From positions 1 through 50,780 of the IMG/VR virus record IMGVR_UViG_3300026097_000031: a stretch of 50,780 nt of DNA; one strand, given 5' to 3'. A model generated the notes under the pieces. That model saw only the letters and a list, made by a program, of their open reading frames with translations. It was not told where the DNA came from and did not search any database. This document shows, in pieces, positions 1-50,780 of the stretch (the first letter of the stretch is position 1; every line of letters begins with the position of its first letter). The position numbers and the translations under genes were made by a program. The stretch comes from a virus.

Positions 1-49
1 AGTTCTAGGCAAGTGCAGGCACATGCTCAGGTACAAGCACCCAAGAGTG

Positions 50-138
50 TGAGCAGTTTGCGATCATGCTCAGGATCAAAGGCTAGGTATTCCCTGAGGA
101 CTCCTAGCAGTTATGTGAGCAGTTTCGACACATGCTCA
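50..138. repeat. Two TGAGCA-N11-TGCTCA stem-loops flanking a covarying hairpin
   Basis: TGAGCA (50-55) and TGCTCA (67-72) enclose an 11-nt loop starting GTTT. A second copy lies at 116-121/133-138, also with an 11-nt loop starting GTTT. Between them a 6-bp hairpin, GCTAGG (82-87) and CCTAGC (103-108), has a 15-nt loop. Related elements lie at 50491-50663. The function is unknown; structured RNA, replication iteron, packaging signal or protein-binding site are all possible. Confidence 0.65.
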
Positions 139-213
139 GGTGCGACCTAGGCCCATCCACGGGTTAGCCCCAGGAACTTTTCAGGCAGTTGTGTAGCGGA
201 TGCCCAGCCGCAG

Positions 214-246
214 CCCCGCACAGCAACCGTCCGGATGCCTGCGGGG
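214..246 (-). terminator. Hairpin after the propeller-like fibre gene
   Basis: CCCCGCA (214-220) pairs with TGCGGGG (240-246), 4 nt beyond the stop codon at 251. It is conserved in the right-hand copy (50702-50734). There is no U-tract, so it may be an mRNA-stabilising end or a terminator-like hairpin. Confidence 0.5.
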
Positions 247-250
247 AGAA

Positions 251-1330
251 CTATCCCAAAAATCCAAACGAAAGACTGGACACTCTCGGCTTGTCCGATT
301 CTAATGCCGTGGAAAGATTCCAATTCTTCCCGTCGGTAGAGTGCATGTACTTTCCCTTGTCCGACAGCCATATTGCCCTATCGGGACTCGCAGCAACCTT
401 TGATGAATTATTCACGTAACCCGTTTCCGGAGTGAAATCAACCTTCTCAAACGAATTTGCGTTGCCACTCAACACGAAGGAATTGTTGCCCGCTATGATC
501 GACCTGTCACCGATATTAGCCGCGCTTTGGATATCGGAAAAAGAATCGGAACAGTCTGCCAACCGCGACCAACTATTTGACGCAAACGGATCACCATTAC
601 TCTCGGCAATGGCAGTAACTGGACGCTGGCCAAGGCCAGGGGAGTAATACTGCAAAGCACACGCTCTGTTCAACTTAACGTCCCAGTAGGGGAAAGGTTT
701 CCTGAAAAGAGACGAAAGGGTTTCTGGAAAAGGTTGGCTTGCGTACAGCGTCTTATTGGCCGTGTCGTACCTCGTTACATATGTTGTTTTTTGGCCCAAG
801 ATCAACAAGTCGCCATTTGGTAAGGCAATACCGTCATTTAGATCATGGACTGTCGGTGCGTTCGGAAGTTCTAAGAAGTTCTCACCATTAAACACATGAA
901 TGGAGGTGTATTTATGGGTGGATGCATCTTTATCGACAAATATTGCGACGTCCATCCCAGGAGAATAGACTTGCAACTGCCCAACATTGCTTGGCACATC
1001 AACTTTATTCCAAGACAAACCATCTTTGCTTTCAACAATTTCTGGCCCGTACGCATAAGCAAAGACTTTTCCCCCAAGGAAAAAGGTGTTTGAAAAAAAA
1101 GCGTCGCCTAAACTTTCACCATACTTCCATTGCAGCCCGTCTGCCGAAATTGCGCTCTTTCCGTTGCCAAGTATGGCAATAAAAGTTGGCTGCACGTTTT
1201 GATAAAACTGAGTCCATTTGCCCTGGCTCAAAGCGAAACCGCCTTCTACTTCCTTCCACGATCCGCCGACATTGACAAAGGGTTTAGATTCTTGCCAATT
1301 CCCATCTGAATTTACTGGCACGCCGCTCAT
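251..1330 (-). CDS. Tail fibre / propeller-like receptor-binding protein
   Basis: A 359-aa protein. The ATG at 1330 overlaps the stop of the collagen-like gene (ATGA), so it is translationally coupled to it. The first ~50 residues resemble phage tail-tip modules with spaced W/G repeats ([18 protein letters not shown]). The rest shows repeats of the type S-x-D-G-x-x-W (SADGLQW, SKDGLSW, STDGKNW) separated by 40-100 residues, as in beta-propeller lectin-like domains. Position last in the left arm after a collagen-like stalk suggests the distal receptor-binding tip. Codon and base use is more AT-rich than neighbouring genes, as is common for exchanged host-range genes. Its 3' end recurs at the right window end. 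The function is inferred. Confidence 0.7.
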
Positions 1331-2667
1331 TTGATCTGCAACCAAACGTCGCCATCGCTGCCACCAGACGGGGCATCCGTAGAAACCGTGATGTTGCGCA
1401 TGCCCTTCTGCGAAGAAGAAGCCGAAGGTCCACCAGTTAAATCAGCCTTCTTGTACACGGCAGAACTCAACGCATTAACCGTGTTACCCGTATCCGTGAT
1501 CGTCGACTCATTCTCCAGAACCTTCGCGACAACATCCACGTTGTCAGCAATCAACTTCTGCTTCAGGTACACGACCTGGTCGAACGTTGCCGAACCACCA
1601 ACATGCAGCGGAGTTTCCGCAGCCTGACCATCCCGACCAATACTCACATTGTTATCGGAATCAATCTCCACCGTGCGAGTAGTCTCCGTACCAACACCAA
1701 GAGCCATATAGTCAATCGCGTTGATCGACAACCTGTCGCTGAACTTCGTCACCCACGCCTCAGTCCCCGCACCCTGGTGCGCGAACTTCACCATCGAAGC
1801 ACCATGAATCGTGTCACCCGTAGGTGACTGAACATCACCAGAGTTCACCGTCAACCCAGGACCCTCCGGATGCTGATCATTCGGACCGACACCCAGCAAA
1901 CCCATATCCGACTGAACCAAACCCAACGTCTGCGACGTTGAGTCATACGTCAACGGGGCATCAGCAGAGTTAATGCCAGCCGGGCCCTGCGGGCCCACAT
2001 CACCCTGCGGTCCACGCTGCCCCTGCGGCCCCGTCGGTCCCGTCGGGCCCGTGTCACCCTGGTTACCCTTCGGCCCAGGAACACCCTGCGGGCCCTCCGG
2101 GCCCTGCACACCACGGGGCCCCTGAGGCCCTGTCGGGCCCTCAGGACCAACCGGACCCTCCGGGCCCTTAATGTGCCCCACGTCCTCCCAAGAACCCGTA
2201 CCGTCCGTGACACCCCACGTGTACAAGTCACCCGGATCAACAACGTAATACGTGTCACCCGGCTGCATCCCCGTCATTTCCTGCAAATCAACCAGCGTCG
2301 CAACATGGCCGCGCATATAGATCCCAGGACCGATAGGTCCCCGTTGGCCCTGCTGACCCTGCGCACCAGTCGGGCCCACCGGGCCCTGCTCACCCGTGTC
2401 ACCCTTCGGGCCCTGCGGGCCCGTAGAACCAGGATCACCCTGCTTACCCTGCGGGCCAGTAGCCCCAGCCGGGCCCTGCTCACCCATTGGACCCTCAGGT
2501 CCAGCCGGGCCAGTAGCACCCGTAGAACCAGCCGGACCCTGCGGGCCGCGACCACCCTGAATGGCGGGGAACTCGCCCCGCTTCGACGGGTCCTTCAAAT
2601 CCTCAATGAACCCAACCCACTTGTTGTGTTCATCAATGTGACCGGACTGTCCGGGCTCAAACGTCAT
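1327..2667 (-). CDS. Collagen-like tail fibre stalk protein
   Basis: A 446-aa protein starting at ATG 2667 behind GTAGGAG. After ~40 residues comes a Gly-X-Y repeat block (GPQGPAG, GPTGAQG types). Then come ~55 residues of a folded module (around [13 protein letters not shown]), a second Gly-X-Y block, and a C-terminal part ending in a region with small coiled-coil character ([19 protein letters not shown]). Such triple-helical stalks are common in tail fibres of actinobacterial phages. The gene is followed by an overlapping propeller-like gene, which fits a stalk-plus-tip pair. The repeat region gives many spurious long ORFs on the other strand. Confidence 0.85.
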
Positions 2668-2675
2668 TACTGCTC

Positions 2676-3062
2676 CTACGCAATCGGTGCTGGCTTATGC
2701 GCTTCCAGGTACGGCTTCGGATCTTCCAAGCCGCCCTCGCAAATGAAAAAGTCTTGAAACTCGTCGTTGTAGTCGTCCACGTAATGGACACCTTTCGCAC
2801 CGTCCTCAATGGCGGTGCGAGCCTGAGCCATCGTCAAGTAGTAGCCATCCCGGCCAACCTCGTAAACATTCCCCGGCCCATACTCCCGGAACGCGTCATC
2901 GCGTTCCAGGTTCGTTTTCACAAACCGGCCGTCCGTGAACACCCAGCAGCCCTGCGGTTCACCCGCATCGAAATCCATCCACATCGGATTCCCATGCCAG
3001 CCAATATTCGGGAACAACCCGGCATAAGAATTCGAATGAGTGCGTGGCCTAAACAACGGCAC
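2676..3062 (-). CDS. Hypothetical protein between capsid and fibre genes
   Basis: A 128-aa protein. The start is GTG at 3062, 4 nt behind a full GGAGGTAACT ribosome site. Aromatic and acidic residues are frequent ([28 protein letters not shown]). I see no recognised motif. It is separated from the capsid gene by a strong hairpin and stops 8 nt before the fibre gene, so it may be a fibre-attachment or head-decoration protein, by position only. Confidence 0.65.
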
Positions 3063-3081
3063 AGTTACCTCCCTTGGAAGT

Positions 3082-3120
3082 GGAGGAGGGAGCCCCCCTT
3101 GGGAAAGGGCCCCCTCCTCC
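3082..3120 (-). terminator. Hairpin downstream of the major capsid gene
   Basis: GGAGGAGGG (3082-3090) and CCCTCCTCC (3112-3120) form a 9-bp stem just after the capsid stop at 3132. It probably acts as a partial terminator or mRNA-stabilising hairpin that keeps capsid expression above fibre expression. Confidence 0.6.
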
Positions 3121-3131
3121 GGTCACGTTGA

Positions 3132-4340
3132 TCAGCCGTTGGCGCAAGCCACGAGCAGACCAGCGTTGTTGTCGTACGTTTGAACGCCGAAAGTTCCGAT
3201 CCAACCCAGGCCAGCCAGGCGGTTGAACTTGTCAGTCGTCGGAGTGACAACGGTGTGCGGTTCCTCGACGACAACGTCGCCGATACCTTCCGCACCAAGG
3301 AACAGAATGTTCGCTCCGTCGGTAGGTGCAGCCTCGATGATGCTGTTCGCATCAGCGGGGATCTCGCCGCCCTTGTTCAGGCCACGGAACTGCGGCCCTT
3401 CAATGAAGCGGACACCCTCATACACGCCAACGGTTCCACGCCAAATTGGCTCGTTGGAATCGCGGTCGAGATGTGGGTACCTCCATCCAGCCACATCAGT
3501 TTCCTCACGCAGTTTGACTGCGATCTCCGGAGTGATGAACGCGTTGTACAACCCATCGGAGTACGGGGCGACACCAAGCGAACGCAGATGGGCGACGATG
3601 CGGCGAACCGAATCGGAGTCCAGCGACAGCAAAGTGTCGTTCGCGTAGTCAACAACCGCGCCACCACGGTGACCCGGCTTGATCAACCCGTGACCACCCG
3701 CATCCTTGAACATGAGGTCTTCCTTCATGTTCCCATCAGCGGTCAGAGTCGGATCACCCTTCGCGAGGATCTGCGCCTGACGGAAGCCACCATCAAGGAA
3801 GCCACCCTTCAGCGAGTACAGAGCCTCCATGTAGACAGCGTCAACCGTGTCCCGCATGTTGCGGCCCACGTACTCCGCCTGCATCGGGTTGATCTCCGTC
3901 CACGAGAAACGCTGCAACCTCTGCGTGACAACGGTGGAGTTGCCGTACTCATTGACGGTCACATCCAACTTGTCTTCCAGCGGCGGCAACGCAACCGCGT
4001 CCGGGTCCGCGTACTCAGACAGCGGAGTCTTAGCCAAACCAAGACCCTGCGCGCCCGTGCGGAACATCGACACGGTGCTGCCCGGGTAGGCAGCCTGATC
4101 GACCATCCGCACGTTGGAGAACTGGCGGTACATCGGCTCAAAGCGGAGCCGCCACCGGATCACCTTGTCGAAAGTGGCCTTAACAATAGCCATTTCGTTG
4201 TAGGCTGTGGTTGAACCAGCAGCCAAGTTAGTGTTGGGGGGGTTAACGGTTAGCGCACCGTCAACACCAACACCTGAAGCAGTTAGTTCCGGGCCGGAAC
4301 CAACACGCATGGAATCATTGAGATTCCCCTGGGCAGACAT
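3132..4340 (-). CDS. Major capsid protein, N4-gp56 type
   Basis: A 402-aa protein. The start is ATG 4340 behind GGAAGGAGGCAGATC. Size, position directly after a scaffold-like gene, and patterns such as FSWTEINPMQAEYV, RRIVAHLRSLGVAPY, NAFITPEIAVKLREE and EGPQFRGLNKGG match the N4-gp56 family of HK97-fold capsid proteins in actinophage podoviruses. The C-terminal half has the long segment expected for the A-domain. It is followed by a hairpin that may help high expression. Confidence 0.9.
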   Translation of the reverse strand: MSAQGNLNDSMRVGSGPELTASGVGVDGALTVNPPNTNLAAGSTTAYNEMAIVKATFDKVIRWRLRFEPMYRQFSNVRMVDQAAYPGSTVSMFRTGAQGLGLAKTPLSEYADPDAVALPPLEDKLDVTVNEYGNSTVVTQRLQRFSWTEINPMQAEYVGRNMRDTVDAVYMEALYSLKGGFLDGGFRQAQILAKGDPTLTADGNMKEDLMFKDAGGHGLIKPGHRGGAVVDYANDTLLSLDSDSVRRIVAHLRSLGVAPYSDGLYNAFITPEIAVKLREETDVAGWRYPHLDRDSNEPIWRGTVGVYEGVRFIEGPQFRGLNKGGEIPADANSIIEAAPTDGANILFLGAEGIGDVVVEEPHTVVTPTTDKFNRLAGLGWIGTFGVQTYDNNAGLLVACANG

Positions 4341-4362
4341 GATCTGCCTCCTTCCATAAGGG

Positions 4363-4794
4363 TTAGCCGCCTTGCTTCAGGACCGCCATCAGTTCCTCCA
4401 TGTTCTCCGCCTGATCAATCCTTGTCATGATGTCCTGCGGAGGGAGACCCTGAGCGCCCTGCTCAACGGCGTTAATGCGATTAATTTCTGCAGCCGCAGG
4501 ATCTGCCTGCGGCTGGGTTGGCCCACCGAACACGTCGGCATATTCATTCAGCCAATCATCAAGAGCATCCGCCTCGATGTCCTTCGGAACGAACGCAGCA
4601 ATCTTCGGGTTTAACCCGCGCTGCTGAATGGATTCAGCGAGCGTCTGCTTACGCCGATCCGCCTCAACCTCAGCGAACTTACTAGCGAGTTCATCTCGCT
4701 CTTTCGTAAGTTCCTTGATCTTGGCACGCAACTTCTTCGGCAGGTCAGCCGAATCGTTGTCTTCATCGAACAATGCGTCGTATTCGTTAGACAC
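4363..4794 (-). CDS. Capsid scaffold-like protein
   Basis: About 143 aa. The middle is a charged coiled coil (KLRAKIKELTKERDELASKF), followed by a helical C-terminus rich in Q, A and M. It lies directly upstream of the major capsid gene, the usual scaffold position. I chose GTG 4794 because TAAGG lies ~9 nt before it. The frame is open to 4842, and an ATG at 4815 lacks a clear ribosome site. The N-terminus reads SNEYDALFDEDNDS, an acidic start typical of these scaffolds. Confidence 0.75.
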   Translation of the reverse strand: MSNEYDALFDEDNDSADLPKKLRAKIKELTKERDELASKFAEVEADRRKQTLAESIQQRGLNPKIAAFVPKDIEADALDDWLNEYADVFGGPTQPQADPAAAEINRINAVEQGAQGLPPQDIMTRIDQAENMEELMAVLKQGG

Positions 4795-4935
4795 ATCAAT
4801 CACCCTTACTTCCATATCGTGATGGTTCGCCACACGTTCCACGTCCAGGGGAAGAGGTGGAAGAAGTGACTATCGGACTAATGACACCCACCGGGGCCGA
4901 CCGATCCGGTTGGGGAACTATGCGCCGTAGCGCTG

Positions 4936-5016
4936 TGGAGGTGGCGGGATTCGAACCCGCGTTCCAGGGTCTACCCTCGTGGGGTCTTGAACCCTGGTCG
5001 AAACCAATCCACCCCC
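4936..5016 (-). ncRNA. tmRNA-like tRNA domain lacking the tag ORF and pseudoknots
   Basis: 81 nt on the minus strand. The acceptor stem is GGGGGTG (5016-5010) paired with CACCTCC (4943-4937), including a G3-U70 wobble, then A73 (4936). The CCA end is not encoded. A D-like segment with GGTTTCGAC (5005-4997) is the signature of tmRNA 5' ends. CCAGGGT (4997-4991) pairs with ACCCTGG (4970-4964) like tmRNA stem P2. A small hairpin ACCC/GGGT (4985-4982/4976-4973) closes the arm. The T-arm GCGGG-TTCGAAT-CCCGC (4960-4944) is canonical. The mRNA-like region and pseudoknots are absent. G3-U70 and A73 are the known alanyl-tRNA synthetase identity elements. It sits between endolysin and scaffold genes in the late transcript and would need RNase P release. 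A class-II tRNA-Leu(CAA) fold is a weaker alternative. Confidence 0.75.
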
Positions 5017-5024
5017 GGCCTGTT

Positions 5025-5792
5025 TTAACCGAACAGAATTTGTTGAGCCTTCGGACCCCAATCACCTGGGGTTGGAACATGCCACCCGTGGTCGGCCTGC
5101 CAATTGGCGACAGCCTTACGCGGGTAACTCTGGTGATATTTCACAGGTTCGCCGTGGAAATAGCCCAGGTCTTTCAACCGGCAAGCCAGCCGGTACGCAG
5201 CCAGGCTCTTCACGCCAGTCTGCTCAGCCTTAATGACGTTCTCGTATGCAGGCACTTTTCCATCCCAGTACCGGGACGGGTCATCGTTGCCATGCTGAAT
5301 ACCCTCAGAGTCAATCTTGTGCTTGCGGAGGAAAGACTCAACGTCCTTAACAGTTGTGCCCTTCTTCAACTCCCAATGCATCGGGTCATAGTTCGACCCA
5401 TGCCAGTCGCCACCCCAATTCACCAGATCGCCGTACTTGTTCTTCATGTAGGCAATACCACGGTGATGCTTCGGATGGTCACTATCGAAGAATGAGCGTG
5501 GCGCAGACATGGCACCCTCATGCGCCCAATCCAGATCAACGGCAGTACCGCTGGAATGGTTTGACCAGTTGCTGTTCAAGCGGGACTTGCGGTAGTTGTA
5601 GCCACCCTCATCCCAATGACCCCGGTCAATGCTGGTCACATGCTTGTCATAGTCATGCGCTAACGCTAGGAAAAACGGCAACACTTCCCGGCGGGTAGTC
5701 AGTTTGCGGTGGGTGCCGGGGATCTTCCCGGTGGCGAGCATGTCATGATCGCGTGGACCGATAACGCGCCAATTGTTTATTGACCTAGGCAT
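5025..5792 (-). CDS. Endolysin, M15-type peptidase with C-terminal binding domain
   Basis: A 255-aa protein. The start is ATG 5792, 8 nt behind GGAG and overlapping the 29-aa ORF. The catalytic domain has the M15 pattern S77-N-H79-x-x-G82-x-A84-x-D86 and the distal H139-W140 (DPMHWEL), the zinc ligands of D-Ala-D-Ala / L-Ala-D-Glu peptidases. Residues ~205-255 (LACRLKDLGYFHGEP to WGPKAQQILFG) look like a peptidoglycan-binding domain. It would cut peptide stems in the host wall after holin action. It is followed within 9 nt by the tRNA-like RNA. Confidence 0.88.
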   Translation of the reverse strand: MPRSINNWRVIGPRDHDMLATGKIPGTHRKLTTRREVLPFFLALAHDYDKHVTSIDRGHWDEGGYNYRKSRLNSNWSNHSSGTAVDLDWAHEGAMSAPRSFFDSDHPKHHRGIAYMKNKYGDLVNWGGDWHGSNYDPMHWELKKGTTVKDVESFLRKHKIDSEGIQHGNDDPSRYWDGKVPAYENVIKAEQTGVKSLAAYRLACRLKDLGYFHGEPVKYHQSYPRKAVANWQADHGWHVPTPGDWGPKAQQILFG

Positions 5793-5874
5793 CAGCAGGC
5801 TCCAACTCTTCCTCGTCATCCCACGTAAACGGATCCCAAATATCAGGATCCCAATCAAAAGGCCCCATCAACAT
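5785..5874 (-). CDS. 29-aa acidic, tryptophan-rich micro-protein
   Basis: ATG 5874 behind GAAGGAGCACC; stop TAG at 5785. The peptide has three Asp/Trp/Phe units (FDWDPDIWDPFTWDD) and ends EEELEPADA. It overlaps the zinc-ribbon gene upstream (7 nt) and the endolysin start downstream, so translation is coupled. The good ribosome site and unusual composition argue for a real gene. The function is unknown; by position it may take part in lysis timing or virion assembly. Confidence 0.6.
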   Translation of the reverse strand: MLMGPFDWDPDIWDPFTWDDEEELEPADA

Positions 5875-6020
5875 GGTGCTCCTTCACAGCAATGTGACTT
5901 CCACTTACATTTCGGACAAAACCAGCGATGCCACGTACCGTCATAGAAATGACCACAGTTATCGCAATGAATCAAAACCGGTTCACTCCCACGAAGATGA
6001 CTACGCACCCACTCGATCAC
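5868..6020 (-). CDS. 50-aa zinc-ribbon protein
   Basis: GTG 6020 overlaps the previous stop (GTGA). The peptide contains HCDNCGHFYDGTWHRWFCPKCKW: two CxxC pairs spaced like a zinc ribbon, followed by HCC and a C-terminal cysteine. It is too short for ordinary ORF cut-offs, but its overlaps on both sides and its zinc-ribbon pattern support it. It lies in the lysis cluster; its role is unknown. Confidence 0.7.
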   Translation of the reverse strand: MIEWVRSHLRGSEPVLIHCDNCGHFYDGTWHRWFCPKCKWKSHCCEGAPC

Positions 6021-6217
6021 TTACCAGACCTCCGGCTGACAACAATCTTCCCGTTACGTTCAGTAACCCTCATGCCAGCAGCCTCAGTCTGTTCCTTCAA
6101 CTGTCGATACTTCTCCGCCGCCGACAGGCGACTCCTCGACGGAGCCGCCTTCCTCGACGGGCTCACCGACCCCGACCGTTTCTTCGGGCTCGACTGATTC
6201 CACACGTTCTTCGCCAC
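6017..6217 (-). CDS. Small basic protein overlapping the secreted acidic protein gene
   Basis: About 66 aa from GTG 6217 (GGAG 8 nt upstream). The N-terminal half is rich in K, R and S. The C-terminal half looks helical and then beta (SAAEKYRQLKEQTEAAGMRVTERNGKIVVSRRS). It overlaps the 3' end of the gene ending at 6084 by 134 nt in another frame, which is unusual. Its stop is coupled by GTGA to the zinc-ribbon gene, which supports translation of at least its C-terminal part. Confidence 0.5.
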   Translation of the reverse strand: MAKNVWNQSSPKKRSGSVSPSRKAAPSRSRLSAAEKYRQLKEQTEAAGMRVTERNGKIVVSRRSGK

Positions 6218-6464
6218 CAGGTGACTCCTCAATAGTCGCCGACACTTCCGGTGTCGGCTCAGGCGTTACATCCACAACCGTCTCTTCCGTCTCCGTCGCT
6301 GACGGAGACGGGCACGGGGAAGGCTCAGGGCAGTCACACACAACATCACTATTCGGACCCAAAGTTGGGCCTACTGCGCGGAACGGAATCGTTCCGGCAG
6401 TAACGAGGGAGGCAGCCCCGAACGCCACACCGAACGCAACCGCAACCGCAATCACGGTTTTCAC
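6084..6464 (-). CDS. Secreted or anchored acidic Pro/Thr/Glu-rich protein
   Basis: A 126-aa protein from GTG 6464. Residues 1-23 form a signal peptide or membrane anchor (a hydrophobic VIAVAVAFGVAFGAASLV stretch). Then comes a CDCPEPSPC cysteine cluster, and the rest is low-complexity E/P/S/T/V. It has the look of a lysis accessory (spanin-like or wall-interacting) protein. Topology is seen in the sequence; the function is not known. Confidence 0.65.
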   Translation of the reverse strand: MKTVIAVAVAFGVAFGAASLVTAGTIPFRAVGPTLGPNSDVVCDCPEPSPCPSPSATETEETVVDVTPEPTPEVSATIEESPGGEERVESVEPEETVGVGEPVEEGGSVEESPVGGGEVSTVEGTD

Positions 6465-6491
6465 GGGACCGCCCCCCTCTCTAGTTAGTTA

Positions 6492-6953
6492 CTACGGGGT
6501 GGTGGGATCGAAGATGACGGTAGCCATACCGTTCACTTGCTGCGCCTCAACAGCGTTGCTGAGCGTCAGCGTCCCAGGATCGGTGTCAGCCACAATGCTG
6601 TGGGAGACACTTGCGATGGACTGGTTAGCCGCATCGGTGATATCAATTTGCAGCGTCTGGGTTGCACACCCGGCAGCAGTCACATCCAGGCCAACCACGT
6701 TCACCGTGGTGATCTGGTAGTCGTTTACTGCTGCGGAATAGGTAGGCGCACCCAACTCCACTACATAACCGTCGCCGTCGCAAGTAGCGACGGCATCGGT
6801 GCTGGACACCACGGACGAAACCGTGGCCCCTCCAACAGCGGCGAAGGCAAATGCCCCCGCCCCAATTGCCAACCCACCAAGTGCGCCGACAATCGCATAA
6901 GCCCGCTTCTTACTGCGTGGCTTCTCAACATAGATGACCTGTTGATCGGTCAA
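6492..6953 (-). CDS. Membrane-anchored exported protein
   Basis: A 153-aa protein. The likely start is TTG 6953 directly behind GGGAGGAAAG. Residues ~16-45 are a positively flanked hydrophobic segment (KKRAYAIVGALGGLAIGAGAF). The outside part is Ser/Thr/Val-rich with two cysteines (ATCDGDG, AAGCATQ) and reads as a small beta-sandwich. No family is recognised. By position it belongs to the lysis or surface cluster; alteration of the host surface is one possibility. Confidence 0.65.
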   Translation of the reverse strand: MTDQQVIYVEKPRSKKRAYAIVGALGGLAIGAGAFAFAAVGGATVSSVVSSTDAVATCDGDGYVVELGAPTYSAAVNDYQITTVNVVGLDVTAAGCATQTLQIDITDAANQSIASVSHSIVADTDPGTLTLSNAVEAQQVNGMATVIFDPTTP

Positions 6954-7004
6954 CTTTCCTCCCTGGGGAAGTAGGGAACTGCATTACATATTCATTTGTG
7001 TTGC

Positions 7005-7041
7005 CGACAGCAGGGGTAGAAGAACTACCCCCCCGCTGTCG
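7005..7041 (-). terminator. Stem-loop terminator in the lysis region
   Basis: CGACAGC (7005-7011) pairs with GCTGTCG (7035-7041), with an inner GGGGTAG/CTACCCC stem. It lies between the small basic protein gene (stop 7063) and the exported protein gene (start 6953). Confidence 0.6.
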
Positions 7042-7062
7042 AGCGAAGCAAAAAGGAACTAA

Positions 7063-7218
7063 CTACTTCTTGCGGCGCTTAGCCGCCGCCTTCTTAGCCC
7101 CGATAGATTCCTTACGGGAATCCCTCTTCTTCACCATCTTGCGGACATTCTTAGCCGACATCTCATCCATGCGAGCCTGCATGCCCTGCTTCTTACGGGT
7201 TGTCTTCTTCGCTGCCAT
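7063..7218 (-). CDS. 51-aa Lys/Arg-rich protein
   Basis: ATG 7218 behind AAGGAGAGTGCTA. About 40 per cent of residues are K or R (MAAKKTTRKKQ, KKAAAKRRKK). It could bind nucleic acid, for example as a packaged DNA-condensing protein. It overlaps the end of the membrane protein gene by 26 nt. No family is recognised. Confidence 0.65.
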   Translation of the reverse strand: MAAKKTTRKKQGMQARMDEMSAKNVRKMVKKRDSRKESIGAKKAAAKRRKK

Positions 7219-7516
7219 TAGCACTCTCCTTGCTGATACTTTGACCAGAGCCAGCACCAACAGGTGGAGTAACCGGCAACTGATCTTGGACGTACATGGG
7301 CACGCTGGAGTTCCCCCTGCGAGCCCATGAAATTGCTTGCCACAAACCCGTGGCACCAGTTGCGATCAAGACAGCACGAATAAGTGCCTGGACTGCATCT
7401 TGATCAACGTTGATCTGCGGATCAACAGCGATGGCAGCCAAAACTTCGAAAGAGAAAACCGCCACCCAGACTGAAGCCCAATCAGCCAGATACCTCAAAA
7501 CTTTCGTGTTCTTCAT
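7193..7516 (-). CDS. Two-TM membrane protein, holin candidate
   Basis: A 107-aa protein from ATG 7516 (GAGG 8 nt upstream). Two hydrophobic segments, ~8-30 (LADWASVWVAVFSFEVLAAIA) and ~42-62 (LIRAVLIATGATGLWQAIS), are followed by a polar tail. Size and position between a second holin-like gene and the endolysin suggest a holin or holin partner. Confidence 0.65.
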   Translation of the reverse strand: MKNTKVLRYLADWASVWVAVFSFEVLAAIAVDPQINVDQDAVQALIRAVLIATGATGLWQAISWARRGNSSVPMYVQDQLPVTPPVGAGSGQSISKESANGSEEDNP

Positions 7517-7622
7517 CTTCATCGACCTCAGGGGAAATGTGTTGGTCTTCGGTTTCCTCAACAACAGCAACCTCGACAGGTTCCGTCTCGCGCTCAGGCG
7601 CGAACTTCACGGCAGGGTTCAT
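7482..7622 (-). CDS. 46-aa acidic protein coupled between two membrane proteins
   Basis: ATG 7622 overlaps the previous stop (ATGA). The protein is MNPAVKFAPERETEP followed by a run rich in E, D and V. It overlaps the downstream membrane-protein start by 35 nt. It is too short for usual ORF lists. The overlap pattern supports it; the function is unknown. Confidence 0.55.
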   Translation of the reverse strand: MNPAVKFAPERETEPVEVAVVEETEDQHISPEVDEDEEHESFEVSG

Positions 7623-7852
7623 GACGCATCAACCCGACCGAACCGGGCATCCTTCGGATTCAACCAAGACGCAAGAACCGCTACAGCGGAAGATGCGGCA
7701 GGGATAACCCATTGCTGCCAATTATCAAACGAGAGAGTTCCCGTGTCGGACCAGTCAGCAGTCATCACCACAAGGAACGTGCCCAAGAAAACAGACAACG
7801 CATGCCCCAGCGGCGTGTTAGCCAACCAATTTTGAATCTCTTTAGGATCCAT
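7619..7852 (-). CDS. Holin-like membrane protein
   Basis: A 77-aa protein, ATG 7852. Hydrophobic segments at ~15-32 (GHALSVFLGTFLVVMTAD) and ~49-64 (VIPAASSAVAVLASWL) are separated by a polar loop, with a charged C-terminus (NPKDARFGRVDAS). This matches the two-helix class of small actinophage holins. It is the first gene of the lysis cluster after the internal virion genes. Confidence 0.7.
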   Translation of the reverse strand: MDPKEIQNWLANTPLGHALSVFLGTFLVVMTADWSDTGTLSFDNWQQWVIPAASSAVAVLASWLNPKDARFGRVDAS

Positions 7853-7882
7853 TACTGCTCCAGTTTCGTACTTGTCGAATGC

Positions 7883-9055
7883 TTAACGCGCTTGCTTCTG
7901 CTTCAACGCGCTATTACTAATAGCGGAACTTCCCGAAAAGCGGGAACGTTCCTGACTGGCGAAACGCTTCTTACGTTGACCAGCCTCAACAGCGCCCGAC
8001 AACCCGAACGCTTCACGAATCAAATCCGCCTGACTTGCTTCCTCGCGAGCCAACGCAGCGATCCGTTCATAAGCCTTACTTTCATTCGAAACCGTTTTGA
8101 ATGTCGCAGACGACATGTCAAACGTTGAACCGAACTGAGTGCCAGCGATCTCGTCACGCAGAATGTCACTCAAACCAACACTCTGAGCCCTAGCGCCACC
8201 AGCAACATTCGCCTGAGATAGTCGCTTCTGGTACTGCGCATCCAAAGCCTCAATGGCCCGCTCCGGGTCGAGCACATACTCGACCATCTCAATATCCGTC
8301 AAACCATAAATGCTGCGCAGTTCCTGCTTAACGAAATCATTCGTGTTGTAGTTAATGAAATTCTTCGCAACGGTAACCCGGTCCGTTACTTCCTGCGGGG
8401 AAACATCGTTAACGATCCAGTCCGTGATGTCCTGATTAGTTCCCCAAATGGCTCCATCCGGAAGCCCCGATAGGGCGTTCCGGTAGCCAGACTCCAACGC
8501 CACATACGCTGCCGCTGTCGGCTCCGGGCGAGGAGGCAGACCCTGCGCGGCACGCTGCGCATTGATAGCACGCAGTTCCTTAATAGCGGGGAACCGGTTA
8601 TCGAAAGCCTTCTGATACTCCGGATCCCTCGACAAGATCGACATGATCGTGTCGGAGTCGTTATAACCCTGCTCAACGTACTTACGTACGCCACCCCACA
8701 AAGACATCAAACCGCTCGACTGGAAGAAACCTTCCATCGAAGCCAACGCAGCATTAACACGCTGCTTCTCCTGATCAGCGGCTAAACGCTCATCCTCCGC
8801 TTTACGCCAAGCACCATAATCAAAACCAGAATCCTCACCGCTAGAAGTCTCCGTCGTCCCCGCTGTTTGGACAGGGCCCCACGAGTTAGCGTGATTCACC
8901 ACAGCAGCAGCAACATTCGCGTTACCCGACTGTTGCGCATACTGGTACGCCTGCTGAGCGAAACCATCAGCAGCAGCACGATCACCACGGTTAATGGCGT
9001 TCTGCGCTGCAAGCATCACATTCTGCGCCTGCTGCGAATACCAATTGATAGCCAT
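7883..9055 (-). CDS. Internal virion-like protein (390 aa)
   Basis: ATG 9055 overlaps the previous stop as TGATG. Largely helical and Gln/Ala-rich at the start (WYSQQAQNVMLAAQNAI). The central part, with RDPEYQKAFDNRFPAIKELR and WIVNDVSPQEVTDRV, resembles virion-internal helical proteins of actinophage podoviruses. The C-terminus is basic (QRKKRFASQERSRFSG to KQKQAR). It is the last of three co-transcribed medium-size genes after the giant protein gene, an arrangement like the T7 ejection proteins. The role is inferred from this context. Confidence 0.65.
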   Translation of the reverse strand: MAINWYSQQAQNVMLAAQNAINRGDRAAADGFAQQAYQYAQQSGNANVAAAVVNHANSWGPVQTAGTTETSSGEDSGFDYGAWRKAEDERLAADQEKQRVNAALASMEGFFQSSGLMSLWGGVRKYVEQGYNDSDTIMSILSRDPEYQKAFDNRFPAIKELRAINAQRAAQGLPPRPEPTAAAYVALESGYRNALSGLPDGAIWGTNQDITDWIVNDVSPQEVTDRVTVAKNFINYNTNDFVKQELRSIYGLTDIEMVEYVLDPERAIEALDAQYQKRLSQANVAGGARAQSVGLSDILRDEIAGTQFGSTFDMSSATFKTVSNESKAYERIAALAREEASQADLIREAFGLSGAVEAGQRKKRFASQERSRFSGSSAISNSALKQKQAR

Positions 9056-10071
9056 CACACCACCGAACCAGGATCGTTAGAAAGGAACCCAAGATCGCGG
9101 AGGAATTTCTGCCCCGTGTTCAACAAAGTGTTCTTCCCGTTAGTTGTGTTCTGCCACTCCGAAGACTGCCGAAGAGCAGTCTCAAACTCATACAACGTCA
9201 TCGCCTTAGGAGTGCCATCCTCCGCAACACCGTTCAACGCCTTCGAAATCCACGGATCATCCAGACTCACATCGCCCCGCTCCAGCACACGCCGCATAGC
9301 CGACGTGTACGGAGAGGCAAGTTCGTTCACCGAAATACCGGCCTTAATCTTCTCACCGAAAACAGGAAACCTTTGAGCAGCCTGATCCCGAATCGTCTGC
9401 TCCCAATAGTTCTTATCCGTGTTATTGAGGGCGATAGAGTCCGCGACCTGCTTGTACCAGCCGTCACTAAACTCAACCCCGTTATTGATCGCTAAAGAAC
9501 GCAGCGAATCCAACGTGTCATCGATAGCACCCGTCGTACCCTCGACCCCTCCCGGGGCGAGGAACGACACCACAGCCTCCTGCGACCGGTTCTTATAACC
9601 GCCATAAACCCAACGGCGAACCATTTCCTTACCGGCCTCAGTATCCAAACCAAGAGAATCAACCGGGATACCAAGGTTCACCGCAGAGTTCTTAATCTCC
9701 TGCCGGGCGTTCTCTAAAGAACGCTCCCACGGCTCCCCACCTTCCTGCTCCTGCTTATATGCGGCAAGGGCGGAAGCAGTCTCATAGCCCGCGTCACGTG
9801 CCCAGTTCTTAACCGCAACTTTAAATCTTTCCGCTGACCATTCCTGGCGGACCGCCTCTTCGAATAACTCCTGCAGTTTCGGATCCGAATCGATGACAGC
9901 GACCGTGTATCCGTATTCAGCGCGAGCCGCCTCAACGGTGAACGGATCCGCCATCGGATCATCAGGGTTCTTCTCGTTGTACTTACGGACCTCTTCCTCC
10001 GTCAACAACTCATCGTTGTTCGTGTCCGCCTCAGTCTTCTTCTTCGCCTCAGGCTTCTTGTCCTCAGCCAC
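9055..10071 (-). CDS. Internal virion-like protein (338 aa)
   Basis: GTG 10071 overlaps the preceding TAG. The N-terminus is highly charged (KKPEAKKKTEADTNNDELL). Next comes a helical segment with IDSDPKLQELFEEAVRQEWSAERF, and then a region with WYKQVADSIALNN and WEQTIRDQAAQRFPVF. Segments of this type occur in internal structural proteins that share repeats across the same operon. No enzymatic motif is seen. Confidence 0.65.
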   Translation of the reverse strand: MAEDKKPEAKKKTEADTNNDELLTEEEVRKYNEKNPDDPMADPFTVEAARAEYGYTVAVIDSDPKLQELFEEAVRQEWSAERFKVAVKNWARDAGYETASALAAYKQEQEGGEPWERSLENARQEIKNSAVNLGIPVDSLGLDTEAGKEMVRRWVYGGYKNRSQEAVVSFLAPGGVEGTTGAIDDTLDSLRSLAINNGVEFSDGWYKQVADSIALNNTDKNYWEQTIRDQAAQRFPVFGEKIKAGISVNELASPYTSAMRRVLERGDVSLDDPWISKALNGVAEDGTPKAMTLYEFETALRQSSEWQNTTNGKNTLLNTGQKFLRDLGFLSNDPGSVV

Positions 10072-11162
10072 TAGTACTCCAACTCGTTAATGACCTGCTG
10101 GAACGCATCCATGTAGGTGGTGGCTGCCGCATACTCACCAGCACCCTCCTGGCTTGCAGCCCACTTCTCAGCGAACAAAGTCGAATCGAAACCGCCAGTC
10201 TGCTCACTCGTCGACGTAGTACCCGCCTGGGAGCGGACACCCTTCGTCACCGTCTCCACCGGGTTGAACCGTTCATTACGGTTCAACTGCTTCACAAACT
10301 CCTGGATCTCACGATCAGACGCACGACGACCAAGATACGAAGCAAGCGAATCGTTCAAGATTCGCTCCGCCGTTGAAGCGTTCGTCAAGTTCAGGCTCTT
10401 CGAAACGTTCGTGAAAGCCTGCGGGCCGACACCACCAGCACCATTCGTGGCACCGCTGCCGCCGTTGCTTTGCTTCACCAACTTCCGCAAAGCCTCCTGC
10501 ACGCTTTCACCCGTGACAGCCGCCATCTGCACCGCATCCCGGAACGCGCCACGAGCCATAGCAGGGGTCACCTGATCGGTTCCCATCATTGCTTTAGCGG
10601 CAGAGTACGAAAGTTCCTCCACGCCTTTACCGGCAACGTCACCGAACGGACCCATCGCTAGCAGGTCACCCTGCGAAACGAAATTGTTTAAACCACCAGG
10701 TGCATACGCGTCACCAGACCCGAAAATGTTTCCATCTTTGCCGCCCTGGAAACCTTCAACGGAAGCCTCAATCTTGACTTTCTGAGTGGGGTTGTACTGC
10801 CCTGGCAGGTATCCCCCGGACGAAGACTGATTAACACCCTGCGCTGCTTCATCTTCCGCAGACGCTTCGTTTAAAGCAACCTCTGCGTCATCCTCACTCA
10901 TCGAAGGCAAATTCTGGCTACTGTTACCGCCTTGACCGTCGCGTGGTGTCGGAGTTCCCTCCACACTATTCGGGTTCTCCTCCGGGCCGTTAGCACCCAT
11001 GAACCGGCCAGTTGGTTGCGGGGGACCATTAGGCACCCGCACCATCTCCACGGCACCAACCGGGATACGACTCCCATCAAGATTGTCAATAGTCGGATCC
11101 GTCGGAGAAGACTCGTAAGCCTTGTTCCCATTATTGGGATCAATGTAGTAAATGTCAGCCAT
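10071..11162 (-). CDS. Internal virion-like protein (363 aa)
   Basis: ATG 11162 overlaps the giant gene end by 8 nt, behind GGAGGTTTCTA. The first ~150 residues are low-complexity (G, N, S, P, E), suggesting disorder. The C-terminal ~180 residues are helical, with LNDSLASYLGRRASDREIQ and EFVKQLNRNERFNP, a pattern met in internal virion proteins of related phages. It is probably co-assembled with the giant protein. Confidence 0.65.
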   Translation of the reverse strand: MADIYYIDPNNGNKAYESSPTDPTIDNLDGSRIPVGAVEMVRVPNGPPQPTGRFMGANGPEENPNSVEGTPTPRDGQGGNSSQNLPSMSEDDAEVALNEASAEDEAAQGVNQSSSGGYLPGQYNPTQKVKIEASVEGFQGGKDGNIFGSGDAYAPGGLNNFVSQGDLLAMGPFGDVAGKGVEELSYSAAKAMMGTDQVTPAMARGAFRDAVQMAAVTGESVQEALRKLVKQSNGGSGATNGAGGVGPQAFTNVSKSLNLTNASTAERILNDSLASYLGRRASDREIQEFVKQLNRNERFNPVETVTKGVRSQAGTTSTSEQTGGFDSTLFAEKWAASQEGAGEYAAATTYMDAFQQVINELEY

Positions 11163-14100
11163 TAGAAACCTCCACCAAATCCTCAGTCCTCAGGTACTTG
11201 TCACCGCTGAAGAACCGACGATGCATGTAACGGAAGTCATCATTAATGTCGCCAATGTTTGACACCCGCTGCTCAACCACTCGCTTCAAAGCAGCATTCG
11301 ACTTCGCATCAATATTCCCCGAACCACCATTAGCGGCAGCCTCTTCCAACTTCTCAACAACCCAATTCCGGATCGTCACGAACTCCTGAATCGCATACAC
11401 ATACTGCTGCTGACGATTCATCTCCGTATACGGAGTGTCCTCCGGAGGGCCATACTCACGCATGAAGTCCTCATCGTTCAACACCAGATACAAAGCGTTA
11501 ACGGAGTTAACCCACCGGCCACCATTAACTTCCTGGAACTCCGCATACCACGGCTGGAACTCCTCAGACTGCGCCATCTTCGCAACAATCTTCCGCTTAG
11601 CAAGATTGATCACATCAGTAGAAGAACCACGCTGCTCAGCCAAAGCCTCAATACGAGTCACCTCAGCGTTGTACTTCTTCCAACCCAACTCGATCCGCGA
11701 ATCCGTCTCCAGCAGGCTCTCCGCAGCACCACCACGGAAAGTACGACCACCCGACCCAGGGATCGGGCGGTCCATCTGCCACGCATACACATTCGGATCG
11801 AAACCCTCGCCCGTGTTGAAAGGCTTCAACACCATGTTTATGTACTTAGCGTCCGGGCCGATAGCAGCCAACTCACCAACCAGCGGCTCAAACTTCGTTG
11901 CCGCCTCATACTCACCAAGGTCAGCAGCCATACCAGACTGGTTGCCGCTCTTCGAACGCGTGTACCGGAAGAACTCCTTGCCATACCGCTCAATGAAAAC
12001 TGCTTCCATCTCATCCAGCGACCAGCCCTCATCGAAACCCTGCTGCTGAATGGAACGCCAACCATCAATATAGAACTGGTACTTCGACTGGAACTGTGGA
12101 CTGAACGGGGCTGTAGCCGAAACAAGACTGCGGAAAGTTTGGAACTGCATCGCATCCTGAACAGCGTCCTTATACTTCGGGGGATCACCAACCCTGTCGT
12201 TCAAATCCCAATCAGTCATGCGGGTGCGGTGAATCTCCGCAGCAGCAGAAGCCAACTGGGAACTCGACTCGCCACGAAACTGCGTGATAATGCGCTTCGC
12301 CCAAGCAGGCGCATACTGCTCCACGGCAGCATCAATCAGATCCTTCTCCCGCGTAGGCTGCCCGAACGGGACAGCCCGCGAAACCAAAACCTCACCCAAC
12401 GTCCCATCAGTAACAATGGTTTCCTCATCGTTACCAAGTTTGAACGTGAAATCACCATTCGACTGAATCATCGACGTGATGTCCGGCCGGATCGCCGCAA
12501 ACCACGACAACGGCACAGAAACCAAAGGCGACGAAGTAGGGATCAACGGGAACTCACCCTGCAGCATCATGTCCACAGAACCCTTAGGAATCTTGACCGT
12601 GGATTGAGGACCGATCACGTCCTCAAACCAACCAAGATCCTCCTCCGGCACCTGGAAGAAAATGCTCGACGCATTCGAAGAACCCAGTTTCCGAACCATC
12701 GCCAACGTCGGAGACGAAGGCCCCGACACCCGCTGATTATCATCATCAACAGTCCAACCAGCACGATCCGGAGCCGAATCAACCATCGCATACCGAACCA
12801 GATTCTCCGGCCGCGTCTTCGGAACCTGATACAGCCAGAACTTCGCGGCACTAGCCCAAGCCGGGAAGAACGGAAGAATCAACCGCATCGCGTTAGCGAA
12901 AGTCGACACACGTTGAATCGTGTACAAGTTATCCCGCAAAGTAATCAACGATTCCTCGCGAGCAACACGAGCCATGTCCTCCAGCATTTGAGGAGTAAAC
13001 TCCTCAAACCCCTGCTCCGCATAGTTGTCAACCTGCTGCTGCATGCTCTCCCGGAACCTATTACGGAAGAAAGGAGAACGAGCCAACTTATCCTCAGGTA
13101 GCGTGCCAATCACGCGCATGATCCCACCGATAGCACGCTTATATAGGCCCTTGTCGTACTCGACCGCGTTCCCCAGGAACGGCTGCAGGCCAGGTCGCGG
13201 ACCAATCCGCGACCGAAGCAAATCAGCAGTCACCACCTTGTTCGGGTCCAGCATCGCCTGCTGAACCAACTCGTCAGGGAAATACGTATCAAGAATGCTG
13301 CGACGGTCAGCGAGGATCGCGACCACATCGTCACGCATACCCTCCGTCAGAGTTTCCCTCGACACAAGATCCTTGAACTCTTCAAAGTCAGGAAGTTTCC
13401 GCAAAGCGGAACGGCCACGATCTGTCTCAAACAGTTCCTGAATGATCTCGTCGTCAGTCTTCCCTTTCAGGATCCCCTCACCGATCAGGTCGTTACTGAA
13501 GTGACGCTCACCGAAGTTAGCCAAACCATTCCAGTACTCATCCGTGTAAGGCTGCAGGACCATTTCCCGCTGCGTCATCTTCATGCCGCGACCAGTCATG
13601 TCCGCCAAACCGAACATGTCCGCAGCAACACGATCATTGCTGGAAATCAACTGTTTCCACAACGAAGCCTGCTCCCCGAAAGCAGAGGGGATCTCCACCT
13701 CGCTCTGCTCGAAATCGCCATTAGGAGTTTTCGTCGTGTACTTCAACTTCTCATTCAACTGGCCGCCACTCCAAATAGCGCCGCCAGTCTTCTTACGCTT
13801 CGTCATGCGATTGTTTAAACGCTCCAGCGCCTTATCAACATTCGCTTGACGTTCCGCAACCTGAGAGTCCAGGCTCCTAGCCTGCGACTCCAAATCCTGA
13901 ATCTTCGTGTTCGTCTCGATGTAGCGATCCGACTTCGCCAACATCACCTGAGCGGCACGATCAACCTCGTCCTGAGCCAACGCCGCACCATACGCGGCAC
14001 CAGCATCGCGAGTACCAATCAACTCCGACTGTGACAGTTTCTTACCATTAGGTAAAAGAACATAGTCGAAACCATCATTGGCCATCTGCACCGCGAGGCG

Positions 14101-17100
14101 GGCCTTAGCCGCCTCCGGAATGTCCATCCCCTCCATTACGCGAGGAGCAGTATTAACATCCAGGCCGGTACGTCGAGCGATCTCTAACGCGTCAGCGTTA
14201 ACGAGATCCAACACCGGACCGACCTCATTCGCTGGAGCCTTCGACGGCATCAACTGCGGAATAGACTCTTCCGTGATCTCCGTCGCAGCGCCAGGGCGGA
14301 AGAAAACTTCCGCCTCATTCGAATGACCCATAGCCACAATGTCCCCACGACGCACCACGTAGTAACGCATCGTGTCATCCTGACCATAACCCCGGCCCTG
14401 CCAGCGAGGATCCAGCGAACCATTCACGTACGGGGCACCCGAATCCGGTGTGCCCCGGCGGGCAATAACAACCTGCTCATCGAACCCAGCGTTCCTCAAC
14501 TGCGTCTGCAACGTTTGCTTATACGTATCATCAGTCGCAGCGAAAACGAGATAGTCACCTGGGAATTCGCTGTCCAATACCCAGCCATCCATGCTGGCCT
14601 TGATGTTCTCATCCAGGAGAACATCCAAGTCATCATCGATGACAGACGCGAACTCCCTCACGGCCTCATCCGTTTGGCTAGCGCCAAGACGCTCTACCGT
14701 CTCATCAATAGTGAACACGCCAGGCTGCAAAGCCTCCTGGTTCACTTCCTCAGCAGCCTCCGACATCCAACCCGGGTAATTCGCGTCGATGTTGTTTCCG
14801 CCGTTGTAAACCTTGTCCGTCGCCAACTGCATCGAGTAGCCGCGAGGCGCGGTGAAATCAGGAGTGATGACCTTGCCGTAGCCGTTCTCCCGGGCGAACT
14901 CCAAAGCCAGTTCCTTCGTGATACCGGAACCAGTAATGGTGCTGGGATCATCAATAGCGTTAACGAGCGTTGCTGCCGGACGGGACTCCATCGGCAAAAC
15001 ACCAGAACGCAAACCAATAGGCGTTGACAGGATTTCGTCACGGCCCAACTTGGCGGACATTTGACGATCAACAAAGTCCATGTTCCGCGTCGCAGAGGAC
15101 TGCTGAATATGCGTACCGAAACGCTTTTGATGTTCAGTTGCCTGGAACATCAATTGACGCATACGGTCATTGAAAAGATTCTGCAAGTTTTGGATGGAAT
15201 CCATCATGCCCATGTCTGCGCCAGCGTCCATCCGCCACGCATCCCAATAGCGGTACAGGCGGTCACCTAACGGGCCCCCCTGTTCCACTTCACGTACGAT
15301 CCTCGTGACCAGATCATTGGCTATCCTGTCACGCATAAGGTTGACGTAATCGTCGTAGTCGTATCCCCTCTGCTGCGCCACAGCGCGCAGCAGCCTCTCA
15401 TAACCATTGTCTCTAGCGCGTTCCAAAATTGAATCGAAAGCAACCCCAGGGACTTTCCAGTCAGCGATCTCACCATGAGCGCGGTAGATACCAGATGCGC
15501 CATTATCGAACTTCGCTAACACAACACGACCGTCGTCCAATGTTCTCAAAAACATATTCTCGCCAGCCGGGCCAAGAGCATCAAAGTTCATGATCAACGC
15601 GTCTTCCGCGATCATCGTGTGAAGAACCCGATCCAAATACTGCGCCTCTTTTTCCGTCAAACCACGTGCTAAAGCCTGACCCACCGACTCGTAGGAAGAC
15701 ATGTCCTCCATGTATGACCCGTAGGCGAAACGCCGATCCGGTGTTTCGTCCGCGAATTTCACCATCGTCGACGAGCGACGTACAGGAGCAATCGAGTAAT
15801 CCAAGTCAATGAACATCTCCAGGAAACCCTGCGCAGGATCGTCATAATCCTTCACATAGAAATCCTGCAACCCAGTCGTGTCAGTCCACACGCCAGAGTT
15901 ACGCCCATACGTGTAGCCACCCAGTTGACCCTGGACACGCTCATTCATTGTCGGGAAAACGCGAGGCTGCTGACCCGTTGGCGCTTTCCACGCGGCAGCA
16001 GTCGGCACCGGGAGAGCCGTATCCTCTTCACTTAACGTGACACGGTAAACAGGGACACTCTGACCCTTAGCCTCGTTCCACTCGTCTCCAGTTTTCGTGA
16101 GTCGTACACCACGAGGCAACACAATCTCTTGCTCATAGTTGTTGCCAATGAGACGGTCGAATGACGCGTACGGGACACCAGGGTCAACATCTAAAAAGTA
16201 TTTGTAGTCAGTACCGTCAACACCAATGAACGCAGGGTTCGTGCTTGTTGACAAGTAGGCTGGGGTTGGGCTGTCCTCCAGGGCCGGGAAACCACTCTCA
16301 CGGTAAACACGCATCGGTTTAGTTCCCGCTACAACATGCGTGTTCAACGTCACGTAGTCCATGCCGGTGATCAACGGAGCCGCGAAATCATTGGCATCTA
16401 TCGGCCTGCCATCCCACAAAGCACCATTAACGTTGTCGTAACCGGAAACCTGGTACTGGTTCATGCGGTAAATGGACTGGGCTAACATGTCGAAACTGTC
16501 CTCAGCGTCGAGTGGAACTAATGCGTTCACCATGTCACGGAACTCCGTGTCATCCATCAGATGACCCTTTTCCCGTAGCCAGTCCACATACTGCGGATCC
16601 GAAATGTCCGAAAGCCGCAACTCAACTTGCTTACGAACAACCGGATCCAGTTCCGCAGCCTTCATAGTGCGGGCAATATCAACAATCAACCGTGCAGGCG
16701 GATTCGCCTCCATGCGCACACCAGGCCGGTCAGTTAAATATGTTTCCATATCCAGCCACGCTGGGGCACCATCGAAGTATTGCCACTCATCCAAGCCAGT
16801 CTCTATCTGCGACATTGGATCAAACATGTACGGTTGAACACCGCTGGTGTTTTCGTTCCAGAAAGGATCAAAGTAGCGAGGGTTGAAAAACCTCGATCCC
16901 GACTCCTTAACTTCTCGCTGGAAGTTAATATGTCCATTCTTCAGATAGGACCTGGTCGCATCTTTATGCATACGAAGAAGGTCGAAAGAGGGGCGACCCC
17001 TATCGTTAAATTTCTTATCGAAAACATCGTCCGCTTTGCTGCTGCGCAGTCGAATAACAACAGGAACCATTTCGTCCGCGTTGTACTGCGCAGCGCCAAG

Positions 17101-20100
17101 CACGCGCCGCGCACCATCAGCCAAAACCATTCGACCGTCATAACCTGACGGATCACCGAACGCGTCAATAATGATCGGCGAAGTCCACTCCGACGCTGCT
17201 GCCCGGGAAAAATCAACAGGATCCACCGTGTCGACCGTGTTGTACAGAGTATCTTCGAAGATCTCTGCCAAATGCCCGGCTTTCACATAACCGATTGCGT
17301 CGTTGTACTTCCCGTACCCACCAAGCGGGTCCGTGATACGAGTCATCTTCGGGTAATCACGGACAGGTGAAAACGTGTAAACGTCAGAATACTGATACAG
17401 GCGCTGCCACAGTTCATCCCAGTAAACACTTGGATCCATATGCACCTGGTTCCAGTTGTCACCGAAACCACCAGGACGCAAATCAAGAGTGCCACCACCG
17501 ACCTGCATCCGTGCGCCACGGATGCTGTCAATAGCATTCTCCGGAATGATGTTGATCTCATTCAAGATCGTTTCCGGGTTGCCGCCCTTCAAATAGTTCT
17601 CATCGAACCACGCCATCGGATCATGCAGAACCTCATACTTGCCGTTCTGCGCATCAATAACCCGAACCGGGATACCAGCCTGGCCACGTGTCTGATCAAG
17701 CCACCGCGACAAAGCAGTCAACTGCAAGCGAGCCTGACCTGCTGGGCTACTGTCGAACTTGTTCAGGTCTTCCTGTGTCAGCCATCCACCGACACGGAAA
17801 TCATCACGGATCGTCTCATCAACGGTTTGCCGTTGAATCGACGCGAACATGTCATCAGCGGGAAGACCCCTAACCCAGCCCGCTTCCTCCAAACCCTGCA
17901 CCAAAGCAGGATCAATCAGGACCTCATCAACGTTGTCATAGAAATCACGTCGACGTTCAATCTTCCCCTCGATCCGTTGCCACACAACGGACTCACCAGG
18001 CTGCCTACGTTTCGCCTCCTCGCGAGCAACCTTGATCGCGGACAGGCGGCGAGCCTGCGCGATCATCGCCTCACTCTTCGCCTTCTCCTCAGCGATCTTC
18101 TCCTTAACCTGGCTGCTCAACCGAATCCGGTCAGCCAAAGCAGAAGACTCAGCGTCCAAAGACTCACGCAACGCACGCATCGTGCCCTTCGTTCCATAAC
18201 GCATAGGGCCATGCACAACGAAGTTCTTCACGTTACTCAACCGGTCGGCAGCGTTCGAAGCGAGATTCACCCACTTCATGTCATTCGCTGAAGCGACACC
18301 GCGAGCGTTCTTGTAACCGGGGAACTGCGACGCATACGCCATCTCACGCAAGTTCGACTCAGCAACGTTACGCAGCGTGTAACCCAAACGCATCAAAACC
18401 AGAGGACGCCAAATCACGTCAATCGTGTTCAAGATACTTGTCGCACTCATGCCAACGTTCGACGCGGCACCCGACAAGCCACCCTTGTTGATGCGGAAAG
18501 CCTGATCGATGAAACGGAAATCAAGCAGAGGCTTACCCTCAGCGAGATCAGACTGGAACTTCGTTCCCTTCAGTTTCTCCTGAAGGTCCTTCACCACATG
18601 GATCTCGTTACTGGGTTGATCCCAATACCAGCCCCGGTCGCGGATCTGATCCGCGATCCGGTTACGCATCCGGTTCACACCCATCAGCACGTTCTCAGCC
18701 TGACTGAAATTCAAGCCATAAAACTCAGCCATCTCCATGAACATTTGCTTTTCGAAATCATCGAAAGCAGCCCAACGGGAAACCTCATCAGGTGCCGAAA
18801 GGACACGGTTGTAGAAACGATCACGGAACTGCACAGCGGTCTCCAACCGCTGCTGCTTCACCCACGCATCAAACTCGCCACTCGCAACGAACTCATCCCA
18901 CCGCTCCGGCGACATCGAATCGCGTTTCTCATTAATGGCACGCTTCGCCGAAGGCATCCAATCGCCAGCAACAGGATCAATCAAAGCATCATCAGCGACA
19001 CTCGTGGGACGGCGAGACAACTTCCGCAACAGAGGATTAGTTGTTAAAGCCGACTCCATCTCAATAAGCGACTCACGAGCGTTACGCACCTCAGCCCAGC
19101 CACGGATCCGCTTCGTACGCATGTACGAAGCGCCACCCCTAAACACGCGGATAGTGCGGCCCCACGTGCCGCCAGCCTGATACGCCTTCGAAGTCCACAA
19201 GTTCTCACCCGTGATCCGCTCATAGCGGGCACGAGCCTTACGTGACTGAGACTGGACACGAGAAGTGCCCATACTGCCGTACTTACCAACATTCAACTTA
19301 GAGATACGGACAGCACCGCGACCGCTCGCCACACCAGTAGTGAAATCCACCGCTGTACGGATCGGATCGAAAGGCTCCAGAATGTCCTGCGCCTCATCGA
19401 CCACCTTCTGCAACTGGTCATTCTGAGCGTTCAAACGCTGCAACCAGTTATCAAAATATGGGGTTAAACCACCAGGAGTGTTCGGGGAAGTGATCGACTT
19501 GCGGCGTTGAACCTCTTCGATCTCCGACAGCAACTCTGCCCGTCGAGACTGCGCATACGTCAACGCGTCAAGGGCCGTGAAGTTCTTCCCACCAATGTCG
19601 AGAGTTTGCTCATCCATACGGGCAGCGATCCGGCCGATAGCGTCCTGATCGCCACCAAGAGCCATCAAAGAATCAAACGCCTCATCAGCAGTTTTAGTGG
19701 AACCAAGAATGTCAGCGACCAAAGCCGGGTTCGAAGAATCCAATGCGATCTCATGCTGAGCCATGTACGTTTTCGGAGTGGCAGCGATCTCCATCGACAA
19801 GTCATAAATAGCGGTACGTCGCCCAGCCTCACCAGCAGTCTCCGCGAACGACTTACCCAACTCGAACTGGGCACGGGCCTTCGTCCGATCCTTCAAAGAA
19901 GTCATCCACACCGTGGTCAACTTCTGGGCACCCTTACCGGCGACCTTGAAAGCAAGCACCTCAGGTGCCAGCCACCACGCCACGGCAGCATCCAAACCAC
20001 CAGAAATCCAGCGGCCCCAACCTTGATCGGTTGCGGACTCCAACTGGCGCATGTCGCTAATATCGAACTCTGATGACAAACCAATGTTCGCGGAATACAT

Positions 20101-20922
20101 GCTGCGAGAGTTAGATTCCCTCGCCAGGTTCCGGCGAGAATCCTCAACTATCGCCTCATCGCCTTCCTCATTCCAGAAAGGCTGATTCAACGTACGGCCG
20201 ATAGTGAGCATTCCCGTTTGGCCGATAGTGATGTCGTTGTTCCACACCATGTCCCACGTGGAAGTGATGTCGTTCCATTGGAACCCGTCCTCTAGGTACG
20301 GGTTCAACTCCTGACCACCAGCAGTACCCAGGCCACCCATCGTGACCCCAGGTATCCCGACCTTCAAATTGTCGCCAGGTTTCGTGGCACCGCTCGCGAT
20401 AGCGGGAGCGTTCAGAAGCAAACCGAGAGTCGAACCGGCAGTATTGAAAACACCATACGATGCTTCGATACCCATCATTGTTCCCATGACAGGTTCAGCA
20501 AAATTGTTAGCGACGAAACCGGAACCAACATCAGGGTTACCAGCATTAGCAATATTCTCTAGAGCCCGCCGCGACTCAACAGACCCATCCTTGGGAACCT
20601 GGTTGATCTGGTAGACACCAAGAGCATCAGCGGCAGCCTGACCAATCATCCCCGGAGCGCCACCAAGGTTCGAAACACCAACTGCCATGCCACGCAGCCA
20701 ACCGACAAAACCGTCGCCGCCACCCATGTCACGCAAATACTGCGCAGCCTGAGCGTTACCACTAGGACCATACTGGCGTTCCCGCTGACGCTGCTCATAC
20801 TTACGACGCGTCTCCGCGAACTGCTCCGGAGACTGCGGCGTAACCGACGCACGCCACTCCTCAACCGGACTACCAGCACCCTCATTAGCGCGCAGCAACT
20901 GCTGCGGAGAAAGATTAGCCAC
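11155..20922 (-). CDS. Giant 3255-aa virion protein with ADP-ribosyltransferase-like and other effector-like domains
   Basis: This single frame fills 9.8 kb, almost a fifth of the window. GTG 20922 overlaps the 51-aa ORF; the frame is open to 21003. It is mostly helical with several coiled coils (e.g. IQDLESQARSLDSQVAERQA). Motifs seen: ParB-like LADGARRVLGAAQY (D1269); R-S-E ADP-ribosyltransferase signature R1538/R1541, S1558-T-S, E1597-Q-E1599-IVLPRG; kinase-like N1789 with D1806-N-G; a second ART-like set R2155/R2156, S2169, E2203-A-E2205. The C-terminal third has conserved PFFPAWASAAKFW and PLVSVPLSWFAA stretches. It lies among internal-virion-like genes, so it probably resides in the capsid and enters the host with DNA. 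Genes over 10 kb are known in some actinophage podoviruses (Microbacterium cluster EK, from memory). Domain calls are by eye. Confidence 0.8.
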   Translation of the reverse strand: MANLSPQQLLRANEGAGSPVEEWRASVTPQSPEQFAETRRKYEQRQRERQYGPSGNAQAAQYLRDMGGGDGFVGWLRGMAVGVSNLGGAPGMIGQAAADALGVYQINQVPKDGSVESRRALENIANAGNPDVGSGFVANNFAEPVMGTMMGIEASYGVFNTAGSTLGLLLNAPAIASGATKPGDNLKVGIPGVTMGGLGTAGGQELNPYLEDGFQWNDITSTWDMVWNNDITIGQTGMLTIGRTLNQPFWNEEGDEAIVEDSRRNLARESNSRSMYSANIGLSSEFDISDMRQLESATDQGWGRWISGGLDAAVAWWLAPEVLAFKVAGKGAQKLTTVWMTSLKDRTKARAQFELGKSFAETAGEAGRRTAIYDLSMEIAATPKTYMAQHEIALDSSNPALVADILGSTKTADEAFDSLMALGGDQDAIGRIAARMDEQTLDIGGKNFTALDALTYAQSRRAELLSEIEEVQRRKSITSPNTPGGLTPYFDNWLQRLNAQNDQLQKVVDEAQDILEPFDPIRTAVDFTTGVASGRGAVRISKLNVGKYGSMGTSRVQSQSRKARARYERITGENLWTSKAYQAGGTWGRTIRVFRGGASYMRTKRIRGWAEVRNARESLIEMESALTTNPLLRKLSRRPTSVADDALIDPVAGDWMPSAKRAINEKRDSMSPERWDEFVASGEFDAWVKQQRLETAVQFRDRFYNRVLSAPDEVSRWAAFDDFEKQMFMEMAEFYGLNFSQAENVLMGVNRMRNRIADQIRDRGWYWDQPSNEIHVVKDLQEKLKGTKFQSDLAEGKPLLDFRFIDQAFRINKGGLSGAASNVGMSATSILNTIDVIWRPLVLMRLGYTLRNVAESNLREMAYASQFPGYKNARGVASANDMKWVNLASNAADRLSNVKNFVVHGPMRYGTKGTMRALRESLDAESSALADRIRLSSQVKEKIAEEKAKSEAMIAQARRLSAIKVAREEAKRRQPGESVVWQRIEGKIERRRDFYDNVDEVLIDPALVQGLEEAGWVRGLPADDMFASIQRQTVDETIRDDFRVGGWLTQEDLNKFDSSPAGQARLQLTALSRWLDQTRGQAGIPVRVIDAQNGKYEVLHDPMAWFDENYLKGGNPETILNEINIIPENAIDSIRGARMQVGGGTLDLRPGGFGDNWNQVHMDPSVYWDELWQRLYQYSDVYTFSPVRDYPKMTRITDPLGGYGKYNDAIGYVKAGHLAEIFEDTLYNTVDTVDPVDFSRAAASEWTSPIIIDAFGDPSGYDGRMVLADGARRVLGAAQYNADEMVPVVIRLRSSKADDVFDKKFNDRGRPSFDLLRMHKDATRSYLKNGHINFQREVKESGSRFFNPRYFDPFWNENTSGVQPYMFDPMSQIETGLDEWQYFDGAPAWLDMETYLTDRPGVRMEANPPARLIVDIARTMKAAELDPVVRKQVELRLSDISDPQYVDWLREKGHLMDDTEFRDMVNALVPLDAEDSFDMLAQSIYRMNQYQVSGYDNVNGALWDGRPIDANDFAAPLITGMDYVTLNTHVVAGTKPMRVYRESGFPALEDSPTPAYLSTSTNPAFIGVDGTDYKYFLDVDPGVPYASFDRLIGNNYEQEIVLPRGVRLTKTGDEWNEAKGQSVPVYRVTLSEEDTALPVPTAAAWKAPTGQQPRVFPTMNERVQGQLGGYTYGRNSGVWTDTTGLQDFYVKDYDDPAQGFLEMFIDLDYSIAPVRRSSTMVKFADETPDRRFAYGSYMEDMSSYESVGQALARGLTEKEAQYLDRVLHTMIAEDALIMNFDALGPAGENMFLRTLDDGRVVLAKFDNGASGIYRAHGEIADWKVPGVAFDSILERARDNGYERLLRAVAQQRGYDYDDYVNLMRDRIANDLVTRIVREVEQGGPLGDRLYRYWDAWRMDAGADMGMMDSIQNLQNLFNDRMRQLMFQATEHQKRFGTHIQQSSATRNMDFVDRQMSAKLGRDEILSTPIGLRSGVLPMESRPAATLVNAIDDPSTITGSGITKELALEFARENGYGKVITPDFTAPRGYSMQLATDKVYNGGNNIDANYPGWMSEAAEEVNQEALQPGVFTIDETVERLGASQTDEAVREFASVIDDDLDVLLDENIKASMDGWVLDSEFPGDYLVFAATDDTYKQTLQTQLRNAGFDEQVVIARRGTPDSGAPYVNGSLDPRWQGRGYGQDDTMRYYVVRRGDIVAMGHSNEAEVFFRPGAATEITEESIPQLMPSKAPANEVGPVLDLVNADALEIARRTGLDVNTAPRVMEGMDIPEAAKARLAVQMANDGFDYVLLPNGKKLSQSELIGTRDAGAAYGAALAQDEVDRAAQVMLAKSDRYIETNTKIQDLESQARSLDSQVAERQANVDKALERLNNRMTKRKKTGGAIWSGGQLNEKLKYTTKTPNGDFEQSEVEIPSAFGEQASLWKQLISSNDRVAADMFGLADMTGRGMKMTQREMVLQPYTDEYWNGLANFGERHFSNDLIGEGILKGKTDDEIIQELFETDRGRSALRKLPDFEEFKDLVSRETLTEGMRDDVVAILADRRSILDTYFPDELVQQAMLDPNKVVTADLLRSRIGPRPGLQPFLGNAVEYDKGLYKRAIGGIMRVIGTLPEDKLARSPFFRNRFRESMQQQVDNYAEQGFEEFTPQMLEDMARVAREESLITLRDNLYTIQRVSTFANAMRLILPFFPAWASAAKFWLYQVPKTRPENLVRYAMVDSAPDRAGWTVDDDNQRVSGPSSPTLAMVRKLGSSNASSIFFQVPEEDLGWFEDVIGPQSTVKIPKGSVDMMLQGEFPLIPTSSPLVSVPLSWFAAIRPDITSMIQSNGDFTFKLGNDEETIVTDGTLGEVLVSRAVPFGQPTREKDLIDAAVEQYAPAWAKRIITQFRGESSSQLASAAAEIHRTRMTDWDLNDRVGDPPKYKDAVQDAMQFQTFRSLVSATAPFSPQFQSKYQFYIDGWRSIQQQGFDEGWSLDEMEAVFIERYGKEFFRYTRSKSGNQSGMAADLGEYEAATKFEPLVGELAAIGPDAKYINMVLKPFNTGEGFDPNVYAWQMDRPIPGSGGRTFRGGAAESLLETDSRIELGWKKYNAEVTRIEALAEQRGSSTDVINLAKRKIVAKMAQSEEFQPWYAEFQEVNGGRWVNSVNALYLVLNDEDFMREYGPPEDTPYTEMNRQQQYVYAIQEFVTIRNWVVEKLEEAAANGGSGNIDAKSNAALKRVVEQRVSNIGDINDDFRYMHRRFFSGDKYLRTEDLVEVSNG

Positions 20923-21070
20923 CCTGCTCACCAGCCAAAAACGCCAAAACCGTATCCCGGTCCTGCGGCGATTCCCATTGCACCTGAGCCAAAGCGAAAA
21001 CAATCGGCGAATACGTCAAACCAAGCGCATCCACGCCAGCAGCCACATTCTCAACAAAGTCAGCATTCAT
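20915..21070 (-). CDS. 51-aa protein upstream of the giant gene
   Basis: ATG 21070 abuts the previous stop at 21071, and the stop at 20915 overlaps the giant gene start (GTG 20922). Sequence MNADFVENVAAGVDALGLTY, then a hydrophobic-amphipathic helix and a charged end. Perfect packing between neighbours supports it. The function is unknown; it may be a small connector or chaperone for the giant protein. Confidence 0.65.
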   Translation of the reverse strand: MNADFVENVAAGVDALGLTYSPIVFALAQVQWESPQDRDTVLAFLAGEQGG

Positions 21071-21517
21071 CTACTGCTGACCCCCATACGACTCCAAATA
21101 CTTCGTGAACAACTGAAACGAACGCGGCACGTTCTCCTGCTGCGCCAAAAAACGCATAGCAGGCAAATACTTCGCCATAACCTGCATGTCCTCAGCCATC
21201 ACATCAGTCAAACCCTGAAGACTGTTAGCGCCCTCACCAACCGGAACACCCTGAGTCAACGGTTCATTAGGACGCATCGACGGGTCACGCAAACCAGCAG
21301 GCGGAGCCATCGCAGGACCAGCACCAGCATCCATCATCGGGTCAGCGGCCATAGGCGCACCACCCTGAATCTCCTGAAAAGCCTTCTGCTCCCCGTAAGC
21401 AGCCTCACCCAGTTTCATGCGCGGCTGACCAGGGCCCCCATCAGTACGAGCCGACAACTGGCCAGGACCGGAAACAGGCGCAGGATTAGTGGGAATACGT
21501 TCACCACCTCTAGCCAT
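21071..21517 (-). CDS. Pro/Gly/Met-rich hypothetical protein
   Basis: A 148-aa protein from ATG 21517 behind GGAGGTAGGTGAAG. The first 100 residues are low-complexity and Pro/Gly/Ala/Met-rich (APMAADPMMDAGAGPAMAPP). The last ~45 residues form a helical segment (DVMAEDMQVMAKYLPAMRFLAQQENVPRS is split here by a helix break near YLPAM). It overlaps the previous gene by 8 nt. It lies in the portal-proximal cluster. Confidence 0.65.
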   Translation of the reverse strand: MARGGERIPTNPAPVSGPGQLSARTDGGPGQPRMKLGEAAYGEQKAFQEIQGGAPMAADPMMDAGAGPAMAPPAGLRDPSMRPNEPLTQGVPVGEGANSLQGLTDVMAEDMQVMAKYLPAMRFLAQQENVPRSFQLFTKYLESYGGQQ

Positions 21518-21773
21518 CTTCACCTACCTCCGAATCAAAAAACAAGTCATCAATTTCAGCCAACAACTCTTCATCTTCAACGTCACGCTGCAACGGGCCA
21601 ACATCAATCACGCCAGCATCAACAGCGGAATCAAGAGTGTTACGCCACACGTCATGCAACCGGTTCACCATGTCGTTAGCGACATCCGGCTGCCACGCAG
21701 AACCCTCAGAAACCAACACCGCATAAACCTCACCAACACCTACACGCATGATGATGTCTCGTGGCTGCGGCAT
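21510..21773 (-). CDS. Hypothetical 87-aa acidic protein
   Basis: I chose ATG 21773 (GGAAGG ~9 nt upstream); the frame is open to 21830. The N-terminus PQPRDIIMRVGVGEVYAVLV looks beta; the C-terminus is very acidic (DVEDEELLAEIDDLFFD). It may be a small head-completion or portal-associated protein, from position only. Confidence 0.65.
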   Translation of the reverse strand: MPQPRDIIMRVGVGEVYAVLVSEGSAWQPDVANDMVNRLHDVWRNTLDSAVDAGVIDVGPLQRDVEDEELLAEIDDLFFDSEVGEDG

Positions 21774-21860
21774 CCCAAGTTTCCCTTCCAAAAAATATTT
21801 ACGACGCGACAGCAGGAGAGGCCACCTCACACGTGGCCTCTCCCACCATCAACACGACAA

Positions 21861-22064
21861 CTACTTGATCGGACCAACAGTCTTCGGTTGCGTAACCGTG
21901 ACCGTGTTATCCGGACGCTGCGGGAGGAACTCCAAGTTCCCACCCTGCGCTGGCGCGCCAGTCGGCATACCCGAATCAATCGGCTTAATGTCCTGCGGCG
22001 CGGAACGCGGATCAGGGAGGTTATGCCCACCCTTATTCGTAAGACCGAAATCAGCCTCGCTCAT
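21861..22064 (-). CDS. Hypothetical 67-aa protein
   Basis: ATG 22064 behind GGGAGGAGGTAGAAC, a very strong ribosome site. Short, Pro/Gly/Asn-rich and probably extended (NKGGHNLPDPRSAPQD, TVTVTQPKTVGPIK). It follows the portal gene by 14 nt. No family is recognised. Confidence 0.7.
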   Translation of the reverse strand: MSEADFGLTNKGGHNLPDPRSAPQDIKPIDSGMPTGAPAQGGNLEFLPQRPDNTVTVTQPKTVGPIK

Positions 22065-22078
22065 GTTCTACCTCCTCC

Positions 22079-23845
22079 CTATCCGATAGGTGCTTGCCGT
22101 AACGTCCGAACCGACGTTCCAGCGTTCCCACCCCCGGTAAGGGAGGCGAGCATCTGCTGCATGCCAGCAGGATTAGGGGCCCCACCCAAACCAGCGGCAC
22201 CCGGAGGCGCGCCGTCACCAGGAGGCGCAGGCTCACCCGGGGCAGGAACATCCGGCTCAGGTTCGGGTGGGGCAAAAGCAACCTCAATGGCCGCTTCAAT
22301 AGGAACACCCTTCTTACGCTGATCAATAAGCGATTGGACAGCCATCACAACTTTTTCTGGGTCTCCACCCTCAACAGCCATCGTGGGGATCGCTTGCGCA
22401 TAACCAGCGACAGCCTGCAAAGCAGACTCCCGCAGGCGTTCCACATCAATGACGCGCTCCTCTTCAAGCACGTCCATCTGCACCGGAAGATTCCGACGCA
22501 AATAAGACTTCGAAAACAAACCAGCACCCAAACCTTGCAAACCCCACACCAGGGCACGGTTCGGATCCAAACCAGCCATCACGCCATACTCAGCGGTCAC
22601 GCCACGCTCACCCTTAATAACATCCTTCGGGGTGTAACGCAGTTTGTACGGCGTACCATTCGTCACCGACGAAACCTCTTTACGCGTCGACGGCCACACC
22701 TTCTCATCCAACTCCAGGCACATCGACAACGCTTCCGCCATCGCATCACCCAACATTGATTGAGCAGTCTTAATCCGCTGATCAAAACCACCCATCAACG
22801 CCTGCACGCCACGACCAGTCACCACACTTGAATCGATCTGGCCAGCGCGAGCGTCCGGGAAACGAGAACCGAACTTCAACTCCTCATCAAGTTTGTTCTC
22901 CGTGATAAGTGAAGCCTGCGGCAAATCAAGACTGACCCTGCGGATACGTTCCGGAGTTTGAGAACGGAGGATCGCATCCGGACCGAAAGCCATCTCCTGT
23001 ACGTCTTGGGGGAGCGCTATTGGTGCTTCGACTGCTTTCTGGGTTGCCTCCAGCGAAAGTAACGCAAGTTTTGCTTTCGCTGCGAAAACCCACAGCACAT
23101 CATCAAAAGATCCACGCGGACTGTCATCGAGTGTGGGTCTTCCAGCAATAACAACAGGGATACGGTCGAGGCGGTTACCTACTGTGGAAAGAACAACTGC
23201 GTCTTCATCTGCGATGACGAGTCGTTCCGCTTCTTTATCCCAGTAGCGGATCATTTTGATCATGGGGTTTTCTTCGGTGCCCCATTCGCTTCGGCGTTCA
23301 AACCTGTAGGCATGTTCCGGGAACATTGCTGCTAGTTCGTTAGCGCGGCGGGAGAACACTCGCAGATAAGAGGTGAGGTTCCCGAAGCGGTCTTTAGTGA
23401 AGTAGGAACCCATCGGGTTGTCGAACTGCAGGTAGGGCGCTTGTGCCGTGTAGTCGGGTTCGACGCGGATGGGGAGGAATCCGTAGGTCATCATGCGGTC
23501 TGCGGCTTGCACGATGCGTGTTCCCAGCCGGGAGTGGTACACGTAATAGTTGATTATTTTGGTGAGTTTGTCGGCGCGGGAACGTCGTGATTCGTCCAGG
23601 ATGGAGTCGCCTGCTGCGGAGAATGTGGGCAGGGTGCCGATGGATTCGGCGAGGTCTTGGGCGACGACATCGATGGTGTTGGCGACGATGGGTTGCGGCC
23701 ATTCGCTGGGGAAGAGGGAGCCGTATAGGGCGCGTGCGTTGCCGGTGCGGACGAGTTGGACGGCACGCATGCGTGCGTCACGGTCTACGTTTTCACGTTC
23801 TAGGCGGTGCGACAGTTCGACCACGTCTTGCGCAGTTTCAGCCAC
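22079..23845 (-). CDS. Portal protein
   Basis: A 588-aa protein from GTG 23845 behind GGAAGGAGCCAC. Features fit portals: an N-terminal region with FPSEWPQPIVANTIDVVAQD, a stem-helix region, KLALLSLEATQKAVEAPI in the middle, and a Pro/Gly-rich tail after ~530. It lies right after terminase and before the small head genes. Base composition changes inside the gene near 22,980: the N-terminal ~285 codons favour C-ending codons and the rest favour T/G-ending codons, suggesting mosaic origin. Confidence 0.85.
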   Translation of the reverse strand: MAETAQDVVELSHRLERENVDRDARMRAVQLVRTGNARALYGSLFPSEWPQPIVANTIDVVAQDLAESIGTLPTFSAAGDSILDESRRSRADKLTKIINYYVYHSRLGTRIVQAADRMMTYGFLPIRVEPDYTAQAPYLQFDNPMGSYFTKDRFGNLTSYLRVFSRRANELAAMFPEHAYRFERRSEWGTEENPMIKMIRYWDKEAERLVIADEDAVVLSTVGNRLDRIPVVIAGRPTLDDSPRGSFDDVLWVFAAKAKLALLSLEATQKAVEAPIALPQDVQEMAFGPDAILRSQTPERIRRVSLDLPQASLITENKLDEELKFGSRFPDARAGQIDSSVVTGRGVQALMGGFDQRIKTAQSMLGDAMAEALSMCLELDEKVWPSTRKEVSSVTNGTPYKLRYTPKDVIKGERGVTAEYGVMAGLDPNRALVWGLQGLGAGLFSKSYLRRNLPVQMDVLEEERVIDVERLRESALQAVAGYAQAIPTMAVEGGDPEKVVMAVQSLIDQRKKGVPIEAAIEVAFAPPEPEPDVPAPGEPAPPGDGAPPGAAGLGGAPNPAGMQQMLASLTGGGNAGTSVRTLRQAPIG

Positions 23846-23929
23846 GTGGCTCCTTCCAAAGTGTTGCGTAAATGGTTCCTTCCTTGGTGTTTGTCAACGG
23901 GCCAGGTCATGTCCCTGACGTTGGAAGGT

Positions 23930-25804
23930 TTACGCGTATGTGGTTTGTTGTGTGAAGATTTCGTCTAGGTCGACGGTGTATTGGCGTTCCCGGTCCCCTT
24001 CGGAGCGGAACGGGTTCGCTGCGAAAGTGGCGCGGCCGGTGGATCGTGATGCGACCTCACGGGCGCGCAGTTCACAAAACCATAAAGCCATCACCGTGTC
24101 GCATTTGCGTTTCCGTGCTGGGATCTCCGGGTTCCAGGACACGAGTTCTTCGACGAGAACTTTCACGCCGTAGTTCTGTGTTGATGGCAGGTTGATCAGG
24201 TTGTCGCCTTGGTGTTTTTTTGTTCCTTGCACGGTGGCGGTTGATCCGAACAGTCCAGCCATGGATGCGACCCCGAATTCTGGGTCTTGCTTGTTGTTGC
24301 TGGTGTGGTGTGGTTTCACGACGATTCCCCGGTTGGCCATGTATTGGCCGATTTCCTCGTCGTACACGAGGAACCCTTGGAATGCGTTCGATTCAATCAC
24401 CCACTCTTTCGGCTGATATATCTCTGTCATGGAGTAGATCAGTTCGCGGATTTGCGCTGGGGTGGGGCCGGAGAGCACTTTCACGTCGAGTACGTATCGT
24501 TCCCCGGTTTGCCGGTCGATGCTGTAGGCGACGGCGGCGGTGTTCCCTGAGACCGCTGGGTCCATTCCGCATACGACATAGTGGCGGTCTGTTCGCTGCG
24601 GGTGCCCTTTCAGGTTCGCGTTCAACGGTCCCGCTTTGCGGTATCCGTTGACGGAGCCGTTCACGGCGACAATGTCGAACGTGGCATCTTCGGCTATCGG
24701 GTTGTTCATGTAGACGAGGGACCATTTCTTCGCCCCGACCTCGTTGCGGACGCGTGCTAGGCGCGGGCCGGTCCAGCGGGGGTAGCGTCCGTTCTCGTCT
24801 GGTTCGTCGTTGTCGGCGAAGGGTTCATCAGCGACGGGCCACAGCGTGACCCAGTCTTCTGGTTTCTCTTTATATTCCAGGACTGCTGGCATGGACAGGT
24901 ATGTCCATGGCACGACTCCGTCGGTGTAATGCACCGGGTTGGTGAGTTCGCTGTACAAATCGACTGGGGCGACGCGGGTGCCGACGACGAGGAGTTGCCC
25001 TTTGGGGCCTAGCCGGGTGGCTACTTCCTGCACTAGCCATTCGCGTTGCCGTTCATGTTCGCCAGCGTTGGACAGGGTGACTACGTCGTCGAGGATGATC
25101 AGGTCGGCGCGGGCTCCGTAGATTTGGCTGGCGAAACCGATGGCTTCCAGGCTGGGGTCTTTCGCGTCGGTGTCGCGTTCTAGGTAGATCTTGTTCGCGG
25201 ACCATTGCTCAGCGGTCGCCCGGAACCCGTCTGCGGGTCCGAAGGCGACTTGCATGTTCGCGTACCGGGGATGGGTGAGTCGTTGTTTCACCGCGTACAC
25301 GATTTTGCGGGCTAGGTCCGCTGACTTCGAAATGATGATGACGGCAGCGTCGGGGTTCTTCAGGAGGGTGTAGGTGACGTAGCCGATGCTGATCGACATC
25401 GTCTTCCCATGGTTCGGCGGCACGTTTATGATCACGCGTTTGCTGCCGGAAGAACCTTCCTCATACGTCATCGACGGGTGAAGGAAACCAGGCGAGTCCC
25501 CGTTCAGAATGTCGACCACGTTCTGCATGTGCGGGTACACCTCGTTGCCCAGGTACTCAGCGGAGAACGCGGAGAACGACGGCATGTCCAAGTCCTGAAG
25601 GGACTTGTCTTTCTTCTGGGAGCGGATCTGATCGATCAGTTCCGCCCAGTCTTTGTTCTTCCGCCGCTGCTCCTCATACCAGGATTGTGAACGCCCAATA
25701 ACTTCAAGAGCGTTTTTGATGAGGTAGCGCTGACGCATCAAGTCAGCGAACTCATCCCGGAGTTCCTCCGGGGTGCGCATGTCGCGAGGTTTGAAATTAG
25801 CCAC
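23930..25804 (-). CDS. terL: Terminase large subunit
   Basis: A 624-aa protein. I chose GTG 25804 (GGAAAGAAG upstream); the frame stays open to 26140, but that extension encodes palindromes. ATPase motifs: Walker A-like VPPNHGK134T, Walker B LIILD239D240, and coupling motif LLVVGTR (~275). The nuclease domain begins at CGMD415PAVSGNTAAV, with a second acidic position in VIESNAF. It packages DNA into the prohead through the portal. The C-terminal ~490 codons share the C-rich minus-strand composition of the portal start. No small terminase was recognised nearby. Confidence 0.93.
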   Translation of the reverse strand: MANFKPRDMRTPEELRDEFADLMRQRYLIKNALEVIGRSQSWYEEQRRKNKDWAELIDQIRSQKKDKSLQDLDMPSFSAFSAEYLGNEVYPHMQNVVDILNGDSPGFLHPSMTYEEGSSGSKRVIINVPPNHGKTMSISIGYVTYTLLKNPDAAVIIISKSADLARKIVYAVKQRLTHPRYANMQVAFGPADGFRATAEQWSANKIYLERDTDAKDPSLEAIGFASQIYGARADLIILDDVVTLSNAGEHERQREWLVQEVATRLGPKGQLLVVGTRVAPVDLYSELTNPVHYTDGVVPWTYLSMPAVLEYKEKPEDWVTLWPVADEPFADNDEPDENGRYPRWTGPRLARVRNEVGAKKWSLVYMNNPIAEDATFDIVAVNGSVNGYRKAGPLNANLKGHPQRTDRHYVVCGMDPAVSGNTAAVAYSIDRQTGERYVLDVKVLSGPTPAQIRELIYSMTEIYQPKEWVIESNAFQGFLVYDEEIGQYMANRGIVVKPHHTSNNKQDPEFGVASMAGLFGSTATVQGTKKHQGDNLINLPSTQNYGVKVLVEELVSWNPEIPARKRKCDTVMALWFCELRAREVASRSTGRATFAANPFRSEGDRERQYTVDLDEIFTQQTTYA

Positions 25805-25832
25805 GAAGTCTTCTTTCCCATCTGGAACCAGA

Positions 25833-25865
25833 GCGACGCTCCGGGGAGCCGGAGCGGAGCGTCGC
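25833..25865. repeat. 33-bp palindromic element, copy 1
   Basis: GCGACGCTCC (25833-25842), 13-nt loop, GGAGCGTCGC (25856-25865). A second copy at 42202-42234 has the same 10-bp arms and a loop that is the reverse complement of this one with one mismatch. It lies in the leader of the terminase gene. Confidence 0.75.
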
Positions 25866-26390
25866 CCCCGAAGTAGTCGAACCCGGAAAGGTTCGACAAT
25901 CAGCCAGGAGAGAGTTCCCTGCTCTCGACTGGCACCGCGTCGGTCTACCGACCGACTAGTAGTCGAGATAGGCATCTCGACAACACCGCCTTGTCCCCCG
26001 CCTGGGGGACAAACCGGACAAAGATACACCCCTGGCCTATATGAGGGACACCAAGGACTACGTAAGTAGGACTTGGTGGCCCTTCCAGGCCTTGCGGCCC
26101 TCCAGGGCCTACGTAGTGGAGCGAGTAGCGCCGCTCGCATCTAGGCGATGCTCGCTCCGTAGTGAGCGCTCTCACTACTAGTGAGCCCTCTGCAACCGCT
26201 TACATAGTCACGTTGCACGGCGTTTCACCCCCCACCGTTACCAAACCGTTACCAAGAACCCCCCGTAGCCCAACTAAACCCAGCCACCCAGCCACCACCC
26301 CCACCAAGGACCAAACAGCAAAATTTACCGGGGGATGGGGGTGTAGGGGGGCGCGCCGCCCCGCAAACAACCGGGGGTCAAACGTCCTAG

Positions 26391-26410
26391 TTTGTCCGAA
26401 TTTGTCCCGA
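26391..26410 (+). repeat. Tandem TTTGTCC boxes
   Basis: TTTGTCCGAA at 26391-26400 is followed directly by TTTGTCCCGA at 26401-26410. The same paired box occurs on the minus strand at 26006-26023. They may be operators on the two sides of the divergent region. Confidence 0.5.
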
Positions 26411-26549
26411 TTCGTGGTTACCGGGGCAACCGTGCTTCGCAATCGACCCGGGACCCCCCCCGGGGGGTGAGTCGGCAGACTCACTCACCCTGCCCTCGTG
26501 GCTTATGGGGGTGCTGTGTTGGGCCGGGTGGCTGCTGTGTATGGCGGTC

Positions 26550-26694
26550 GACATCGATGTCGATGTCGACTGGCAGTCGAGCCCGGATCCGGGCTCGACA
26601 CGGGTCGAGCGGGGATCGATGTCGGCTGTCGGTCGAGCCGGGATCCGGGCTCGACATGCTGTGGACATCGATGTCGATGTCGACTGGCAGTCGA
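26550..26694. repeat. 31-bp direct repeat and perfect 24-bp palindrome
   Basis: A 31-bp sequence starting GACATCGATGTCGA is repeated exactly at 26550-26580 and 26664-26694. A perfect 24-bp palindrome centred on GGATCC lies at 26576-26599, and a one-mismatch copy at 26632-26655. TCGACATCGATGTCGA at 26548-26563 is itself a 16-bp palindrome. The block ends about 100 bp before the first early gene, suggesting operators or an origin. Confidence 0.8.
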
Positions 26695-26792
26695 CTGCTG
26701 CGCGGTCGACGCGCCGTCGATTCGACATGGGTGTCGATTGTCTGTATCGTCTCCATTGCAAGCACCAAACAACAACCGATTGTGAGGCAATC

Positions 26793-27026
26793 ATGAACGC
26801 AACACCTACCGCTAGCCGCCCGTGGGATACCCCGGAATTCAACCCGGCCGGCCATAACGGCGGATGGATGGTCACGCTGCGCTGCTCATGCGGATGGCAG
26901 TACCGATTCGAGGCTGTCGATGTCGAGCAAGCGATCCAGGCGCACGAGGACCACGTCGATTCACAGTACGTCTTCGCCGGTCCTAACCGGCACGACGGAT
27001 CCATGTCGTGGACCCCGCTGTCATGA
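26793..27026 (+). CDS. 77-aa early protein with CxC motif
   Basis: ATG 26793 behind TGAGGCAATC. It contains LRCSCGWQYRFEAVD, then an acidic helix AIQAHEDHVDS. The CSCGW and His residues suggest a small zinc-binding fold of the type seen in many actinophage early proteins. It is first in the rightward operon and followed by a strong hairpin. The function is unknown. Confidence 0.75.
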   Translation: MNATPTASRPWDTPEFNPAGHNGGWMVTLRCSCGWQYRFEAVDVEQAIQAHEDHVDSQYVFAGPNRHDGSMSWTPLS

Positions 27027-27032
27027 GGCGAA

Positions 27033-27062
27033 ACACAGCAGCCCGCACCCGGGCTGCTGTGT
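27033..27062 (+). terminator. 13-bp hairpin after the first early gene
   Basis: ACACAGCAGCCCG (27033-27045) and CGGGCTGCTGTGT (27050-27062) form a perfect stem with a 4-nt loop. A smaller stem follows (27064-27070/27080-27086). There is no U-tract; it may attenuate or stabilise the early transcript. Confidence 0.65.
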
Positions 27063-27121
27063 CGACCCGGACTGTCCGCCCGGGTCCTGATGAGCCAAGG
27101 ACAGACATGAGAGGAATCACC

Positions 27122-28009
27122 ATGACGACAGCACTCACCTACCCTGAGCGGTTGATCCGCGATGGCGAATTTGGCGAGGGACTCAACCTAGGCGCGTCGC
27201 TCGACATCGACGCGCTGCGGCCCCGGCTGCGGGCTGCGCGGGACGCGTGGAAGACGTACCGGGCTGCGCACGGTTTCAAGCCGGACGCGGCTGCGATGCT
27301 CACCCCGCCGGATGCTCAACCGAAACTAGGTAAGAGTGAGACCCCGGCGTACGGGCTCATGCTTGTACCGGCTGCGGGTCTCCCGGCCGAATTCTGGCCG
27401 GGATCCCGCCCGGTCAATGTCTGCCCTAGGGCTAGTGCGGGCTGCGCTGCGGCGTGCCTCGCCTACGCGGGCAAGGGTGCCATGAGCACAGTCCAGCGGG
27501 CCCGGGCTGTGCGGACCGGGTTTCTACTGGCGCACCCTTTCCACGCCGGGATCCTAATCGGGCACGAGGCTGCTAAGGCTGTCGAGAAGCACGGCGATAT
27601 CGCGCTGCGGCTTAACGTGCTGTCGGACATCCGGTGGGAATCGGTGGCCTACGGCGGGCTCATGGCGCTGCGCGGGCTAGGTGTCCGGCTGTACGACTAC
27701 ACAGCGTGGATGCCGCAGCAGCGCCATCAGGGCGCGCTGTCGATGCTCGACTACTCACTTACCTACAGCGCCAAGGAACCCGCACACACCCCGGACGATT
27801 ACCTAACCGGGGTGCTGTCGAGCGGCGGAACCGTGGCGATGCCATTCACCACGAGGAAAGGGCAACCGTTGCCGGAATCGTGGCAAGGATTCCGCGTGAT
27901 CGATGGTGACCTATCGGATGCGCGTTACGAGGATCCGGCGGGCGTGGTGGTGGGGCTGCGCCAGAAGGGTCGAGCGGTCGACGAAACCGGGTTCATCCGT
28001 CAAGCCTGA
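27122..28009 (+). CDS. GP88-family protein
   Basis: A 295-aa protein. I chose ATG 27122 (GAGAGGAATCACC upstream); the open frame extends to 27008. The motif CPRASAGCAAACLAYAGKG, with three cysteines, near residues 100-120 and the later LNVLSDIRWESVAYGGL and YDYTAWMPQQRHQG match the mycobacteriophage gene product 88 family. These may bind a metal or iron-sulfur cluster; the biochemical role is not established. It is an early gene between two strong hairpins. Confidence 0.8.
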   Translation: MTTALTYPERLIRDGEFGEGLNLGASLDIDALRPRLRAARDAWKTYRAAHGFKPDAAAMLTPPDAQPKLGKSETPAYGLMLVPAAGLPAEFWPGSRPVNVCPRASAGCAAACLAYAGKGAMSTVQRARAVRTGFLLAHPFHAGILIGHEAAKAVEKHGDIALRLNVLSDIRWESVAYGGLMALRGLGVRLYDYTAWMPQQRHQGALSMLDYSLTYSAKEPAHTPDDYLTGVLSSGGTVAMPFTTRKGQPLPESWQGFRVIDGDLSDARYEDPAGVVVGLRQKGRAVDETGFIRQA

Positions 28010-28022
28010 TTGCAAGTGCCTA

Positions 28023-28050
28023 GCAGCGCCGCACGGGGGTGCGGCGCTGC
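28023..28050 (+). terminator. 12-bp hairpin after the GP88 gene
   Basis: GCAGCGCCGCAC (28023-28034), GGGG loop, GTGCGGCGCTGC (28039-28050). A very stable stem without a U-run, 14 nt after the stop codon. Confidence 0.7.
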
Positions 28051-28113
28051 GGGGGACTCTCAATCGGGGGATCCACAGTCGAGCCCGCTACGGCGGGCGA
28101 GGAAGGCGGAATC

Positions 28114-28422
28114 ATGGCGGTACGCACACACACAGCGCGCATGAGCGCTGCGCGGTTAGCCCGCGCATACGCCGCGCACCATGAATGGCGCGGCACGCGT
28201 GGCGGATGGATTGTCGACCGGGAGGGGCGACAACTGGTCCAAGGGTGGACGAACCTAACCGGGCTGCTGGTGGGGCTAGGTGTCATCGAAGAGGGCACCG
28301 GGATCCTGTGGGGACGTGAGCGGGCACTCACCCCGGACAGTCCTAGCCCGGTCGACCGGGGCAGGCGGATGGGCACCCGGCTGCGGGCTGCCCATTACCG
28401 GGCGCGGGGGTGGCGACCATGA
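28114..28422 (+). CDS. 102-aa hypothetical basic protein
   Basis: ATG 28114 behind GAGGAAGGCGGA. Rich in R, A and W (MSAARLARAYAAHHEWRGT, GRRMGTRLRAAHYRARGWRP). A central GGWIVDREGRQLVQGWTNL looks like a small beta unit. Its stop overlaps the next start as ATGA. It may bind nucleic acid; no family is recognised. Confidence 0.7.
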   Translation: MAVRTHTARMSAARLARAYAAHHEWRGTRGGWIVDREGRQLVQGWTNLTGLLVGLGVIEEGTGILWGRERALTPDSPSPVDRGRRMGTRLRAAHYRARGWRP

Positions 28423-28604
28423 GCGCACAGCGGGGAAGCCGCATCGTGAAGGGCGACCGGGTGACGGTCGACCTAGGGGAGGGGAACCCGTACACCGGGA
28501 GGGGCGGGCGGGTGGTCTCTTTCATCCCTCGCTCGAATCTGGTTCACGTCATGGTGGCGGGGGCACTCATCGCGGTGCCGTTGACGGGGCTGGTTCGGGA
28601 GTGA
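28419..28604 (+). CDS. 61-aa KOW-like small beta protein
   Basis: ATG 28419 is coupled to the previous gene. GSRIVKGDRVTVDLGEGNP and GGRVVSFIPRSNLVHVMVAG read as a small barrel similar to KOW/SH3-like folds, with alternating Val and Gly. It may interact with RNA polymerase or nucleic acid, from fold resemblance only. Confidence 0.65.
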   Translation: MSAQRGSRIVKGDRVTVDLGEGNPYTGRGGRVVSFIPRSNLVHVMVAGALIAVPLTGLVRE

Positions 28605-28715
28605 GCCGAAACCGGGGCCGGGTCGAGCGCGTCGAGCGCTCGATGCGGTCCTGGTCCGGGGCGGGTGCCGCCGTCCCGCTGAAGAGGCAGGCAACTATGA
28701 GTAAGGAGCGAAACC

Positions 28716-29375
28716 ATGAAGAGGAAAGAACTGGTCAAGGGAGTGGACTATGCGGTGCAGCGTCTCTACGCCCGGTCATACCGGCCGCACCCGGACCGTC
28801 TCACCTATGTCGGTGAGACTGAAGCGAGGTTCGGCAGCGGCTACGTGTCGTCCGAATTGATCCCGGCTGACTCGCCGGAGGCTGAGGCGCTCGACCGTCG
28901 CTTCGTCGATGTCGTCGAGGTCGACGGGAAGTGGCACTACGTGCGCACGTGGGGCTACAAGCCGGGGAAGAGCCGCCGGGCTGTGTTCGTGTGGTGGACA
29001 CAGCACTCGACCCCGAAGTTGATGGTCACGGTGATCCCGTTCGGGGAGTCCATCGAATGCACGTGGGCAGACTACGAGCAGATTGTCCGTGAGCGGACCC
29101 GCGCTCACTTGGAGCAAGAAGCCGCCAGGGATCGGCGACGTGAGTACAACATGGGGCTGATGATGGCTGCGGTGGAGATCCTCGACCAGGTCGAGGGGCT
29201 GGACTTCTACCGGCTGTTCAGCGTGGATCGTGACAAACTCGCGGAGTACTTTGATGGCGAGTACGAATGGCGGCCGGATTACCTGTGGAAGAGGGCAGCG
29301 CCGATTGTTCACGCTGTGCTGGTGACGCATGGCTGGGATCCGGACCTGGTGGACCTGGCGAGGCGGTGGTCATGA
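28716..29375 (+). CDS. 219-aa early protein of unknown function
   Basis: ATG 28716 behind AAGGAGCGAAACC. Two parts: an N-terminal beta-rich half (DRRFVDVVEVDGKWHYVRTW, WWTQHSTPKLMVTVIPFGES) and a helical C-terminal half (GLMMAAVEILDQVEGLDFY). The segment LYRLFSVDRDKLAEYFDGEY-like at the end is not recognised. It is the largest unknown in the early operon and overlaps the next start. Confidence 0.75.
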   Translation: MKRKELVKGVDYAVQRLYARSYRPHPDRLTYVGETEARFGSGYVSSELIPADSPEAEALDRRFVDVVEVDGKWHYVRTWGYKPGKSRRAVFVWWTQHSTPKLMVTVIPFGESIECTWADYEQIVRERTRAHLEQEAARDRRREYNMGLMMAAVEILDQVEGLDFYRLFSVDRDKLAEYFDGEYEWRPDYLWKRAAPIVHAVLVTHGWDPDLVDLARRWS

Positions 29376-29509
29376 GCGTGACGGTGATGCTGACCGACGA
29401 GTCGGCCGTGACCCTGCCGTATGACGATGCTGTGCGGCTGTACATCCGACTGCGCTGGGCGTTGGACCGGGCGCAGCGTGACGCAGACACAGATGGGGAG
29501 GGGTCGTGA
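29372..29509 (+). CDS. 45-aa small protein
   Basis: ATG 29372 overlaps the previous stop (ATGA). MSVTVMLTDESAVTLPYDDA, then RLYIRLRWALDRAQRDADTD: beta strand plus helix. Its stop overlaps the next GTG. Short but fully coupled, so likely real. Confidence 0.6.
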   Translation: MSVTVMLTDESAVTLPYDDAVRLYIRLRWALDRAQRDADTDGEGS

Positions 29510-29664
29510 GCGCTGTGCTGGTGCTGCTGTTCCTAGGTTCGGTCGCTGTCGCCCTGGTGCTGGTGCATCAGGACGGCATGCGGCTGGGCCGAGAGCAAAA
29601 CGCTGACCATGAACCTGAATTTGACACGAACGTAAGAACCCGACAGAATCATCCCTGTAAGTAA
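29506..29664 (+). CDS. 52-aa single-TM protein
   Basis: GTG 29506 overlaps the previous stop. The first 20 residues are a membrane helix (AVLVLLFLGSVAVALVLV); the rest is polar and basic. It is below common ORF size limits. The promoter of the next gene lies within its 3' end. Confidence 0.6.
   Translation: MSAVLVLLFLGSVAVALVLVHQDGMRLGREQNADHEPEFDTNVRTRQNHPCK
29621..29649 (+). promoter_or_regulatory. Sigma-70-type promoter for the DUF932 gene
   Basis: TTGACA (29621-29626), 17-nt spacer, CAGAAT (29644-29649). Transcription would start near 29656, before ATG 29690. Confidence 0.6.
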
Positions 29665-29689
29665 TTCCACTACACGATTGGAGCACGAC

Positions 29690-30724
29690 ATGGCACACGA
29701 ACTAGAGATCCGCGAAGACGGCAGCGCCGCTGCCTTCATGGGCCGCACCCCCGGGTGGCATGGCCTAGGAGTTGTCGTCGACGACGACAACTACGACATG
29801 GAGCAGGCGCTGCTCATGTCCCGCATGCGCTACGAGTTCTCCCTCACCCCGACCGTGGTCGAGGTGGACGGGCGGACCGTGCCCGTGGCCAATGACAAGC
29901 ACGCTGTGCTGCGCCGCAACATCGATGACCCCTCCGACATTCGCGCCTTCGGCGGGTCCCTGTCGGAGAAGTACAAGGTCCACACGCTGCTCGACATGTG
30001 GGGCTGGATCGATGAAGTGCTGGGCGAGGGAGCCAAGGTCGAGACCCTGGGCAACCTGCACGACGGCGCTCAGTCCTTCGTCACGGTGCGCATGCCCCAG
30101 GGTGCGTTGCAGGCCACGCACAACGATGAAGTGGCCATGTACTTGACGGTGTCCACCCGCCACGACGGTGGCGGTTCGACGACAGCGTCGGTGTCCCCGG
30201 TGCGTGTCGTATGCGCAAACACCCTGGCCGCAGCCGACACGGCAGCGGTCACCGGGAGAGTGTCGGTGCGTCACAACATCGACCTGGCTGAGGCTAGCGA
30301 GGAGGCAGCCCGACGGGTGTTGCGGATCGCTGACCGGCAGGCTGAAGAGGTGGAGGCGCTGTACTCCACGCTGAAGACCGTGGAACTGGACGCTGCTGCG
30401 ATGGAGAAGATCGTGCATGACCTGTTCCCGATCCCGGAGCACGTCATGAAGAAGTCCTACGACGACATGACCACGGGTGAGAAGCGGCAGTTCTCGCTGG
30501 GCTGGAAGGCCCGCACGGGAGTGATGGATCTGCAAGAGTCCAGCCCGTACCGGGCTGAGGGTTCCGACGGTTGGAGCCTGTACCAGGCGGCAGTCGAGTA
30601 CGCCGACTACTACGCCCCGGTTAAGGGCAAGGACCTGGACAAGCGCCGCGCTGAGCGGGTGCTGGCAGGGAAGGCTGACGGGGTGAAGACCCGGGCCCTC
30701 GACCTGATCTTGGCTCGCGCCTGA
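29690..30724 (+). CDS. DUF932 / phage-plasmid-like protein (TIGR03299 type)
   Basis: A 344-aa protein. I chose ATG 29690 (TTGGAGC upstream); a TTG at 29678 is in frame. Typical features: TPGWHGLGVVVDDDNYDMEQAL at the start, then AFGGSLSEKYKVHT, VTVRMPQGALQATHND and VRVVCANTLAAADT in the middle, and a helical C-terminus with KGKDLDKRRAERVLAG. Members are common in phages and plasmids; the molecular function is not settled. It has its own promoter and terminator, so it is probably strongly expressed early. Confidence 0.85.
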   Translation: MAHELEIREDGSAAAFMGRTPGWHGLGVVVDDDNYDMEQALLMSRMRYEFSLTPTVVEVDGRTVPVANDKHAVLRRNIDDPSDIRAFGGSLSEKYKVHTLLDMWGWIDEVLGEGAKVETLGNLHDGAQSFVTVRMPQGALQATHNDEVAMYLTVSTRHDGGGSTTASVSPVRVVCANTLAAADTAAVTGRVSVRHNIDLAEASEEAARRVLRIADRQAEEVEALYSTLKTVELDAAAMEKIVHDLFPIPEHVMKKSYDDMTTGEKRQFSLGWKARTGVMDLQESSPYRAEGSDGWSLYQAAVEYADYYAPVKGKDLDKRRAERVLAGKADGVKTRALDLILARA

Positions 30725-30748
30725 TCGCAAGATCCAAGCAACGCTGCA

Positions 30749-30775
30749 GGGGTCGGGGCGGTGAGCCCCGGCCCC
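30749..30775 (+). terminator. Intrinsic terminator after DUF932
   Basis: GGGGTCGGGGC (30749-30759) pairs with GCCCCGGCCCC (30765-30775), followed by TGTTTG. Confidence 0.75.
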
Positions 30776-30833
30776 TGTTTGCGTCTTACGGGGGTAGACT
30801 GGTGCATATCGACACACGAGGAGAGACACAACC

Positions 30834-31121
30834 ATGGACATATTGACGCTGCTGTGGGAGTCGTACACGACGTACCCAGCGCTGCCATTCATAGCCACCG
30901 GACCGCTGATCGTCGTGATGATCATCGTGTCCCCCATCATCGGGCTGGTCTTGACGTGGGGGTTCGTGTTGGGGCTGCTGGATCGGCGGAAGAGCAAGCC
31001 GGTGCCACGGTTCTCGCACGAGGCTGCTATTCAAGATGAACTGGCCCGAAGGAAGCGGGAGCGGGAACGCATAGAGAGGATGATGAAGGAATGTCGAGGA
31101 GAGACGAGACAGTTGCGGTGA
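30834..31121 (+). CDS. Membrane protein with charged tail
   Basis: A 95-aa protein, ATG 30834 behind GAGGAGAGACACAACC. One or two hydrophobic helices (~18-50, FIATGPLIVVMIIVSPIIGL and VLTWGFVLGLL), then a basic amphipathic tail (ARRKRERERIERMMKE). It may be a superinfection or host-membrane factor; no family is recognised. Confidence 0.7.
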   Translation: MDILTLLWESYTTYPALPFIATGPLIVVMIIVSPIIGLVLTWGFVLGLLDRRKSKPVPRFSHEAAIQDELARRKRERERIERMMKECRGETRQLR

Positions 31122-31276
31122 CGATGACCCGGTTCGAGGCTCGCACCCTGGCGTACTGCCTGGACCGCACGTACGAGGAGACGGTGGGAGAGCCCGCCGT
31201 GAAGATCGCTAGAGAGTTCCGTGACATCTTCATGGCGGCGGCGAAAAGCGGGGAGGCCATCGATGCGCAGGACTGA
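31091..31276 (+). CDS. 61-aa hypothetical protein
   Basis: ATG 31091 behind GAAGGA. It overlaps the membrane protein end by 31 nt and the next gene by 14 nt. Helical (FEARTLAYCLDRTYEETVGE). No recognised motif. Confidence 0.6.
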   Translation: MSRRDETVAVTMTRFEARTLAYCLDRTYEETVGEPAVKIAREFRDIFMAAAKSGEAIDAQD

Positions 31277-31460
31277 CATCGATGCCTCGACTGGATCGCA
31301 AGAACCAGTCAAGGCGACCACGTTTGGCTACTGCTTGGACGGGTTCTGCTCGTCCTGCCCGGTGACCATTCACGTGCAACGCAAGGAAGGCAAGGACACC
31401 TACGAACGTAGGTACATCTGTGACTGTGAATGTCACAGGAACACATCGAAGGAGGAATAA
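31263..31460 (+). CDS. 65-aa cysteine-rich small protein
   Basis: ATG 31263. Cysteines in YCLDGFCSSCP and YICDCECHRN give a CxxxxCxxC ... CxCxC pattern, typical of a zinc-binding fold in actinophage early proteins. The start overlaps the previous gene. Confidence 0.65.
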   Translation: MRRTDIDASTGSQEPVKATTFGYCLDGFCSSCPVTIHVQRKEGKDTYERRYICDCECHRNTSKEE

Positions 31461-31462
31461 GC

Positions 31463-31987
31463 ATGTACATATATACGAAGCGGGGAATGGTGGCTGTTGC
31501 TGCCTATGACCCGGAGCGCAAGAACCGTGCCACGTGGCTGATCGATGAGCAGCGGGAGATGCTGCACGACGAGGCGGCTGCAGGGTCACCGATCCTGCTG
31601 GTGCGGGGCTGGCACAACCAGGTCATCGCTGACCTGGTCGGGTCGGGCACTTGCGTGTACTACGACCCGGACGCTGACTACCCGTACCGGGCTCTCGTGC
31701 GGCCCGGGGATCTGGCGAGAGCCGTGGCACGGGAAGTGTTCAACATTGACTACCGGTCGCTGAAGGTGGCGGTCGGCAACTCGCACGACACGCTGTACTG
31801 CGGCACGTTGTGGAACGTGCATGAGGAAACGAAGGAACGGCACGACGACCGCATCGAAGAGGATGAGGAACTGCCGGACTTCTTGGAGTACGTCGACAGC
31901 GTCGGCTGGATGGACGACTTCGATCAAGAGACACGTGACCGGATCTTGCGTAGGCAGGGTTTCACGATCAATCGGGGTCAGGACTAG
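31463..31987 (+). CDS. 174-aa hypothetical protein
   Basis: ATG 31463 behind GAAGGAGGAATAAGC. It starts MYIYTKRGMVAVAAYDPERK, has SPILLVRGWHNQVIADLVGSG in the middle and an acidic C-terminus (RIEEDEELPDFLEYVDS). It could be a small alpha/beta fold. No family is recognised. Confidence 0.7.
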   Translation: MYIYTKRGMVAVAAYDPERKNRATWLIDEQREMLHDEAAAGSPILLVRGWHNQVIADLVGSGTCVYYDPDADYPYRALVRPGDLARAVAREVFNIDYRSLKVAVGNSHDTLYCGTLWNVHEETKERHDDRIEEDEELPDFLEYVDSVGWMDDFDQETRDRILRRQGFTINRGQD

Positions 31988-32472
31988 TGGCCCCTCGTAC
32001 TCGCGTTCTTCGTGATGCCCGACCGAATGTGGAGGTGACGTGGGTGAAGCAGATGCCTCGTCGAACATCGACTACGCGTGAGCAGAACCTTGCCCTGGCC
32101 CGGGAGATTGCCTCCCGGCCAGGGAAGTGGGCTCTGGTGAAGCCGTACCCGCCGACCGATAAGGGGTACAAGACAGCGAACTATCGGGCGAATGACATGC
32201 GCAGGCCGAAGCATGCGTTCTCTCAGGTGGGCTGGTTCCAGTATCAGATCCGTTTCGACCCGTTGTATGACGGGAAGGTTGAGGGTCGGGATGACGATGA
32301 GCGTGGAGCGTGGCTGCTGCTGGCGGTGTGCCGGGAGAAGCACAAGCGGGATGTTGAGGACATCCCGATGGAGGAGCGGTTCTTATTCACGACGGATGGG
32401 GAGGAGGCTGCTGGTGCGTCGGTCGAGGAAGAACGAGAGGGAGGCGCTGAAGCAGATTATTTCGGAGCCTAG
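31987..32472 (+). CDS. 161-aa hypothetical protein
   Basis: GTG 31987 overlaps the previous TAG by one base. Residues ~27-110 (TTREQNLALAREIASRPGKW, ALVKPYPPTDKGYKTANY) look like a basic single-domain fold containing a WFQYQIRFDPLYDGK strand. The C-terminus is Glu-rich. Segments resemble small actinophage proteins with a KPY...KxxYxxAxxRA pattern, function unknown. Confidence 0.65.
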   Translation: MAPRTRVLRDARPNVEVTWVKQMPRRTSTTREQNLALAREIASRPGKWALVKPYPPTDKGYKTANYRANDMRRPKHAFSQVGWFQYQIRFDPLYDGKVEGRDDDERGAWLLLAVCREKHKRDVEDIPMEERFLFTTDGEEAAGASVEEEREGGAEADYFGA

Positions 32473-32479
32473 TGAGGAC

Positions 32480-32710
32480 ATGGATCAGGTGTTGGCTGAT
32501 GGTGCTGTCGCCGTCATCAACACGTTCATGGATTCGCGAGAGTTCTATGTTGTGGGGTTGCGGTTGGAGGGTGGACAGTCCGGGCTTTACGGCCCGTACT
32601 TGTCCAAATCAGAGGCTCAAAAGGCTCTCTCCCGGCTCGTAAGCCCGCTGCCTAATACGGAAACGCAAGCCGCCATTTGGCGGCTGTATGACATACCTGA
32701 GGAGGTTTAA
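32480..32710 (+). CDS. 76-aa hypothetical protein
   Basis: ATG 32480 behind AGTGAGGAC. FYVVGLRLEGGQSGLYGPYL then SKSEAQKALSRLVSPLP suggests a beta hairpin plus helix. It ends 3 nt before the HTH regulator gene, so the two are co-transcribed. Confidence 0.65.
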   Translation: MDQVLADGAVAVINTFMDSREFYVVGLRLEGGQSGLYGPYLSKSEAQKALSRLVSPLPNTETQAAIWRLYDIPEEV

Positions 32711-32713
32711 ATC

Positions 32714-33139
32714 ATGGCGAGAAAGAGAGTGCTACCAACCGACAGCACGTTGGCTGACATGGCGACACGAATGACGCATCAGCAGATAGCCGATGAGGTG
32801 TATCGGCAGACTGGTTACCGGGTGGGTAGGTCGAGCGTCTCAGCAGCCCTGTCCAGGGCTGGGGAGACAACACCGAAGCCACGTAAGGCGACGGTGCCGT
32901 GGCGGGTGGCTGAGCGGCACAGCGGCCGCTACCAGTTGGTGATGCTGCGTTGCTTGGATCGACGCAACAAGGGCGAGTCGATGCCGCTGGAGTATGAGCG
33001 GCGGTTGAATGCATGGCTGGCTCGCATGGATCGCGACAACGCTGTTGTCGCTTACTGCCGCTCGACTGATGAGGGGTTCTTCTATGTTCCACGTGAGCCT
33101 GGGGATGTGGGGTATGTGCGTCGAGAGGAGATTGTTTAG
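32714..33139 (+). CDS. Helix-turn-helix regulator, paralogue of the 42240-42671 protein
   Basis: A 141-aa protein, ATG 32714 behind GAGGAGGTTTAAATC-type spacing (GAGG about 10 nt upstream). HTH: MTHQQIADEVYRQTGYRVGRSSVSAALSRAG, written here in two parts around residues 20-50. The C-terminal half (YQLVMLRCLDRRNKGES, LNAWLARMDRDNAVVAYC, GFFYVPREPGD) aligns by eye along its whole length with the leftward regulator at 42240-42671. The family is common in actinophages. CATG operator-like sites follow the gene. Confidence 0.8.
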   Translation: MARKRVLPTDSTLADMATRMTHQQIADEVYRQTGYRVGRSSVSAALSRAGETTPKPRKATVPWRVAERHSGRYQLVMLRCLDRRNKGESMPLEYERRLNAWLARMDRDNAVVAYCRSTDEGFFYVPREPGDVGYVRREEIV

Positions 33140-33166
33140 CGCGCATATTTGCAACACCCTGCCAGT

Positions 33167-33195
33167 CATGATTTGACAGGCATGCTACAATCATG
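33167..33195 (+). promoter_or_regulatory. CATG operator-like sites around an extended -10
   Basis: CATGATT (33167-33173) and AATCATG (33189-33195) form an inverted repeat, with another CATG at 33181-33184. TGCTACAAT (33183-33191) is a good extended -10 element. The same ATCATGTC word occurs in the operator cluster at 42747-42822. It would control the metallopeptidase gene. Confidence 0.5.
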
Positions 33196-33233
33196 TCATC
33201 GCTGCAAAACCAAAACGAGAGGAGTGGCAGCAA

Positions 33234-34040
33234 ATGCGCACACAACGAGACACCCAACGAAGCAAAGTCTACGCAGCCGAAAACGCCTGCTCATGGACAC
33301 AGTTCGGCCAAACCATCCCCACCGACCAACTCCAAACCTGGGCCTACAAAAACGTCTTCTCACGAGCCTGGTACCGCCGCCGCTGGGGCAACCACGCACC
33401 ACGCATCACCACCGGAGCACGAGGCAGAGGACTAGCCCGGGGCTCCTACCTCATCAAACTAGGAGTCGCCTCCCGAAACCCATGGGTCATGTGCCACGAA
33501 ATCGCACACACCCTCACCCCCACCGACGCAGGACACGGCCCCGAATTCGCACGCGTCTACCTCTTCCTCGTGGAACGAGTCATCGGCAAAGCCGAAGCCA
33601 AAGAACTGCGCGAAAAATTTCGGGAGCACCGCGTCAAAGTAGCGCCAGCAAAGAACCTGCTAGCCATCCGCTTCGCACCCGGCGAAGCACCCGCAGCAAT
33701 CAAACCACCGAAGCCCGCCAAGAAACCACGACGGCCCCGCAACTGGACCCCCGCCGACGTGCGGCGAGCCGCCGCCAAAGTCGGAGCAACCGTCCACCAC
33801 GACAAGAACCCCAGCAGCGGCTACCCAGTCCGGGGACTGTGGGATCTCGACGTGATCGCACCCGAAGGATACGAATGGGTCAGCGAAGGCTGGGACCTCG
33901 TCGACATCGACGAGACCCGAACCATCCTCAGCACCTACGCCTACCCCGAATCCGCCTTCACCGGCAGCGACCGCTGCCGTGAACTGATCACCCAGATCGA
34001 GGCCGGAATGCAAGAGACCAACAAGTCTGCTACTGTCTGA
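33234..34040 (+). CDS. Zinc metallopeptidase-like protein (TIGR04338-type)
   Basis: A 268-aa protein from ATG 33234 behind GAGAGGAGTGGCAGCAA. Motif H88-E89-I-A-H92-T ... H101-G-P-E104-F gives a thermolysin-type HExxH with a third His, as in the mycobacterial/phage family of putative metallohydrolases. A linker rich in P and K (~155-180) leads to a C-terminal domain with GYEWVSEGWDLVDID. Codon use is sharply C/A-ending, unlike the G-ending codons of the gene before it, suggesting separate acquisition. It is the last gene of the rightward operon. Confidence 0.78.
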   Translation: MRTQRDTQRSKVYAAENACSWTQFGQTIPTDQLQTWAYKNVFSRAWYRRRWGNHAPRITTGARGRGLARGSYLIKLGVASRNPWVMCHEIAHTLTPTDAGHGPEFARVYLFLVERVIGKAEAKELREKFREHRVKVAPAKNLLAIRFAPGEAPAAIKPPKPAKKPRRPRNWTPADVRRAAAKVGATVHHDKNPSSGYPVRGLWDLDVIAPEGYEWVSEGWDLVDIDETRTILSTYAYPESAFTGSDRCRELITQIEAGMQETNKSATV

Positions 34041-34109
34041 GAGTGACAGCGCCATGGCTGTCGCTCCTCTCGAAGAGGAGGGCCAAGATCTCCCCCGGTC
34101 TTGGCCCTC
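34041..34109. terminator. Three consecutive hairpins between convergent operons
   Basis: GAGTGACAGC/GCTGTCGCTC (34041-34066), CTCCTCT/AGAGGAG (34064-34080) and GAGGGCCAAGA/TCTTGGCCCTC (34078-34109, 11 bp). They begin 1 nt after the metallopeptidase stop. Confidence 0.75.
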
Positions 34110-34118
34110 CATAGAGAG

Positions 34119-34181
34119 AGCCCCAGGTGAGCACTAGTTAAGAGCGTCTAGTGCGTGGGAGGGGAAGCCCCACCTGGGGCT
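34119..34181. terminator. Three-way-junction-like structured terminator
   Basis: AGCCCCAGGTG (34119-34129) pairs with CACCTGGGGCT (34171-34181) and is followed by TTCTCTTT on the plus strand. Inside, GCACTAG/CTAGTGC (34131-34137/34148-34154) and a GGGG-AAG-CCCC hairpin (34161-34171) give a branched fold. It could be a bidirectional terminator or a stable RNA. Confidence 0.65.
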
Positions 34182-34235
34182 TTCTCTTTGCCCCAATCAC
34201 ATGTACCAGTACGCAAGCCACAACACAACGAAGCA

Positions 34236-34257
34236 GGCTGCCCCCGAAAGGGCAGCC
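34236..34257 (-). terminator. Hairpin after the sigma-like gene
   Basis: GGCTGCCC (34236-34243) and GGGCAGCC (34250-34257), 26 nt beyond the stop codon of the leftward operon's last gene. Confidence 0.6.
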
Positions 34258-34282
34258 CACAACAGGAACACATCAAGCACCG

Positions 34283-34924
34283 TCACCAAGGTCGAGGGCC
34301 ACCCAAATAATCAACCATCGACTTCAACGCAGACTTCATCCTGCGCTCCACCGTCGACTCACTCATGTCCAGCATCTCCGCCAACTGCGGGCTCGACACA
34401 CCATGACCGTAATGCCGCACCAGCATCGCCTGGTCAGACTGATCTAACACCTGTAAAGCAGCCTGCACATCAGCCAACGTCGCCTCCGTGTTGAACCGCT
34501 CATGCAAAGGAGCAGCAGCCCGACGCGACAACTCATCACCCTGATTCGTCAACACACCGACACCGTTCACCAACACACCGATCCAGTCCCGCAACGAATC
34601 CTCGTTGTACCAAGCCACATCCTGAACCTCGTACCCAGAGTCCTTCGCCTTCACCTTCTGCGCATACCGCTCCGCAGCCCGCCCCAACGCTGTCAGCAAC
34701 GCTGACCAGCCACGCTTCCGATCCTTCTTCTCCTCCCGACCCAGATAGTCAGCGACCTTCGCTCGCTTCCTCCAGGCCCACAACCACAACTCCTGCTGAA
34801 TGTCTTCCTCCTCCAAGGAAGCCACCTTCGAATGCCGGAACTTTGAACGTGAAGCGCAAATCGACACAGCATCAGCCAACGCAGACACGTCAACACCTTC
34901 GGGCCACTCACCCCTCACCGACAT
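34283..34924 (-). CDS. Sigma-70-like RNA polymerase sigma factor
   Basis: A 213-aa protein, ATG 34924, overlapping the previous stop by 10 nt. Residues ~38-70 (EEEDIQQELWLWAWRKRA) resemble sigma region 2. The C-terminal ~60 residues (ALQVLDQSDQAMLVRHYGHG, VSSPQLAEMLDMSESTVERR) are a region-4 HTH. It is last in the replication operon, which fits a switch factor for late transcription. The spacing of conserved domains is short compared with host sigma factors. Confidence 0.75.
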   Translation of the reverse strand: MSVRGEWPEGVDVSALADAVSICASRSKFRHSKVASLEEEDIQQELWLWAWRKRAKVADYLGREEKKDRKRGWSALLTALGRAAERYAQKVKAKDSGYEVQDVAWYNEDSLRDWIGVLVNGVGVLTNQGDELSRRAAAPLHERFNTEATLADVQAALQVLDQSDQAMLVRHYGHGVSSPQLAEMLDMSESTVERRMKSALKSMVDYLGGPRPW

Positions 34925-35679
34925 GAGTACACCCGCCCAGCGAGCGTGAAGCGGCCATTAATAATCGGCACCAACTGCGGGAACACACGCCCCGCATCAT
35001 CGGTCTCCAACACTCCAGCACCGGCCTGCCAGTTCGCACTACCAGCATTCAGGTACGTGGCCTTCCGCATGTCCATCAGATGCCCAACCTCCATACCGAA
35101 ACGCAAACCAGTCACCTTCGAATTCAACGAACCGTGATCGTGCTGCAAACCCAGCCGGTGCGTGTGTCCACACACCACCGACCGCTGCCACCGCTTCGCC
35201 AAATTCATTGCGGTGCCGCCCGGTGTGCGGATCAGCGAACCCTCATCGCCGTGACCCATCACCCAGCCTTTCGTGAACTCGAAAGGCTGATGTTTGAAGT
35301 CGATATTCAACTCGTCGTAACGCAGCAAGCGTTCATAACTCAACGCCTCCAGGCTCGACAACGCTGGCGCATACTTACCGATGTACTTCTGGATCCGGTC
35401 CCCATGATTGGACCGCATCACAATGAACGGAGTCTTCTTCCCGATAGCGTCACGAAACCCAGCCATGATCTCGTGAGTCCTGTCAAGACCCGCTTGCAAG
35501 GTTCCTGCATACTCCGCCGCCATGCCCTTGTTCCACCGGGCAGGCTCAGGACTGTCGGCCTCATCGCCGACACACAGCAGCATGTCAGGCTTGTAATCCT
35601 TCACCGCTTCCTGCATCGCCGCGACTGCTTTCCGGTCCTCCATCGGAGCCTGAATGTCGCTGATCACAAAGATCTTCAC
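34915..35679 (-). CDS. Metallophosphoesterase
   Basis: A 254-aa protein from GTG 35679 (GTGA overlap). All five motifs of calcineurin-like phosphoesterases are seen: ISD8I at the start, VGDEAD, RSNHGDR, GHGDEG and CGHTHR. It would bind two metal ions and act on phosphodiesters of DNA or nucleotides. Context with primase, nuclease and helicase suggests a role in phage DNA metabolism. Confidence 0.85.
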   Translation of the reverse strand: MKIFVISDIQAPMEDRKAVAAMQEAVKDYKPDMLLCVGDEADSPEPARWNKGMAAEYAGTLQAGLDRTHEIMAGFRDAIGKKTPFIVMRSNHGDRIQKYIGKYAPALSSLEALSYERLLRYDELNIDFKHQPFEFTKGWVMGHGDEGSLIRTPGGTAMNLAKRWQRSVVCGHTHRLGLQHDHGSLNSKVTGLRFGMEVGHLMDMRKATYLNAGSANWQAGAGVLETDDAGRVFPQLVPIINGRFTLAGRVYSCR

Positions 35680-35969
35680 GCTTCACCATCTCCTCGAAAC
35701 TCATTAGCCCGGTTGCGGACAGCCATCGCATGTACAGCGAGCATGGCGGCGTATGCGTACACATCGGCGACCTCGTCGAGTAGTTCGTCATAAATCTCCT
35801 CCACCGATTTAGTTTCGAACTGTTGGATGCGACCGCCGTACTGTGTTTCACCGACGGTGATGACACGTTGCGCTGTCCGATCCGCGACCTGGCGGATGAA
35901 GTCCGCCAACTCGACAGACGAAACCCCTTCACCCAACTGGGCGACGGCGGCGTGATGACGTAGAGACAC
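35676..35969 (-). CDS. Small helical protein, MazG-like
   Basis: A 97-aa protein, ATG 35969. The segment EEIYDELLDEVADVYAYAAM carries the ExxxE ... D pattern of all-alpha NTP pyrophosphohydrolases, although shorter than classic MazG. It may clean nucleotide pools. It is coupled to the phosphoesterase gene by GTGA. Confidence 0.6.
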   Translation of the reverse strand: MSLRHHAAVAQLGEGVSSVELADFIRQVADRTAQRVITVGETQYGGRIQQFETKSVEEIYDELLDEVADVYAYAAMLAVHAMAVRNRANEFRGDGEA

Positions 35970-35977
35970 GACTCTCC

Positions 35978-36646
35978 TTAAACAGTTGTAGTGGCTTTAA
36001 TTCCTAGATCTTGGAATAAGCCTTCGCGTCCCTTCAGGGAGTATAAGGCGTTTATGTCCAAGCCGCTGGGGATCACGACGTTCCTCGCATGCGGGATGTC
36101 CCGCAGGATCTTCGTCGCCAACATTTGCCCCGGGTTAGAACCATCCTGCTTATCGATATCGTTATCGACACACACGAGCACGTCGTCGAAACCATCCAGC
36201 ACCCGGGCGAAATGCGGTTTCCAATTCGACGCTCCACTCACAGCCACCACCGCTGGCACGCCAGCCTGCTTCGCTGTCACGCAATCGATCTCACCCTCAA
36301 CGATCAACACTTGCGGCGTGTTCACCAACGCATCAGTCACGTTGTATAAACGCACCCGTGAATTCTCCGGAGCCAAATACTTCGGACCCATGTCATCCAA
36401 GCGGCGGAACTTGAAACCAACAGTCCCGCACTTCGCGATGTACGGGATGCTCAACATCCCAGCGAAACGCTCATGCGAAGGCAACGGGTCAGAGACGTGA
36501 CCAAGGCGGAACGTACGGTTTGCTTCCCTTGCGTCGATTCCCCTTTCCTCCAGATACGCTGCGGCCGAAGAGCCCATCAGGCTGCTCGCGTACCTCTCCG
36601 CCGCCTCCTCCAAAAAGGCCCTCTGCGATTCGGTTAGCGTCTGCAA
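35978..36646 (-). CDS. DNA primase, TOPRIM part
   Basis: A 222-aa protein. TTG 36646 has GGAGTGAG 2-6 nt upstream. The N-terminus AAAYLEERGIDAREANRTFR is the linker helix common after primase zinc domains. TOPRIM motifs are LIVEGEIDCVTA and VLVCVDNDIDKQD. The zinc domain is on the overlapping upstream gene (158-nt overlap in another frame), so the primase is built from two polypeptides or by a frameshift. Confidence 0.8.
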   Translation of the reverse strand: MQTLTESQRAFLEEAAERYASSLMGSSAAAYLEERGIDAREANRTFRLGHVSDPLPSHERFAGMLSIPYIAKCGTVGFKFRRLDDMGPKYLAPENSRVRLYNVTDALVNTPQVLIVEGEIDCVTAKQAGVPAVVAVSGASNWKPHFARVLDGFDDVLVCVDNDIDKQDGSNPGQMLATKILRDIPHARNVVIPSGLDINALYSLKGREGLFQDLGIKATTTV

Positions 36647-36863
36647 AACTCACTCCATCTCTCAACTCGATAATCGTGTAGCCATCACCACCAGCGCCGC
36701 ATGCGAAGCACGTCCACAAACCATTGCTGATGTTCACGCTCGCTGACGCGTGCGTGTCATCGTGGACAGGGCAACGGCAACTGCGATCCCCGTAACCCCG
36801 GGGGAACGGCAAGTCGTAATGCTGGAACACGAGTTCCAGCAACTCCCCTTTATCTCTCTCCAT
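36489..36863 (-). CDS. DNA primase, CHC2 zinc-binding part
   Basis: A 124-aa protein. I chose ATG 36863; it overlaps the WhiB gene end by 14 nt. The zinc motif is CRCPVHDD ... GLWTCFACGAGGDG, the CHC2 primase finger. The tail after GLFGGGGGE becomes Gly/Arg-rich because it runs in a second frame over the TOPRIM gene start. Together with the next gene it makes a two-part primase. Confidence 0.8.
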   Translation of the reverse strand: MERDKGELLELVFQHYDLPFPRGYGDRSCRCPVHDDTHASASVNISNGLWTCFACGAGGDGYTIIELRDGVSFADANRIAEGLFGGGGGEVREQPDGLFGRSVSGGKGNRRKGSKPYVPPWSRL

Positions 36864-37164
36864 GTTTCCCGTACCTAGGGTGCGAGAAGTTCTTCGGATC
36901 CAGGCAGTTGATGTCACGCTGCCGCCGGATCTGCCGACGCTGCTCCGGCGACGTGCCACCCCACCAGCCGTGATGTTCGAACTCCAAAGCCCACTCCAGG
37001 CATTCGCTGCGCACAGGACAGGACTGGCACACTCGCTGCACTTGCTCCCCGTAACCGCCCTGCGCTGACTTCATGCTGGGTAGCGTCTCCGGGAAGAACA
37101 GGTCTGTATCCATGTCACGGCATGCTGCTGCTTCACGCCAATCCATTTTCCCAACAAGACTCAT
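36850..37164 (-). CDS. WhiB-family transcription regulator
   Basis: A 104-aa protein from ATG 37164. Four cysteines C15, C46, C49 and C55 (AAACRDMD, RVCQSCPVRSEC) would hold a 4Fe-4S cluster. The GWWGGTSPEQRRQIRR turn and basic helix follow, as in all WhiB-like proteins. The family is confined to actinobacteria and their phages, so it fixes the host group. It probably changes host or phage promoter use through the sigma factor. Confidence 0.92.
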   Translation of the reverse strand: MSLVGKMDWREAAACRDMDTDLFFPETLPSMKSAQGGYGEQVQRVCQSCPVRSECLEWALEFEHHGWWGGTSPEQRRQIRRQRDINCLDPKNFSHPRYGKHGER

Positions 37165-37505
37165 GGCCCATACCCCGCTTCTTTCAACAGATTGACGAAC
37201 ACTTGCATTGGCATCGTCGCGTAGCAGCGACCAACCTCAGTCACCCCACGACGTTTATGAACCACGGCACCGACCAGGTTCCGGCCGTTGGCCATTTCGT
37301 TGACGAGTTCGTCAACCCACCCAGCCAAGTTCATTACCTTCTGGTTCTTCGCTTCGATGGTGACACCGACAACACCGTCGATGTCACCACGGTCGTCTTG
37401 CCAGCCAGCACGGGTACGTTCAGCACCGATCCAACCTTCGGCCCGCAGATACTTGACGATCTGCCGTTCCCACTCGCTGCCCTTCTGCTTACCTCGACTG
37501 GGCAT
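37161..37505 (-). CDS. Holliday-junction-resolvase-like PD-(D/E)XK nuclease
   Basis: A 114-aa protein from ATG 37505 behind GGGAGAGAC. SRGKQKGSEWERQIVKYL at the start, then RGDIDGVVGVTIEAKNQK (D ... ExK) and GWVDELVNEMANG. This is the layout of the small phage resolvase-like nucleases. It may resolve branched DNA before packaging. It overlaps the WhiB gene start by 4 nt. Confidence 0.75.
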   Translation of the reverse strand: MPSRGKQKGSEWERQIVKYLRAEGWIGAERTRAGWQDDRGDIDGVVGVTIEAKNQKVMNLAGWVDELVNEMANGRNLVGAVVHKRRGVTEVGRCYATMPMQVFVNLLKEAGYGP

Positions 37506-37842
37506 GTCTCTCCCTAATAGTTGCCGCGATCTGTTCCAGAACTGCAGCGGTCTCCAGGTCAGCCGTACCCAGGTAAACCTGGGTTCGGGTGTAGCCATCG
37601 GAGTGCCGTTCGTGCATGACTGGTTCGTTGCTGGCTGTGAACAGTTGCGCGATCAGTTCGTCGCCGTACTTGTACTGGTCTAACGCCAACGTGAGTGAGC
37701 CGCGCCCATCGACGAGGGCTTTCGCTGGCCCGGATGAGAACTCGCCACGCACCTGATCACCATCGGTTTCCCACATGTGATACGTGATGCCGTGCGCGGA
37801 GTTCCCTCGCTCTGTGCTTGCCCGATGCCTCCACCTATTCAT
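37489..37842 (-). CDS. 117-aa hypothetical protein
   Basis: ATG 37842 is coupled to the 28-aa ORF stop; the frame is open to a GTG at 37863. Content: GITYHMWETDGDQVRGEFSS, then DQYKYGDELIAQLFTA, ending in a helix AAVLEQIAATIRERHAQS. No family is recognised. It lies between zinc proteins and the resolvase. Confidence 0.65.
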   Translation of the reverse strand: MNRWRHRASTERGNSAHGITYHMWETDGDQVRGEFSSGPAKALVDGRGSLTLALDQYKYGDELIAQLFTASNEPVMHERHSDGYTRTQVYLGTADLETAAVLEQIAATIRERHAQSR

Positions 37843-37921
37843 GCTGGAACTCGCTCTGTCCACACAGTTCGCACACGAGGAAGCCGCGACGGATGATCCA
37901 CTTGGGTCGATGCTTATCCAT
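37835..37921 (-). CDS. 28-aa CxxC micro-protein
   Basis: ATG 37921 overlaps the previous stop as TGATG; the TAG at 37835 overlaps the next ATG. The peptide contains RRGFLVCELCGQSEFQHE, a half zinc finger with two following His/Glu residues. Double overlap suggests real translation, though a role in coupling alone is possible. Confidence 0.55.
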   Translation of the reverse strand: MDKHRPKWIIRRGFLVCELCGQSEFQHE

Positions 37922-38436
37922 CACCGATACCCCGGTCCGCGCCACTCTCTTTTTTGATCGTCGAGGCGGACGAACACTTCCCTCAACCGATCCAAGCGGT
38001 CTTCTTTCTCCGCTTCTCTTTCGTCAGCGCACACTCCACACATGAACTCGCTGGTGTTCTTTGCGTAGTTGTAGACGAGGGTGGCTACTGGACCGAAGTC
38101 GTCGTGCTGATCGGAGATCCCGCACGAGGCGCAGATGATTGGCTCATCATCATCGTCATCGTCTTCATTCCAATACACGCATTCGTGTGCTGGTAGCAGC
38201 ACATCAGCAGGTCCATCTGCTGTCGCTGGAATATGCTCGCCACATTCGATGAGCAATCCACCGTTCCCATCAGCCAACGTCACGTACACGTGGCCAGCAT
38301 CGGAGTCCACTTCAGCGGATGGATCGACCTTCGCTGACTTCAACAACTCACCCAGGTCGATCAGGTCTTGCGCACAGGTGACTCGTGTCTTCAACGAGGC
38401 GTATCCGAAGATCTCCATGTTCGGTTGCATCTGCAT
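37921..38436 (-). CDS. 171-aa protein with paired CxxC motifs
   Basis: I chose ATG 38436 (AAGGAGAAAAGA upstream). The N-terminal half is beta-rich (GHVYVTLADGNGGLLIECGE). A WNEDDDDDDEP acidic run is followed by ICASCGIS ... EFMCGVCADE, a four-cysteine zinc site, then a charged helix. Function unknown. Confidence 0.7.
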   Translation of the reverse strand: MQMQPNMEIFGYASLKTRVTCAQDLIDLGELLKSAKVDPSAEVDSDAGHVYVTLADGNGGLLIECGEHIPATADGPADVLLPAHECVYWNEDDDDDDEPIICASCGISDQHDDFGPVATLVYNYAKNTSEFMCGVCADEREAEKEDRLDRLREVFVRLDDQKREWRGPGYR

Positions 38437-38446
38437 TCTTTTCTCC

Positions 38447-38923
38447 TTAGTGGTAGCCGGGACCGCAGTCGGTCCCGGGCACGGTTGCTTTCCAATGGAA
38501 AGCACCAGCGCCGTGGTCATAAATGAGGTGGAAAGCCATGTCCTGGTAGTAGCGGGACCACTTGTTCACAGGTGTATCCCGCAGTAAGCGACCGATACGG
38601 ATCGCTGTCTGTTTCGGCACGTTATGCACGTGCCGCAGTTCCTTCTGGATCATCCAGCCAGCACCAACACCCAGGGCTGGGCTCATCTGGTAAGCACCCC
38701 GGTACTTCCCGCTGCGCGAAACAGCGTGGTACTTGTCGTCCGATTCACGTCCGCGAATGCATTGCCGGATCCGCTCGTAGCGGGGCTCATAGAACCTGCC
38801 CCGGTACAGCGAATTCCCATCGAACGGTTTCTTTCCCACCACGACGACTGGTGGGTACGCCGGGGCGGACCGGTCTTCTGGCCCGGCCGCTACAGCGGCG
38901 GCGAGCAGTAGTGACTCCAACAT
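38447..38923 (-). CDS. Secreted transglycosylase/Rpf-like lysozyme
   Basis: A 158-aa protein, ATG 38923. The start LESLLLAAAVAAGPEDRSAP looks like a signal peptide. The core CIRGRESDDKYHAVSRSGKY then RGAYQMSPALG is the lysozyme-like signature with catalytic Glu in RGRES, as in actinobacterial Rpf and transglycosylase domains. It lies in the replication operon rather than beside the endolysin, so its job may be wall modification at entry or release. Confidence 0.8.
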   Translation of the reverse strand: MLESLLLAAAVAAGPEDRSAPAYPPVVVVGKKPFDGNSLYRGRFYEPRYERIRQCIRGRESDDKYHAVSRSGKYRGAYQMSPALGVGAGWMIQKELRHVHNVPKQTAIRIGRLLRDTPVNKWSRYYQDMAFHLIYDHGAGAFHWKATVPGTDCGPGYH

Positions 38924-38935
38924 GTGTCTCTCCTC

Positions 38936-39247
38936 TCAATCGACTGGTGTTGGGGACTTGCAAATGCTTCCGCAGTTAACGCAAGCAACTTCGATGAAAC
39001 GGCCACTCACTTCACGTTCGACTGGGTCGAACCACACCACCGCATGCCACAGTTCACTTCCGCATAGGCATGTTGATGTGGGCCCAGCCCACCTGTAGTC
39101 GTCACCGTCTTGTTCCTGGCTCAGTAGCAGTTCAATGGGAGCGGGCAATGAGCCCGTATCCGACAGCGTGCTGGCAGAAGCAGGCTTGCTCCCCAACACA
39201 TTGCGAATGAAATTCCATGCTGACAACACGAGCCTTGTCGGCACCAT
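38936..39247 (-). CDS. Small zinc protein with CLCG and CxxC motifs
   Basis: About 103 aa from ATG 39247 (GAAGGAGAT upstream), inside the upstream gene. The conserved part starts near QDGDDYRWAGPTSTCLCGSE and ends FIEVACVNCGSICKSPTPVD, a pattern seen in many actinophage proteins. The N-terminal ~40 residues overlap another frame for 116 nt, so a shorter protein is possible. Confidence 0.6.
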   Translation of the reverse strand: MVPTRLVLSAWNFIRNVLGSKPASASTLSDTGSLPAPIELLLSQEQDGDDYRWAGPTSTCLCGSELWHAVVWFDPVEREVSGRFIEVACVNCGSICKSPTPVD

Positions 39248-39326
39248 CGAGATCTCCTTCATCGATCAACCGAACAAGTTCCTTGTTCGCTGCTCCGCCA
39301 CGTAGGCATGAGTGACAAATAGCCAT
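39132..39326 (-). CDS. 64-aa cysteine-rich actinophage protein
   Basis: ATG 39326 behind GAGGAGAAGCA. MAICHSCLRGGAANKE ... FHSQCVGEQACFCQHAVG matches the small CxxC / HxxC-xGxxxCxCQH actinophage family, presumably zinc-binding. Its 3' part overlaps the next gene by 116 nt. Confidence 0.7.
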   Translation of the reverse strand: MAICHSCLRGGAANKELVRLIDEGDLDGADKARVVSMEFHSQCVGEQACFCQHAVGYGLIARSH

Positions 39327-39335
39327 TGCTTCTCC

Positions 39336-40163
39336 TCACACGAACTCCATCATCGTTCGTGCCTTCTGCATTTCTGCTTGCGATTCGTATAGGGACATTC
39401 GTGCTGGGTCGACTGCGAGGGTGACGTACGTTTCCCCAGTCGGGTCGTGAGAACCGTGACGGTTCTTCACGGCTGCGAGTTTGAACACGTGATCGTTCGG
39501 GTTCATGGCCACCGACAGGATCTGCTCCGGCAACTGGTTCACTTTCCCTTGCACCGCTTTACGTGGCGGAGGGATGAACGCACGTGAATCGTTCTCGCTG
39601 ACGTGGTGTAGGCATAGGACGCACGCATCGATCTTCCTGGCCAGCGTGTGGAACGCTGCCATTGTCGCCCGCATCTCCTGCCACTCACTATCGGTGGAGT
39701 GGCTGATGTTCATGAGGTTGTCAATGATCAGCAGTTGCACGTGCTCACCTAGGAGTTCCTCGACAGCGAGGATCTCCTGCTCAATGTTCTCCAAAGATGG
39801 GCTGGGGTCGTAAGACCAGAACAGGAAGTCATCGAGTTGCTCCATTTGCTCATCGACGATGGCTGCGCCACTCGATGCGAGCATCTCTTCCACTTCTTTC
39901 GTCGGCACGTGCAGCAGGTTCGCTGCCGCACGCAGCCGCATCGTCGCCTCATCGGTGTCGGCGCTGATGAACAGCGTCGGCACTTTCATCTTCATCGCCG
40001 CGAACATTGCGAACAGCGACTTGCCGCCATTCGGTTGAGCCACGAGCATCGTCAACTGGCCACGCCGCAACCGGATCTCGTGTGCTTTCAAAATCGGGAA
40101 CACGTCCGGGAGGGGGGTCCCAGCGGACCCCCCTCTGCGTTGACGTTGACTGAGGCGCTTCAC
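39336..40163 (-). CDS. DnaB/RecA-like replicative helicase
   Basis: A 275-aa protein, GTG 40163, GTGA overlap. Walker A AQPNGGK48S at ~42-49, Walker B LLIIDNLMN (~150), then CVLCLHHVSEND with the conserved His, and Q-loop-like KVNQLPEQI. A RecA-core without the usual DnaB N-terminal domain, as in many actinophages. It would unwind DNA at the fork with the split primase. Confidence 0.82.
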   Translation of the reverse strand: MKRLSQRQRRGGSAGTPLPDVFPILKAHEIRLRRGQLTMLVAQPNGGKSLFAMFAAMKMKVPTLFISADTDEATMRLRAAANLLHVPTKEVEEMLASSGAAIVDEQMEQLDDFLFWSYDPSPSLENIEQEILAVEELLGEHVQLLIIDNLMNISHSTDSEWQEMRATMAAFHTLARKIDACVLCLHHVSENDSRAFIPPPRKAVQGKVNQLPEQILSVAMNPNDHVFKLAAVKNRHGSHDPTGETYVTLAVDPARMSLYESQAEMQKARTMMEFV

Positions 40164-40630
40164 AGCCAGCGAGTCTTTTCAGGGTCGTCGACTGGCTTCG
40201 TCGGCTTCGGTCCCTTAGTCGGGTCAACCCAACCCTTGAACGGTCCCTTCGCTCCACGCCCTTCCATCAGCACCATACGGCGACCGTCCTGCGTCATCGG
40301 TGCTTCCGGATGGTTGTACGTGAACTGTGTGCCCTTCGCGTTCTGCATCACCTCAGGTGCTGCAGTTGGTGCTGCAGTTTGTGCTGCAGCCTGCGGCTGC
40401 TCACTAATCACCTGACTGCCAGGCATCGCTTCGGTGACGTTCTGCACGGCCTGCTGCATCGTCGGCTTACCGCCGCCGATACCGGCAACAGTTGACGCGA
40501 ACGCATCCAACAACTCCGGGATCTCGTCATCGTTCACGAAGTCACGGATCTTGTCTTTCAGATCATCGACCGTGTCGGACTCGATATTGCAGTAGCCCTT
40601 GCTCACGGTGTAGTGGTACTTCCCTGCCAT
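40160..40630 (-). CDS. 156-aa replication-associated protein with Ala/Gln linker
   Basis: ATG 40630 abuts the exonuclease stop. KYHYTVSKGYCNIESDTVDD starts a small folded part. A QAAAQTAAPTAAPE linker is encoded by repeats of gctgcag, and a basic Gly/Pro C-terminus follows. Proteins of this layout lie between Cas4-type exonuclease and helicase genes in other actinophages; the function is not known. Confidence 0.7.
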   Translation of the reverse strand: MAGKYHYTVSKGYCNIESDTVDDLKDKIRDFVNDDEIPELLDAFASTVAGIGGGKPTMQQAVQNVTEAMPGSQVISEQPQAAAQTAAPTAAPEVMQNAKGTQFTYNHPEAPMTQDGRRMVLMEGRGAKGPFKGWVDPTKGPKPTKPVDDPEKTRWL

Positions 40631-41350
40631 TTACTTTCCACCTTTCTTGTTTGGTTCTTGCGTTTGCAAGCCTTTGTAGTGGGGGGAGTCGGGGTCGAAC
40701 TTCCACGCATCGACACCGCCCTGCACGTAGCACGCTGACCGCACATCGCAAGACCAGCAACCAGATCCCTCTTTCGGGATGAACACTTCGTTGCTGACAG
40801 CGAAGTCGAACTGTTGGAACAGCCGGGTCACGTAGCGTTCGTCGTAACGGCCAAGAGGTGACGGCTCTGTCGGCTCACCCTTGCGGGTCATCCAGAACGA
40901 GCCATGTGTCGCATCGACACCGGTCGCTTTAGCAAGCATCACCCGGTACACACCCAGTTGCATCATCGCGGCAGGGGTGCGGCTACCAGTCTTGTAATCA
41001 ACCAGGACGATGTTCCCGGCATCGTCCTCCATGACCGCGTCCACGAAACCTTTGACATGGATCCCGTCGATGTGGCCACTCACGTCCGCTTCGATCAACG
41101 GTTGTCCTTCGTGGGCGACGAACTTCCAGTTCGTTTCGCTCAACCATTGGGTGTACTGCTCCAACTGGCGTACACCTTCTTCGGTCCACCACGTCAGGTC
41201 TTCACCGTTCGGTTTCGCTTTGGTGGTGCGGCCTGCTCTGCGCCAGCGATCTGTTGGCCAGTCGGGGCTGACCGATGACACTCGCTCCACTTCGCTAGCC
41301 AGGGCAGTCGACCATAGGTCTCGCAGTTCCTGTTGGGTTCTTGCATTCAC
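40631..41350 (-). CDS. Cas4-like exonuclease, C-terminal part
   Basis: A 239-aa protein from GTG 41350 (AAGGA upstream). The nuclease core is GFVDAVMEDDAGNIVLVDYK (D ... DYK), then a Q-rich helix QLGVYRVMLA. Three cysteines in GCWSCDVRSACY would complete a 4Fe-4S site with the Cys on the separate N-terminal piece at 41477-41662. Both pieces are in the same frame; between them lie a stop codon and 126 nt. Confidence 0.8.
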   Translation of the reverse strand: MNARTQQELRDLWSTALASEVERVSSVSPDWPTDRWRRAGRTTKAKPNGEDLTWWTEEGVRQLEQYTQWLSETNWKFVAHEGQPLIEADVSGHIDGIHVKGFVDAVMEDDAGNIVLVDYKTGSRTPAAMMQLGVYRVMLAKATGVDATHGSFWMTRKGEPTEPSPLGRYDERYVTRLFQQFDFAVSNEVFIPKEGSGCWSCDVRSACYVQGGVDAWKFDPDSPHYKGLQTQEPNKKGGK

Positions 41351-41484
41351 GGCGAAAGTTCCTTTTCCATGTCGGTGTAAACCTCAACGACGGCTGCGTC
41401 GGGTATCGGGGTGTCGCTTCCCTTCGGGTACCACATGTCGTGGAAACGTTCCACGACGATGCGTGCTTCGAACGTGTTACGCAT
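41347..41484 (-). CDS. 45-aa ORF within the exonuclease gap
   Basis: ATG 41484 overlaps the N-terminal piece stop by 8 nt; its TGA overlaps the next GTG. The peptide MRNTFEARIVVERFHDMWYP ... ends VEVYTDMEKELSP. Coupled on both sides and with GGAG upstream, so translation is likely. It is in a different frame from the exonuclease parts. No similarity is recognised. Confidence 0.55.
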   Translation of the reverse strand: MRNTFEARIVVERFHDMWYPKGSDTPIPDAAVVEVYTDMEKELSP

Positions 41485-41662
41485 CTTGGCTCCGTTCGAA
41501 GTGTTCCCGGTTGATCTGCTCGATAGCGTGGTGGATGGCTGTCCCTGCGGCCAGCCACACGCTGGGTGTTTGCGGTGCCCGCACTAGGCGGCTGAGTTGG
41601 TATTGCTTCGGGCAATGCAGCCAGGAGTTGATCTGGCTGTACGAGTAGTTGTCAGGCTTCAT
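41477..41662 (-). CDS. Cas4-like exonuclease, N-terminal part
   Basis: A 61-aa protein from ATG 41662 (GGAG ~9 nt upstream; frame open to 41686). YSYSQINSWLHCPKQYQLSR and WLAAGTAIHHAIEQINREHF are the N-terminal motifs of Cas4/AddB-type PD-(D/E)XK exonucleases, with the first cluster cysteine. It stops at TAA 41477 in the same frame as the C-terminal part. Confidence 0.8.
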   Translation of the reverse strand: MKPDNYSYSQINSWLHCPKQYQLSRLVRAPQTPSVWLAAGTAIHHAIEQINREHFERSQDA

Positions 41663-41885
41663 CGGGTTCATCTCCATCGTGTACATCGCCGAACGTCAGG
41701 ATGTGCCGTTCGGCTTCGGTGTCCCACCATTGCTCACGGATGTCGAGCCCAAGGGCTCGTGCTGTGAGGAGCATTTGGCTGAGTTGCTTGACGGAACAGT
41801 TCTCCGTGTAGGAGATGATCATTCCGGTTTCGTCGTGACTGGCGAAGATGTCACCCTCGTCGGTGAGCACGGTTGGGTCTTGCAA
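41652..41885 (-). CDS. 77-aa first protein of the replication operon
   Basis: I chose TTG 41885 (AAAGGAG 7 nt upstream) because the promoter lies just before it; the frame is open to 42002. DPTVLTDEGDIFASHDETGM, SYTENCSVKQLSQMLLTAR and a very acidic end. Function unknown. Confidence 0.6.
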   Translation of the reverse strand: MQDPTVLTDEGDIFASHDETGMIISYTENCSVKQLSQMLLTARALGLDIREQWWDTEAERHILTFGDVHDGDEPDEA

Positions 41886-41914
41886 GGTGCTGCTCCTTTG
41901 GTTGCGGTGTGATG

Positions 41915-41943
41915 AGTTTAAGCAGTCCAGCGGGGGATTGCAA
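41915..41943 (-). promoter_or_regulatory. Promoter of the leftward replication operon
   Basis: Minus strand TTGCAA (41943-41938), 17-nt spacer, TAAACT (41920-41915). The -35 lies in GGTTCTTGCAATC, a 13-mer shared with the integrase promoter. The leader would be about 22 nt. Confidence 0.65.
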
Positions 41944-42239
41944 GAACCCGACACACGTGGCGTGTTGGTGTCGCTGAACAACGTACAGCGAGGGACTGAC
42001 AACCGTCAGGTAGGCAGCGCGGCGTGTCGCAGCGTGTTGGAAACGCGAACTTCGTTCGCTTTCAGCCAGGAAAAAAATACCGTGGTACGCTCTAGCGAGC
42101 GAGCGAGGCGAGAGCCGAGCGAGCGAGCGGCCCTAAGCACTTGGCCCCGGGGAGCGCATCGAAGCGCTTCCCCGGGAGCGAAGCGGACGGAGTCACTAGG
42201 AGCGACGCTCCGCTCCGGATCCCCGGAGCGTCGCTTTGG
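41944..42239. promoter_or_regulatory. Gene-free stretch with hairpins and GAGCGAGC repeats
   Basis: No gene is seen. Repeats of GAGCGAGC (~42098-42134), a CCCGGGGAGCGC/GCGC-TTCCCCGGG hairpin near 42144-42176, an A-run at ~42070, and the 33-bp palindromic element (42202-42234). It ends the leftward regulator transcript and precedes the replication promoter. Confidence 0.5.
42202..42234. repeat. 33-bp palindromic element, copy 2 (inverted relative to copy 1)
   Basis: GCGACGCTCC (42202-42211), 13-nt loop, GGAGCGTCGC (42225-42234), then TTT. It lies 6 nt after the leftward regulator stop, so it may serve as its terminator. The whole 33 bp is the reverse complement of 25833-25865 with one mismatch. 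Confidence 0.75.
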
Positions 42240-42671
42240 TTACTTCGCTGGCCGAATTGGCGGATGCAGCAGATCACCTTTGCGGCGGGTTCGATACACG
42301 AACCCGTCCGGATCGTCGTACACATAGTCAACGACGGCGTTGTTATCTTCCAGCCGTTGCAGCCACGAATCCAATCTTTCGTTCTGCTCGCTGGTTAATT
42401 TCTCGCCCGCATCGCGGCGGGCGAGATACCTAAGCATCGACAGCGGGTAAGCCCTAGCATGGTCTGGTCGAACAGGGGACCAAGGCACATGCGTCTCGTA
42501 GCGGATCCGGCTGGTCAGCCCAGCCCTGGAAAGGGCTGCGGCTATCGCCGACTTAGACACCTCAACGTTGTCTTGTTCTTTCACCCGGTCGACCATCTGC
42601 TGATGGGTCAAACCTTCTTCCTGCCAGCGTTCCAGAATGGAATCGCTAGGCAGCAATCGTTTTGCTGGCAT
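42240..42671 (-). CDS. Helix-turn-helix regulator divergent from integrase (repressor candidate)
   Basis: A 143-aa protein from ATG 42671 behind GAAGGGAGGCTGCGCC. HTH near residues 18-50 (EEGLTHQQMVDRVKEQ, VSKSAIAAALSRAGL). The C-terminal half (YPLSMLRYLARRDAGE, LDSWLQRLEDNNAVVDYV, DGFVYRTRRKGD) is clearly paralogous to the protein at 32714-33139. Its place, divergent from the integrase with operator-like repeats between, is that of a lysogeny regulator. Confidence 0.78.
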   Translation of the reverse strand: MPAKRLLPSDSILERWQEEGLTHQQMVDRVKEQDNVEVSKSAIAAALSRAGLTSRIRYETHVPWSPVRPDHARAYPLSMLRYLARRDAGEKLTSEQNERLDSWLQRLEDNNAVVDYVYDDPDGFVYRTRRKGDLLHPPIRPAK

Positions 42672-42746
42672 GGCGCAGCCTCCCTTCGTAATGTTTGTAA
42701 CAAGACAGTACTAGTTTGGTTTAACAGAATCCACTTCTGTCACGGT

Positions 42747-42822
42747 CATGACCGATCCATGACCAAATCATGTCCGAATTATACCCATTTGCACCACGTC
42801 ATGGTTACCGTTAGAACGCATG
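42747..42822. promoter_or_regulatory. Five CATG operator-like sites
   Basis: CATG words at 42747, 42758 and 42769 (each 11 bp apart, consensus TCATGACC/TCATGTCC), plus 42800 and 42819. CGGTCATGACCG at 42743-42754 is a 12-bp palindrome. The spacing places them on one helix face. They lie between the divergent regulator and integrase genes. Confidence 0.6.
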
Positions 42823-42830
42823 ACAGGTTC

Positions 42831-42860
42831 TTGCAATCACCATCAGGGTTAATGTATTGT
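42831..42860 (+). promoter_or_regulatory. Integrase promoter
   Basis: TTGCAA (42831-42836), 18-nt spacer, TATTGT (42855-42860). A CATG site ends 9 nt before the -35, so regulator binding could affect it. Confidence 0.55.
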
Positions 42861-42893
42861 TCCCAACAACGCCAACACAGAGAGGAACACACG

Positions 42894-43898
42894 ATGAAAC
42901 TGGAACCTGCCATTCAGGGGTACCTGGCCTACCGTGCTAACGGCTGGTCAGCGTCCACCGTCCGGGGCGACAAGAAAGTCCTCGCCAAACTGCTCCGCCA
43001 CACCGGCAACGTGCAACTGGCATCCATCACCCCAGAGGTGATGGATGAACTGCTGCGATCCAAGCCGATGTCCGGTGGCTCACCAGCCACCTACAACCTG
43101 TACCTGTCCGGGCTGCGGAACTTCTTCAAGTTCTGCCGCCAACGCAAACACGCACCCATCGACTATGACCCGCTGGTTGGGCAACGCCCAAAGCCGAACC
43201 CTGAGAAACCAAAATTCCGTATCACGATGGATCAGTTCCCTGCCTTGCTGGATGCGGCTGGGAACGAACGTAACCGGATGGCTATCGCCATCGGGTTGTA
43301 TCTGATGGTTCGCGAAAGCGAAGCCCGCAGCATCCGGCTGGGTGATGTGGATCTGAACGAAGGCACGATTGCTGTGTGGGTTCACAAGACGAATGGGTAT
43401 GACGAGATGCCGATCAGCGCTGAGTTGGATGCTGAGTTGCGTCGATACCTGGTGTGGTACACGCAGCATCATGGGCCGTTGAAGGATGACTGGTTTCTGC
43501 TACCCCAACGCAAATTCACAAACCGGTTCCAGGTTTACGAACTGGCACCGTCGAGGGGACTGCAGCAAGGTGGCCTATCCCGTGTCGTACAACAGGCCGT
43601 AGGAGCCCTAGGACACCCCACAGCGGGCGTAGGAATGCACACCCTTCGCAGGTCCGCCGCTGCCGCCCTGTTCCAGGAGAAGACGCGTCAGGGCTACGAC
43701 GGGGCACTCAGGCAAGTGAGTGCCTGGCTGCATCACAAGTCGCAGCGCACCAGCGAGATCTATATCGGAATCGATATTGATCGCAACACTCGCAATGAAG
43801 AAACAAAGTCTCAGTCGCTGTATCCTTCACTCAACGACGACAAGGTTATAAATCTAGGAGATAAGCACGATGGCAGTAATTCCAACCAGGCTGTGTGA
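42894..43898 (+). CDS. int: Tyrosine integrase
   Basis: A 334-aa protein. I chose ATG 42894 (AGAGGAACACACG upstream); the open frame runs back to 42459 through the control region. The N-terminal SAM-like core-binding domain (~1-100) holds GWSASTVRGDKKVL and LYLSGLRNFFKFC. Catalytic set: R140 (MVRESEARSIRLGD), K165 (VHKTNG), H249-x-x-R252 (MHTLRR), H280 (WLHHKS) and Y290 (EIYIG). It recombines phage attP with a host attB. No attP core could be identified without host sequence. Confidence 0.92.
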   Translation: MKLEPAIQGYLAYRANGWSASTVRGDKKVLAKLLRHTGNVQLASITPEVMDELLRSKPMSGGSPATYNLYLSGLRNFFKFCRQRKHAPIDYDPLVGQRPKPNPEKPKFRITMDQFPALLDAAGNERNRMAIAIGLYLMVRESEARSIRLGDVDLNEGTIAVWVHKTNGYDEMPISAELDAELRRYLVWYTQHHGPLKDDWFLLPQRKFTNRFQVYELAPSRGLQQGGLSRVVQQAVGALGHPTAGVGMHTLRRSAAAALFQEKTRQGYDGALRQVSAWLHHKSQRTSEIYIGIDIDRNTRNEETKSQSLYPSLNDDKVINLGDKHDGSNSNQAV

Positions 43899-44076
43899 TG
43901 CCTGTGGTGCGGTGGAAACAGCCAACAAGGCAGTCATCCAAATCGACATCAAACGCAGCGATGGCTACCGAACCATCGGGGACCTCTGCACCAAATGTTT
44001 AACCAGTCTGGAGAAAGAGTTCGGGCTGCAAACCACCAATAAGAAACGACGATCCACCTTCACCGTCAAAGACTGA
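43870..44076 (+). CDS. 68-aa zinc-ribbon protein after integrase
   Basis: ATG 43870 behind CTAGGAGATAAGCACG, overlapping the integrase end by 29 nt. LCDACGAVETANKAV and LCTKCLTSLEKEF give a CxxC ... CxxC zinc site. The tail is basic. It could be an excision or regulatory partner of the integrase, by position. Confidence 0.7.
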   Translation: MAVIPTRLCDACGAVETANKAVIQIDIKRSDGYRTIGDLCTKCLTSLEKEFGLQTTNKKRRSTFTVKD

Positions 44077-44085
44077 CAACAAAAA

Positions 44086-44115
44086 AAAGAGGGGAGGCTT
44101 TTGCCTCCCCTCTTT
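44086..44115. terminator. Bidirectional intrinsic terminator
   Basis: AAAGAGGGGAGGC (44086-44098), TTTT loop, GCCTCCCCTCTTT (44103-44115): a 13-bp stem with A-run before and T-run after. It ends both the integrase transcript and the leftward tail operon. Confidence 0.9.
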
Positions 44116-44123
44116 GTTGCGTA

Positions 44124-44324
44124 CTACGCAACACCAAGATCCCTCAACACACCCTCATCAATCCACACCTCACCCGAATCCTCACCACGCAGCCTCCGCC
44201 AGCCACGCAACCGTTGAGCCAACTCGTTATCAAACATATTTGACACCGGGTACACACTCAGGCGCACCTTCACCTCAGCAACAACCGGATGCTCATCACC
44301 CGGACCCAAATACCAAAACGTCAC
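44124..44324 (-). CDS. 66-aa hypothetical protein at the end of the tail operon
   Basis: ATG 44324 overlaps the previous stop. TFWYLGPGDEHPVVAEVKVR, then SNMFDNELAQRLRGWRRLRG and a final DEGVLRDLG. It may be a small head-tail closure protein. The end of the gene holds the GTTGCGTA/TACGCAAC dyad. Confidence 0.65.
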   Translation of the reverse strand: MTFWYLGPGDEHPVVAEVKVRLSVYPVSNMFDNELAQRLRGWRRLRGEDSGEVWIDEGVLRDLGVA

Positions 44325-46243
44325 GCCTGCCTCAAAGTGATCTGCGCAATACCACCGAACCCGGAAGCGCCAGCAGGCGGCGCAACCTGCAGAAACAACG
44401 CACGATCCACAACAGCCATATACGCGAACCCGCCAGAGAACTCACGCACACGAACAGCAGACCCCGAAGTCAACTGCTCCATCAAAGCCTCCCACCGTTC
44501 ACGCGCATAACCCTCATAGCCAACCTGAACACCCGACGAGTCACGCTCAAAATCGAAACACAACAAAGGCAACACAACCGTCTCGCCACGGTTACGCACA
44601 GCAGGCCACGCCCGGAAAGACCACGCCGACACCGTCGGCGCGAGAGAACCATCCACCTCATCTGGCCGCAACACAAACCGTGCAGCCATCGACGAATACC
44701 CATGCCTACCGCTGATCTTGAACGTACCCTCCTGCCCCACATTCGAAGTCAACACACCAACAGGCAACGTCACGCCAGCATCATCAATAACCGACACCGA
44801 CACAGAACCCTTCATCGGTGATTCACAAATCACCTTCAACTGGTCGAAGTACTTACCCTCCAAAGTGCCGAACCGAACCCACGAAGTTTGCAGCCAACCC
44901 TCCGACTCCAGGCCATTCTCCTCCCGCGCCTGATACAGCACCACGTCAGTCTTCCCACCAGCAGCAGGCTCCAACGCAATCAACGCCGCCTCGCGTTGAT
45001 CCAGAATCACCGCGTCAACAACACGCGACGATGACGGGATACGAGTCCAGTTCGCCCACGAGTTCCGACCATCCTCATCCGCGACACCAAGATCCACCAC
45101 CACGATCCCGCCGCGACCATCACCAGCATCAGAAACCGGATACGCCATGAACCTGTCAAACACAGAAATCTCATGCGACGTTCCCGTCGACGGAGGGGAA
45201 CCAATCAACGGCCCATACACCACGCCGCCCTCGTTCGTGACCGTCCCAATACGCACACCCTTATCCGTCAAGATGCCAAGGAACGTACCCAAATACGTGG
45301 CGATACCGATCAACGTTTCAGAGATCGGGAACTGGGCAACCTCGATAGGTGCATTCAACTCAGGGATAGAACCCGAATCGTCCAACGTTAAAGCCAACAC
45401 GGCAGACCCAGCCAGGCCATGACCAGCCAGCAGGATCGATGCTGGTGTTGATGCTGCACCAGCGAAACGCCACGACGAATCTTTCATATCCATCACGGGA
45501 ACGTGAGTTTCCGTGTCGGACAAGTCAATGTCCGCATCGATCAAGCCAGGTAACTCCCAGGCTTTATCACCAGCCATGAAAATTAAGCGGCCCTTCACCC
45601 ACGCCATCACCGGGATGCCGGTGAAACCAGAGATAGTGGAGACTTTCATCCCAGCCTCATCCTGCACAACCGCTTCATCCGTGAAACCGATCACCAGGTA
45701 CGGTCCAGCCATCACTAGGCTTGTTATATCCGATGAGAAATGCTGCCCAGCGTTCACGATGAAACCATCGAAAGACTGGTGATACAACACTTCACCAAGT
45801 GAATACACGTACCCGTGGGACGTGGTCGTGACACGACCAATCGTCCCCTCCTCCCGCGCTATCTCCACCGCCTTCGGCAGCAGCAAAAACGAACCAGGGG
45901 TGGAGAACACATCCACCCCAGCAGACTTGTAGAACTTACGTTTCACAAGATCTGTGGAGATGGGTTCCATGTATTCCTGGTCAGCGCCGCCAGACCAGTC
46001 AGTCTGGCTGCGCATCCACCAGCCCTCCAGCGACTGGTCGCCAGGAGTGATCGACGTGTCCAACTGTTCCTTCGTGATGCGGGTCAACTCACGCGTATAC
46101 GGGTACGTGTCACTAGCACCCGACAAGAACCGCACACCAGAAATGTCATAGTCAGCCCGGAACTCCAAGTTCGGGAACGTTGACGATGTGGACGCTACCG
46201 ATAATGGATGCGGTATCGCATGGATCTCATCAGGGACCGTCAC
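44321..46243 (-). CDS. Tail nozzle / tubular-B-like protein
   Basis: A 640-aa protein. Beta-rich all through, with repeated propeller-like strands (FLLLPKAVEIAREE, GYVYSLGEVLYHQSFDGFIV, YLVIGFTDEAVVQD). Size and position next to connector genes fit the nozzle (T7 gp12-like) of podoviruses. The C-terminal part carries Ig-like strands and a region similar to a tail knob. No enzymatic motif is seen. Confidence 0.65.
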   Translation of the reverse strand: MTVPDEIHAIPHPLSVASTSSTFPNLEFRADYDISGVRFLSGASDTYPYTRELTRITKEQLDTSITPGDQSLEGWWMRSQTDWSGGADQEYMEPISTDLVKRKFYKSAGVDVFSTPGSFLLLPKAVEIAREEGTIGRVTTTSHGYVYSLGEVLYHQSFDGFIVNAGQHFSSDITSLVMAGPYLVIGFTDEAVVQDEAGMKVSTISGFTGIPVMAWVKGRLIFMAGDKAWELPGLIDADIDLSDTETHVPVMDMKDSSWRFAGAASTPASILLAGHGLAGSAVLALTLDDSGSIPELNAPIEVAQFPISETLIGIATYLGTFLGILTDKGVRIGTVTNEGGVVYGPLIGSPPSTGTSHEISVFDRFMAYPVSDAGDGRGGIVVVDLGVADEDGRNSWANWTRIPSSSRVVDAVILDQREAALIALEPAAGGKTDVVLYQAREENGLESEGWLQTSWVRFGTLEGKYFDQLKVICESPMKGSVSVSVIDDAGVTLPVGVLTSNVGQEGTFKISGRHGYSSMAARFVLRPDEVDGSLAPTVSAWSFRAWPAVRNRGETVVLPLLCFDFERDSSGVQVGYEGYARERWEALMEQLTSGSAVRVREFSGGFAYMAVVDRALFLQVAPPAGASGFGGIAQITLRQA

Positions 46244-46638
46244 AGCAGATCACCCCACGTCAACCCAGACACCGGCTTCGGCAGCGGGGGAACAACACCC
46301 CCGTTGCCGTCATCGAGAACCTCAAACACCTTCGCCATATCATTGAACACAGCCGCTGTAGCGCCATGCTTCACCGTCGCACCAACCGAATGAGCGAACG
46401 GGGAACCACCGCCAGTAGCGCCATTGTCACCAATGGCGCGGTCAACCGTTAACTGGGTGCCAGCAACAGCAGTCACCTTCATGATCTCCTCAGTACCCAG
46501 ATCCGGGTCCACAATGATCATGAACGGAGCCGGTGGGAAACCAGACACAGACTCCACCGTTATGGCGGTAGCGCTGCTGGAAACGTCCTGAGTTAACTCC
46601 GTCTGTTGAGCGAAGTTCGTGTAATTCAACCGGGCCAT
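46240..46638 (-). CDS. Tail or adaptor protein with small beta domain
   Basis: A 132-aa protein, ATG 46638. ATAITVESVSGFPPAPFMII and EEIMKVTAVAGTQLTVDRAI form the FPxxPF ... EE ... VxxVxGTxLTVxR pattern shared by many phage baseplate/tail-adaptor proteins. A helical C-terminus follows. It overlaps the next gene by 4 nt. Confidence 0.7.
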   Translation of the reverse strand: MARLNYTNFAQQTELTQDVSSSATAITVESVSGFPPAPFMIIVDPDLGTEEIMKVTAVAGTQLTVDRAIGDNGATGGGSPFAHSVGATVKHGATAAVFNDMAKVFEVLDDGNGGVVPPLPKPVSGLTWGDLL

Positions 46639-46640
46639 AA

Positions 46641-47543
46641 CTACCTCTGATACCTAGCGCGACTGTTAGTGGAGTTGAGGAGACGCAACCGTTCCTCGTT
46701 CAAACGCTGCATGTACAGCGCCTGCAGATACTGGGACTGCTGCTGCGCAGCAGTAGACGACACTCGCGAATCCAACGCGTTCGCCTCAATGGACCTGGTT
46801 TGCACGTCGTACGCGTCAGCCATCGCCAACAATCGAGCAGCAGCACCAAGAACTGGGATGTCCTCAGCGGACTCCGGCAGCATCGTCTCAGAGAAATAGT
46901 CGCTGTCGTTATTCAACGGCAGCGGGTCACGGGAAACAACAGCCGTGAACGAACACGTCAAACACCAGTCGTCATACAAGTACAACGCTTTCCCAGTTTC
47001 GGAAACATCCAACGGGGCTGACTTGTCGAACGTCCAGTTCCGCAGATACATCACGTCACTATCGACGACACGATCATCGGTGATCGTGATCGTCAAAACG
47101 TCACGAACATACTCCGGCATCGGGTACTTGAAGTCGCCATTCAAATGAATCTTGATCGGCCGTAACTCCTCCACGCCATACAACTGCGAACCGATCTGAC
47201 GGATCGTCTGATTCAACGTGTCCTTCAAGAACTTACGCGGATACAGCGGAGACACAATCACCCGCGATCCCGCGTCATGCGGGTTCGCCTGAGTTCCATC
47301 CATGCCCCGCCCATACGGTGGGATCTCCAAAGAGTTGTCGTTCCTGACTGGCTTGTCCACCCAGATCAACTCGTCACCGATCTCGATGCGGCCACGTGAC
47401 ACGACACCAGCGTCGGCGACCGACGCAGTCGTCGCATCCACCGACAGGTCCTTAATCAAGTGAGTGCTGATCTCTTGATCACGCACGAACGAACGCAAAT
47501 ACGATTGTGTTTCAGCGACCATCTCGCCGAACGTTTTCATCAT
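46641..47543 (-). CDS. Head-tail connector / tail tube-A-like protein
   Basis: A 300-aa protein, ATG 47543 (AAGGAACTAGCC upstream; second ATG next to it). A helical start (GEMVAETQSYLRSFVRDQ), a beta insert with GRIEIGDELIWVDKP and the GRGMDGT adaptor-like turn, and a long C-terminal helix (AQQQSQYLQALYMQRLNEER). It may act as the dodecameric connector under the portal. Confidence 0.65.
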   Translation of the reverse strand: MMKTFGEMVAETQSYLRSFVRDQEISTHLIKDLSVDATTASVADAGVVSRGRIEIGDELIWVDKPVRNDNSLEIPPYGRGMDGTQANPHDAGSRVIVSPLYPRKFLKDTLNQTIRQIGSQLYGVEELRPIKIHLNGDFKYPMPEYVRDVLTITITDDRVVDSDVMYLRNWTFDKSAPLDVSETGKALYLYDDWCLTCSFTAVVSRDPLPLNNDSDYFSETMLPESAEDIPVLGAAARLLAMADAYDVQTRSIEANALDSRVSSTAAQQQSQYLQALYMQRLNEERLRLLNSTNSRARYQR

Positions 47544-47545
47544 GG

Positions 47546-47809
47546 CTAGTTCCTTAAAGTCAAAGCAGTATCGGCAGCCCTCGACGCTGCTACTGCTTCA
47601 CGAACATCGCTGACCTTCGACCCGGCAGGGCGAATACCCTGCTCGTGAGCCTTCTTATATTCCGTGATGTCCCGATCATTCCCAGCGTTAATGGAATACA
47701 AACGGTCCTTCGACTGGCTGCTGTTCCGCACAGCAGGCATCGACGCACGCAAGCATTCCGCATACGACGAATGGTTCTGAGACTTGCAGCCGGAAGCGCA
47801 GTTACTCAT
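47546..47809 (-). CDS. Conserved-type 87-aa podophage protein
   Basis: ATG 47809. CASGCKSQNHSSYAECLRAS at the start, then DRDITEYKKAHEQGIRPAGS and VSDVREAVAASRAADTAL. The CxxxCxxxxHxSxxxCL head and QGIRPAGS segment recur in podophage structural regions. The function is unknown. Confidence 0.7.
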   Translation of the reverse strand: MSNCASGCKSQNHSSYAECLRASMPAVRNSSQSKDRLYSINAGNDRDITEYKKAHEQGIRPAGSKVSDVREAVAASRAADTALTLRN

Positions 47810-48128
47810 TGTCCATGACCTCCCGGTACTCCTGGGAAACGATGCGTGCCTGGTTCATGACAAACAACGCAGTCTGGAACTCGTTAATGAGCGACAACTG
47901 GTTGTACTCCTGCATCCATTCCCCTAACGGAAGGTCAGGGTTAATACCAGCAAGTTCGCTGACCGCAACTTTGATGCGGTCATACAACGATTCAATGATC
48001 GAAGGATCATCCAAGTCGATGGCAGCAAGATTGTCGATCTCAGCGTTCGTCAAATAGATAAGGCTGCCGTCGTCCTCAACGAGGGAAGGGACACCGATTC
48101 GGTTCGTGACAATGTCCACCGTCACCAC
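47802..48128 (-). CDS. 108-aa hypothetical head/tail-region protein
   Basis: GTG 48128 overlaps the CPLGKW-type gene by 7 nt. Helical and acidic (NAEIDNLAAIDLDDPSIIES, EYNQLSLINEFQTALFV). No family is recognised; position suggests a small structural or chaperone protein. Confidence 0.65.
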   Translation of the reverse strand: MVTVDIVTNRIGVPSLVEDDGSLIYLTNAEIDNLAAIDLDDPSIIESLYDRIKVAVSELAGINPDLPLGEWMQEYNQLSLINEFQTALFVMNQARIVSQEYREVMDNE

Positions 48129-48283
48129 TTACCCAACGGGCACGAGACAGAACGAACCTGAGTTTTGATGCGCATGAAACATCCGCATTCTTTGCATGTT
48201 CCCGTTGGCTTGAAGAACCGTGGACACTCAACACAAATGTCCCAACGTTCCTTCGCCAACTCACTACGAGACTTCTCCGACAT
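48122..48283 (-). CDS. 53-aa cysteine-rich protein ending CPLGKW
   Basis: ATG 48283 behind GGAGAAGGGG. The ORF is below usual size limits. WDICVECPRFFKPTGTCKEC, then GCFMRIKTQVRSVSCPLGKW: two CxxC pairs plus CxC and the CPxGKW end. Such proteins are frequent in tail regions of many phages and are likely zinc-binding. Confidence 0.75.
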   Translation of the reverse strand: MSEKSRSELAKERWDICVECPRFFKPTGTCKECGCFMRIKTQVRSVSCPLGKW

Positions 48284-48292
48284 CCCCTTCTC

Positions 48293-49399
48293 CTAGTAAA
48301 TAGTCGGTGTTTCTTTACTGCCAACCAAGCCGGTTGACTGCACAGTTGAAGGTGGAGGCCACTCGTAGCGAACCACAACAACGCCCTGTCGGCCAGAACC
48401 CCCACCAGGTTCTCTCGTGTCAACACATTGACGTGAACCGTTCGGGGCCATGCCCCGCACACAGTCCGTCCACACACGCTCTTGATGATGCTTTGTGTTA
48501 TCGCCCGTGCAGGATTTGCGGCAAGTGCTGCCGCTTAACGAGCCGCCGCTGTCGCAATGGTAACGAGTTCCATACACCGGTTGTGACGTGCAACAGTTAC
48601 AACCGCACACACTCCAACCGCCCGGGCATCCAGTCTGGCCACGGCCAGACCAATGCGCCCGACCAGCATGATCCAAGTATGCGAAGTTGCAGTCACACGG
48701 CCCATGACACAACACCGCGTTCGGTGGGCACGGGTTACACGGGCGGGCAGCGCCCGTGATGTTCGTCGTCCCCGACTGGTACCGCTCAGCCCTAGCCCCA
48801 TACGAACAGTCGTACGTGTACGGGCCACCCGTGGTCCACTTGCGGATGTAACTGGCCTGCGGGTACGGCTCCTGCAGTTTGAAACCACCGCCACCGCCCT
48901 GACCAAACCAGGTCGCATTCACCGGGCCGACATTGTCGCCACCGTCACCACCAGCCTTCTCCTGCCCAAGTGCCGCAGCGAACCCGGCAGGGATCGTCTG
49001 CGGATCCGCTGACTGTTCACCATGACCGCTGCCACCAGCAGACAACACCTGACCAGAAGGCAGGTTTATGAAAGAGTCCTCGCCATTCGATCCGACCCGG
49101 ATCGTGAAGATCTTGTACGTAGCCGACACCGTCGGCTCCGTGTGCCCCGTCACTTCACCACCGTCACCACCACGGCCAGGGTCCGTGTACGACGATGTTT
49201 GCCCATCGACACCGCCACCAACAACGAACACTTCAACCTCTTCAGAGTGGTTGAACCACGTCAACTGGTGCGAGCCAGGCGTACGAAAGATGTGATAGCG
49301 GTACTGCTTCCCGTCATCCGGGTCCGTATTGATGACGATGTCGCCACCAGTCGGCTCCGACGGGAGAGTACCTACAAAGGAAAAGGGAGGAAGAACCAC
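48293..49399 (-). CDS. Glycine-rich minor tail protein with a cysteine-rich insert
   Basis: A 368-aa protein. The start codon at 49399 is an in-frame initiation codon overlapping the upstream gene by 28 nt. The N-terminal ~60 residues are beta, followed by a Gly-rich section (VVGGGVDGQTSSYTDPGRGG, GQGGGGGFKLQEPYP) and the typical end GRQGVVVVRYEWPPP, as in glycine-rich tail tip proteins. Between them, residues ~200-325 carry 16 cysteines (e.g. CNPCPPNAVLCHGPCDC, CGCNCC), suggesting a disulfide-knotted or metal-rich surface domain. Confidence 0.75.
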   Translation of the reverse strand: MVLPPFSFVGTLPSEPTGGDIVINTDPDDGKQYRYHIFRTPGSHQLTWFNHSEEVEVFVVGGGVDGQTSSYTDPGRGGDGGEVTGHTEPTVSATYKIFTIRVGSNGEDSFINLPSGQVLSAGGSGHGEQSADPQTIPAGFAAALGQEKAGGDGGDNVGPVNATWFGQGGGGGFKLQEPYPQASYIRKWTTGGPYTYDCSYGARAERYQSGTTNITGAARPCNPCPPNAVLCHGPCDCNFAYLDHAGRAHWSGRGQTGCPGGWSVCGCNCCTSQPVYGTRYHCDSGGSLSGSTCRKSCTGDNTKHHQERVWTDCVRGMAPNGSRQCVDTREPGGGSGRQGVVVVRYEWPPPSTVQSTGLVGSKETPTIY

Positions 49400-49773
49400 T
49401 CCCCACCGTGGTACACCGCACTCACGACCCCGTACTTGGAGCCAGATGAGTTAACCCCACCGCCGACAGGGGTGCCGCCAGCGTTAAGAATGATTTCCCC
49501 GTCACCCAGTTGATAGGCGGCGAGACGGTCCCCGTCTTGCAGCCCACCAGTTGGCAACGTCAACGTGATATTCGATGCGCCGCTGTACAAGATCAGATCC
49601 TGGACTTGTACATCCGTGTCACCGGTCACGGCGGTGACGTTCAGTCGAACGTTGGGGTAGGCGGGGATGCTGTCGGAGAACTGCGTCATCGCGGTGACGA
49701 TGTCAGCCGGATCGGTGAGTTCTGGGACGGTGTACGCGAAGCCGCTTTGCTGCCCCGTGTGGGTGGTTGGCAT
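49372..49773 (-). CDS. Tail fibre-type trunk protein
   Basis: A 133-aa protein, ATG 49773 behind GAAAGAGGAGATCC. An N-terminal helix (PADIVTAMTQFSDSIPAYPN) as in fibre anchors, then an alternating beta section (ASNITLTLPTGGLQDGDRLA) ending VVSAVYHGGEWFFLPFPL. It is the first gene of this tail block; coupled to the Gly-rich protein. Confidence 0.7.
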   Translation of the reverse strand: MPTTHTGQQSGFAYTVPELTDPADIVTAMTQFSDSIPAYPNVRLNVTAVTGDTDVQVQDLILYSGASNITLTLPTGGLQDGDRLAAYQLGDGEIILNAGGTPVGGGVNSSGSKYGVVSAVYHGGEWFFLPFPL

Positions 49774-50137
49774 GGATCTCCTCTTTCTGTTGCTACGGTT
49801 ATTCAGTTGTCATCTACGGGTTATGCGTAATTCCGCATAACGTGGCTTTATCCGCAATATGTGGTAAAACACATAACCGGCGTGAACCTGCCGATAGTGT
49901 TTAGGCAATACTCAGGGATACAAACGTGATACGAGATCGTGAGGATTTACTAAACACCCAACGTCAGCCTCGAAGAATCGCACCTACTGGCCTCGCATTT
50001 ATCCACAGTCACCTGAATAGAATCCAGTTGAGCACGACTGAGCATGACTTTGTTCCGGTTCCATTACGCGACGCAAGGTAAGGGAACAGTCACAGCGCAT
50101 GTCCACGAACGGCGACATTCACCCGAATGTCTGCGTT
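49774..50137. promoter_or_regulatory. 364-bp gene-free region with DnaA-box-like sites and hairpins
   Basis: No gene is seen. TTATCCACA (49999-50007) is a perfect DnaA box; TTATCCGCA (49848-49856) has one mismatch. Hairpins GTTATGCG/CGCATAAC (49820-49841) and TATGTG/CACATA (49858-49875), and two TGAGCA words 10 bp apart (50029, 50039). It is more AT-rich than its surroundings. It may hold the promoter of the tail block and perhaps an origin. Confidence 0.5.
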
Positions 50138-50293
50138 CTAAGACAATCTCCGCAACGTCCACAATGTTCGACCCACCCACACATCCAGAGTGTGCCTGCC
50201 ATGTAGCGACCATAATTGCCATCCATGCTGGCTGGTTTGCGCAGTACGTCGAATCAAATGCCAGTTGCCTAGCGTCCAGTCTTTACGGTTCAT
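50138..50293 (-). CDS. 51-aa small protein
   Basis: ATG 50293 overlaps the previous stop (ATGA) with ATGGAG upstream. NRKDWTLGNWHLIRRTAQTS then WQLWSLHGRHTLDVWVGRTL: Trp/Arg-rich. Coupling supports it. Function unknown. Confidence 0.5.
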   Translation of the reverse strand: MNRKDWTLGNWHLIRRTAQTSQHGWQLWSLHGRHTLDVWVGRTLWTLRRLS

Positions 50294-50424
50294 GGCAACT
50301 CCATTTCTTGCGCCAACCTGGTCAGTTCCCTCGCAGCCAGATCGTGACTGCATGGACGGCAGCCCTCATACTTCGTGTGATGGCAGTCGGCGTAGATCTC
50401 CGCTATCTGTTCATCCATCCCCAT
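50290..50424 (-). CDS. 44-aa small protein with His/Cys cluster
   Basis: ATG 50424 behind AGAAGGAAGGCC. EIYADCHHTKYEGCRPCSHD has three Cys and three His, consistent with a zinc knuckle. It is followed by a helix (LAARELTRLAQEMELP). It is coupled to the next gene. Confidence 0.55.
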   Translation of the reverse strand: MGMDEQIAEIYADCHHTKYEGCRPCSHDLAARELTRLAQEMELP

Positions 50425-50490
50425 GGCCTTCCTTCTGTGACCACGCCACCTGAACCGACAGTTCTTCATCGGCAGCGTGGAACGTTTGGG

Positions 50491-50663
50491 TGAGCAGTTT
50501 GGGCACATGCTCAGGTGAAGCAGTTCTAGGCAAGTGCAGGCACATGCTCAGGTACAAGCACCCAGGTCGGTGAGCAGTTTCAGGACACTTGCTCAGGTGT
50601 CAATACACAACCCACAAGAGGTTGTGTGGGTGAACAGCCAAGTACTCCCGGAGGATTCTTGGC
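50491..50663. repeat. Right-end stem-loop array
   Basis: TGAGCA-N11-TGCTCA at 50491-50513; TGAGCA-N13-TGCTCA at 50571-50595; ACACAACC/GGTTGTGT at 50605-50627; GCCAAG/CTTGGC at 50637-50663 with a 15-nt loop. The last matches the hairpin at 82-108 with two compensatory base-pair changes. Confidence 0.7.
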
Positions 50664-50780
50664 AGTTAGTGGGCAGTTGTATAGCGGATGCCCAGCCGCA
50701 GCCCCGCACAGCAACCGTCCGGATGCCTGCGGGGAGAACTATCCCAAAAATCCAAACGAAAGACTGGACACTCTCGGCTT
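50522..50780. repeat. Right copy of imperfect terminal repeat, with 3' end of fibre gene
   Basis: Mirrors 1-292 (see left copy). The last ~42 nt encode the final 13 codons and stop of the fibre gene on the minus strand, cut by the window end. In a circular genome these would continue into position 293. Confidence 0.8.

Follow-up and report, generated by a model that had tools for sequence, protein, structure and literature searches.

Trans-translation is nearly universal in bacteria. Its control by a phage through a reduced tmRNA has so far been described for one phage in the literature searched. In that literature, mycobacteriophage DS6A is the one published phage case of a tmRNA limited to the tRNA-like domain (TLD) (Mao et al. 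2009, via PMC4131195 and PMC11915505). A molecule similar to the DS6A RNA, chargeable or not, is reported to inhibit tmRNA strongly, perhaps by titrating SmpB (PMC4131195, PMC11915505). In addition, jakobids and oomycetes have mitochondrial tmRNAs that lack a tag frame (RF02544), and two CDS-less tmRNAs of about 65 bp, likewise with no tag frame, are known from plastids, not phages, of Mallomonadaceae (PMC11915505). In a 2025 database of 97,179 tmRNAs, nine entries of the standard form lacked a coding region (PMC11915505), and an ARAGORN survey reported a tmRNA in 402 of 18,146 phage genomes (PMC9004378), a survey by which the TLD-only form would mostly be missed. A TLD-only phage tmRNA is not unprecedented, and its kind was nearly a singleton in the literature before.

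The DNA analysed here, called the window, is a complete 50,780-base IMG/VR virus record, which probably represents a nearly complete temperate phage because it carries direct repeats at its ends and a tyrosine integrase. An 81-nt RNA (GGGGGUGGAUUGGUUUCGACCAGGGUUCAAGACCCCACGAGGGUAGACCCUGGAACGCGGGUUCGAAUCCCGCCACCUCCA) is encoded on its minus strand, from 5016 to 4936; its elements and the neighbouring genes are listed in Table 1. Like full-length tmRNA (RF00023), it possesses a 7-bp acceptor stem with G3-U70, the discriminator A73, the D-loop signature, P2, a GGAC-like junction (GGAAC in the window RNA) and a T-arm. Full-length tmRNAs measure about 260-400 nt, whereas the window RNA lacks the tag frame, the resume codon and the pseudoknots, and a small hairpin, the only structure enclosed by the P2 strands, fills their place. 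CCA is not encoded, and CAG follows A73. The window RNA shares a TLD without a reading frame with the RF02544 tmRNAs, but those are organellar and usually permuted, while the present RNA is viral, unpermuted and in one piece. It also resembles the DS6A RNA, which is described as hardly more than a TLD; that RNA is a single phage case, whereas a large family, G3-U70 statistics and a pre-capsid position are known from the present set instead.

Table 1. Coordinates of the RNA, its structural elements and the adjacent genes in the window
Feature	Position	Strand	Evidence and remarks
TLD-only tmRNA (predicted), 81 nt	4936..5016	-	5' end 5016, A73 at 4936; Rfam RF00023, independent covariance model
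Acceptor stem 5' strand GGGGGUG (G3 at 5014)	5010..5016	-	Sequence, alignment
Acceptor stem 3' strand CACCUCC (U70 at 4939), then A73 at 4936	4937..4943	-	Sequence
tmRNA D-loop signature GGUUUCGAC	4997..5005	-	Sequence; equivalents of U17 and G19 kept
P2 helix CCAGGGU/ACCCUGG with capping hairpin ACCC/GGGU	4963..4997	-	Sequence, family covariation
T-arm GCGGG-UUCGAAU-CCCGC	4944..4960	-	Sequence, Rfam alignment
Endolysin	5025..5858	-	phrog_1512, E 1e-15; stop 8 nt before the RNA
Scaffold-like ORF p159	4363..4842	-	phrog_7813; downstream of the RNA, by about 90 nt
Major capsid protein	3132..4340	-	phrog_1357, E 1e-32

The identity of the RNA was examined with two covariance models. The Rfam tmRNA model RF00023 matched it with 63.0 bits (curated cut-off 47, E 2.4e-22), aligning both ends of its 374 positions and deleting about 290 in the middle; the degenerate D-arm with GGNUUCGAC, the P2 helix and the T-arm are all present. 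Furthermore, an independent covariance model built from 24 other viral sequences, with the window RNA left out, recovered it with 74.1 bits (E 6e-17). Neither the RF00023 alignment nor the length of the P2 loop leaves an mRNA-like domain with resume codon and tag frame in the window RNA. Judged from sequence and alignment, the RNA is a tmRNA reduced to its TLD. The preliminary description had proposed this identity, with the same span but no strand, from the acceptor with G3-U70 and A73, the D-loop signature, P2, the hairpin and the T-arm; all of these were found in the sequence, and the missing tag ORF agrees with the deleted middle of RF00023 and the short P2 loop. It had also named an Infernal search of Rfam as a check, and tmRNA was the clan winner there, with no score as an ordinary tRNA. 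Together with the covariation and the conservation in relatives given below, both models support the identification.

Other readings of the molecule were rejected. ARAGORN reported neither a tRNA nor a tmRNA, and a cloverleaf with a D-stem and an anticodon loop was not found in the window RNA, for which Rfam preferred tmRNA at 63 bits; an ordinary tRNA was therefore dismissed. A two-piece, permuted tmRNA was rejected as well, since both halves lie in order within 81 nt. C74 seemed conserved without the following CA, but the ordinary tRNAs of the same loci were alike (110/128 without CCA), and it was not retained as a special signal.

The distribution of the RNA was studied in IMG/VR using a pattern consisting of GGTTTCGAC followed by a T-loop motif within 25-55 nt, which matched at least 120 contigs. 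When 6 or more of the 7 acceptor pairs had to form, at least 88 distinct sequences remained. Among the matches listed, the 88 candidates formed about 66 clusters at 90% similarity, and about 84 of them were genuine members; L065, L075, L091 and about ten other pattern matches were attributed to chance or to tRNAs and left out of the covariance model. The GGATTCGAC form, which is the Rfam consensus form, was found at 13 places in viral sequences, each of which scored as a member of the family. Across bacterial and archaeal genomes totalling 257 billion bases, a stricter pattern was found at only 11 places, 4 of which had a high covariance-model score; among the viral matches listed, it was found in 94 of the 120 loci. 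This indicates that the family is mainly viral, the figures being counts and not per-base rates. Moreover, seven cultured Streptomyces phages carry unannotated copies: those of LuckySocke, Shaeky, BRock, Riptide and pSt2308 were confirmed by the model, while GiJojo and Alone3 match by sequence. ARAGORN gave a tmRNA label to only 2 of 77 checked loci, so standard annotation misses these RNAs, and this low detection would explain why the class went unnoticed. The sequences collected show that TLD-only RNAs form a large family which has been overlooked and which occurs in numerous phages unrelated to one another. In the tmRNA literature searched, mostly outside subscription journals, the abundance of the family, the invariant G3-U70 and the pre-capsid placement were not described.

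Some matches turned out to be other molecules. Those in Xanthomonas Rb1 and Alcaligenes QDWS595 are permuted full tmRNAs, and that in Mycobacterium phage Nanosmite is a standard full tmRNA. Near the latter, which is left unannotated in the record (L127), a GOLLD RNA was observed at 2417-2794 (192 bits). In addition, one phage contig (L053) contains two different TLD-only RNAs, at 5-81 and 1317-1392, and the contig of L028 contains a copy (L302, 1801-1877) of the L005-type RNA in which 2 nt are missing on the 3' side and one acceptor pair is lost as a result, pointing to decay or an assembly error.

The structure and its alanine identity are under selection. In 69 distinct model-aligned members, 98.2% of helix cells were paired, and the covariation score was 0.722 against 0.130 after shuffling and at most 0.11 in slid controls; fitting this alignment to the covariance model somewhat favours structure, while the acceptor-stem counts on the 88 candidates were made independently of the model. 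G3-U70, the AlaRS determinant, was present in 69/69 of the aligned members, in which acceptor pairs 4, 5 and 6 varied among 4-5 pair types. It was also present in 84 of the 88 pattern candidates among the matches listed, for which only 6 of 7 acceptor pairs had been required, and in all relatives found via the capsid gene. For the ordinary tRNAs of the same loci, G3-U70 was found in 6/6 alanine tRNAs and 4/177 others. Alanine identity has been maintained by selection in the TLD-only family. The P2 loop had a median length of 20 nt among 70 members, and only four of them showed any GCN...stop frame in it, which leaves no room for a tag frame; by this measure the RNA is not a tag gene made shorter.

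The placement of the RNA was compared among phages. A search with the capsid protein yielded three relatives, at 67, 43 and 39% identity. The order p391, RNA, scaffold-like p159 and capsid gene is common to these and to two relatives found through the RNA pattern, and the placement from RNA to p159 is the same in L122-L124, L228 and L233. Extra genes, including the endolysin, are inserted between p391 and the RNA in the window; the endolysin was not found in L122-L124. In L124 the P2 region is longer and the covariance-model score only 26 bits, with G3-U70 kept. The preliminary description had placed the RNA between endolysin and scaffold and looked to relatives for its conservation. The gene coordinates and the shared strand bear out the former, and the latter was borne out by the RNA being kept in the same slot before the scaffold and capsid genes. 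Among terminase relatives at 55-57% identity, a different phage group, the RNA was absent from 80 loci. A scan for promoters and terminators gave nothing above chance.

The RNA also occurs in an unrelated capsid lineage (phrog_10), with the head protease on one side of it and the capsid gene on the other. Of 69 loci that extend far enough upstream, 11 had the RNA (10/58 distinct), and its distance to the capsid gene downstream never exceeded about 350 nt; it is an accessory element in a fixed slot there. Two unrelated lineages have the RNA immediately ahead of capsid or scaffold genes, and the upstream ORF is often only 7-10 nt from the RNA 5' end, so the RNA could also be read as tRNA punctuation, an RNA-processing element separating the capsid mRNA from the upstream genes. 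We regard this as improbable, since neither G3-U70 nor A73 would be required for processing and many copies occur in tRNA clusters or beside other genes. Alternatively, the RNA might act as a decoy or a spare substrate when a host defence attacks or senses tRNA, tmRNA or AlaRS. Its patchy, accessory distribution among close relatives would fit, as would the 21 of 77 loci, about a quarter, with a tRNA within 1.5 kb, where the RNA lies among phage tRNA genes; but neither a defence gene nor a counter-defence gene was seen linked to it, and the direct precedent favours trans-translation, so this reading is quite unlikely.

The ssrA gene of the host offers another origin. The 3' ends of ssrA are used by integrases, and the matches in Gordonia Yeezy and Tsukamurella TPA4, where ssrA-like fragments adjoin integrase genes, and probably others, look like such fragments. 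It is highly improbable that the window RNA is such an attachment-site fragment, or a tmRNA in decay, because both of its halves are intact and covarying, its place is conserved in relatives, and the integrase lies about 37 kb off in the linear record, or about 13 kb off if the genome is circular and the path runs over the joined ends. For Cellulosimicrobium, integration beside ssrA was also rejected: the ssrA of the host lies at a distance of about 28 kb, and a duplicated att sequence was not found.

With respect to host partners, no phage-encoded SmpB was found in 40 records, many of them fragments, so the RNA would depend on host SmpB. In Escherichia coli, SmpB contacts U17, G19 and A334 of tmRNA (PMC8363625), and the equivalents of all three are kept, by position, in the window RNA. 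In L122-L124 the D-loop signature is altered, with U17/G19 changed, and it is also altered in Riptide (L131); G3-U70 stays in all of them. Alanine charging seems to be more strictly kept than the SmpB contacts. Riptide is annotated with a full tmRNA (record 94862-95130, tag ANSKFAFALAA) besides its TLD-only RNA, and this tmRNA might be an inhibition target of the latter.

The best explanation, with a probability of about 0.6, is interference with host trans-translation: the charged TLD-only RNA would bind host SmpB and EF-Tu-GTP, compete with host tmRNA, and suppress or short-circuit the process. The RNA would be transcribed together with the late head genes, cut out of the transcript by host tRNA-processing enzymes and charged with alanine by host AlaRS via G3-U70. 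Once bound by SmpB and EF-Tu-GTP, it would vie with the tmRNA of the host for both SmpB and stalled ribosomes; as it carries no resume codon or tag, it would suppress or short-circuit trans-translation late in infection. The sequences themselves establish the structure, its conservation, the invariant alanine determinant, the missing tag frame and, in the records searched, the lack of a phage SmpB; that the RNA is processed and charged, binds SmpB, competes with tmRNA and benefits the phage is what we infer. The preliminary description had suggested a decoy or inhibitor of host trans-translation, and for this idea the molecule similar to the DS6A RNA offers a published precedent. The D-loop change in L122-L124 and Riptide weakens the SmpB-binding step, as far as sequence can tell.

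Inhibition as reported for the DS6A-like molecule needs no charging, though G3-U70 is invariant here, and a pure SmpB sponge fails to explain this invariance. If charging were irrelevant, G3-U70 should drift; it does not, which points to an effect on the ribosome, as a dead-end peptide acceptor or in tag-less rescue. A minimal rescue RNA, in which alanyl-TLD with SmpB enters the stalled ribosome, takes the nascent chain and releases the ribosome untagged, would likewise act in the charged form to which the invariance points. It would be like the role proposed for the tag-less mitochondrial tmRNAs, which are kept together with SmpB (PMC11915505). Nevertheless, no termination route without a stop codon on the RNA is known, and the sole published test of a similar phage-like RNA is reported to have given inhibition (PMC4131195); we consider rescue unlikely. 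Tentatively, and with less confidence than in interference, TLD-only tmRNAs could be a major, convergently placed phage class acting alanine-charged, the nascent chain being accepted untagged in tag-less trans-translation at the capsid peak. If true, phages would swap host trans-translation for a tag-less version, beyond mere SmpB sponging. Because the family is large and diverse and its alanine determinant does not vary, many phages may carry a natural trans-translation modulator. Since the invariance speaks against a simple sponge, the role of a charged, tag-less tmRNA on the ribosome is in question, and the copies in cultured Streptomyces phages make it testable.

Several other features were observed in the window. 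Direct repeats of 109 and 59 nt connect its ends (1-292 and 50522-50780), and these carry several short GTGAGCAGTTT...CACATGCTCAGGT-like motifs, which suggests a near-complete genome with a repeat-rich end region. A 41-nt repeat (TCGATGTCGACTGGCAGTCGAGCC...) occurs three times in direct orientation at 26560-26714; relative to the first copy, identity is 90% for the second and 66% for the third. Moreover, at 27026-27100 on the plus strand Rfam gave a match to the Hammerhead_II ribozyme (39.7 bits against a cut-off of 37); a gene of the GP88 family (PF17338) probably starts shortly 3' of it, at about 27123.
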